From Candidatus Peribacteria bacterium (lineage in GTDB: Bacteria; Patescibacteriota; Gracilibacteria; Peribacterales; Peribacteraceae), in assembly GCA_023245765.1 (NCBI GenBank), contig JAHFJP010000003.1, forward strand, positions 27,178 through 62,414: a stretch of 35,237 bases of DNA. The letters are read 5' to 3'. Shown here piece by piece: positions 1-35,237 of this stretch. How positions within the stretch are numbered: the stretch's first letter is position 1; every line of letters starts with the position of its first letter. A model generated the notes under the pieces. The model was given only the letters and a program-made list of their open reading frames with translations. It made no database searches and was not told the DNA's origin. The translations under genes and the position numbers were made by a program.

Positions 1-429
1 TTCCGGTTTTTTGAAGACCCGCGGGAGGAGCAGACCTGCTTTGAGAAGCCACTCGCGCTCCATCGTCCGATTGCTCTCCCACTCGAGAATCTCTTTGGTG
101 CCGTAGTACATCGGCTTCATCTTTTGGACGCGATCATGGCCGAGGTAACTGATGAACGATCCGTGCGGGATGATGATGGCGTTGCGCTTGATCAGTTCCG
201 CCTCCAGCGTCGCGTTCCAGTCCTTCCAGTCATCGATGAACAGATATTCATCAGCAACATCATAGGATTTGTACGGCCGCTCACTCCCCTTCTTGCAGAT
301 GACGAGATTGCGCATCGCTTCGTCCCGCGCACCCTTGAGGATCTGGAGCGCCGAATGGCTCCCCATGGTCGCGATCACATAGTCTTTCGGATTATGAGAA
401 AGGGCCGGCGTGGACGCCTTGGGGGTCAT
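1..429 (-). CDS. purP: PurP-like ATP-grasp ligase (archaeal-type FAICAR synthetase), partial
   Basis: The reading frame starts at ATG 429 and is still open at base 1, so only the first 143 residues are visible. The visible part carries the N-terminal signature of archaeal PurP, the formate- and ATP-dependent enzyme that converts AICAR to FAICAR: ATMGSHSALQILKGARDEA near residues 20-38, IPHGSFISYLG near 90-100, then WESNRTMEREWLLKAGLLLP near 115-135. In Archaea this family has an N-terminal DUF1246 region followed by an ATP-grasp domain (DUF1297), which would lie outside the window. Function is inferred from motif resemblance only. A paralogue acting on another substrate is possible, because many small-genome CPR bacteria lack de novo purine synthesis. 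A clear promoter lies 12 nt upstream and there is no Shine-Dalgarno sequence. Confidence 0.8.
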   Translation of the reverse strand, partial: MTPKASTPALSHNPKDYVIATMGSHSALQILKGARDEAMRNLVICKKGSERPYKSYDVADEYLFIDDWKDWNATLEAELIKRNAIIIPHGSFISYLGHDRVQKMKPMYYGTKEILEWESNRTMEREWLLKAGLLLPRVFKKPE

Positions 430-441
430 GAGATTTGAAGG

Positions 442-470
442 AATGTAGCAAATTTTTTCGGGGCTGACAA
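442..470 (-). promoter_or_regulatory. Promoter of the purP-like gene
   Basis: On the minus strand TTGTCA (470-465) is separated by 17 nt from TACATT (447-442). The ATG follows 12 nt after the -10 box, so the predicted transcript has a leader of only about 5 nt. Confidence 0.65.
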
Positions 471-481
471 TAAGAATGGGA

Positions 482-555
482 AGGAAAGGACGACAACGGC
501 AAAGAGGGCGACGAGGAAATTTCCTCTTTACCCTCTTTACCCTTTATCGCCCTAA
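482..555. repeat. Low-complexity inverted repeat (taaagaggg family)
   Basis: A purine-rich arm (about 487-519) abuts a pyrimidine-rich arm (about 520-552) at the perfect palindrome GAGGAAATTTCCTC (513-526). The arms are built from short-period units like cctctttac and can form a long imperfect hairpin with no real loop. It lies downstream of the minus-strand gene ending at 562. The same unit recurs at 6223-6332. Confidence 0.6.
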
Positions 556-561
556 AAGCCC

Positions 562-1128
562 TTAGGGGTATGTCTTGCCGATCTTCTCAGACAACACGCA
601 CTGCGAGTAGCGAACTGTATGGGAAGGATACTTCTCGCAATTGTTATCAACGACTGGCGTTTCCGACGGAGCTACAACAGCCGCCGCGGACGATGAACTC
701 TGGACGGTATCGCAGTAGTCGTCGAGCGCGTCCGTGAACGCGTCTTCCATCTTCTTGCGAATGGCGGTGTTGCTGACGTTCATCGGAGTGACAGCCATAT
801 AGACGTTCTTGATTTTCCAGACCGTCTTCTGCGCGGCAATGCACGGAGTGATCACGATCATCGTGTCGGCCGCAGCGGGCGCAGTCGTCTCGTCCTTCTT
901 GATCGTCGGATAGCGGGACGTATCGCTTTCGTTGCGAAGCGGAATGCCGAGCTGATTGATCGTCCGCTTGGTGTAGATTTCCGAACCGGCACTATGGATA
1001 TTGTCGGGGAGCAGCGCGACAGCGCTCGCGCCGAGGTTCGCGCTCTGCATCCAGACGAGCGAGCCTGCGCCCAAAACGATGCCGGCGGCGATGCCGATGA
1101 GACTGACGGAGACATCACGGTGTGTCAT
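562..1128 (-). CDS. Hypothetical membrane-anchored protein
   Basis: A 188-residue protein with a hydrophobic N-terminal segment (about residues 8-28, SLIGIAAGIVLGAGSLVW) that should act as an uncleaved signal anchor. The rest is predicted extracytoplasmic. The C-terminal third contains three cysteines, a Ser/Ala-rich linker (SSSSAAAVVAPSE) and a CEKYPSHTVRYSQC segment, which could form a disulfide. I recognise no family. It lies downstream of tRNA-Cys on the same strand and has its own promoter between the two genes. The stop is followed by the low-complexity inverted repeat at 482-555. Confidence 0.7.
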   Translation of the reverse strand: MTHRDVSVSLIGIAAGIVLGAGSLVWMQSANLGASAVALLPDNIHSAGSEIYTKRTINQLGIPLRNESDTSRYPTIKKDETTAPAAADTMIVITPCIAAQKTVWKIKNVYMAVTPMNVSNTAIRKKMEDAFTDALDDYCDTVQSSSSAAAVVAPSETPVVDNNCEKYPSHTVRYSQCVLSEKIGKTYP

Positions 1129-1162
1129 AGAATGATGTGGGTATGAGATGAATACTGTTGTT

Positions 1163-1191
1163 ATTATACAATATTTATAATATTATTGCAA
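1163..1191 (-). promoter_or_regulatory. Promoter between tRNA-Cys and the anchored protein gene
   Basis: TTGCAA (1191-1186), 17 nt, TATAAT (1168-1163) on the minus strand, starting two bases after the CCA end of the tRNA. The predicted leader to ATG 1128 is about 30 nt, longer than for most genes in the window, with no evident Shine-Dalgarno. Confidence 0.6.
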
Positions 1192-1192
1192 A

Positions 1193-1267
1193 TGGAGGTG
1201 CCGGTGGGAATTGCACCCGCGTATGGGGGTTTTGCAGACCCCTGCCTTACTGCTTGGCTACGGCACC
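1193..1267 (-). tRNA. tRNA-Cys (GCA)
   Basis: A 75-nt minus-strand cloverleaf. The acceptor stem is GGTGCCG (1267-1261) with CGGCACC (1203-1197), the discriminator is T, and the 3' CCA is genome-encoded (1195-1193). The anticodon loop TCTGCAAAA carries anticodon GCA at 1235-1233. The anticodon stem is GGGGT/ACCCC and the T-arm contains GGTGCAATTCC in place of the usual GGTTCGAATCC. The tRNA ends directly at the next promoter. Confidence 0.93.
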
Positions 1268-1275
1268 ACGCGCAA

Positions 1276-1303
1276 AGAATACGCATAGTCGGCAGAACTT
1301 CAA
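1276..1303 (-). promoter_or_regulatory. tRNA-Cys promoter
   Basis: TTGAAG (1303-1298), 16 nt, TATTCT (1281-1276) on the minus strand, 8 nt before the tRNA 5' end. Transcription would start at or just before the mature 5' end. Confidence 0.5.
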
Positions 1304-1318
1304 AGCCCTGGAACCGGT

Positions 1319-1891
1319 TTACGTGCTCGAGGGTGCCGGCTCACTGAACCGCACCGAATTCATGATCAGCAGGATCTCCTTCTGCAGCGTATCGCTGATG
1401 GAAACGGGCGTCAGCGCCGTGACGGTGTAGCCGATGTTCGCCGCGACGGCGGAGAGCTGGAAGAACCGGCGCTCCGGCTCGCCCGCCACGGGCTGTGCCG
1501 AGAACACGTGGAGTTCGACGTTCTGCGCTTCGACCGTCATCGCACGACTGTCGATCAACTTATAGCCGGGGAGCGTCGTGACCGAGCGGATGCTCGCTTT
1601 GCTGTACGCGGTGGAATCCAGTGGGCTGCCCAATTTTTCGCTGGTGACGGTGATTGTCGGCGTCTGTCCGGACACCGCTTTCTCCGACTGGAATCCGACC
1701 ATCACCTGATCGGGCACACCGCGGTCCGCGAGCTTTTCGTGCGCGAGCACGGACCACCCGGCGGGGAGACACACCCCGATCACGCCGTTCCAGAACTGCT
1801 CCTTGCAGACAACCTCCGTCGTTTTGGAAGAACTGCCGCCACAGGCTGTGAGAAGGACGGTGAGAGAGAGGATGGCGAGAAAGCGCTTCAT
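1319..1891 (-). CDS. Hypothetical lipoprotein
   Basis: A 190-residue protein with a lipoprotein signal peptide: MKRFLAILSLTVLLTACGG, with lipobox LTAC and Cys17 as the lipidation site. The mature part starts with a Ser-rich linker, then CKEQFWNGVIGVCLPAGW, two cysteines that may pair. The remainder alternates beta-strand-like and polar segments and resembles small PsbP/DcrB-type lipoproteins in layout, but I cannot assign a family. Anchoring to the outer face of the membrane is inferred from the lipobox. A -10 box TATACT (1906-1901) lies 9 nt before ATG. The gene is divergent from the large surface protein starting at 1971. Confidence 0.8.
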   Translation of the reverse strand: MKRFLAILSLTVLLTACGGSSSKTTEVVCKEQFWNGVIGVCLPAGWSVLAHEKLADRGVPDQVMVGFQSEKAVSGQTPTITVTSEKLGSPLDSTAYSKASIRSVTTLPGYKLIDSRAMTVEAQNVELHVFSAQPVAGEPERRFFQLSAVAANIGYTVTALTPVSISDTLQKEILLIMNSVRFSEPAPSST

Positions 1892-1931
1892 AGTGCGGGG
1901 AGTATAGCCGTATTTGGGATGCTATAGATGA

Positions 1932-1960
1932 TTGAGCAAAACAGCAAAATCTGCTATACT
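1932..1960 (+). promoter_or_regulatory. Promoter of the Ig/FN3 surface protein gene
   Basis: TTGAGC (1932-1937), 17 nt, TATACT (1955-1960), then 10 nt to ATG 1971. The promoter overlaps a possible upstream TTG codon in the same frame, so the start must be at or after 1971. The predicted leader is only a few nucleotides. Confidence 0.7.
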
Positions 1961-1970
1961 AATGAGATTT

Positions 1971-4436
1971 ATGCGCCGAATCTCCCTCTCCCTCCTCCTC
2001 GCGCTCACCCTCCTGATTCCCCCCGTCGCCGCCATCGCGGAGGCGGTCATCCGCGTGGACGACACCGTCGCGGGACTGGGAACGTCCGTCGAGCTGACAG
2101 GAGCAGCGCCATCGACGGCGATCGACGTACATGTGGTCTCGGAAGCCGGCGAGGATACGGTGATTCCAGCAAGCACGGATGCACGGGGATCCGCCGTCGT
2201 CTCCATCCCCGAACGGTTGACGGTCGAAGCGGGCATCTACCGGGTGTTCGGCGTCCTCGGACAGCGCAAGATCACGGACGATGTCACGTTTGAGGTGCTC
2301 CAGGACCGTGTCGACCAGCGCAGTTCAACGATCACCATCAACCAGCCGCTCCTCCAAGCCGATGGCCGGTCGATCTCGATCGTCACGGTGACGATGCGCG
2401 ATAGCGCGGGCAATCCCCTCTCCGGACGTCCGATACAGCTTGTCGGCAGCCGCGCGGAGGACCGCATCATGAATCTCTCGGCGTCCAATGAAACTGACCG
2501 GAGCGGCGCCGTGCAGTTTGGCGTGCAGACGCAGAGTCCGGGAGAAATCACACTCCGCGCAATGGATATGCTCACCGGCACGATGCTCAACCAGACGGCC
2601 CGTATCGCGGCACTCGCAAATTCGCCGAGCGTCGGAGGATTCGAAGAGAATGCCAATGCCGGCATCTGGAATCCCGGTGCGATGCGTGCACAAGTCGCTG
2701 GATCCGAACCGGTCGCACCCTCGGGAAAATCGTACGATGTTCCCGCCCGTATCGTCATCAAAGCACCGGCAACGGCGAATGTCCGTGACGTGATTCCCTC
2801 CGTCACCGTGGCCGTCGTGGACGCAAACGGCAACACCGTCGAAAGTTTCGCCGGCACCCTGAAGATCGAAACGCCCAATGACAAAGGATCCGCGCTCCCG
2901 GGTCTCGGACTGCCTCCGGGTCAGGGAGAGGTTGTGATCGCAAAGAAGGGACTCGGGAAAGCGACTCTCGCGTGGGTCATGAGCTTCAGCAAATCCGGAG
3001 AACAGAAAATCGTTGTGCATGACGAGAGCGGAACGCTCACGGGCGAAGCAACGATCGCCGTGACCGGCAGTGCAGAAATTCCGGAGGGCCACAAGATCCG
3101 GATGGAGAGCCCTCAGGACGGTGATACGGTGAACACGCGCGAAATTCTCATCACCGGCAAGGATAAAAACCTCGCCCTGCGCAATCTCGAGGCCTACGTG
3201 GGAGATGCGTCAGCTCCTCCCGAGTCACTCGTGGGTGACACACCATCCGCCACGGGAGATGCCGATGCCGACGGTAACTTCGCATTCACCGTCAAACTTC
3301 CCAAGAGCGGGGCGGTCGTCCTAGAAGTCCGCGATGAGTCGGGACAATACGATTCCGGCATCATTCATCTGACGCTGGATATGCAGGGCCCGGCTCTCGA
3401 CTACGTCCTGAGTCCCGAGCAACCACAGGAAGGTGAAGACGTGACACTGACGGTCAAGAGCGAACCGGGCTTGCCCGAAGTCGTGCTGCACATCAAAGGA
3501 CAGGACATCACGCTCACCGAAGGCGATCCGGGAACGTACGACGTACTCTTTCTCGCGCCGAGCCGCGGCGATCTTGATTTCACACTGAGCGGACGCGATG
3601 GCGCGGGCAACGTGACCGATATCGCAGGAACACTCGGCATCACCGGCCCCTCCCTGCCGCAGGTGCAAAACGTCCATGCGAAGTCTCTCGCCGGCGGGAT
3701 TGAACTCACGTGGGATACGATTCCCGACGAGTCGATCACGGGATACCGCATCGACGTGGGCAGTGGTCCCGGACGGTCGGATACGACGCTCGACACTCCC
3801 GAACCGACGGGTGAAGCCGCGGTGATGGGACTCAAGTCCGGCAGCGAGTATTTTGTGACCGTGCGCGCGCTCCGCGGGGACGAAAACGGACTCAAGAGCA
3901 CCGTCATCGTCGCACGGACGCTCGGAATGGAGGTGACCGTGACACCGCAGGACGGGAGCCTGCTCTTGCAATGGACATTCCCCGACACCACTCCCCTTGC
4001 GTCGTTCCTGCTCGAATTCGGAAGCATGGAAGGTGAGTACAGCGAACAGAGGGTTCTCGACGGCTCGATGCGCGTCTATACGATGAAGGACCTCCTCTCG
4101 CAGCCCTACCTGATCCGCATGACGCCCATCGCGACGACGGGACAGATCCTCAGTGATCTCACCGTGACGACGCAGGGAACGCCGACCCAGGCGCTGGCGT
4201 TCCACGCCTCCGCCGATGAACTGACGGGTCGTGTGAAAGCCGATGACGTCGCGCCGGAAAACACTCTCCACGCGGGGGCACCGGAAACAACGCACAGCGG
4301 ACTCCCCGGCATTTCGCTGCGGCTCGTATTGGGACTCACCGCCGCAGCCCTGAGTGTCTACTGGTACCGACGCAGGAAAGCGATGCGGGAAACCCGCGCA
4401 TTTCTTGCTGTCATGCACAGGAAGTACCACTCATAG
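1971..4436 (+). CDS. Large secreted Ig-like/fibronectin type III surface protein with C-terminal membrane anchor
   Basis: About 821 residues. The signal peptide MRRISLSLLLALTLLIPPV ends near AIAEA. The ectodomain is beta-rich: a Big1/invasin-like module (about residues 110-220, with VTVTMRDSAGNPLSGRPIQL), further Ig-like modules (VNTREILITGKDKNL around 400), then two FN3-like modules (VQNVHAKSLAGGIELTWDT near 565 and VTVTPQDGSLLLQWTF near 655). A C-terminal transmembrane helix (LRLVLGLTAAALSVYWY) is followed by a basic tail, RRRKAMRETR, that should stay in the cytoplasm. A role in adhesion or cell-surface structure is inferred from architecture only. ATG 1971 is chosen because upstream in-frame codons lie inside the promoter. 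Confidence 0.85.
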   Translation: MRRISLSLLLALTLLIPPVAAIAEAVIRVDDTVAGLGTSVELTGAAPSTAIDVHVVSEAGEDTVIPASTDARGSAVVSIPERLTVEAGIYRVFGVLGQRKITDDVTFEVLQDRVDQRSSTITINQPLLQADGRSISIVTVTMRDSAGNPLSGRPIQLVGSRAEDRIMNLSASNETDRSGAVQFGVQTQSPGEITLRAMDMLTGTMLNQTARIAALANSPSVGGFEENANAGIWNPGAMRAQVAGSEPVAPSGKSYDVPARIVIKAPATANVRDVIPSVTVAVVDANGNTVESFAGTLKIETPNDKGSALPGLGLPPGQGEVVIAKKGLGKATLAWVMSFSKSGEQKIVVHDESGTLTGEATIAVTGSAEIPEGHKIRMESPQDGDTVNTREILITGKDKNLALRNLEAYVGDASAPPESLVGDTPSATGDADADGNFAFTVKLPKSGAVVLEVRDESGQYDSGIIHLTLDMQGPALDYVLSPEQPQEGEDVTLTVKSEPGLPEVVLHIKGQDITLTEGDPGTYDVLFLAPSRGDLDFTLSGRDGAGNVTDIAGTLGITGPSLPQVQNVHAKSLAGGIELTWDTIPDESITGYRIDVGSGPGRSDTTLDTPEPTGEAAVMGLKSGSEYFVTVRALRGDENGLKSTVIVARTLGMEVTVTPQDGSLLLQWTFPDTTPLASFLLEFGSMEGEYSEQRVLDGSMRVYTMKDLLSQPYLIRMTPIATTGQILSDLTVTTQGTPTQALAFHASADELTGRVKADDVAPENTLHAGAPETTHSGLPGISLRLVLGLTAAALSVYWYRRRKAMRETRAFLAVMHRKYHS

Positions 4437-4443
4437 CATAAAA

Positions 4444-4536
4444 GGATTCCGAGGAAACCGAGGCAACCGACGAATCCGATGATAATGAACTTACTCCTCG
4501 GATTCCCCGGTTTCTTCGGACTCTTCGGTTCCCTCT
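4444..4536. repeat. Low-complexity inverted repeat (ccgaggaatccga family)
   Basis: Left arm (4444-4480) is built from units such as attccgaggaaaccgagg. The right arm (4495-4536) is the near-complement, tcctcggattccccgg and so on. It fills the gap between the surface protein and the PfkB kinase, ending one base before the kinase ATG. A close copy of the right arm lies inside a coding sequence at 21597-21629. Confidence 0.65.
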
Positions 4537-4537
4537 C

Positions 4538-5557
4538 ATGACTCCTCTCAAAACCAACATCAAGCGCCCCAAAACTCTTTCCATCGGCGGCGCGACATAC
4601 GACCTCTTCGTGCGCACGGGCAAGAGCGTTTTACACGAAGATCATGGAGCAAAAACACTGACGCTCCCCCTCGGACAGAAAATCCGCGTGGAACAGGTGA
4701 TCGAAACATGCGGCGGCGGGGCAGCCAACACGTCAGTCGGACTCGCGCGCCTGGGATGCGAGGCACATTTTTGCGGCGTGCTCGGCAGCGATCAGTGGGG
4801 CGAGCGCCAGCTGAGGAATTTTGAACGCGAAGGGGTGGATGCGCGCAGCGCGACCATCGTCGAGGGCGAAACGTCGAGTTTTTCGATCATCCTCTCCGCC
4901 GGCAGCGGCGAACGGGTGATTCTCTACGACCCCGGCACCAACGCCCATCTGCACGATGCCAACTTCGACCGCGAAGCAGCGGCAGGGATGGACTGGATCT
5001 ACCTGAATCACATCCATGAACGCAGTTGCGTGATCGAAGATGACATTGCCGCGATCCTCTCAAAACATCCGGAGATGGGTCTCACGTGGAATCCCGGCGG
5101 ATCGCAGCTCAAACACGGTATCCGCGAAAAGACGATCAAAGCTCTCCTGCACAAAACGCGTCTCTTCCTCTGTAACAAGGAGGAAGCTCTGCAGTTCACC
5201 GGGAAAAAAACGACGGAGGAGGCAATCGACTCGCTGCTCACGCACGGTGTCCGGATCGTCTGCATCTCCGACGGGCAACGGGGCTCCACCGCCTCCGACG
5301 GCGAAGCGACGTGGCACTGCCCGGTCATTGCCGGTGCAACAATTGTTGATACCACCGGCGCGGGCGACGGGTTTGGGACGGGTGCCACCTGGGCGCTCTT
5401 GCAAGGGCTGGACTTGCCAACAATGCTCCGCGCGGGTACCATAAATGCGACCGGTGTGATCGGCGCAATGGGTGCCGAAGACGGTCTCCTCACAGACACC
5501 GATATGCGACAACAACTCAAAACCATCTCTCTTCCTGTCACGGAGATCGTTCGTTGA
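4538..5557 (+). CDS. PfkB-family carbohydrate/nucleoside kinase
   Basis: A 339-residue ribokinase-superfamily kinase, close to the usual family length. PfkB signature 1 is at about residues 58-73 (CGGGAANTSVGLARLG). Signature 2 is near 270-284 (DTTGAGDGFGTGATWAL), where the Asp of GAGD is the catalytic base and the glycines form the anion hole. WNPGGSQL and FLCNKEEAL are also typical of the fold. It phosphorylates a sugar or nucleoside with ATP; ribose, fructose or adenosine are possible and I cannot choose between them. Start ATG 4538 follows a low-complexity inverted repeat and no Shine-Dalgarno is visible. Confidence 0.85.
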   Translation: MTPLKTNIKRPKTLSIGGATYDLFVRTGKSVLHEDHGAKTLTLPLGQKIRVEQVIETCGGGAANTSVGLARLGCEAHFCGVLGSDQWGERQLRNFEREGVDARSATIVEGETSSFSIILSAGSGERVILYDPGTNAHLHDANFDREAAAGMDWIYLNHIHERSCVIEDDIAAILSKHPEMGLTWNPGGSQLKHGIREKTIKALLHKTRLFLCNKEEALQFTGKKTTEEAIDSLLTHGVRIVCISDGQRGSTASDGEATWHCPVIAGATIVDTTGAGDGFGTGATWALLQGLDLPTMLRAGTINATGVIGAMGAEDGLLTDTDMRQQLKTISLPVTEIVR

Positions 5558-5564
5558 TCCGTTT

Positions 5565-5606
5565 TTCCCAATTCCGTTTTTCACCTTTCACTTTTAACTT
5601 TTCACT
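5565..5606. repeat. Short-period pyrimidine-rich repeat
   Basis: A tract made of units like tttcactttt and acttttcact between the kinase stop and ATG 5610. It belongs to the same general class as the other low-complexity boundary repeats but lacks the opposite arm here. Confidence 0.45.
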
Positions 5607-5609
5607 CCT

Positions 5610-6221
5610 ATGTCCGACGACGCACTCCTCCAAGCTCAAGAACTCCTCGATACGGCGATGTCTTCGCTCAAGACGGCACACGCGCTCCTGCGCGACATCA
5701 CGGGTGTGAGTGATTCCACACGTGAACGGCATGTGCTGCGTGCCGGGGGCATGAGCAACGGCGGTGGAACGACCGGACGGGTGATCGAAGGAATTTTTGA
5801 CGGACAGAACATGGTCGATAGCCAGGGCCAGACGTACCCCGTCCCCGCCAACTACGCGAGCAAGAGCAAACTGGTGGAAAGCGACGGCATGAAGCTGACG
5901 ATCACCGACGAAGGAAAATTCATCTACAAGCAGATCGCTCCGGTCCCCCGCCGCACCGCGCTCGGCGTGCTGATCCAGGAAGACGGTCAGTACAAAGTGC
6001 TCGTCGAGGGCAAAGCACTCAGAGTCCTGCTCGCATCCGTCACCTTCTACCGCGCCGAGGTCGGTGACCAGGTCACGGTGCTTCTCCCCGAGAACGGTGA
6101 CGCAAAGTGGGGAGCCGTCGAGGCCGTCCTGCCCAAGCACATCGCCGAAGCCGCCGCACGCGCCACTGTCGGTGGAGGTTCGACGCATAGCGGTGATGGT
6201 GAACTGAGTCCGACGATGTAG
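5610..6221 (+). CDS. Conserved protein of unknown function
   Basis: A 203-residue soluble protein. Residues 1-35 form a predicted amphipathic helical segment (DALLQAQELLDTAMSSLKTAHALL). The middle has a distinctive block: GRVIEGIFDGQNMVDSQG near 55, YPVPANYASKSKLVESDG near 74, then FIYKQIAPVPRRTALGVL. The C-terminus is low-complexity (TVGGGSTHSGDGELSP). I recall similar VPANYASKSKL-type proteins from other CPR genomes, but the function is unknown. The sequence pattern suggests a small beta-barrel. The gene lies between two low-complexity repeat regions in a plus-strand series. Confidence 0.75.
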   Translation: MSDDALLQAQELLDTAMSSLKTAHALLRDITGVSDSTRERHVLRAGGMSNGGGTTGRVIEGIFDGQNMVDSQGQTYPVPANYASKSKLVESDGMKLTITDEGKFIYKQIAPVPRRTALGVLIQEDGQYKVLVEGKALRVLLASVTFYRAEVGDQVTVLLPENGDAKWGAVEAVLPKHIAEAAARATVGGGSTHSGDGELSPTM

Positions 6222-6222
6222 G

Positions 6223-6332
6223 AGGGTAAAGAAGGCTAAGACGGTAAAGAGGGTGGAGAGGAATTTAATATGCGAAGATTTTTTCTGACGCTCCTCTTTA
6301 CCTTCTTCACCCTCTCCCGCCCTCTTTACCCT
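6223..6332. repeat. Low-complexity inverted repeat (taaagaggg family)
   Basis: Left arm 6223-6261 (agggtaaagaaggctaag and so on) and right arm 6293-6332 (cctctttaccttcttcac and so on) are imperfect complements separated by about 31 nt. It is the same unit family as 482-555. It falls just upstream of the TPR protein. The longer in-frame start at 6270 would read through the right arm and is therefore rejected. Confidence 0.6.
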
Positions 6333-6377
6333 ATTGGGTTTTCGCCCTCGCCGCCATCGCCTGCTATCCTCTCTCTG

Positions 6378-7691
6378 ATGAAACTCTCCGCTCGTATCAT
6401 CGTTCCAATAACTGCAGCCTTCCTCCTCGCCGCCGGCGTCCTCGGCTTCGCCTGGTGGCAACTGAGCCTCACGCAGGAATCGCTGCAGCAGCGCGTACGG
6501 ACGCTGACGGAACAATTGGACCGCCCGGGAAACGGTTCGGGCACGACCGTCGCCGATGATCCCGTCGACAGTGGCGATATCGTCCTCGTCCACCTGCGAC
6601 AGGGCGATCTGCTTGCACTCCAGGGAGACTGGATTACCGCGGAGCGCGAATATCAGGCGTCCGTGGATAGCGGAGGAGGAATTCCCGCTCTACGGAAATT
6701 GATCCAGGCACAGATGCAGCGGCGTGAAATCGATAAGGTGAAACTCACGCTGCAGGAACTGCGCCGGCTCGGTGCGCGCAGCGAAGATCTTCTGCTGCTC
6801 GAGACCATCGTGGCATTGCGCACGGGCGAAGTGGTGCGCGCACAAAAACTGCTGGCGGACGCCGCGGATTCCCCCCAGCGCCACTACGGCGCCGCGCTGC
6901 TCGCGATCATCGAGGAAAAGCATGACGACGCAAAAAAAGAATTGCTCGCGACACAGAACGGTTGGGACCCGACGCTCCGCGCCTACGCGCGGACGCTCCA
7001 GGCCGCCTATGACGAATTCGCGCTCTTTCCCGAAAGCCGCCCCATTCATCTGACGACCCTCCTCGCGCGGGCGCTCGCCCAGGTGCAGGAGTGCGAGCTC
7101 GCGCTGCCACTCCTCGGCCGCGTTGTTGCCGAACAGGATGACTATCGCGACGCGTGGACGGTGCAAGGATACTGCGAGCTGACGACGGAGCGCGCGCCGG
7201 AAGCTCTCCTTTCATTTGAAAAAGCCTACGCGATCGATCCGGAAAAGCCCGAGATTCAGTACTTCCTCGGCCGCACCTACGCGGTGCTCGGCCAGTGGAA
7301 GAACGCCGCGACGTTCCTGCAGTACGCGCTCGTCAACGGCTTCGAACCAAAGAAGGAAGTCCGCCGCCGCCTCGCCGATGCCGCAGAAAAGGCCGGTGAT
7401 CCCCTGCTCGCACTCGAGCAGTACATCAACCTGATCACGGAACCCGACGCCGATATCGGGATCTTCGAGAAGACCGTGACCTTCGCGATCCAGACCAACA
7501 AGAAAGAAGACGCCTACCAGTTTGCGCAGTCCGCGGTGAAGAAGTGGCCCGACTCCGGCAAAGCCCATGAACTCCTCGGCATCAGCGCCGCGGAGACCGA
7601 CCGGAAAGACGAGGCGAAAGCAGCGCTCGAGAAGGCGTTGAGACTGGATCCGAGTCTGACGGTTGCGAGGGAGAGGTTGAAAAGTCTTTGA
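6378..7691 (+). CDS. Membrane-anchored TPR-repeat protein
   Basis: 437 residues from ATG 6378. An N-terminal transmembrane helix (IIVPITAAFLLAAGVLGFAWW) is followed by a short coiled coil (LTQESLQQRVRTLTEQL) and then a series of tetratricopeptide repeats to the C-terminus. Clear TPR units include LSFEKAYAIDPEKPEIQYFLG and the last AKAALEKALRLDPSLTVA. Such proteins usually scaffold complexes at the membrane; no partner can be named. The upstream in-frame ATG at 6270 lies inside a low-complexity repeat. TATCCT (6365-6370), 7 nt before ATG 6378, is a candidate -10 and supports this start. Confidence 0.8.
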   Translation: MKLSARIIVPITAAFLLAAGVLGFAWWQLSLTQESLQQRVRTLTEQLDRPGNGSGTTVADDPVDSGDIVLVHLRQGDLLALQGDWITAEREYQASVDSGGGIPALRKLIQAQMQRREIDKVKLTLQELRRLGARSEDLLLLETIVALRTGEVVRAQKLLADAADSPQRHYGAALLAIIEEKHDDAKKELLATQNGWDPTLRAYARTLQAAYDEFALFPESRPIHLTTLLARALAQVQECELALPLLGRVVAEQDDYRDAWTVQGYCELTTERAPEALLSFEKAYAIDPEKPEIQYFLGRTYAVLGQWKNAATFLQYALVNGFEPKKEVRRRLADAAEKAGDPLLALEQYINLITEPDADIGIFEKTVTFAIQTNKKEDAYQFAQSAVKKWPDSGKAHELLGISAAETDRKDEAKAALEKALRLDPSLTVARERLKSL

Positions 7692-7705
7692 AAATAATGT
7701 ATAAT
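7677..7705 (+). promoter_or_regulatory. Strong promoter abutting ATG 7712
   Basis: TTGAAA (7677-7682), exactly 17 nt, TATAAT (7700-7705), then 6 nt to ATG. Transcription would begin at the A of ATG, so the mRNA should be leaderless. The promoter overlaps the 3' end of the TPR gene. Confidence 0.8.
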
Positions 7706-7711
7706 ATCTTT

Positions 7712-8176
7712 ATGACTCGCGACCGTAAAGAAACACTTACACCAATTGATGTCCGCCAACTCCTCGATGGACTGCAGGACGAACTGGAAAAAGTCTCCAC
7801 ATACGGAAAGTTCGTTGAATATGAAGCACAGAATGGCGCGCATGTCCGGATCTTGTTCGATAAAGTCAGTAAGCTCGACCACTTTGACAAATACGATGTC
7901 ACGATCACGAAGACTGTCGATAAAAACCTTCAAAAAGTGCATTTTGTTCTGTGGGTGAAAGGACGTGGCATACATGTCACAGATAGTGATGGCACGAGAA
8001 TCATTCTCGACGAGAAGGATGTCGACAAGCGCCCGACAGCGGGACCGGTCATCACGCAACTCATCGAACGCCTCCGCAAAGACATTGAACCGCGGAAAGA
8101 AACCGGCATTGCCTCCGGACCTCCCTCGGCAATCGCCATACAAACTGTTAGAGATATTGGGAAGGTAACGAAGTAG
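7712..8176 (+). CDS. Hypothetical small soluble protein
   Basis: 154 residues, no signal peptide or membrane segment, rich in charged residues. The N-terminus (TPIDVRQLLDGLQDELEKVS) is predicted helical; the middle has alternating strands (HVRILFDKV, KYDVTITKTV, KVHFVLWVKG, GTRIIL); the C-terminus has a helix (VITQLIERLRKDIEPRK). No family recognised. The start is fixed by a near-consensus promoter ending 6 nt before ATG; an upstream in-frame TTG at 7688 lies between -35 and -10 and cannot be on the transcript. Confidence 0.7.
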   Translation: MTRDRKETLTPIDVRQLLDGLQDELEKVSTYGKFVEYEAQNGAHVRILFDKVSKLDHFDKYDVTITKTVDKNLQKVHFVLWVKGRGIHVTDSDGTRIILDEKDVDKRPTAGPVITQLIERLRKDIEPRKETGIASGPPSAIAIQTVRDIGKVTK

Positions 8177-8255
8177 CGAATCTCGGCATTCTCATGCTTA
8201 AAAAAACCGTGATGTACTTTCTTGTACGGGTGCTGCCCTCTGGCAGACTACCGGC

Positions 8256-9122
8256 ATGAATTCCGAGCCGTATCTCCGGCGCATCCGCAAAGAATTTCCT
8301 TCGCTGAAGTTCAAAAACGTGCAGATCCCCTTTCAGGGGATGGACCACGTTGCGCTGATTTTGGATGAACGATGGGTGTTCCGATTTCCGCTTAAAAAGA
8401 AATATAAAGATTTGTTTCCTCATGAGATCGTCCTACTTGAAAAATTGTATCGGAAGTTACCTATCCCCATTCCCCACTACACCCACATCGCTCGGGATCG
8501 TTCGTTTGGAGGCTATGGAATGATCACCGGAGACAGCCTTCAGGCAAAAACGTACGCACAATGTTCCGTGAAATCGCAGAAAAGAATGCAGCAACAAATG
8601 GCTGAGTTCCTCTCTGAACTGCACACTCTTCCTATCCCGTTTGCCAAAAAACACCGAGTGCCAACACTCGAGAAGAAAAAAGAATATTCCCGACGTTTGC
8701 GCGAACATCGCGTTTACCTTCAACAGACCCTCAAAAAAGGAGAACGATTGAAGGCGAACGCCTTATTCAAGCAGGCAAAAGCCCATCTGGATGATCCCTA
8801 CAAAGAATGTTTCGTGCATTGTGATTTGTATGTCGATCACATCTTCATCGATACAAAACACACGAAGATTGTCGGGGTCATCGATTTCGGTGACCGCGCA
8901 ATTTATGATCCTTCAATCGACTTTGCGGTGCTGTGGGAATACGGACGAGAGTTCGTGAACAATGTCTACGCACGATACACGGGACCGAAAGATGAACAGT
9001 TCATCGAACGCTCGTATCTCCGATTTAAATTGGGCATTCTGAGCTGGCTCGGGACGGCCCGTCATCGAAAATGGAGCAATGAGAAAGAGGCCTACGACCA
9101 TTTCAAGAAATATTTTCAATAG
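8256..9122 (+). CDS. Aminoglycoside phosphotransferase (APH)-fold kinase
   Basis: 288 residues with the protein-kinase-like APH fold. The catalytic loop is VHCDLYVDHIFID (about residues 187-199; the Asp after Cys is the catalytic base). The metal-binding motif VIDFGDRAIYDPSIDFA follows at about 208-224. An N-terminal lobe strand is VALILDERWVFRFPL and the hinge region contains GYGMITG. The family phosphorylates small hydroxylated substrates (aminoglycosides, choline, homoserine, fructosamine and others). The natural substrate cannot be told from sequence, and calling this a resistance gene would be unjustified. It lies alone between a small unknown gene and a TPR gene. Confidence 0.85.
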   Translation: MNSEPYLRRIRKEFPSLKFKNVQIPFQGMDHVALILDERWVFRFPLKKKYKDLFPHEIVLLEKLYRKLPIPIPHYTHIARDRSFGGYGMITGDSLQAKTYAQCSVKSQKRMQQQMAEFLSELHTLPIPFAKKHRVPTLEKKKEYSRRLREHRVYLQQTLKKGERLKANALFKQAKAHLDDPYKECFVHCDLYVDHIFIDTKHTKIVGVIDFGDRAIYDPSIDFAVLWEYGREFVNNVYARYTGPKDEQFIERSYLRFKLGILSWLGTARHRKWSNEKEAYDHFKKYFQ

Positions 9123-9159
9123 CCAATGCCGGTGCGTTGCATGCTGCGCGGTGGGCTAA

Positions 9160-9187
9160 TTGACGAATACAAAAATTTTTGTAATAT
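9160..9187 (+). promoter_or_regulatory. Promoter abutting ATG 9194
   Basis: TTGACG (9160-9165), 16 nt, TAATAT (9182-9187), then 6 nt to ATG 9194. A leaderless transcript is predicted. Confidence 0.7.
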
Positions 9188-9193
9188 AGCATT

Positions 9194-10288
9194 ATGAAAA
9201 AATCTCCGTGGTACAGAAAGGCAGAAGCTGCAATGACTCTGTTACAAGGAGGGAAATTTGAAGAGGCTGTAGACTCGTTTCGTCAACTCCTCACCACAGC
9301 CGGAGGCGCGCCGGATGGTCTCTACGGACTTTCGCTCGCGTACATGGGGCTTGGGAAGTACCGGGATGCAGTGCGTGCTTTGCTTCGGGCAAAATCTCTA
9401 TGGCCGCATGATGCGGAGATCGGCGAGGCGCTGACAACGAGTTACAAGCATATTGTCGCAAGCGAACCGACGAATGTGAAACTCTTGCACGACCAGGGTT
9501 CCGCGCACTACGACATTCGCCAATACGCCGAGGCTATTGCAGCGTGGAAGCAGGGCCTCACCGTTCTTTCTGACGACAAAGTGATCATTCATGAATCAGA
9601 CGTGGTAGAAGCGCGACCGCATGTTGAACGCGGCAAAGCGAAAGAATCAGAGGACAGTGCTATTGCCCTGAAAGCGTACGAGCGCGCGCTTGATCTTGAT
9701 CCGGAAAATCCGCTCATTGAGAATCACCGCGCACGAATGTATCTCGCGCTCAACACTCCTGGCACTGCTTTCTTCATCGCACTCCATGCCTATCACCTCG
9801 CGAAGGACGATCCCCGGTCGCTGCACATCCTTGAGAAAAGCCTCGAGGAGCTGACGCAAGAAGGACGAAATTCTTTACCCGTCCGCAAATCACAAAAAAA
9901 GACTCTGCGTGTTCCGGCACGTTGGGACCTTTCGGACGTGGAACTGTGGCAGGCACGATTGCACAACAACATCGCGTGGACGTACGCAACGGCGGATGAC
10001 GACCAGACTCGTGATCCCGCAGAGGCGCTCACGCATGCGAAGGCAGAAGAATCCATTCGCGGAGATGATGATCCTCTGTCGCTCCATGTCATGGCCGCCG
10101 CTCATGCGGCGGACAAGAATTTCTCCGACGCCGTAGCCACGCAACAGAAAGCGATTTCGCTGTTATGTTGGATTAATTCAGAGAAGGGAGGCGATTTCGA
10201 AAAAGCTTCGCAACTCTATGGAAAAAAACAGCAGAAGATTTCACGTATCAATCTCAAAACACTCCACAATCCGCCAATAAAGCCGTGA
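9194..10288 (+). CDS. TPR-repeat protein, cytoplasmic
   Basis: 364 residues with no signal or membrane segment. Tetratricopeptide-like repeats run along most of the chain: AMTLLQGGKFEEAVDSFRQL (from about residue 13), GLSLAYMGLGKYRDAVRALL, SAHYDIRQYAEAIAAWKQG, ALKAYERALDLDPENPLIE. A basic linker (VRKSQKKTLRVPARWD) precedes a last repeat region ending in AHAADKNFSDAVATQQKA. It probably mediates protein-protein contacts; no partner is suggested by context. It is transcribed from its own promoter and followed by an intrinsic terminator at 10309. Confidence 0.8.
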   Translation: MKKSPWYRKAEAAMTLLQGGKFEEAVDSFRQLLTTAGGAPDGLYGLSLAYMGLGKYRDAVRALLRAKSLWPHDAEIGEALTTSYKHIVASEPTNVKLLHDQGSAHYDIRQYAEAIAAWKQGLTVLSDDKVIIHESDVVEARPHVERGKAKESEDSAIALKAYERALDLDPENPLIENHRARMYLALNTPGTAFFIALHAYHLAKDDPRSLHILEKSLEELTQEGRNSLPVRKSQKKTLRVPARWDLSDVELWQARLHNNIAWTYATADDDQTRDPAEALTHAKAEESIRGDDDPLSLHVMAAAHAADKNFSDAVATQQKAISLLCWINSEKGGDFEKASQLYGKKQQKISRINLKTLHNPPIKP

Positions 10289-10308
10289 AGCTCGTTCACG
10301 CCCTAAAC

Positions 10309-10333
10309 AAAAAGACCCTTGCGGGCCTTTTTG
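10309..10333. terminator. Intrinsic terminator, probably bidirectional
   Basis: Stem AAAAAG-A-CCC / GGG-C-CTTTTT with loop TTGC. T-tracts occur on both strands, so it can end the TPR transcript and could also stop minus-strand transcription from the following gene-free region. Confidence 0.75.
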
Positions 10334-10835
10334 TGTTTGTGTGCCTTCCTCCGGTGGCTATCAACGGCGAATCACATGAGTCTACCGCTGAGCCATTCGT
10401 TATGAGTGGAGGATGACTGAGGGGAGGTAACCCTCGATTCTCTGCCTTGCTACGGTTTCTTGTTTCTCCTCGCAACCGAAGCGAAGTCCCCGTACCGGTC
10501 TGCCATGCAAAGCACAAAGGCGATGAGGAGACACTGGGGAGGAACAGGAGCACGCCGCTGGTGACACCTCGCATCCACGGCGCGACATTACAGAGCAGAG
10601 AGAACATTGACCGCCTGTACCGATGATCAACGTCCTCCCTACTTGCGCACCGTCATTCCGCAGAGCGGAGCGTCGGTGAGCGTATGAGACTGGTGATGTG
10701 AAGGATCGTGTGTGTGAATGGGCCGGCCCGTTCTATGTGTGTTCCTTTGTGTGTTGTGTGTGTTGCTCTTTGTCTGAATGATTTGCGTCCTGAGCGAAGA
10801 CGAAGGAGGCAAATCGGGACATCGTACGCCCGGAT

Positions 10836-10859
10836 AAAAAAAGCGCAATAAAGTGCGCT
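10836..10859 (-). terminator. Minus-oriented intrinsic terminator-like hairpin
   Basis: On the minus strand AGCGCA (10859-10854), a 6-nt loop, TGCGCT, then a T-run (complement of 10836-10842). No minus-strand gene ends here, so what it terminates is unclear. Confidence 0.5.
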
Positions 10860-10884
10860 GGTGAGATATCATGAATTGTTTTAT

Positions 10885-10901
10885 GAATACAAATTGTATT
10901 C
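10885..10901. promoter_or_regulatory. Perfect dyad GAATACAA-A-TTGTATTC
   Basis: An 8+8 bp inverted repeat with a single central base, about 25 nt upstream of the -35 box of the gene at 10963. The symmetry and AT-richness fit a protein operator; the regulator is unknown. Confidence 0.4.
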
Positions 10902-10926
10902 AAAAGAACGGCTTGCGGAAGGGCTG

Positions 10927-10955
10927 ACGACAGAATGAGTTTCCTTCTCTAGAAT
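10927..10955 (+). promoter_or_regulatory. Promoter of the 10963 gene
   Basis: ACGACA (10927-10932), 17 nt, TAGAAT (10950-10955), 7 nt to ATG 10963. A near-leaderless transcript is predicted. Confidence 0.5.
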
Positions 10956-10962
10956 CAGAATA

Positions 10963-12348
10963 ATGACCCGCCCTCCCTTCTCCCGCATCCTCATCCTCGC
11001 ACTTGTGGGCAGTGCCATCATTCTCGCGGGAACGATCATCGGAGTCCTGGCACTCTGGCAACCGCGTTCACTCGATGCTTTTTTGCCACAGCCGCAGACA
11101 GTGGCACTTCTGGAGAACGTCACACGGGAAGATATCCGTATGTTCACCGCACAGTATCCGGCACTCCAGGCTGTTCCTATGTACGAGGGATTTATGAACG
11201 TAGGCGTCGTGACTCTCCCCGATGCACGGCAAGGCTGGGTGCTCTCGGCAACGGAAAAGGATGCTCCCCTGCCCTCATCGAACTTGCGTATTGATCGCCA
11301 GGATTTTCTGCTGTCCGATCCAGAGCTCCAGGCTCTTCTGACCAGTGACGAACCGCGGCTGCGGGCATCGCAGGATTTTTCGCTGCTCACACGCAGCATG
11401 CGTCGCGATGAACGCTGGATATTTGTGAAGGAGCCGGGCAGCACGGTATTGCCGGCACTTCTACGCTCGATGATCCCGGAGTCGCGGGCACTCATCGTGA
11501 TGACGAAGGGCGACACGGTCACGCTCCGCATCCTGGGCAACACGGTTGTGCCCGGACGCCGCGCCTCTGCGGCAATACCATTACTCACTCCGACACCGGA
11601 TGTGACCCTTGCGCTGGGCAATCCCAAGGAAATCCTTGAATCACGCCTGCAGCATCTCCCGGAGGACGAACGTGCCGTTGAGATCGGCATGCTCACCGCC
11701 ACGGTGCGACAGCTGCTCGGCGGACAGTGGAGCTACTCGTACGATCTTCTTCCGTTCCTGCGGCAGGAATCGGTGCTTCACTGGCGCGCTGCAACGGGAA
11801 CGGGCGGCCTCGCGTTTCTGTTCCAGAGCAGCATGGATGACATCCGCAGCGGCAAAGCACGACTCAGTGAACTGCATGAGCGCTTTCGCGGCTCACTGCT
11901 CGGGACCGTCGTCGTTGACCGGCCAATCGAACACGGAATGCGCTCCACTATCCTCAAGAGCGATCCATCGCAGGCGGAAGACAGCGTGCAGAACATTCGC
12001 GACTGGACGGTGCATACAACACGCAGCGGCGACCAAGCACTCATGAGCGCCACGCGCGGACGGGATATCGTGATCACCAATAGCAGAGAATGGCTCGATC
12101 AGGTGACGGGGATCGGCCATGACCTTCCCCTTCCTTCGCGTTTGGGCTCTCCGGTCGCGGGCGGGAGCCTCAGTCCCGCACTCGTTGACCGCGTGATCGG
12201 CGACAGTGGGGGTCTTCCTCTCTGGCAATGGATACGGCAGCAATTAGAGGCCCGAAACCCGGTCTTGTGGAGCATCGAAGCCGATAGCGACATTCTGACA
12301 CTCAACCTAGCCAACCCCCCGCAAACCCACTATCCTGCCCCGCGATGA
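10963..12348 (+). CDS. Hypothetical membrane-anchored protein, coupled to secF
   Basis: 461 residues. A single N-terminal transmembrane helix (ILILALVGSAIILAGTIIGVLAL, about residues 9-31) leaves a large domain outside the cytoplasm. The body has features reminiscent of DUF3352-type proteins (VALLENVTREDIRMF near the anchor; later IVMTKGDTVTLRILGNT, TLALGNPKEIL), but this is weak. Its stop overlaps the secF start (ATGA), so the two are translated together. Nothing in it resembles SecD, the usual partner of SecF. A role in protein export or envelope quality control is an inference from the coupling only. Confidence 0.75.
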   Translation: MTRPPFSRILILALVGSAIILAGTIIGVLALWQPRSLDAFLPQPQTVALLENVTREDIRMFTAQYPALQAVPMYEGFMNVGVVTLPDARQGWVLSATEKDAPLPSSNLRIDRQDFLLSDPELQALLTSDEPRLRASQDFSLLTRSMRRDERWIFVKEPGSTVLPALLRSMIPESRALIVMTKGDTVTLRILGNTVVPGRRASAAIPLLTPTPDVTLALGNPKEILESRLQHLPEDERAVEIGMLTATVRQLLGGQWSYSYDLLPFLRQESVLHWRAATGTGGLAFLFQSSMDDIRSGKARLSELHERFRGSLLGTVVVDRPIEHGMRSTILKSDPSQAEDSVQNIRDWTVHTTRSGDQALMSATRGRDIVITNSREWLDQVTGIGHDLPLPSRLGSPVAGGSLSPALVDRVIGDSGGLPLWQWIRQQLEARNPVLWSIEADSDILTLNLANPPQTHYPAPR

Positions 12349-13244
12349 CCTTCCAGAACGTCTCCAAAGTGCTGCTTTGCGTCTCGACACTTCTCGTGAT
12401 CGGGTCGATTGCGCTGTTCATCTACCCCGGCCCCAAGTTCAGCATCGAATTCACCGGCGGCACGCTGCTGCAGATCCAGACGGTCGATGGCAAAACCCGT
12501 GACGATGTTCTGCAGGCGGTCCGTTCCTATGAGGAAGCAAGCAAGGAAGACTTGGGCAACGTCTCGGTGACGGCGGTGAAGACCGCGACCGAACACGGGT
12601 TCGTCCTTCGCCTGCGACCAATGAGCAACGAAGAACACGTGGCGCTGCTCGCGTCACTCGAAAAGAGTCTGGGGAAAGTGGATGAGCAGCACTACAACAC
12701 CATCGGACCGAGTCTCTCGGCGAGCCTCAAGACCAAGTCGCTCCAGGCCATCGCGTTCGCCTCCATCGCCGTCATCCTCTATCTCGCGCTCGCGTTCCGC
12801 AAACTCCCGCGGAAAATGAATGCCTGGAAGTTCGGCATTCTGGCCATCGTCGGCTTCCTCCATGATGTGATCATTACGACGGGGGCGTTCATCATTCTGG
12901 GATGGTTCACGACATTTGAGTTCGACACACTGTTTGTGACGGCGCTCCTGACGATCCTCGCGTATTCCGCAAACGACACCATCGTCATCTTCGACCGCAT
13001 CCGCGACAACATGAGCTTTGATAACCGGAGCGAAGACCTCTCGGCCATCATCATCCGGGGTCTCCGGCAGTGCGTGACCCGGACGTTCTCCACCGCCATT
13101 GCGGCGCTCATCATGCTCTTCTCCCTCTTCTTCCTGGGAAGCGAATCCATCCGCTGGTTCATCCTCGCGCTGATTTTCGGCACGGTGATCGGGGCGTACT
13201 CGTCGTACTTTATAGCAGCGCCGCTGCTGATGTACTGGAAATAG
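12345..13244 (+). CDS. secF: Protein translocase subunit SecF
   Basis: 299 residues, typical SecF length. Transmembrane segment 1 (VLLCVSTLLVIGSIALFIY) is followed by the family motif FSIEFTGGTLLQI. A periplasmic domain (about residues 45-120) ends at NTIGPSLSASLK. Five further membrane segments include ILAIVGFLHDVIITTGAFIIL and the conserved AYSANDTIVIFDRIRDN, TRTFSTAIAALIML blocks. With SecD it forms the RND-type motor that uses the proton gradient to help SecYEG complete export. The start overlaps the upstream stop by 4 nt; a TATCCT box lies 8 nt before ATG and could give an internal transcript. SecD is not adjacent. Confidence 0.93.
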   Translation: MTFQNVSKVLLCVSTLLVIGSIALFIYPGPKFSIEFTGGTLLQIQTVDGKTRDDVLQAVRSYEEASKEDLGNVSVTAVKTATEHGFVLRLRPMSNEEHVALLASLEKSLGKVDEQHYNTIGPSLSASLKTKSLQAIAFASIAVILYLALAFRKLPRKMNAWKFGILAIVGFLHDVIITTGAFIILGWFTTFEFDTLFVTALLTILAYSANDTIVIFDRIRDNMSFDNRSEDLSAIIIRGLRQCVTRTFSTAIAALIMLFSLFFLGSESIRWFILALIFGTVIGAYSSYFIAAPLLMYWK

Positions 13245-13260
13245 AGTGAGTATACTGAAT

Positions 13261-13285
13261 GGCCGCGCTCTTGCGGAGCGCGGCC
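13261..13285. terminator. GC-rich hairpin after secF
   Basis: GGCCGCGCTC-TTGCG-GAGCGCGGCC, a 10-bp perfect stem between the convergent secF and the minus-strand gene ending at 13342. It has no T-tract on either side, so it may be an RNA-end stabiliser rather than a true intrinsic terminator. Confidence 0.5.
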
Positions 13286-13341
13286 ACAGTAGTTCGACTA
13301 CCAGAATTCATAGAACTCCAGCAGTCGATCAAGGTTGGTGT

Positions 13342-13872
13342 TTAGTCGCAGAGCCACCTCGCGGCGGACGACCGTACGTTCGGCCTTGCTTCGCCGTGAA
13401 ACAGCTCGCACGGCCCGAAACGGTCGCCGTTGACCATTAGCCCGGTGCAGGGCGTTTTCGGGTTCACGCCCTTCTCGGGGCAGCGCACGTAGATGCCGTA
13501 CGGAAACTTTTTGCCGCTGAGCATCATGCAAGCGAGCAGGACGCTATCGACGAGAAGCGGGGTGCGTTGATATCCCGCCATCTTGGCGATCTGCAGGTCC
13601 TGCTCTCCCTGCGCTTTACGGTCGGACCTGGGAACGGGGTTGATGACCGCCCAGTATCCCGGCTTCGCGATGTAGAGCCCGGTACCTTCGTCGTACCAGC
13701 TCTCATCGAGCATCGGTGCCTTCGAGCGCCGAAGTGCCGTGAGATCCGTGATGAGTGGGTGGATGTAGATCACCGACTCCTCAAGCCTGACGGAAGTGGG
13801 CAGCGGCGTGTCCGCCATTCCCACCCCCAGCAAGGCACAGACACGTTGGGCGTTGAACAATTCTCGGGACAT
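13342..13872 (-). CDS. Hypothetical protein with a long structured leader
   Basis: 176 residues, no signal peptide. Features include YIHPLITDLTAL, a Trp/Tyr/Gly-rich stretch (ESWYDEGTGLYIAKPGYW) and four cysteines in the C-terminal half (LLACMML, YVRCPEKG, KTPCTGLM, FGPCELF). Their spacing might bind a metal, but no standard motif is formed. No family recognised. Unlike most genes here it has a strong Shine-Dalgarno (GGAGG, 8 nt before ATG 13872) and a leader of about 136 nt. A second reading frame (13770-14006) overlaps its first third. Confidence 0.65.
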   Translation of the reverse strand: MSRELFNAQRVCALLGVGMADTPLPTSVRLEESVIYIHPLITDLTALRRSKAPMLDESWYDEGTGLYIAKPGYWAVINPVPRSDRKAQGEQDLQIAKMAGYQRTPLLVDSVLLACMMLSGKKFPYGIYVRCPEKGVNPKTPCTGLMVNGDRFGPCELFHGEARPNVRSSAARWLCD

Positions 13873-14006
13873 TGCATATCCTCCGCCAATTTAACCGTTG
13901 GCTCGGTTGCGCCTCGGATGAGGCAAGCATCCTGAGCATACTGAACTCGTACGCACAAAATGCTTGCCTCACCTCCACGAACCTTGACGATGCTCTCAAA
14001 GAACAT
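13770..14006 (-). CDS. Possible leader ORF overlapping the 13872 gene
   Basis: A 78-codon frame whose ATG (14006) lies 9 nt after a near-consensus -10 box, the position used by the leaderless genes in this window. It runs through the structured leader and over the first 34 codons of the 13872 gene in another frame. Residues 1-45 (start MFFESIVKVRGGEAS) look plausible; the tail (WGWEWRTRRCP) looks like an out-of-frame reading. It could be a regulatory upstream ORF, or the true N-terminus if a frameshift joins it to the downstream frame. Confidence 0.3.
   Translation of the reverse strand: MFFESIVKVRGGEASILCVRVQYAQDACLIRGATEPTVKLAEDMQCPENCSTPNVSVPCWGWEWRTRRCPLPSGLRSR
13911..13971 (-). promoter_or_regulatory. 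Structured 5' leader with alternative stems
   Basis: Minus-strand TGAGGCAAGCAT (13971-13960) is perfectly complementary to ATGCTTGCCTCA (13930-13919), a 12-bp stem. The 3' part of that stem, GCCTC, can instead pair with GAGGC (13915-13911) across a 4-nt loop. The two pairings exclude each other. Confidence 0.5.
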
Positions 14007-14015
14007 CTAAATTAT

Positions 14016-14043
14016 ATTATACACATTATTTTTTTTATGTCAA
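14016..14043 (-). promoter_or_regulatory. Near-consensus promoter for the 13872 gene
   Basis: Minus-strand TTGACA (14043-14038), 16 nt, TATAAT (14021-14016). Both hexamers are perfect, making this one of the strongest promoters in the window. The start site should be near 14009. Confidence 0.85.
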
Positions 14044-14106
14044 TTTGCGACCGCCATTCTCTATGGCCAGGAACACTGTATGCTCTGCCAACAATCTTCC
14101 CTACGT

Positions 14107-15384
14107 ATGTCTCAAATCACCCCTCCTAAACGACTGAAACAATCCCGCGTGCAGTCGACAGTGACCTTCACCGCCGACGAGAGCTCGAAGGCCGAGGCGA
14201 AGGCAATCGAGAAGCTCGGCGAATCGGTGCGTATCGAAGGATTCCGCCCAGGCCGCGCCCCCGCGGATATGATCCGGTCAAAGATCAATCCTGCGGACAT
14301 CAATGAGGAGACGGTGCGGATGCTGCTCCCCTCCGTGTTCGATACGCTGATCAAGGAACACAAACTGCAGCCGATCATTCCGCCGAAGGTGGATCTGACA
14401 TCCAAAGAACCGCTCACACTCACGCTGACGTTTGTTGAGCGCCCGGAGGTGAAGGTGAAAGGCGCAGACAAGATCCGGGTGAAGAAGACGGAGATCAAAG
14501 CGGACGAGAAGGATGTGAACCGCATGGTCGACTACCTCAAGAATCAGTACCGCACGACCACTCCTGTTGATCGAATTTCGAAAGAAGGAGATGAGCTGAC
14601 GCTCGATTTCGTGGGCACGGCGGATGGCAAAGAAGTCGAAGGCACACGCGCGAGCGGGTACAAACTGACGATCGGCAGCAAGACGCTCCTTCCCGGATTT
14701 GAAGAAGCTGTGACAGGACTCAAGAAGGACGAACAGAAGATCTTCACGCTGACATTCCCGGACAAATACCACGCCGAGCACCTGCAGGGGAAGCCGGTGA
14801 CGTTCACAGCGACCGTAAAGGGCATTGAAGAAGTGACGATCCCCGAGTTCACCGACGCGTTCGTCAAAGAACACCGGTTGGGCGAATCGAAGCAGGATCT
14901 TCTGGACCGCATCGGAACATCGCTGCGGGAACAGGAAGAGCAGGCGGGCCGCGGACAGCGGGAGCGCGAATTATTTGACGCAATCCGCGCGGCGACGCAG
15001 ATCGATCTTGCGCCGGAGCTGATCGCGCACGAGGAACGGATGATCTTTGACGAAATCGCGAAGAATCTGGAGCGCGAGAAGCTCTCGATGGACGACTGGC
15101 TCAAGCAGACCGACCGGACGGTCGAAAAACTGCAGAAAGAACTCGAAGATGAAGCCGCGAAGCGGTTAACTCTGCGCTTTGCGATCCAATGGCTGCTCGA
15201 CGACAAGAAGATCGAGGCGGCGCCCGAAGAAGTAAATGCAGCAATCGAGATCATGCTCAAAAGCGTCCCCGATGATCAACGCGCCTCCGCGGCAGCGTTC
15301 TACAAAGAGGGGGGCGAAGGGTATGAGGAGTTGAAGTGGCGGAAGCGCGTGGAGAAGCTGGTGGAGGGGATGCTCGCTGTTTAG
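14107..15384 (+). CDS. tig: Trigger factor (ribosome-associated chaperone and peptidyl-prolyl isomerase)
   Basis: 425 residues from ATG 14107, near the usual 430. The N-terminal ribosome-binding domain has the signature loop IEGFRPGRAPADMI (about residues 45-58). A central FKBP-type domain (about 155-245) contains GDELTLDFVGTADGKEVEG, LLPGFEEAVTGLKKDE and FPDKYHAEHLQGKPVTF. The C-terminal helical chaperone domain follows (HEERMIFDEIAKNLEREKLS, LRFAIQWLLDDKKIE). It binds ribosomes at the exit tunnel and shields nascent chains. An in-frame ATG at 14080 would add nine residues unlike other trigger factors. The -10 candidate TATGCT overlaps that ATG, so 14107 is preferred. Confidence 0.93.
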   Translation: MSQITPPKRLKQSRVQSTVTFTADESSKAEAKAIEKLGESVRIEGFRPGRAPADMIRSKINPADINEETVRMLLPSVFDTLIKEHKLQPIIPPKVDLTSKEPLTLTLTFVERPEVKVKGADKIRVKKTEIKADEKDVNRMVDYLKNQYRTTTPVDRISKEGDELTLDFVGTADGKEVEGTRASGYKLTIGSKTLLPGFEEAVTGLKKDEQKIFTLTFPDKYHAEHLQGKPVTFTATVKGIEEVTIPEFTDAFVKEHRLGESKQDLLDRIGTSLREQEEQAGRGQRERELFDAIRAATQIDLAPELIAHEERMIFDEIAKNLEREKLSMDDWLKQTDRTVEKLQKELEDEAAKRLTLRFAIQWLLDDKKIEAAPEEVNAAIEIMLKSVPDDQRASAAAFYKEGGEGYEELKWRKRVEKLVEGMLAV

Positions 15385-15413
15385 CTTGTTCGCTGTTTAG
15401 CTGTTTAGCTTCT
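15382..15413. repeat. Short tandem repeat gctgtttag
   Basis: Two adjacent gctgtttag units plus a degenerate third unit directly after the trigger factor stop, reaching the 3' end of the convergent gene. Confidence 0.45.
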
Positions 15414-15832
15414 TACGCGGCCAGCCGTTGTTGCTGGGGCTGATCAAATGCCGCGAAGAGTCTCCTTCGTGCATCCGTTCCGGTGCGATCCACGGCAATC
15501 CACACGCGCTCATGAGGAGTATCGGGATGTTCAATGAGACAACGCTCGATGCCGTTCTTGCCGATACGACGAATTTCGTGAACGAGGATGAAACTGCGAG
15601 GAATCTCATTGGGACCCCACGATGCGTTCTTCACGGAAGAGTCTTCGGGCGTCCATTGCGTTCCATCGGGCGCGATCAAAACATTCCCCTTCCATTCCTT
15701 CACGCTCAGCAGCATCTGCATTCCGAATTCGCGAGTGATTCGGTGCTCGCGTGACTCTGGACGCTCCACATCGCTATCTTTTTGCCGTTCTTCAGCATCC
15801 AATTGTAACCGTGATGGTCGGGAAGTCGCCAT
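15413..15832 (-). CDS. Hypothetical protein
   Basis: 139 residues from ATG 15832. The charged N-terminus (RLQLDAEERQKDSDVERPESREHRI) is followed by a compact domain: MQMLLSVKEWKGNVLIAPDGTQWTPED, then IPRSFILVHEIRRIGKNGIERCLIEHP and RVWIAVDRTG. The strand pattern suggests a small alpha/beta protein. No family recognised and no membrane segment. It is convergent with trigger factor. Upstream, TTAACT-17 nt-TATGGT on the minus strand is a possible promoter about 12 nt before ATG. Confidence 0.6.
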   Translation of the reverse strand: MATSRPSRLQLDAEERQKDSDVERPESREHRITREFGMQMLLSVKEWKGNVLIAPDGTQWTPEDSSVKNASWGPNEIPRSFILVHEIRRIGKNGIERCLIEHPDTPHERVWIAVDRTGTDARRRLFAAFDQPQQQRLAA

Positions 15833-15901
15833 TAGCAACAAATTACCATAATTGTAATGTTAAGTAAAGTTAACATCTCCCTGCACCCTTCGGTCCCCTT
15901 T

Positions 15902-17836
15902 TTAGGCCCCCTTCCTCCACTTCACCCCGATCCTCCTCTCCGGATTTCCGCGAACGACGTTTTTGCACTTCGCGCTGTGGATCATGACGACTCCACCGCG
16001 CGTGATCACGCCGGTGATCTTCCCTCTCTCGCCATCCTGTGGCTTACAGCACTTGGCAAACTTGAGCGGCATCGGGACGTCGCCTTCGAGATCCACCAGA
16101 GAATCTTTGCGTTGGAACTGGAGCTTCTTCTCCTTCTGATGAGGTGATGCAAGGGTCGTGACTCCGGATGGGGAAGACTTCGATGCCCGCAATGGCCGCA
16201 GCAAATCCAGACGCTGGATGAGCGAACTCGTTCGGTCCGTCCCCTGCCCGAGTTTGACGAGCAGATCTTCGCGCTCGGCAATCGGCAGGATGTTGCCTTC
16301 GTGCACACGCAGGATCGAGAGATCGCTGTCGAGCAGCGGCAACCGGCGCTTCTTGAGATCCTCGTTGAGGAGGGTTTTGCCGCGCGCAAGATCATCTTCC
16401 CGATGCTGGATATTGAGGTAGCGTTTGAGGCGCGATCGGGAGGATGCCATCTTGAGGAGTTGCAGCCATTCGGACGACGCGTGGGGCGCGCCCTGCGTGA
16501 CGATTTCGATCACGTCACCGTTCTCCAGTTCGTAATTGAGCGGCACGATGGAACCGTTGACCCGCGCGGCACGGAAGCTGAGCCCCACATCGGTGTGGAT
16601 CTGGAACGCGAAGTCCAGCGGCGTGGCGCCTTCGGGAAGTTCGACGATATCGCCCTTGGGCGTGAGGACGAAAATGTGATCAGCGAGCCGCTGGTAGCGG
16701 CTGATCCCGCTTTCGACGGTGTGCTGCGACGCAAGCGCCTGCTGGAGCGCCACGCGCTCGACCGATTGCTCGGCGGACCCGCGCTCTTTGTAGCTCCAGT
16801 GCGCGGCAATGCCGTACTCGGCTTCGCGGTGCATCGCGCGCGTGCGCACCTGCACTTCCACGAAGACTCCTTCGGGAACGCCCGGCAGTTTCGCCACCGT
16901 CGTATGCAGACTCTGGTACCCGTTGGGTTTGGGAAACGAGATGTAATCTTTGAAGCGGTTTGCCACGGGGCGGCCGATGCGGTGGAGCGCACCCAGTACC
17001 TGGTAACACTCTTCGTCCGTTTCGACGATCACCCGCAACGCGAAGAGATCGGGGAGACTTTCGATGGATGAAAGACTTTTGCTCTTCATCTTCGTGAAGA
17101 TGCTGTACGACTGCTTCTCCCGTCCGTGCACGGATGCCGTGATCCCCTGCTGCGCAAGAGCTGCTTTGAGTTCCTCCGCGGCAGAGACGAGAAAAGGTCC
17201 GTAACGACCCTGCACCTGCGTCATCTGCTCGATGATCCGCTCGGCATCGGAAGGATAGACGACCGGGAATGCAAGATTCTCCAGGCGCTGCTTGAGCGAG
17301 TGAATACCCAGGCGGGCTGCGACCGGCGCAAAGAGATTCAGGATGTCGTGACAGACGCGTTTGCGGTCAGCGAGCGGCAGCAATGCGATCTTCTCGAGGG
17401 CAAAACAGCGTTTGCAGAGAATGATGAGAAGAATACGGATGTCGTCGGCGACACTCAGGAGCATCAGCCGCAAATCCTCCACGCTCGTGGAGCGGTTTCG
17501 CATATTCACATGCGAGAGCAGATGCACGCCGGCGATCAGCGCCCGCACGCGCGGCCCAAATTCCTCCTGGAGTTCGGCAGTCGTGATCGCTTTGCGCTCC
17601 AGCGCGTGCTGAAGAATACAGGCAGTGACAGTGTCGGCATCGGGCTGGAACGGCAGCAGGATCTGGAGCACCGCAAGTGAATGCTCCAGCAGGCTGACGC
17701 CCGTCCAGTGCATCGTTCCCGCATAGAGACGCTCGGCATACGCAATCACCCGCCGCAGATTTCGCTGTTCGAGCGGAAGCTTGGCAGCATCGAGGGACTG
17801 CAGGAGGGCGGCGATGGAGGTGGGCGACGCGGACAT
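15902..17836 (-). CDS. rel: RelA/SpoT-family (p)ppGpp synthetase with degenerate hydrolase domain
   Basis: 644 residues. The N-terminal HD region (about 25-185) keeps the fold but not the active site. The family motif HDxxED reads QHALER (ILQHALERK, near residue 76), and the later DRLHN motif reads KRCFA. The synthetase domain (about 235-365) looks intact: YSIFTKMKSK, DLFALRVIVET, NRFKDYISFPKPNGYQSLHTT, EVQVRTRAMHREAEYGIAAHW. The RFKD motif is the type found in bifunctional Rel rather than E. coli RelA (ExDD). A TGS domain (DHIFVLTPKGDIVELP, near 390) and a C-terminal Cys/His zinc-finger region (FAKCCKPQDGE ... HSAKC) follow, and no ACT domain is visible. It should make the alarmone but probably cannot degrade it. 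Confidence 0.92.
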   Translation of the reverse strand: MSASPTSIAALLQSLDAAKLPLEQRNLRRVIAYAERLYAGTMHWTGVSLLEHSLAVLQILLPFQPDADTVTACILQHALERKAITTAELQEEFGPRVRALIAGVHLLSHVNMRNRSTSVEDLRLMLLSVADDIRILLIILCKRCFALEKIALLPLADRKRVCHDILNLFAPVAARLGIHSLKQRLENLAFPVVYPSDAERIIEQMTQVQGRYGPFLVSAAEELKAALAQQGITASVHGREKQSYSIFTKMKSKSLSSIESLPDLFALRVIVETDEECYQVLGALHRIGRPVANRFKDYISFPKPNGYQSLHTTVAKLPGVPEGVFVEVQVRTRAMHREAEYGIAAHWSYKERGSAEQSVERVALQQALASQHTVESGISRYQRLADHIFVLTPKGDIVELPEGATPLDFAFQIHTDVGLSFRAARVNGSIVPLNYELENGDVIEIVTQGAPHASSEWLQLLKMASSRSRLKRYLNIQHREDDLARGKTLLNEDLKKRRLPLLDSDLSILRVHEGNILPIAEREDLLVKLGQGTDRTSSLIQRLDLLRPLRASKSSPSGVTTLASPHQKEKKLQFQRKDSLVDLEGDVPMPLKFAKCCKPQDGERGKITGVITRGGVVMIHSAKCKNVVRGNPERRIGVKWRKGA

Positions 17837-17878
17837 GAGCGGAAGACGCGGAAGGGTGTGATTCTAGCACGAAAAGTG

Positions 17879-17985
17879 GACGAAAGAGGTCACAAAAACG
17901 GCAAAAGCGACGAAGGAATCTCGCTCGAATGCCTTTGCTACTTTTGTCACTTTTGCGGCCTTTGTGCCTTTCTTTGATGCTTTCC
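17879..17985. repeat. Low-complexity inverted repeat (gtcacaaaag family)
   Basis: Left arm (17879-17920: gacgaaagaggtcac and so on) and right arm (17930-17970: gcctttgctacttttgtc and so on) are imperfect complements built from 8-10 nt units. It lies between the divergent rel and rplJ promoters. Confidence 0.6.
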
Positions 17986-18013
17986 TTGACTCCCTCCCCG
18001 TTCTGAGTACAAT
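17986..18013 (+). promoter_or_regulatory. rplJ-rplL promoter
   Basis: TTGACT (17986-17991), 16 nt, TACAAT (18008-18013). The start site near 18020 gives a leader of about 170 nt. Confidence 0.75.
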
Positions 18014-18014
18014 T

Positions 18015-18166
18015 GGCCTACATCCGAAGACCGAGGGCACAAGGCCGCAGGCCGAAATAAGCCCCTCCGAGGAATACAGCATCGGTTACTCGGCCCCGGC
18101 TTGGTGATTCGTGCCGTGTTCCTCGCTGGTCTCCCGGATGTAGTCATCTCAGGGGGACCTTTTTTT
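18015..18166 (+). promoter_or_regulatory. L10-type ribosomal protein leader with terminator
   Basis: CTACATCCG (18018-18026) pairs with CGGATGTAG (18135-18143), extended by AGACC/GGTCT and GAGG/CCTC, enclosing a multi-stem domain as expected of L10 leaders. The 3' strand GGTCTCCC (18128-18135) can alternatively pair with GGGGGACC (18152-18159), followed by T7, which is an intrinsic terminator. The two structures exclude each other, so binding of L10 (with L12) to the leader could switch between read-through and termination of its own operon. Confidence 0.75.
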
Positions 18167-18188
18167 GTCCCTCGGTACACCCCTAACT

Positions 18189-18722
18189 ATGGCCGTTTCC
18201 CGCGCACAGAAGAAGATCCTCCTCAAGGAGCTCAAGGACAAAATGAAGTCCGCGCAGTCCGTTGTCTTCGCTAACTACATTGGATTAAAGGTCAGCGAAG
18301 TGAGTGAGTTGCGCCGAAAACTCCGCGCCGCCGGCGCGGAGATGAAGGTCGCAAAGAAAACGCTGATGCGCATCGCCGCAAAAGAGGAAGGTCTGCCGGT
18401 CCCCGAAGAGTCGATGCTCAGCGGCGCCGTCGCCTGCATCTTCAGTATTTCCGACCCCATCGTCGGCCCGCAGGTCGCACACGCCTTTGCCAAAGATCAT
18501 CCGCAAGTATCGTTCGTCGGCGGTCTCTTTGAAGGCAAGCTCCTCAGCAAGGCGGATGCCATGACCCTCGCGACGATCCCGGGACGCCAGGTGCTGCTCG
18601 CGACCTTCGCCGGCATGCTCCAGTCTCCGCTGCGCTCTTTCGCTTCGATCATCAACTCCCCTCTCACCGGCTTTGCACGCGCATTGAGTGAGAAGGCGAA
18701 GAAAGCCCCCGCCGCCGCCTAA
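18189..18722 (+). CDS. rplJ: 50S ribosomal protein L10
   Basis: 177 residues from ATG 18189. The N-terminus MAVSRAQKKILLKELKDKMK is followed by the conserved SVVFANYIGLKVSEVSELRRKLR and MKVAKKTLMRIA, typical of the rRNA-binding domain. GPQVAHAFAKDHPQVSFVGGLFEGK and TIPGRQVLLATFAGMLQSP lead into the C-terminal helix that recruits L7/L12 dimers. L10 forms the base of the ribosomal stalk and autoregulates its operon through the leader. An upstream in-frame TTG (18165) lies in the terminator T-tract and is rejected. rplL follows 72 nt downstream with a palindromic repeat between them. Confidence 0.95.
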   Translation: MAVSRAQKKILLKELKDKMKSAQSVVFANYIGLKVSEVSELRRKLRAAGAEMKVAKKTLMRIAAKEEGLPVPEESMLSGAVACIFSISDPIVGPQVAHAFAKDHPQVSFVGGLFEGKLLSKADAMTLATIPGRQVLLATFAGMLQSPLRSFASIINSPLTGFARALSEKAKKAPAAA

Positions 18723-18732
18723 TTTTTTATTT

Positions 18733-18773
18733 GTCATCCCGAGTAGCTCGCCGGAGGCGAGCGTACGAGGGAC
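18733..18773. repeat. Dispersed CGAGTAGCTCG palindromic element, copy 1
   Basis: GTCATCCCGAGTAGCTCG, a short variable centre, then CGAGCGTACGAGGGAC. The core CGAGTAGCTCG is itself an inverted repeat, and the outer flanks (GTC...CCTCG-type) are also complementary. It lies between rplJ and rplL. Other copies: 24240, 30659, 32971. Confidence 0.75.
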
Positions 18774-18794
18774 CACCATTCTCCCCCCCCTTTT

Positions 18795-19193
18795 ATGTCC
18801 GACGCAGCCGTCACCCTTACAGCCGAAGAGAAGGCCGTGATCACCGCCCTCGAGAAGCTGAACGTCATCAGTCTCAATAACGTGGTCAAGTACATGGAGA
18901 AGGAGTACGGCATCAGTGCCGCTGCTCCCGTTGCCGTCGCCGCCGCAGGCGGAGGCGCTCCTGCCGCCGCTGCGGAGGAGAAGAGCAGCTACAACGTCGA
19001 ACTCACCGAGTCCGGCGCCCAGAAGATCGCCGTGATCAAGGCGCTCCGCGAAGTGACCGGCCTCGCCCTCGGCGACGCCAAGGCGATGGTCGACGGCGCT
19101 CCCAAGATGGTCAAAGAGAACGTCCCCAAGGAAGACGCCGAGAAAATGAAGAAGACCCTGGAGGCCGCGGGCGCAAAAGTGACGCTGAAGTGA
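18795..19193 (+). CDS. rplL: 50S ribosomal protein L7/L12
   Basis: 132 residues. The N-terminal dimerisation helices (VTLTAEEKAVITALEKLNVI) are followed by an Ala/Gly-rich hinge (AAAPVAVAAAGGGAPAAAAEE). The conserved C-terminal factor-binding domain is EKSSYNVELTESGAQKIAVI, REVTGLALGDAKAMVDGAPK and KEDAEKMKKTLEAAGAKVTLK. Multiple copies form the flexible stalk that recruits translation factors. It is co-transcribed with rplJ and followed by a terminator at 19232. A poly-C run sits just before ATG and no Shine-Dalgarno is visible. Confidence 0.96.
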   Translation: MSDAAVTLTAEEKAVITALEKLNVISLNNVVKYMEKEYGISAAAPVAVAAAGGGAPAAAAEEKSSYNVELTESGAQKIAVIKALREVTGLALGDAKAMVDGAPKMVKENVPKEDAEKMKKTLEAAGAKVTLK

Positions 19194-19211
19194 TTCCCGT
19201 CGAATTTCAGT

Positions 19212-19228
19212 GCAGGTCTTCGACCTGC
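19212..19228. repeat. GTC-nnn-GAC hairpin, copy 1
   Basis: GCAGGTC-TTC-GACCTGC: a 7-bp perfect stem with a 3-nt spacer. Similar elements lie at 21440-21458 and 21632-21650. Confidence 0.55.
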
Positions 19229-19231
19229 GAG

Positions 19232-19256
19232 AGGCGGCCCAGCGGTCGCCTTTTTC
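19232..19256 (+). terminator. rplJ-rplL operon terminator
   Basis: AGGCGGCC-cagc-GGTCGCCT followed by TTTTT. One G-T wobble in an 8-bp stem. Confidence 0.85.
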
Positions 19257-19299
19257 ATTGACAATTCCATTTGCAAAACGGAAAATTCACCTCTTTTTC

Positions 19300-19767
19300 A
19301 TGAACCCTGCCATGGCTTCTCCCAAGGAAAAAAGTGAGGACGATGCTCAAATCTTCACGCAGAAATTGGGGCTTTCGTACGCCGATCTGCGCCGCAAAGC
19401 TCGTATCTCCCAAGTGAACGTTGCCGCGATGATTGCACTCTTGGAAGGAAATTCTGAATGCTCGCAATCATATTTGTCAAAATTTGAGCACGGCCGTTAC
19501 ATCGCAACGCAGAAGCGCATGGAACTTCTCTGTGACGTGATCGGCATTCCTCCGGAATTATTGTATATGGAAGCCATGGTTCGTGACGTTCCGCTTACGA
19601 TTGCGGAGCTACGCATCATTCGCAACATGCGCGAGTTGATCCTACGACGGTTTGTTCCTGCGACACTCCCACCGGAAGTGCTGGCTATCGCGCATCGCGA
19701 CGGACCGAATAAAGTCCCCCGTCCGGAGGAACCGACGATGGAAGTTCTGGACCAAGAGGTGTCATAG
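19300..19767 (+). CDS. Helix-turn-helix (XRE-like) DNA-binding protein
   Basis: 155 residues from ATG 19300 (ATG 19312 is an alternative). Residues 15-85 form a five-helix XRE/Cro-like domain: TQKLGLSYADLRRKARIS, then an insertion (NVAAMIALLEGNSECS) before the recognition-helix region QSYLSKFEHGRYIATQKR and ELLCDVIGIPPELLY. The C-terminal helix (IAELRIIRNMRELILRR) may mediate dimerisation. No ligand or protease domain is present. A TTGACA (19259-19264) upstream suggests a separate promoter after the rplL terminator. Targets are unknown. Confidence 0.7.
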   Translation: MNPAMASPKEKSEDDAQIFTQKLGLSYADLRRKARISQVNVAAMIALLEGNSECSQSYLSKFEHGRYIATQKRMELLCDVIGIPPELLYMEAMVRDVPLTIAELRIIRNMRELILRRFVPATLPPEVLAIAHRDGPNKVPRPEEPTMEVLDQEVS

Positions 19768-19832
19768 AGGAGACGATCAAGACCGCCAGTACCAAGTCAC
19801 CCTAAAGTAAACCGTTTGTTGAATAGAAGGGA

Positions 19833-19855
19833 AGCGGCCGAAAGGCCGCTTTTTT
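19833..19855 (+). terminator. Intrinsic terminator
   Basis: AGCGGCC-GAAA-GGCCGCT followed by a T-run; ends the HTH gene transcript. Confidence 0.9.
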
Positions 19856-19875
19856 GTATATTGTATGATGCCATC

Positions 19876-20472
19876 ATGGATCCCCTCATCACTGCATTCA
19901 TCGATACGGGAGGCTACACGAAAATGAGTCAGGATGAACGGCTGCGCTCAGTCACATGCGACGTCGCAAAGATCCCCTGGGGCGAAGGCCGAACGATTGA
20001 CGACGTCTTGAAGACGAAAGGCGTGGGAACCTGCACGGGCAAGCACCTCGTGCTGCAGTCGTGCTTTGAGCAGCTCGGCATTCCATACCGGATCACTGTC
20101 TGCACGTTCCACTGGAGCGCGCAGAAGCTTCCGCTGCCGAAAGAACTGACGATGATTCTGGAAGAAGGCGAATGGGAACACGGTCACAATTTCCTTCAGA
20201 TTCAGAACGACGATGGGAAATGGATCGATGTCGATATCACGTGGGATCCATTCTTGAAACCGCATGGATTCAGGACATTTCCGGAAAATTGGGATGGCAA
20301 GACGTCGTTCGTCGGTCTTCATCCGCTGATTCACCGCTGGGACAATGCAGATCCCGACATGAAACAAGAATGGATCAAGGCACTCACGCCAGAAATGCGC
20401 GAGCGGCGGGAGCGCTTTCTCCACGGGTTTTTCGGCTGGATCGCCTCCTTGAGAAAAGTGACATGTGATTGA
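19876..20472 (+). CDS. Transglutaminase-like (papain-fold) protein
   Basis: 198 residues from ATG 19876. The ordered Cys-His-Asp triad of the transglutaminase-like superfamily is visible: KGVGTCTGKHLVLQSC (the Cys of GTCTGKH, near residue 55), EWEHGHNFLQI (His, near 112) and WIDVDITWDPFLKP (Asp, near 128). There is no signal peptide, so it is probably cytoplasmic. Members act as cysteine proteases, amidases or acyl-transferases; which applies is unknown. A -10 box TATGAT (19864-19869) ends 6 nt before ATG, right after the preceding terminator, and fixes the start. An in-frame codon at 19816 lies before the terminator and is rejected. Confidence 0.75.
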   Translation: MDPLITAFIDTGGYTKMSQDERLRSVTCDVAKIPWGEGRTIDDVLKTKGVGTCTGKHLVLQSCFEQLGIPYRITVCTFHWSAQKLPLPKELTMILEEGEWEHGHNFLQIQNDDGKWIDVDITWDPFLKPHGFRTFPENWDGKTSFVGLHPLIHRWDNADPDMKQEWIKALTPEMRERRERFLHGFFGWIASLRKVTCD

Positions 20473-20496
20473 CACAAAGCCAATACACTGTACAAT
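20469..20496 (+). promoter_or_regulatory. Promoter of the zinc-ribbon gene
   Basis: TTGACA (20469-20474), 16 nt, TACAAT (20491-20496). It overlaps the end of the previous gene. Confidence 0.8.
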
Positions 20497-20502
20497 TCCC
20501 TC

Positions 20503-20600
20503 GGAAACCTTCGTAACGTCGATCGAGTCATCGAAAGAACGGAAAGAAGGAACACCCCTCACAGGCAGGCTGCCTGATCTTATTTCCTTCTTTCAGTTTT
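20503..20600 (+). promoter_or_regulatory. Structured 5' leader of the zinc-ribbon gene
   Basis: About 98 nt. GAAAGAAGGAA (20542-20552) pairs perfectly with TTCCTTCTTTC (20584-20594), only 6 nt before ATG. Inside is a second inverted repeat, CAGGCAG-G-CTGCCTG (20562-20576). The only purine-rich, ribosome-binding-like tract is locked in the 5' arm. It may control translation. Confidence 0.6.
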
Positions 20601-20891
20601 ATGGCTGATCAACAGATCACCTGTCGCGACTGCGGCCAGACCTTTGTGTTCACCGATGGTGAGCAGGAGTTCTACGCCACAAAGCAGCTCTCTGCACCCC
20701 AGCGGTGCAAGGACTGCCGCGCACAACGCAAGAACGTCCGCATGCAGGACAGACAAATGCATGACGCGGTCTGCGGCAAGTGCGGCGCACAGTGCCAGGT
20801 CCCCTTTAAGCCTCGCCCCGTCGAGGAAGGTGGCCGACCGGTTCTCTGCAAGGCGTGTTTCGACGCCGAGCGCGGATCCCGGATGGCGTAA
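20601..20891 (+). CDS. Double zinc-ribbon protein (CxxC-type, CPR family)
   Basis: 96 residues. The first zinc ribbon is TCRDCGQTFVFTDGEQEFY (CxxC at residues 8-11) closed by QRCKDCRAQRK (about 36-39). The second is AVCGKCGAQCQVPFKPRP (about 56-59) closed by VLCKACFDAER (about 81-84). This layout (CxxCGxxFxFxxxEQxFY ... RCxxCR ... CxxCGxxxxVPFxP ... CxxCF) is common in CPR bacteria; its function is not known to me. Binding RNA or DNA is plausible from the basic residues between ribbons. It has a strong promoter, a structured leader and its own terminator, so expression appears regulated and independent. Confidence 0.85.
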   Translation: MADQQITCRDCGQTFVFTDGEQEFYATKQLSAPQRCKDCRAQRKNVRMQDRQMHDAVCGKCGAQCQVPFKPRPVEEGGRPVLCKACFDAERGSRMA

Positions 20892-20923
20892 CGATGGCTC
20901 TCACATGAGCTTTCAAAAAGAAG

Positions 20924-20945
20924 ACCCCCGCGAGGGGGTTTTTCT
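20924..20945 (+). terminator. Intrinsic terminator
   Basis: ACCCCC-GCGA-GGGGGT followed by a T-rich tract. Confidence 0.9.
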
Positions 20946-20966
20946 TTTGGGTAGTAGAATGAATCT

Positions 20967-21749
20967 ATGCAACAACGATACGTTGAACTCGATCTCCTGC
21001 GCACACTGGCCATCGTCATGATGGTGATCTATCACTTGGCCTATGATCTGGAGATGTACCACGGATTCCCGCTCGGACTTTTTGAGAACACCAGCTGGTA
21101 CCTCCTGCGCCAAGGCACGGCGTCACTCTTCCTACTGCTCGTCGGCACCAGCTTTGCGATCTCCTGGAATCGCCATCAGACAAAACACGGCGAGTCATCT
21201 TTTGCCGTTCGGTACAAGAAATACGTCCTGCGCGGCCTCGGTGTGATCGGATGCGGGATGCTCGTCTCGATGGTGACGTATGTCGCTGAGCCGGAGACAT
21301 ACGTGCGCTTCGGCATTCTGCATATGATCGGCGTGAGTATTCTGCTGCTCCCCTTCTTTGCACGATTTCGGGAATGGAATCTCCTGCTGGGAATCAGCTT
21401 CATTGGTTTCCAGAAAATCATTGTGGACATCCTCTCCGTCGCGGGTCGTAGACCCGCGCTGTTGCCCCTTGGCGTGATGCCCACCGATTTTATGAGCGTC
21501 GATTATTTTCCGCTGATTCCGTGGTTTGGAATTGTGCTGATGGGATATGCCGTGGGATATTTCCTCTACGTCCGACAACGCGGATTCAGAAAATCTTCCT
21601 CGGACTCCTCGGTTTCCTCGGACTCCTCATACGCGCGTCGAAGACGCGCGCTGACCTGGCCGGGGAAGAATGCGTTACTGATCTATCTGCTTCATCAACC
21701 CTTAATTCTTGGCCTATTGGCCCTCCTCTCCCGGCTCGGTTTCGTCTAA
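20967..21749 (+). CDS. DUF1624/heparan-alpha-glucosaminide acetyltransferase-like membrane protein
   Basis: 260 residues, about seven transmembrane segments. The start YVELDLLRTLAIVMMVIYHLAYDLE is the family signature, with Asp, Arg and His in the first helix. GTASLFLLLVGTSFAISW, FGILHMIGVSILLLPFF, YFPLIPWFGIVLMGYAVGYFL and the C-terminal NALLIYLLHQPLILGLL also match. Family members transfer acyl groups across the membrane onto sugars; the substrate here is unknown. The loop before the last helix carries SSSDSSVSSDSSYARRRRA, encoded by a low-complexity repeat plus a GTC-nnn-GAC hairpin. A second hairpin encodes AGRRPAL. Both look like in-frame repeat insertions into loops. Confidence 0.85.
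   Translation: MQQRYVELDLLRTLAIVMMVIYHLAYDLEMYHGFPLGLFENTSWYLLRQGTASLFLLLVGTSFAISWNRHQTKHGESSFAVRYKKYVLRGLGVIGCGMLVSMVTYVAEPETYVRFGILHMIGVSILLLPFFARFREWNLLLGISFIGFQKIIVDILSVAGRRPALLPLGVMPTDFMSVDYFPLIPWFGIVLMGYAVGYFLYVRQRGFRKSSSDSSVSSDSSYARRRRALTWPGKNALLIYLLHQPLILGLLALLSRLGFV
21440..21458. repeat. GTC-nnn-GAC hairpin inside the DUF1624 gene
   Basis: CGCGGGTC-GTA-GACCCGCG: an 8-bp perfect stem. In frame it encodes part of AGRRPAL, a loop between membrane helices. Confidence 0.6.
21597..21650. repeat. In-frame repeat insertion inside the DUF1624 gene
   Basis: 21597-21629 repeats tcctcggactcctcgg-type units and closely matches the right arm of the intergenic repeat at 4495-4530. It is followed by the hairpin CGCGCGTC-GAA-GACGCGCG (21632-21650). 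Together they encode a Ser/Asp-rich then Arg-rich loop. Confidence 0.65.
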
Positions 21750-21760
21750 ACTGTCCCGGC

Positions 21761-23335
21761 ATGACTTTTACGACTCGTTCAATCCGTGAACCCTTCGACT
21801 CCGATCAGGGTAAACCCCCTGCGCGATGGAAAAGAGCTCTACAGGCAACGACGCCGTACGCACTGAAGTTCGGGACGCTGATTCTCGCGCTGTACGGAAA
21901 ATGGAAGGTGCGCAAAGAGGAAGAGGAAATTAAAACCCACCGGGTATGGCTGCTCAAGAAGACGGCGGTGATTTTGGTATCGGTGCTCCTCGGATTGATT
22001 CTCGTCGCGGGTACTGTCCAGGCTCTCGTCGGACTCCGGATCCTCACCATTCATAATTTCCTCTCCGTCGCGGGGGCTGATCTGCCCGCAGATGAGGATG
22101 GATTTACCAATATCCTGCTCCTCGGCGCCGGGGACAAAGACCACGACGGGGTGGACCTGACCGATACGGTCATGGTGGTGAGCCTGGATCCGTGGAAGAC
22201 GAAAAGCGCCGTGATGCTCTCGTTGCCGCGCGATCTCTACATTTTGAGCAGTGAGAAAATGGGGAAGGGGCGGATCAACGAGCTCTACCGGAACTTCAAG
22301 TACAAGCTCCGGCGCGAGGGGATTCCCGATAAAGACGCGTCCCTGGCGTCAATGAAGGAACTCGGCGCAGAAATCGGGCGACACCTGGGGATGCAGATCC
22401 ATCACGTGGTGAAAGTGGACTTCACGGCGTTCACGGAGGGGGTGAATACACTCGGAGGAGTGGATATCGACGTTCCCTACGACATCGTCGACGTTGAATA
22501 CCCCGGAGCGAACTATTCGTTCGAGACATTCGAAATTCATAAAGGCCCGCAGCATCTGGATGGGGAGACAGCCCTCAAGTACGCCCGCAGCCGTCACACG
22601 ACGAGCGACTTCGGGCGTTCGGCACGCCAGCAGCAACTCCTCCGAGCGCTCGGCGAGAAGGCGCGCAGCGAGGGAATTGCATCGAGTCCTGGCAAGATAT
22701 CGTCACTGCTCAAAATCCTCTCCGATCATGTCGAAACCACGATGAGCTTCGCCGAACTCCTGGGAGCCGCAAAGCTCGGGGAGCGCCTCGACCAGCACAA
22801 CATGATCAGTGAGACGCTCAACATCGAAACCGGTATCGAGACGCCGTTCGTGACGCCCGGCGGCTTCCTCTACACACCCCCCCGAGACCAATTTGATGGT
22901 GCATCGGTTCTCCTCCCCTTCTCCATTCCGGAATTCCCGGTGACCTGGAAGCAAATCCGGGCTTTCACTGCGCTCCTCCTCCGGAATCGTCAGATGATCC
23001 TCGCCAAGCCGCACGTGCAGCTCCTCAACGCCGGTGCCAAGACCGGTGCTGCGCGGCTGCTCGGCAACGAACTCACGCGGTACAGCTTCGACAATGTCGA
23101 AACGGACAATGCGTTTGACGATCGCCGCAACGCTCCCAAGCTCCCCGCGTCCCTGATCGTGGCCAAGACACAAGAAGATGAAGCCGCCGCACAGTTCTTC
23201 GCCACGCTCCTGGGCCTGCCGACGGGGCCTCTTCCGACGCAAATCACACCGGACAAGCAGGGGCCGGTGACCATCGTCTTGGGCACGGATTACACGTACA
23301 CTCCTCTGCAGGATCTCATTCCTCTCTCCGAATGA
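21761..23335 (+). CDS. LytR-CpsA-Psr (LCP) family protein
   Basis: 524 residues from ATG 21761. A cytoplasmic N-terminus with a charged stretch (KWKVRKEEEEIKTHR) precedes a transmembrane helix (KTAVILVSVLLGLILVAGTVQAL, about residues 68-90). The extracytoplasmic LCP domain (about 115-300) carries NILLLGAGDKDHDGVDLTDTVMV, SLPRDLYI, HHVVKVDFTAFTEGVNTLGGVDIDV, LDGETALKYARSRHTTSDFGR and QQQLLRAL. The Arg/Asp residues of these motifs bind polyprenyl-pyrophosphate. LCP enzymes attach polymers to peptidoglycan or proteins. A C-terminal LytR_C-like region (VQLLNAGAKTGAARLLGNEL, from about 425) follows. An earlier in-frame start inside the previous gene is rejected. Its stop overlaps the next start (ATGA). 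Confidence 0.92.
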   Translation: MTFTTRSIREPFDSDQGKPPARWKRALQATTPYALKFGTLILALYGKWKVRKEEEEIKTHRVWLLKKTAVILVSVLLGLILVAGTVQALVGLRILTIHNFLSVAGADLPADEDGFTNILLLGAGDKDHDGVDLTDTVMVVSLDPWKTKSAVMLSLPRDLYILSSEKMGKGRINELYRNFKYKLRREGIPDKDASLASMKELGAEIGRHLGMQIHHVVKVDFTAFTEGVNTLGGVDIDVPYDIVDVEYPGANYSFETFEIHKGPQHLDGETALKYARSRHTTSDFGRSARQQQLLRALGEKARSEGIASSPGKISSLLKILSDHVETTMSFAELLGAAKLGERLDQHNMISETLNIETGIETPFVTPGGFLYTPPRDQFDGASVLLPFSIPEFPVTWKQIRAFTALLLRNRQMILAKPHVQLLNAGAKTGAARLLGNELTRYSFDNVETDNAFDDRRNAPKLPASLIVAKTQEDEAAAQFFATLLGLPTGPLPTQITPDKQGPVTIVLGTDYTYTPLQDLIPLSE

Positions 23336-24237
23336 CCCCACGGGAAATCATTGCCGAGGCCTGGGCCATCACGCGGCGTGAGGCGTCTGTCCGTCGCTGG
23401 GGCGTTGCATCGTCACTGTTCGAGCTCCTTTTGAGCATCAAACTCGTCGGATACCAGGTGTACTTCCTCTACGAATACTTCTGGGGCAACGGCGGCGCGG
23501 GATTCTTCGATGTGGAAATTCAGATTTACGAAAGCATGCCCCACTGGTTCTTCTGGACGTTCATTATCACGCTCACACTCCTCTTCACCGTCGAACTCTT
23601 CTTCCCACACCTGGCCGCCGGCGCCGTGATCGGTCTCGCGGCCAAATCGAAGATGGGCGAAGAGGTCAAAGGCGGACTCGTCCTGGCGCTCTATAATTTC
23701 TTCCCGATCTTCGCAATCCACGAAATCTTCGCGCTCGGTGGTCTTTCGACCACCATCACGATCACGTCGGTCATTTTGCGGTACGTGGAAGGAGACAGCA
23801 AAACGTTCTTCATCATTATTCTCTGGATCATGTGGGTGGTCTCGAACGTCATTCATTTCTTCTTCAGTTTCGCCGAGGAGGCCATCGTGATCGACCGTAT
23901 CGGGATCTTCACGGCCCTCGGACGCAGCTTCAAGCTCATCATCAGCTATCTGGGCCACATCATGTTCCTGCTGCTACTGCTGTTCGTCATCAGTTTGCGG
24001 ATCATCCTCAACGCCGCGATCGTCATCATCATCCCAGGGGTCATCCTCGGCGTCGTCTTTTTGCTCAGCACGTTCCTCTCACAACTGCTCACCTGGCTCA
24101 TCGGTGGGGCGGTCGGCCTTGTCCTCGTCGGCATCGCCAGTTATTTCTTCGGCTACCTCCACGTGTTCAAACAAACGGTCTGGACGATCACCTATCTTGA
24201 ACTCAAGAAGCACAAAGACCTCGACGTAATTGGCTGA
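23332..24237 (+). CDS. Hypothetical polytopic membrane protein
   Basis: 301 residues, about six predicted membrane segments: FFWTFIITLTLLFTVELFF, VLALYNFFPIFAIHEIF, IIILWIMWVVSNVIHFFF, IMFLLLLLFVISLRIIL, IIIPGVILGVVFLLSTF and IGGAVGLVLVGIASYFFGYL. A conserved-looking cytoplasmic motif, FAEEAIVIDRIGIFTALGRSF, resembles the loop in DUF-type membrane proteins related to the glycerophosphodiester phosphodiesterase membrane domain. This is only a layout resemblance. The ATGA overlap with the LCP gene shows translational coupling and suggests a role in envelope assembly. Confidence 0.8.
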   Translation: MTPREIIAEAWAITRREASVRRWGVASSLFELLLSIKLVGYQVYFLYEYFWGNGGAGFFDVEIQIYESMPHWFFWTFIITLTLLFTVELFFPHLAAGAVIGLAAKSKMGEEVKGGLVLALYNFFPIFAIHEIFALGGLSTTITITSVILRYVEGDSKTFFIIILWIMWVVSNVIHFFFSFAEEAIVIDRIGIFTALGRSFKLIISYLGHIMFLLLLLFVISLRIILNAAIVIIIPGVILGVVFLLSTFLSQLLTWLIGGAVGLVLVGIASYFFGYLHVFKQTVWTITYLELKKHKDLDVIG

Positions 24238-24239
24238 TT

Positions 24240-24285
24240 GTCACCCCGAGTAGCTCGTGGCGAAGCCATGAGCGCATCGAGGGGT
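24240..24285. repeat. Dispersed CGAGTAGCTCG palindromic element, copy 2
   Basis: GTCACCCCGAGTAGCTCG, variable centre, then GAGCGCATCGAGGGG. It begins three bases after the stop of the membrane protein gene and could act as its transcript end. Confidence 0.75.
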
Positions 24286-24475
24286 TGATGTTATTGGTTG
24301 ATTGTCACTTTTCATGCCATGATTTTTTGGCTTTCCGTAGCCTTCCATTTTTGTGAACCGCTTTTCTTTCCCTTCGGCAGTAGGCGAAATGCCCGGGAGG
24401 TCGTATAGAATAGGTAATTTCCCCTGACTCCCCCTGGCTTCCGCTTTCAACGAACGTTTTCTCATCATCAGAGGC
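24286..24475. other. Non-coding stretch before the lexA region
   Basis: Between the repeat and the possible remnant gene I see no convincing start, promoter or RNA. A weak TATAGAAT-like box is at 24405. Confidence 0.4.
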
Positions 24476-24655
24476 GTGAACGAGCATGGAAATCCTGTCG
24501 GCAACGATGATCTGCTCTTCGCATTCGATCGTGCTCATCCCGACTGGCGTCACGAACTGGAAGAACGACGGTTGCAGACATTGAACAGAGCTGCGGTGGA
24601 AGAAATGAGAGAGACCCTCGCATTTCCGGATACAACAAAAAGACCGGCAGCATAG
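24476..24655 (+). pseudogene. Possible small or 5'-truncated gene upstream of lexA
   Basis: A 59-codon frame from GTG 24476 (open back to about 24429 without an ATG) ending TAG 24655. The translation has protein-like character, for example LLFAFDRAHPDWRHELEERR and AAVEEMRETLAFPDTTKRP. No family recognised. Lack of a good start and of an upstream promoter suggests a truncated remnant, but a GTG- or CTG-started small protein is possible. Its stop touches the lexA -35 box. Confidence 0.3.
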
Positions 24656-24692
24656 TTGACAGTGCACAATCGTCCACCTACTATGGTGGACG
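24656..24692 (+). promoter_or_regulatory. lexA promoter with palindromic operator around the -10 box
   Basis: TTGACA (24656-24661), 17 nt, TACTAT (24679-24684). The -10 box is exactly the 6-nt spacer of a perfect palindrome CGTCCACC-N6-GGTGGACG (24671-24692). LexA bound here would block RNA polymerase, as expected for autorepression. Confidence 0.75.
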
Positions 24693-24709
24693 TTCGTTCC
24701 ACTGCACAT

Positions 24710-25327
24710 ATGCCCACCCTCGCTGACACTTTGACCCCCCACCAGAGGACCGTTCTCAGTTATATCCGCGAGTTCCAGCAGAAGCGTGGATATTCGCCGT
24801 CCCTCGCTGATTTAGCCGTTGCCTTTGGCGTACGCAGCAAGAATGCAGTCGCAAAAGTCGTGATGGTGCTCTTCCGGACGGGACATTTGGAAAAAGATCC
24901 CAAAGGCCGCATCAAAATCATGGAACAGCCGCAGGCGGAGGAACATTTGCCAATGATGCTTCCGCTCTTTGGACCAATTGCCGCGGGATTTGCCGCGCCA
25001 GTCGAAGAACAGGCCGAAGAAACCATCACTATTGAGGATTACCTCGTGCGCGACAAGTCTTCAACGTTCCTTCTGCGGGTCAAAGGCGACAGCATGATCA
25101 ACGCGGGGATCCACGAAGGCGATCTGGTGGTCGTGGAACGCGGCAAGGAACCCCGAGTCCATGACATCGTGGTGGGGATTCTTGACGGAGAGTTCACGCT
25201 CAAGCGGCTGGTGAAGGAAAAAGGGAAATATTTCCTCAAGGCGGAGAATCCCAAGTATCCGGAGCTCCACGCGCGGGAGGAGCTCAAGATTGCGGGGGTG
25301 GTCCGCGGAATCATCAGGAAATACTAA
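24710..25327 (+). CDS. lexA: LexA repressor
   Basis: 205 residues from ATG 24710, the usual LexA length. The N-terminal winged helix is LTPHQRTVLSYIREFQQKRG, SPSLADLAVAFGVRSKNAVA and LFRTGHLEKDPKGRIKI. The self-cleavage site Ala-Gly is in FGPIAAGFAAP (about residue 90). The catalytic Ser is in VKGDSMINAGIHEGDLVVV and the Lys in DGEFTLKRL. On DNA damage, RecA filaments trigger cleavage and release SOS genes. ATGs further upstream fall inside the promoter or operator, so 24710 is the start. A Y-family polymerase lies 77 nt downstream, a common SOS pairing. Confidence 0.95.
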   Translation: MPTLADTLTPHQRTVLSYIREFQQKRGYSPSLADLAVAFGVRSKNAVAKVVMVLFRTGHLEKDPKGRIKIMEQPQAEEHLPMMLPLFGPIAAGFAAPVEEQAEETITIEDYLVRDKSSTFLLRVKGDSMINAGIHEGDLVVVERGKEPRVHDIVVGILDGEFTLKRLVKEKGKYFLKAENPKYPELHAREELKIAGVVRGIIRKY

Positions 25328-25328
25328 C

Positions 25329-25378
25329 GTCATCCTTCGCGGAGCCTGTCCTGAACGAAGTGAAGGGCTCAGGATGAC
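25329..25378. repeat. GTCATCC...GGATGAC palindromic element
   Basis: Perfect terminal inverted repeat GTCATCC/GGATGAC with inner GAGCC/GGGCTC pairing and a gtcctgaacgaagtgaag core. It lies between lexA and the polymerase gene. The shared piece GAGCCTGTCC also occurs beside the CGAGTAGCTCG element at 32967, linking the families. Confidence 0.65.
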
Positions 25379-25404
25379 AAAGCAATAACTACCTCCATGA
25401 CAAT

Positions 25405-26601
25405 ATGATTGCGCATGTTGATGCGGATGCCTTCTTTGCGTCGGCAATTGTCCGCAAAAATCCTCATTTGGCTGGAAAACCTCTTCTGGCGCTCGGCATG
25501 GGCGGCGGATGCGTGATCGCGGCGAGCTACGAAGCCAAAGCGTTCGGCGTGAAGACTGGAATGCGTGTGATGGATGCGATCAAGCTCTGTCCACGCGCGA
25601 TTCGGATGCCCGCGGACTTCCACGAAGCCGCCAGGGCATCGCACCAGATCGAAGCGATCTTGCGCGAGACGTGCCCGATCGTGGAACAGATGTCGGTGGA
25701 CGAGTGGTATCTGGATTTGCGAACACTGACGGGAGGATTGCCACGAAATCTTGAGGAATGGGCGCGTGAACGACAGCGAACGATTGCTGCGCGCGTGGGA
25801 CTGACGGTCTCGATCGGTGTCGGCCCAAGTAAATTGCTCGCGAAGATGGCGGGGGAATATCGAAAACCCGCGGGAGTGATCGTCCTTGGACAGTCCATCG
25901 CCCTTGAACCATTCTTGAAAGACAGACCTGCTGCGGCGATTCCAGGAATTGGACGCCGCAGGGTCATTCACACCGACGCACATGGCTGGAACACCGCGTG
26001 GGACATCGCGCAGGCTCCGACGGAAGAGTTGAGAAGGCTTTTTGGGAAGAACGGCGTGGAGCTCAAAGAAGAATTGCTGGGCAATTCCCTCTCCGGCGTC
26101 GCGGCAGAGGAAGCGCCTCCCAAATCGGTCAGCCGCACCCGCAGCTTCCGCCCGACGAAGGACAAAGACCTGCTCTGGGCACAACTGTTGAAGCACCTGG
26201 AGTACACCGTCCTGAAGATGCGGCGCGATGGCCTTTCCTGCCGGGGAATTTCTGTCTGGGTACGGGACGGCGAGTACGAAGGTGGTGGCGCGAACGCTTC
26301 ACTCCCCCAACCCGCCTGCACCGCCGACGCGATTTTGCCCTTCATGCGCAACTGTTTCCTGCGAAGCCATGATCCAGAGCGCACTTACACGCAGGTCGGC
26401 CTCGCACTGTGGCATCTTGTGCCCTCCTCCGCTCCACAGTATTCGCTCTTCGACACACCGGAGAACACTGAGCGCGATGAAACGATGCAAAAAACGCTCG
26501 ACGGGATCCATGAGCGCTTCGGAAGGAGTTCACTCACGCGGGGATCGGCGATGCGCGTGAAGACAGGGACGGCGGTGACGGTGGATATGTCCGTATATTA
26601 A
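25405..26601 (+). CDS. dinB: Y-family DNA polymerase (Pol IV-like)
   Basis: 398 residues. The palm starts with IAHVDADAFFAS (first catalytic Asp at residue 5) and the second acidic pair is in MSVDEWYLDL, near residue 98. The usual motif is S-x-D-E-A-Y-L-D, so Trp here replaces Ala. YEAKAFGVKTGM and the thumb motif SIGVGPSKLLAKMAGEYRKPAG are conserved, followed by the helix-hairpin-helix region AIPGIGRRRV. The little-finger domain (SRTRSFRPTKDKDLLW onward) is present. A beta-clamp-binding-like QYSLFD lies near residue 351. It copies damaged DNA with low fidelity. Its position after lexA suggests SOS control, though no copy of the lexA operator is visible before it. Confidence 0.92.
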   Translation: MIAHVDADAFFASAIVRKNPHLAGKPLLALGMGGGCVIAASYEAKAFGVKTGMRVMDAIKLCPRAIRMPADFHEAARASHQIEAILRETCPIVEQMSVDEWYLDLRTLTGGLPRNLEEWARERQRTIAARVGLTVSIGVGPSKLLAKMAGEYRKPAGVIVLGQSIALEPFLKDRPAAAIPGIGRRRVIHTDAHGWNTAWDIAQAPTEELRRLFGKNGVELKEELLGNSLSGVAAEEAPPKSVSRTRSFRPTKDKDLLWAQLLKHLEYTVLKMRRDGLSCRGISVWVRDGEYEGGGANASLPQPACTADAILPFMRNCFLRSHDPERTYTQVGLALWHLVPSSAPQYSLFDTPENTERDETMQKTLDGIHERFGRSSLTRGSAMRVKTGTAVTVDMSVY

Positions 26602-26738
26602 CGGTAACGCCATCGATGTTTTCGATATTCTGAATCAGGAACATGCATTTTCTTCGCTACGATCGTAACGATTGTCCCAAGGAGACCAGCTCCAAAGTAG
26701 AAAATGAGAATCGGATTGTCAGCAATTATTTTCCACAT
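26598..26738 (-). CDS. Small membrane protein, overlapping the gene at 27022
   Basis: A 46-residue protein starting ATG 26738 (MWKIIADNPILIFYFG). One transmembrane helix (PILIFYFGAGLLGTIVTIVA) is followed by a basic tail (KKMHVPDSEYRKHRWRYR). Its ATG lies 13 nt before the end of the upstream frame (ATGTGGAAAATAA), so the two are translationally coupled or a slip could join them. Convergent with dinB, overlapping by 4 nt. No family recognised. Confidence 0.5.
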   Translation of the reverse strand: MWKIIADNPILIFYFGAGLLGTIVTIVAKKMHVPDSEYRKHRWRYR

Positions 26739-27022
26739 ACAGAGAGCAGGTAAACGCCATAGGACCATAGCATAATTGCCATACAAGATCCACAAATTGC
26801 TCCAATGAGCGATGCTTCTCCCCAGAATAACGGAATAGTAAATGTTGCGATAATGACCTGAGCGACATCGTATAATCCATCTGCAATTTTCAGAAGTTGG
26901 GCATCATTCCATGTTCTTTGCCGACCGAGAGAGTGTTGATGGGAAATCATCACAAATGACTCTACATCTGTCATTTGGACGAAGAAATACTCCCCACAAA
27001 AATCACTTTTCTCAGCTTCCAT
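26726..27022 (-). CDS. Small two-helix membrane protein
   Basis: 98 residues. The polar N-terminus (MEAEKSDFCGEYFFVQMTDV ...) is followed by two predicted transmembrane helices (VAQVIIATFTIPLFWG and LIGAICGSCMAIMLWSYGVYLLSV). A GAGGAAAA Shine-Dalgarno-like tract precedes ATG. The base composition is noticeably richer in AT than the neighbouring core genes, which may indicate a separate origin. No family recognised. Confidence 0.55.
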   Translation of the reverse strand: MEAEKSDFCGEYFFVQMTDVESFVMISHQHSLGRQRTWNDAQLLKIADGLYDVAQVIIATFTIPLFWGEASLIGAICGSCMAIMLWSYGVYLLSVCGK

Positions 27023-27048
27023 TTTTCCTCATCAATTAGCTAATATTG

Positions 27049-27074
27049 GATGTTCCACGCCCCCGTGGAACATC
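27049..27074 (-). terminator. Hairpin after valS
   Basis: GATGTTCCACG-n4-CGTGGAACATC, an 11-bp perfect stem directly after the valS stop. No T-tract follows, so it may stabilise the mRNA 3' end rather than terminate. Confidence 0.45.
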
Positions 27075-27078
27075 TCCT

Positions 27079-29784
27079 TCAGGAGAGCGACTTCAGTCGC
27101 TCATCAATCTTCTTCAGCTTTTCCTTCGTCTCTTCCATTTTTTTCTTTTCCATCTCAACGACTTTTGGAGGAGCCTTGTCGGTGAATGACTTGTCCTGAA
27201 GTTTTTTCTCGATGCTGCCGAGGTAGCGCGTGAGATCCGCGTGCTCGGCATGCAGCTTCTTGAGTTCGGCTGCAACATCAATCAATCCTTCAAGCGACAG
27301 ATGAACTTCGGCACCGGAAAGGATCGCAACGGCGGTGTTCGTCAGCTTCTCGGACTTGTTGGAGAGCGTCAGGGAACCGACCTTCCCCAGACGCCGGATG
27401 TGTTCGGGCTGGGAATCGAAGAGCGCCGTGTGGTCTTTGCTGAAAATGGTGACGGAGACTTCCTTGCCCGGCTCAATCCCCTGCTCACTCCTAAGTCTGC
27501 GGATCGCCGTGATCACGTCGATGAGGACTTGCAGCTGCGCGAATGCCTCGGGATCCTTGCGTTCGGCCTTGGGATTCGGCCAGGGATTCTTGAGGAGCAT
27601 GCCCGCATCAGATGCCTTCACCGAAGCCCAGAGTTCTTCCGTCACAAACGGACAGTACGGATGCAGCAGGACGAGAATCTTGCGCAGAACGTGCACGAGA
27701 ACGGCAACGTTCGCGGTACCTTTGCTGAGTTCAAGGTACCAATCGCAGAAATATTCCCAGACGAAGGCGTAAATCCGCTCACCAACCTCACTCAGGTGAT
27801 ACTTCGCGAGTCCATCGGTTACATCTTCGATCAAGACTTCCAATGCATGCAGCAGTGCGCGGTCAGCGAGCGAAAGATCCTTCGCATGCGGGAGTGATGT
27901 GATCGTAGACGGATCTGTTTTCGCCTCCTCACACTTCATCAGCGCAAACCGCGACGCGTTCCAGAGCTTGTTCACAAAGTTGCGGTACCCCGCGATCTTC
28001 TCTTCGTAGAGACGTGAGTCGTTCCCGGGGCTCTGCCCGACAATCATCGAAAGCCGGAGAGCATCGGCACCGTACTTCTGGATCATATCCAGCGGATCAA
28101 TCATCGTGTCGGGATCGCTCTTGCTCATCTTGCGACCGTCGCGCGTGCGGATGAGGCCGTGCAGGTACACGGTGTCGAACGGCACCTGGCCGTACTCGAG
28201 TTCGGGCATCGATCCCGTCACGTACGTCGTCATCAAAATCATGCGCGCAACCCAGAAGAACAGGATGTCGTAGCCCGTCTCCATCACGTCCGTCGGATGG
28301 AATTTGAGGAAGTCCGGACTCTTGAGCAGCAATTCGCTCAGCGGCAACGCGTATTCATCTGCCAAATCGGGATCGATCAGCGTGCTCCAGGTCCACAGCG
28401 CCGAACTGAACCATGTATCGAGGGTATCGGGATCTTGTTCCCAGCCGGAACCGGACGGAGGTTGGACACCTACGTGCGTGTCTCGTGTGCCACGGTCGTC
28501 CTTGTACCAGACCGGAATTCTGTGGCCCCACCAGATCTGCCGACTGATACACCAGTCACGCAGATTATCGATCCAGTGAAAGTACGTTTTCTCAAAACGA
28601 TCCGGAATGATCGTGATCAGACGGCTCTTCACGACTTCCTGCATCACTTCCTTCAGGCTGAGCTCCTTCCGCTTCCACTTCACCACGCGTTTATTCACGT
28701 CGATGAACCACTGCTCTTTGATTTGCGGCTCGATCATGCCCTTGCCGCGCTGACTGAGCGCGACGTTGTGGACGTAATCCTCTTTGATGCCGACGAGCAG
28801 ACCCTTCGACTTCAGTTTTTCGACGATTTTCGGGCGCGCATCTTCGATGGACATGCCGCTGAACTCTCCCGCGATAGGCAGGAGCTTGCCGTCGAAGCCG
28901 ATGATCTGCTGTTTCTCGAGTTTGTGCCGCTCGGCGAGCTCAAAGTCGACATGATCGTGCCACGGCGTAATGGTCATGACACCCGTACCGAACTCCGGAT
29001 CGGCGGCTTTGTCCTTGATGACCGTCGCCTCGATGGGACCGTTGATCCATTCGACGATCATTTTCTGACCATGAACGTATTTGGTGTATCGCTTGTCATC
29101 GGGATGCATGACGACGTATTTGTCGCCGAATTTCGTCTCGGGACGCGACGTGCTGATCTCAAACGGACCGTATTTGAACGTGTAGAACTGTTCCGTACGC
29201 TCCTCGTACTCGATTTCGTCGTCACTGACCGTCGTCTGGAGCTTGGGATCCCAATTCACGATCCGATGGCCGCGGTAAATCAGCCCGTCGCGGTACATGC
29301 TGACGAAGACTTCGTTCACGCAGCGGTTGAGAGTCGGATCCATCGTGTAGCGTTCGCGACTCCAGTCACAGCTCGAGCCCATTTTGCGGACCTGACCGCG
29401 GATCATGCTCTTACTCGCCTCGACGAAGTCTTTAATTTCACCAATGAGCGCTTCGCGTCCGAGCTGCGCGCGCGGATCCTTCATCTTCTTCTCTTTCTGT
29501 AACTTCTTGATAACGAAACTCTCCGTTGCGATCGCCGCGTGGTCGGTGCCAGGCACCCACAGGACTTCTTTTCCCTTCATACGCTGGAAACGCGCGAAGA
29601 TATCCTGCAGCGCGAGCATCACCGCATGTCCCAGATGCAGCTGCCCCGTCGCATTGGGAGGCGGCATGGAGATAGTGAAGGATTCTTTCTCACTCTTGGC
29701 GTTCGCCGTGAAGGCACCGGACTCCTCCCACATCTTGTAGATGCGGTCTTCGGTGGCCTTGGGATCGTAAGCTTTCGAGAGCAT
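27079..29784 (-). CDS. valS: Valyl-tRNA synthetase
   Basis: 901 residues, full length for class Ia ValRS. The HIGH motif is in PPPNATGQLHLGHAV (about residues 41-55) and KMSKS in DGRKMSKSDPDTM (about 558). The editing (CP1) domain contains ISTSRPETKFGD and FGTGVMTITPWHDHVDFELA; WCISRQIWWGHRIPVW and DTWFSSALWTWSTL are family blocks. The C-terminal coiled-coil tRNA-binding arm (LIDVAAELKKLHAEHADL ... KMEETKEKLKKIDERL) is present. It attaches valine to tRNA-Val and hydrolyses mischarged Thr-tRNA. The ATG lies one base after the upstream gene's stop. TACACT (29796-29791) could serve as an internal -10 with 6 nt to ATG. The operon begins with a valine-rich leader peptide and attenuator. Confidence 0.96.
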   Translation of the reverse strand: MLSKAYDPKATEDRIYKMWEESGAFTANAKSEKESFTISMPPPNATGQLHLGHAVMLALQDIFARFQRMKGKEVLWVPGTDHAAIATESFVIKKLQKEKKMKDPRAQLGREALIGEIKDFVEASKSMIRGQVRKMGSSCDWSRERYTMDPTLNRCVNEVFVSMYRDGLIYRGHRIVNWDPKLQTTVSDDEIEYEERTEQFYTFKYGPFEISTSRPETKFGDKYVVMHPDDKRYTKYVHGQKMIVEWINGPIEATVIKDKAADPEFGTGVMTITPWHDHVDFELAERHKLEKQQIIGFDGKLLPIAGEFSGMSIEDARPKIVEKLKSKGLLVGIKEDYVHNVALSQRGKGMIEPQIKEQWFIDVNKRVVKWKRKELSLKEVMQEVVKSRLITIIPDRFEKTYFHWIDNLRDWCISRQIWWGHRIPVWYKDDRGTRDTHVGVQPPSGSGWEQDPDTLDTWFSSALWTWSTLIDPDLADEYALPLSELLLKSPDFLKFHPTDVMETGYDILFFWVARMILMTTYVTGSMPELEYGQVPFDTVYLHGLIRTRDGRKMSKSDPDTMIDPLDMIQKYGADALRLSMIVGQSPGNDSRLYEEKIAGYRNFVNKLWNASRFALMKCEEAKTDPSTITSLPHAKDLSLADRALLHALEVLIEDVTDGLAKYHLSEVGERIYAFVWEYFCDWYLELSKGTANVAVLVHVLRKILVLLHPYCPFVTEELWASVKASDAGMLLKNPWPNPKAERKDPEAFAQLQVLIDVITAIRRLRSEQGIEPGKEVSVTIFSKDHTALFDSQPEHIRRLGKVGSLTLSNKSEKLTNTAVAILSGAEVHLSLEGLIDVAAELKKLHAEHADLTRYLGSIEKKLQDKSFTDKAPPKVVEMEKKKMEETKEKLKKIDERLKSLS

Positions 29785-29785
29785 G

Positions 29786-30469
29786 TTAATAGTGTAGAGG
29801 ATGTGACTGCTGCTTGCTCTCTGTCATTCGACTCTCTCCCGAGAGCTCCGGCACGCTCGCAGAGCAAAGCTCTCTGAGCTTCCGAAGGACGTTTGCTGCA
29901 ATCTCTCCATCTCTGCCGTTGTGTCCTTCGAATTTCGAGGAATAAAAAGTGTGGGTGCATTCTTGCGTTTCCTCCTCCTTGTCATCGATGAAGACCTTAA
30001 AAAATCTCACCATGTTGCTATGTGGGCTGTTGCCACCCAATAGGATTTTGATGACTGCACGATGCGATCCGAACTCGGGCCTATTGCTACTAAACATCGT
30101 CAGCACATGCCTACAACTGTCGCCAGTGGTCGTACAGACGCCGGTAATCTTGTCGAAACCGTAGTAGGGGCGGTCCACGGTATACGACCTGACTTCACGG
30201 CCGTCATTCGTATACTCAAAATGCTCAATTCGCGTTTCATCTCCCGCTTGTAATGGACCACGGTAGTACCTTGTTTCACTTTGGACGATTCTTCCCTCCA
30301 AGTCGACCGTGTTGGTTTTGGCGCTACTGAGCGCAGGGTAATAACATGTTGTATCGTAATACAGCTCCGTTGAAAGAGTGCGCAGCTCCGGGGCTGCGGC
30401 TTCTCCGCTTTCTGCGTTGTCAGAAGTGAGCGGCGACCCGGCTTCTGTCGATTTGATGGATTGATTCAT
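29786..30469 (-). CDS. Hypothetical protein in the valS operon
   Basis: 227 residues. The N-terminus is Ser/Glu-rich and probably disordered (MNQSIKSTEAGSPLTSDNA ...). The central part has regular strands: TVDLEGRIVQSETRYYRGPL, TRIEHFEYTNDGREVRSYTV, DRPYYGFDKITGVC, HRAVIKILLGGN, MVRFFKVFID. A C-terminal helix (EIAANVLRKLRELCS) follows. There is no signal peptide and no recognised family. The stop is one base before valS ATG, so the two are tightly coupled. The gene lies between the attenuator and valS, which suggests it is controlled by valine supply. No Shine-Dalgarno is visible before ATG. Confidence 0.65.
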   Translation of the reverse strand: MNQSIKSTEAGSPLTSDNAESGEAAAPELRTLSTELYYDTTCYYPALSSAKTNTVDLEGRIVQSETRYYRGPLQAGDETRIEHFEYTNDGREVRSYTVDRPYYGFDKITGVCTTTGDSCRHVLTMFSSNRPEFGSHRAVIKILLGGNSPHSNMVRFFKVFIDDKEEETQECTHTFYSSKFEGHNGRDGEIAANVLRKLRELCSASVPELSGESRMTESKQQSHPLHY

Positions 30470-30505
30470 GATGAGAGGGAGGAGAATTAGGCGGAGAAGA
30501 AAGAA

Positions 30506-30596
30506 TAAAAAAAATCACCTCTCCGGGAGGTGATGGGAAACGAATACCAAATCACCTCGCGTCAGGGCGTGACGACGACTACGACGAGCGCGAGGG
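30506..30596 (-). promoter_or_regulatory. Val-tRNA-responsive transcription attenuator of the valS operon
   Basis: Four minus-strand segments. Segment 1 is CCTCGCG (30595-30589), inside the leader peptide just before the valine codons. Segment 2 is CGCGAGGTGAT (30561-30551), right after its stop codon. Segment 3 is ATCACCTC (30534-30527). Segment 4 is GAGGTGAT (30521-30514) followed by about eight T. Pairings 1:2 (7 bp), 2:3 (8 bp, antiterminator) and 3:4 (8 bp, terminator) are all perfect. A ribosome stalled on Val codons covers segment 1, frees segment 2 and prevents termination. Confidence 0.88.
30514..30534 (-). terminator. Attenuator terminator hairpin
   Basis: Minus-strand ATCACCTC-CCGGA-GAGGTGAT with a T-tract (complement of 30506-30513). 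Segments 3 and 4 of the attenuator. Confidence 0.9.
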
Positions 30597-30615
30597 AAAT
30601 GGAACGTAGAATCAT
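30562..30615 (-). CDS. Valine-rich leader peptide of the valS operon
   Basis: A 17-codon ORF, MILRSISLALVVVVVTP, starting ATG 30615 and ending TGA 30562. Five consecutive valine codons (GTC GTA GTC GTC GTC) sit at codons 11-15, preceded by three Leu and two Ile codons. The ATG lies 7 nt after the -10 box, so translation should start at or near the 5' end of the transcript, tightly timed with polymerase. As in proteobacterial ilv and pheST leaders, its job is to be translated, not to make a functional product. A longer upstream in-frame start would begin before the promoter and is rejected. Confidence 0.85.
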   Translation of the reverse strand: MILRSISLALVVVVVTP

Positions 30616-30622
30616 TAACTGT

Positions 30623-30650
30623 AATTTAATGAAGAATAGATTGTTGTCAA
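30623..30650 (-). promoter_or_regulatory. valS operon promoter
   Basis: Minus-strand TTGACA (30650-30645), 16 nt, TAAATT (30628-30623), then 7 nt to the leader-peptide ATG. Confidence 0.75.
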
Positions 30651-30658
30651 GAAGTTGA

Positions 30659-30698
30659 TCCGAGTAGCTCGTAAAGAACGGCGAGCGTAACGAGGGGC
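30659..30698. repeat. Dispersed CGAGTAGCTCG palindromic element, copy 3
   Basis: GATCCGAGTAGCTCG, variable centre, then GCGAGCGTAACGAGGGGC. It sits immediately upstream of the valS operon -35 box. Confidence 0.7.
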
Positions 30699-30700
30699 AC

Positions 30701-30732
30701 AAAAAAACGGCCACCGTTTGCACGGCGCCGTT
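30701..30732 (-). terminator. Minus-oriented intrinsic terminator
   Basis: AACGGC/GCCGTT outer stem and CCGT/ACGG inner stem around a GCAA loop, followed on the minus strand by seven T. No clear minus-strand gene precedes it, so it may end a small RNA or shield the valS promoter from upstream transcription. Confidence 0.65.
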
Positions 30733-30884
30733 CGTTAGAGAGAAAGAACAATAACTTCCGCCTTGAGGTTGGAAATCGCCGAAGTTTATACAGGACGGAA
30801 ACTTCGCCTGCAAGAGGCATTCGGCATCGGATAGGCCCGAATTGCTGGTCAGAAGACTTCAATGTGATGAAAGCGACTTTTTTC
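30733..30884. other. Non-coding stretch upstream of the small-protein cluster
   Basis: No convincing gene. The inverted repeat CTGGTCAG/CTGACCAG (about 30845-30903) spans the promoter region of the next gene. The minus-strand terminator at 30701 suggests minus-strand transcription here. Confidence 0.4.
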
Positions 30885-30912
30885 TGGACTTTTCGCTGAC
30901 CAGAGCGATAAT
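30885..30912 (+). promoter_or_regulatory. Promoter abutting ATG 30919
   Basis: TGGACT (30885-30890), 16 nt, GATAAT (30907-30912), then 6 nt to ATG. A leaderless transcript is predicted. Confidence 0.6.
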
Positions 30913-30918
30913 TGGGAT

Positions 30919-31098
30919 ATGGAAAGGAATGCACCCCTCGGCAGCCGGGAACACTACGGCTTGGCGACGAATACGATACGACATGTGGTCCCATTCATCG
31001 GCGAAGCGACGGCAAACGTTGGACGTGGTATCAGAAATTTGATGACGGACTTTGTGAGCTCAGAGACACTCACGCCCATCGCCGACTCCGTTATTTAA
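30919..31098 (+). CDS. Small protein (59 aa), first of a cluster
   Basis: Start MERNAPLGSREHYGLATNT, then IRHVVPFIGEATANVGRGIR and a C-terminus rich in Ser/Thr (VSSETLTPIADSVI). There is no strong transmembrane segment; an amphipathic helix is likely around residues 20-45. The start is fixed by a -10 box 6 nt upstream. The next small gene starts 6 nt after its stop, so they should form one transcript. No family recognised. Confidence 0.5.
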   Translation: MERNAPLGSREHYGLATNTIRHVVPFIGEATANVGRGIRNLMTDFVSSETLTPIADSVI

Positions 31099-31104
31099 TC
31101 CATC

Positions 31105-31260
31105 ATGATTCTCGATAGCATTGCCAGAGGAGCAAACAGCACCCTGACCACGGATATTCTCGGAACGGGGGTGAATGGCGCGGAGGTGATCGGCGGAGGA
31201 TTGGTGGTCCTCGGAGCAATTGCGCTCTTTCGTGGCTTGTACAACTGGGTATTCAAATAG
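31105..31260 (+). CDS. Small single-helix membrane protein (51 aa)
   Basis: Start MILDSIARGANSTLTTD. A glycine-rich hydrophobic helix (VIGGGLVVLGAIALF) is followed by a short C-terminal tail (RGLYNWVFK). It lies 6 nt after the previous small gene and 52 nt before a third, which has a similar order of features (polar N-terminus, late hydrophobic helix, short basic tail). No family recognised. Confidence 0.5.
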   Translation: MILDSIARGANSTLTTDILGTGVNGAEVIGGGLVVLGAIALFRGLYNWVFK

Positions 31261-31312
31261 CAGAAGCAATGCGTGAGAAAATGATGTATAATAGAGGGGA
31301 ACAGTAACACCC

Positions 31313-31585
31313 ATGTCCACTCCCGAACTCCCACGCGGAATCAATCTTCCGAACACGATCAGCAATACCGTCGCCCCCAATGCCGGCGCGGTGAATGCAA
31401 TGGCCAGGACGGGTGTCGGTCATGCGCTGGAAATGACCACTGCACACGCCGCACCGGTTCTCGGGAACGCCATTGATGCGGGGATCGACGCCCTGCCCGT
31501 GCTCGGCGTGGTAGGAGTGACGCTCTGGGGATTGAGGAAAGTGTATCAAGGGCTTTTCGGCATATCGCCGACCTCACGGGCGTGA
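31313..31585 (+). CDS. Small single-helix membrane protein (90 aa)
   Basis: The N-terminal half is Asn/Thr/Ala-rich (LPNTISNTVAPNAGAVNAMA). The C-terminal half has a hydrophobic helix (IDALPVLGVVGVTLWGL) and basic tail (RKVYQGLFGISPTSRA). A TATAAT box (31290-31295) lies 17 nt upstream. It resembles the preceding 51-residue protein in layout but not clearly in sequence. No family recognised. Confidence 0.55.
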   Translation: MSTPELPRGINLPNTISNTVAPNAGAVNAMARTGVGHALEMTTAHAAPVLGNAIDAGIDALPVLGVVGVTLWGLRKVYQGLFGISPTSRA

Positions 31586-31603
31586 TGCTACAATCGCATT
31601 CCA

Positions 31604-31966
31604 ATGCCCACCTTCGATTTCCAGTGCCGCAAGTGCAATCACGTCTTCGAACACTCTCGTCCGTTTGGGAGTATCGAACTGCCAGCATGCCCCGCATGCG
31701 GATCGAAGCGTTCGGAGAAGTTAATCGCGCCGCCTGCGGTGCACTTTAAAGGAAGCGGATGGTATAAAACCGATAGTAGGGGCGGAGCACCTGTGGTGAG
31801 CGCAGTCGAACCACGCAACGCCCCGGTCGATGCCACATCTTCACCGAAGAAGGACGAAAAAAAATCCGATGACGCAAAAACAGAGACGAAACCTGCGGAA
31901 AGCAAACCGACGGAGAAGAAAACGGAAAAAAACGATGTGAAGAAAGCTCCCGACAAAAAATCATGA
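31604..31966 (+). CDS. FmdB-type zinc-ribbon protein with charged tail
   Basis: 120 residues. The first 50 are an FmdB-like putative regulatory zinc ribbon: MPTFDFQCRKCNHVFEHSRP with CxxC at residues 8-11, closed by PACPACGSKRSEKLI (second CxxC near 29-32). It continues FKGSGWYKTD, also typical of the family. The last 60 residues are a low-complexity Lys/Glu/Pro tail (KPAESKPTEKKTEKND), probably disordered. The function of FmdB proteins is not settled. An extended -10 box (TGC-TACAAT, 31589-31594) lies 9 nt before ATG. Its stop overlaps the start of the methyltransferase gene (ATGA). Confidence 0.85.
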   Translation: MPTFDFQCRKCNHVFEHSRPFGSIELPACPACGSKRSEKLIAPPAVHFKGSGWYKTDSRGGAPVVSAVEPRNAPVDATSSPKKDEKKSDDAKTETKPAESKPTEKKTEKNDVKKAPDKKS

Positions 31967-32940
31967 CCGCCACGAGCCATGAGCAGCAGCGCGAACTCTG
32001 GAATCAAGAGCACCGCTCGCCGCAGATGGTGAAGAACATGGACTACGAGACGCCCTCAAGTGGCATCACACTCTTTGCAGAGTGGATGACGGCACAAGGT
32101 CGATCATTGTCCGGATTGACAGGCGTGGAAATGGGATGTGGGAAGGGTCGCAACAGCATTTGGCTCGCCGAACAGGGCGCGATAATGACGGGATTTGATT
32201 TCTCGGAGGTTGCGGTCGAGGAATCACGCAGACGCGCGACCGTGAAGAAGATTCCCTTCGACGTTTTGATGCATGACGCGACCGTAACGTGGCCATGGCC
32301 CGATGAATCCTTCGATTTCGGCATCGATTGCTTCGCCTCCACGGATATCGAGAACCCAGAGGGACGCGCTTTTTCAAGGAATGAGTTTATGCGGGTGCTG
32401 AAACCCAGTGGAATTCTCTTCGTGTACGCGATTTCCAACAAGAGTTCATTCCATAAATACATGTTAGAGACTGCGCCGCAGAAGGAACGCAACACGTACG
32501 CGCACCCGAGCGGGAAGATCGACAAGATTTATGATGAGAGGGAGTTGCGGAGATTCTATGACTCGTTCTTGATGAAGGAATTTCGGGTCATCAACAAGCC
32601 GAAGGGCGGTATGTTCTATGGAAAGGAGTACGACTGTGAGAATTTCTGGTTGATCGTTGAGAAACCCGCGGCGATTCACCTCTCACCAGGCCTCCGGAAC
32701 TTCTTGAATGATGAACTGCAGATGACCTCATGGCCGTCAAAACCGAAAACACAGCTGATCGCATTGAACTATTTCGCCGAGAAGTTTGAATTCGAGAAGA
32801 AGTACACCGAAAAAGAGGTAAACGACCTCCTGACGGCGTTCCACACCTTCAAAGATCCCGCCCTTCTTCGACGTGAGCTGTATATGAAGAGGTTTTTGGA
32901 TAGAAAAAAAGATGGAAGTGAATATTGGCGGACGAAATAA
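31963..32940 (+). CDS. SAM-dependent methyltransferase fused to a DUF2087 domain
   Basis: 325 residues. Residues 1-235 are a class I methyltransferase: motif I is TGVEMGCGKGRNSIWLAEQG, followed by MTGFDFSEVAVEESRRRA (SAM-binding acidic residue), FDFGIDCFA, and EFMRVLKPSGILFVYAIS. Residues 240-325 match DUF2087: LRNFLNDELQMTSWPSKPKT, QLIALNYFAEKFEFEKKYTE, KEVNDLLTAFHTFKDPALLR, RELYMKRFLDRKKDGSEYWR. DUF2087 is a winged-helix-like module, often found alone or beside regulators. The substrate is unknown; nucleic acid or protein modification is possible. The start overlaps the FmdB-type gene by 4 nt. Confidence 0.85.
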   Translation: MTATSHEQQRELWNQEHRSPQMVKNMDYETPSSGITLFAEWMTAQGRSLSGLTGVEMGCGKGRNSIWLAEQGAIMTGFDFSEVAVEESRRRATVKKIPFDVLMHDATVTWPWPDESFDFGIDCFASTDIENPEGRAFSRNEFMRVLKPSGILFVYAISNKSSFHKYMLETAPQKERNTYAHPSGKIDKIYDERELRRFYDSFLMKEFRVINKPKGGMFYGKEYDCENFWLIVEKPAAIHLSPGLRNFLNDELQMTSWPSKPKTQLIALNYFAEKFEFEKKYTEKEVNDLLTAFHTFKDPALLRRELYMKRFLDRKKDGSEYWRTK

Positions 32941-32970
32941 TTGGATAATCCCCAAATCCCCTCCCGAGCC

Positions 32971-33015
32971 TGTCCCGAGTAGCTCGCAGCGAAGCTGTGA
33001 GCGTACCGAGGGATA
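32971..33015. repeat. Dispersed CGAGTAGCTCG palindromic element, copy 4
   Basis: TGTCCCGAGTAGCTCG, variable centre, then GAGCGTACCGAGGGATA, within the convergent gap between the methyltransferase and pnp. GAGCCTGTCC just before it is shared with the element at 25329-25378. Confidence 0.75.
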
Positions 33016-33065
33016 GGGGGAGGGGCAGGGAGAGAATCAAATACATCCCGCCAACTGAAGAGCTT

Positions 33066-35237
33066 CTATCGCCGTGGCGGTCCGCGCCTGGGTCCTCCAA
33101 ATCCCCCGCCACCCGGCCGTCCTCCGAATCCACCCATTCGCGGGGGCGGCGGGACAAATCCCTCGGGCGGAGCGGACATTTGCTTGAGCGACATGCGCGT
33201 CTTGCCTTCGACTGCATCGTACTCGATGCATTTGGCTTCCACTTCCTGGCCCATTTTGAGAACGTCTTCCACTTTCTCGGTACGACCCCAGGCCAGTTCG
33301 CTAATGTGGATCATCGCGTCTTTGCCGGGGAGGAATTCGATGATCGCGCCGGTGCCGTCGATGATGCGGACGACTTTTCCTTTGTAAATCTTGCCGACCT
33401 CGGGCTTCTCGACGATGGATTTGATCCAGACTTTGGCTTTCTCCATCGCTTCGCCGTTCACGGAGGTGACGAACACCAAACCACTGTCTTCGATATCGAT
33501 TTCGACACCGAGTTCCTTGGTGATCTTCTGGATCATCTCGCCGCCCTTGCCGATGACCAGGCGGATATCCTCGGGATTGATCTGGATGGTCTCGATGCGC
33601 GGCGCGTACGGGCTCATTTCTTTGCGAGGCTCTGCGATTGCCGCGAGCATCACTTTAAGAACCTCAGCGCGGCCGATCGCCGCGCGTCCAAGAGCTTCCT
33701 CAAACACGGAATCGGGGAGACCCTTGATCTTGATGTCCATCTGGATGGCGGTGACGCCCTTTGCCGTTCCCGTGACCTTGAAGTCCATATCGCCGCCGAA
33801 GTCTTCTTCGTCCTGAAGGTCGGTGAGGATGATGTATTTGCCCTTTTCCTCATCGCTGATCAGTCCGAGAGCGATCGCAGACACGGGCGCCGTGATCGGC
33901 ACGCCTGCCGCCATCAGCGCGAGCGTGGATCCACAGGTCGCGGCCATTGAGCTACTACCGTTACTGCCGAGAATCTCGGTGACGGTGCGGATGGTGTACG
34001 GGTAGGTTTCTGCTTTCGGTAGCACCGGCTCCAGACCGCGCTGCGCAAGGTTGCCGTGACCGATTTCGCGGTTACCGACGAAGAGTCTGTTGGACGTCTC
34101 TCCGACGCTGAACGGCGGGAAGTTGTAGTGATGCATGTACCGCAGCTCATGTTCACCTTCCATGCCTTCGACGATCTGCTTATCACCCGGTCCACCGAGT
34201 GTGCAGGTGGTCAAACCCTGAGTTTCACCGCGCTCAAAAAGAGCGCTCCCATGTACTCGATTAGGAAGAATATCGATCATCGCAGAGAGCTGACGAATCT
34301 GGTCTACCTTGCGGCCACTCATGCGGGTCCCCTCCTCGAGAACGAGGCGGCGCATCTCGTTTTTGACGATCTTATCGATGAACGGAGAGCCGTGCGCATA
34401 GAGGGCATCGAATTCTTCTTTCTTTTTCTCATCAGCATCCTTCGGCATCGGGAATTTCTCCTTGAGCTTGTCTTTCGACTCCTCCATCAAGCGATTGAAG
34501 ATGCCGCGACGGACGTTCTTGGGCATATGCGTCTTGATCGCCTTGGTGACCTCCGGAAGCGCCCAGCCCTTGAGGAACTGATACGCCTCGTCGTGCGCGT
34601 AGACCGGATCGAGCGCGAACTTCGGCTTGCCGATCTCCTTTTGAATGTCTGCAAAGAACCGCGCGATCTTCTGCGCCCACTTCTTGCCGAACTGGATCGC
34701 TTTGAGGATCTCCGCTTCCGCCACCTGATTGGCACCGGCTTCGATCATCACGACGCGATCGAGCGATGCGGTGACGAACATATCGAGATCGGACTTGAGA
34801 CGCGCCTCGCGCGTCGGGTTCAACACAAGTTCACCGCCGATCAAGCCCACCCGGACCATGCCGAGAGGACCGTCAGCCGGACAGTCGCTCAACGCAACGG
34901 CGAGGTTGGCCGCGTTGCCGGAGACGATGTCGTGCTCGTGCTCGAAGTCGTAGCTGAGGACGGTGCAGAAGACCTGGATGTCCTTGCGGAGGTTCTTGTC
35001 GAACATCGGACGCAGTCCGCGATCGATGACGCGCGCGAGCAGAACGTAATCGTCGCCCGGGCGGCCTTCGCGCTTGCGGAAGCGGGAACCGGCGATCTTT
35101 CCACCGGCGTAGAACTTTTCCTGGTAGACAACCTGCAGGGGCAGGAAGTCGACGCCTGCACGGGCTTTGCCGCTCACGGTGCAGTTACCGAGCGAGACGG
35201 TATCGCCGATCTGGCAGAGGACGGATGCGTTCGCCTG
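33066..35237 (-). CDS. pnp: Polynucleotide phosphorylase, 5' end outside the window
   Basis: 723 codons are visible and the frame remains open to the window edge; only a short N-terminus is missing. It continues upstream of an in-frame GTG at 35177 (ASVLCQIGDTVSLGNCTVSG), which is therefore not the start. The first RNase PH domain has GVDFLPLQVVYQEKFYAGGK and GRPGDDYVLLARVIDRGLRP. The second has FSVGETSNRLFVGNREIGHG, EILGSNGSSSMAATCGSTLA and the catalytic DEEDFGGDMDFKVTGTAKG. A KH domain (PEDIRLVIGKGGEMIQKI) and S1 domain (YKGKVVRIIDGTGAIIEFLP) follow. The tail is rich in Gly, Arg and Pro. It degrades RNA 3' to 5' with phosphate. Confidence 0.96.
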   Translation of the reverse strand, partial: QANASVLCQIGDTVSLGNCTVSGKARAGVDFLPLQVVYQEKFYAGGKIAGSRFRKREGRPGDDYVLLARVIDRGLRPMFDKNLRKDIQVFCTVLSYDFEHEHDIVSGNAANLAVALSDCPADGPLGMVRVGLIGGELVLNPTREARLKSDLDMFVTASLDRVVMIEAGANQVAEAEILKAIQFGKKWAQKIARFFADIQKEIGKPKFALDPVYAHDEAYQFLKGWALPEVTKAIKTHMPKNVRRGIFNRLMEESKDKLKEKFPMPKDADEKKKEEFDALYAHGSPFIDKIVKNEMRRLVLEEGTRMSGRKVDQIRQLSAMIDILPNRVHGSALFERGETQGLTTCTLGGPGDKQIVEGMEGEHELRYMHHYNFPPFSVGETSNRLFVGNREIGHGNLAQRGLEPVLPKAETYPYTIRTVTEILGSNGSSSMAATCGSTLALMAAGVPITAPVSAIALGLISDEEKGKYIILTDLQDEEDFGGDMDFKVTGTAKGVTAIQMDIKIKGLPDSVFEEALGRAAIGRAEVLKVMLAAIAEPRKEMSPYAPRIETIQINPEDIRLVIGKGGEMIQKITKELGVEIDIEDSGLVFVTSVNGEAMEKAKVWIKSIVEKPEVGKIYKGKVVRIIDGTGAIIEFLPGKDAMIHISELAWGRTEKVEDVLKMGQEVEAKCIEYDAVEGKTRMSLKQMSAPPEGFVPPPPRMGGFGGRPGGGGFGGPRRGPPRR

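Follow-up and report, generated by a model that had tools for sequence, protein, structure and literature searches.

A probable leaderless valine attenuator upstream of ORF227 and valS in a Candidatus Peribacteria bacterium, with threonine leaders before thrS in its own genome and in relatives

A small-genome Candidatus Peribacteria bacterium carries, in an 843-nt intergenic region upstream of an orphan gene (ORF227) and valS, a Val leader element that is likely to be a ribosome-mediated transcription attenuator, which would sense charged tRNA-Val and gate the ORF227-valS unit. We favor this interpretation because the anatomy, which is read directly from the DNA, is complete and because an independent family of Thr leaders precedes thrS; from these we infer ribosome stalling, antitermination, the direction of the response and its target. 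The element lies in the window, i.e. the whole stretch of 35,237 nt that was analysed. The nearest named relatives of the host by valS are Candidatus Peribacteria and Peribacteraceae MAGs, which bears out the CPR-type host assumed in the original prediction from this DNA.

Introduction

To our knowledge, very little work has addressed how Patescibacteria regulate their genes. Ribosome-mediated attenuation has classically been described in Proteobacteria, in the trp, his, ilv and pheST leaders. Leader-peptide attenuation in Actinobacteria acts on trp, leuS and trpS (PMC1262725), and leaderless leader peptides precede leuS, trpS, thrS and alaS in Streptomyces lividans (PMC8079986). In Bacilli, His leader peptides with a patchy distribution precede hisS*/hisZ paralogs (PMC2965389). 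Our search, which covered open-access papers, returned no paper on leader peptides in Patescibacteria and none linking valS to a leader peptide, so that any priority is provisional. The element described here seems to represent a known type of mechanism in a lineage for which we found no earlier report, and it seems to be used there repeatedly.

Results

The promoter, 17-codon ORF, five Val codons, stop codon, three perfect pairings and T-tract of the original prediction were all confirmed on the minus strand between 30650 and 30507 (Table 1). The geometry it had assigned to a ribosome-mediated attenuator was confirmed as well, with segment 1 before the Val codons, segment 2 abutting the stop and segment 3 shared. 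The leader promoter matches the consensus at 10 of 12 positions and its -10 hexamer ends 7 nt before the ATG, with transcription predicted to start at about 30616, 0-1 nt 5' of that codon. The leader ORF reads ATG ATT CTA CGT TCC ATT TCC CTC GCG CTC GTC GTA GTC GTC GTC ACG CCC TGA. All three pairings are perfect: 1:2 (CCTCGCG:CGCGAGG, 7 bp) overlaps the leader ORF, and 2:3 (GAGGTGAT:ATCACCTC) and 3:4 (ATCACCTC:GAGGTGAT) are each 8 bp long. The GAGG of segment 2 is common to 1:2 and 2:3, and segment 3 is common to 2:3 and 3:4, making antiterminator and terminator mutually exclusive. Segments 2 and 3 are separated by 16 nt, and the terminator consists of ATCACCTC-CCGGA-GAGGTGAT followed by seven T. 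The free fold of the leader contains 1:2 plus 3:4 (-34 kcal/mol) and has a z-score of -3.37, with none of 200 dinucleotide shuffles being equally stable.

Table 1. Positions of the attenuator and of other features in the window.
Feature	Position	Strand	Description
Leader promoter	30650-30623	minus	-35 TTGACA at 30650-30645, 16-nt spacer, -10 TAAATT at 30628-30623
Leader ORF	30615-30562	minus	MILRSISLALVVVVVTP; 17 codons plus TGA, ATG at 30615
Regulatory Val codons	30585-30571	minus	GTC GTA GTC GTC GTC, five successive
Segment 1	30595-30589	minus	CCTCGCG; just 5' of the Val codons, pairs with 30561-30555
Segment 2	30561-30551	minus	CGCGAGGTGAT; first base directly after TGA
Segment 3	30534-30527	minus	ATCACCTC; terminator 5' arm and antiterminator 3' arm
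Segment 4	30521-30514	minus	GAGGTGAT; terminator 3' arm
T-tract	30513-30507	minus	T7 of the intrinsic terminator
ORF227	30469-29786	minus	227 codons; orphan, first gene after the attenuator
Candidate valS -10	29796-29791	minus	TACACT, 6 nt 5' of the valS start codon; would belong to a separate leaderless promoter
valS	29784-27079	minus	valine--tRNA ligase; NCBIfam NF004349 and TIGR00422, both over cut-off
Noncoding element	30705-30805	minus	promoter TTGCAG-N17-TATAAA, intrinsic terminator CTCTAACGAACGGC...GCCGTTTTTTT
Fusion gene	31963-32940	plus	methyltransferase domain fused to DUF2087

In the mechanism that we propose, RNA polymerase would start at the leader ATG or 1 nt before it and a 70S ribosome would initiate on the nearly leaderless ATG. 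When Val-tRNA is plentiful, the ribosome would reach the stop codon and cover the abutting segment 2, so that the 3:4 terminator forms. When Val-tRNA is scarce, it would stall on the Val run and cover segment 1, the 2:3 antiterminator would form, and polymerase would read through into ORF227 and valS. A transcript that is not translated would form 1:2 and terminate by default.

We located valS in 223 genomes from the class, together with 80 named loci, and scanned 170 upstream regions. Just two of the 170 hold a convincing Val-run ORF with a terminator, namely the window and L035, from a genome of another family of the class (G051). The L035 leader has a TTGACT-like promoter region, encodes MKSFQTVVVVQKKTLV with GTC x4, and is followed by the terminator CCGTC-ACCCA-GACGG-T7; its fold z-score is -2.99, valS lies directly downstream, and the element is independent of the one in the window. 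The third match of the scan, in an Oscillospiraceae MAG (L141), has scattered Val codons and was rejected, and the weak Val matches among the 80 named valS loci, from other phyla, included none that was convincing. Conservation of the Val element, on which the original prediction had itself proposed to be judged, did not emerge: the other three genomes of the genus (G001-G003) have valS without the Val run, and no Val leader was found in the other two members of the family of G051. The Val element is patchy among relatives; it was therefore either gained locally or retained where others lost it. Among the genomes examined, both that carry a Val leader (the window genome and G051) carry a Thr leader as well.

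Two further observations concern regions upstream of valS. In L227 (G039), a Val-rich short ORF, MIYSVIKSQNNTAYSAPEKILVVLIVLFVFLSL, ends 11 nt before valS and has no terminator; we do not claim it as an attenuator, and it could be a decayed or translation-coupled leader. The conserved noncoding element listed in Table 1 also occurs upstream of valS in two genomes of the same genus (L010, 81% identity; L007, 75%), has no Rfam match and, judging from its promoter and terminator, probably encodes a small RNA about 90 nt long. Elsewhere in the window lies the methyltransferase-DUF2087 fusion gene.

When the aaRS loci of the same genome were scanned for runs of any amino acid followed by a terminator, the single match was at thrS (identified by TIGR00418, 640 bits), where a Thr leader, MLYTPSVIRFITTTATTTTLL, with a terminator lies 80 nt before the gene. 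No cognate leader besides this one was found at the ileS, pheS, hisS, glyS-type and other aaRS loci tested in that genome. Thr leaders also precede thrS in G001 and G051 (MNTVSTTSTTTTTLLSPEVV; L268). Across 70 thrS regions (30 related loci plus 40 more, with G051 among the Thr cases), a Thr-run ORF lies just 5' of thrS in 21, and 14 of these 21 pass the strict terminator rule. Several of the 21 are weaker: L212 has just four Thr in six codons, and the strict T-tract rule excludes six others (L210, L226, L255, L256, L261 and L263). Scanning the same 70 regions for all 20 amino acids gave 14 cases for Thr, one for Arg and none for the rest. Fifteen thrS loci of further families yielded two more Thr runs with hairpins (MFAFPAIFTTTTTG and MKNTTTTTTTITE, both in family f6). 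Thr leaders before thrS thus span three families, and about 20 of 68 family-level regions hold one.

The Thr leaders are laid out as in the window, with segment 2 (GGAAGGGG) starting at the stop or shortly after it, CCTTCC as segment 3 and GAAGG as segment 4, and thrS lies directly downstream. We used 30 leuS and 30 pheS regions of relatives as negative controls, and none held a credible cognate leader; a Leu-rich ORF, weak and distant and with a poor hairpin, and a single Ile ORF, which is non-cognate, were rejected there. The thrS products of the window genome (L158, 1063-3399) and of G001 (L198) carry at the N terminus a deacylase domain of YbaK/EbsC type (TIGR00011 match at 10-158), which is absent from thrS of most relatives.

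We examined the stems across leaders with a partner-swap permutation, in which duplex energies between the leader ORF (strand one) and the post-stop region (strand two) were compared with those after swaps between genomes. The set is nearly all Thr leaders (Val leaders make up 2 of the 15 representatives, which are one or two per genus), and swapping leaves some shared ancestry in. The 1:2 stem was better with its own partner, as 0 of 20,000 permutations matched it for 23 leaders and 1 of 50,000 for the 15 representatives. For 2:3, narrower segment borders gave a non-significant result with 23 leaders (1611 of 20,000), and widening segment 3 by 6 nt gave 29 of 50,000 with the 15 representatives, a statistic that depends on borders adjusted after the first result and should be weighed less than that for 1:2. 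A consensus fold of aligned Thr leaders was uninformative, as MAFFT cannot align the variable stems.

The leader ORF had also been proposed to be leaderless. This is probable, since 15 of 22 leaders have a TANNNT hexamer ending 5-10 nt ahead of the start codon, compared with 12% in shuffled upstream sequence, but the feature itself has already been described before aaRS genes in Streptomyces lividans (PMC8079986). No Shine-Dalgarno-like motifs were found upstream of the 22 leaders. The same hexamer precedes valS in 32 of 49 genomes of the family versus 9 of 52 valS genes outside it, and thrS in 41 of 48 genomes that have no Thr leader. Among Peribacteraceae thrS genes with a Thr leader, 14 of 20 also have TANNNT before the thrS start, often as TACCCT or TATCCT at 8-9 nt. 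The window genome and G001 have no TANNNT before the thrS start, and the attenuator promoter is probably the sole promoter of thrS in both. From these hexamers, near-leaderless starts look like a habit of Peribacteraceae that the leaders follow. In most Peribacteraceae (e.g. L016, L019 and L045), TANNNT, often TACACT, is found 6-10 nt before valS and thrS starts, a pattern that suggests leaderless transcription to be widespread in this family and not in the rest of the class.

ORF227, which directly follows the attenuator, matches nothing in Pfam, PHROGs or NCBIfam, and no relatives were found among 59 related genomes, a phage collection and viral contigs. Its GC3 is 0.57 versus 0.73 for valS and its codon score and bias are weaker than those of valS, although the annotated frame is nonetheless the best; we take ORF227 for a gene that is young or acquired, or else for a barely coding frame. 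A gap of 1 nt separates it from valS. The attenuator had been predicted to lie in front of valS, which holds for a presumed operon, but ORF227 is the direct neighbor and valS comes second. The predicted control of valS is likewise weakened and may be partial, because valS keeps TACACT 6 nt before its ATG, a candidate leaderless-type -10 whose position is conserved across the family. In the window, valS may be transcribed from a separate promoter, in which case the attenuator would add regulated read-through or act chiefly on ORF227. The extent to which valS depends on the attenuator is uncertain, since valS seems to keep its own promoter.

The likeliest alternative is a true Val-tRNA-sensing attenuator whose target is ORF227, with valS driven mainly from its own leaderless promoter, so that the proximity of valS would mean little. 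ORF227 directly adjoins the attenuator, the valS -10 is shared with most relatives as given above, and the leader and ORF227 both appear new to the window species. However, read-through would reach valS across the 1-nt gap and the cognate amino acid of the leader fits valS, while the Val leader of G051 directly on valS and the Thr leaders directly on thrS favor an aaRS gene as the target. We consider ORF227 as the target somewhat unlikely, and gating of the ORF227-valS unit remains our preferred interpretation.

If the terminator were constitutive and followed an unrelated short ORF whose Val run had arisen by chance from GTC-rich sequence, this would agree with the species-specific occurrence of the element; slippage can create a GTC repeat, and attenuator-like arrangements turn up by chance over many genomes. 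Nevertheless, dinucleotide-shuffling the 843-nt intergenic region 20,000 times produced four successive Val codons in a short ORF 49 times and five 6 times, and four together with a terminator within 70 nt only 2 times (five with a terminator must be rarer). Also at odds with chance are the perfect 1:2 and 2:3 pairings, the cognate match to the operon, and the presence of Thr leaders at thrS both in this genome and in relatives; we therefore regard a chance origin as improbable. When both strands of the window were scanned over their full length for runs of four in six codons of any amino acid with a terminator, the Val element had only one companion, a GTG-start Arg ORF that is non-cognate.

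It is very improbable that the leader acts as a riboregulator that binds protein or tRNA (in T-box fashion or through ValRS autoregulation) with an incidental ORF: T-boxes are known to control aaRS genes of Firmicutes, and autoregulation is known for E. coli thrS (PMC2965389), but Rfam covariance models, including that of the T-box, had no match at the window leader or at 19 related loci, and it is the cognate codon run that recurs across genomes, not a conserved RNA core.

Discussion

The Val and Thr leaders resemble proteobacterial attenuators in their short ORF with a cognate run, mutually exclusive 1:2, 2:3 and 3:4 stems, intrinsic terminator, and stop codon beside segment 2. They differ in phylum, in lacking a Shine-Dalgarno sequence, in an ATG that coincides with the predicted 5' end or lies a few nt from it, and, for the Val leader, in having valS downstream instead of a biosynthetic operon. 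With the leaders of Streptomyces they share cognate codons, a place before aaRS genes and, probably, leaderless leader ORFs (PMC8079986, PMC1262725). The Streptomyces leaders, however, often have no clear U-tract terminator or only 1-3 cognate codons, and none is listed at valS, whereas those described here have 5 Val or 5-8 Thr codons and full terminators. Like the His leaders of Bacilli (PMC2965389), they are cognate leaders on aaRS-type genes outside Proteobacteria with a patchy distribution, but amino acid, phylum and gene are different. As with the T-box, the response to uncharged tRNA would take place upstream of an aaRS gene; a T-box, in contrast, binds tRNA directly without translation.

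A broader proposal, which we put forward tentatively and which could well prove wrong, is that members of the class Gracilibacteria repeatedly and independently evolve leaderless cognate-codon attenuators before aaRS genes (in three families at thrS and in two at valS), placed upstream of a default leaderless promoter and serving as the main means of sensing amino-acid starvation. In the genome studied here, the Val device would also make the orphan protein inducible by valine shortage.

Patescibacteria are host-dependent and often unable to make amino acids, and control of the charging enzymes is therefore plausible; controlling these rather than biosynthesis would suit amino-acid-auxotrophic members of the group. 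If our interpretation is true, ribosome-mediated attenuation extends to Patescibacteria, where it operates from leaderless ORFs and is gained and lost quickly, and the leaders would be ready-made reporters of amino-acid starvation for uncultured bacteria that could be read in metatranscriptomes.
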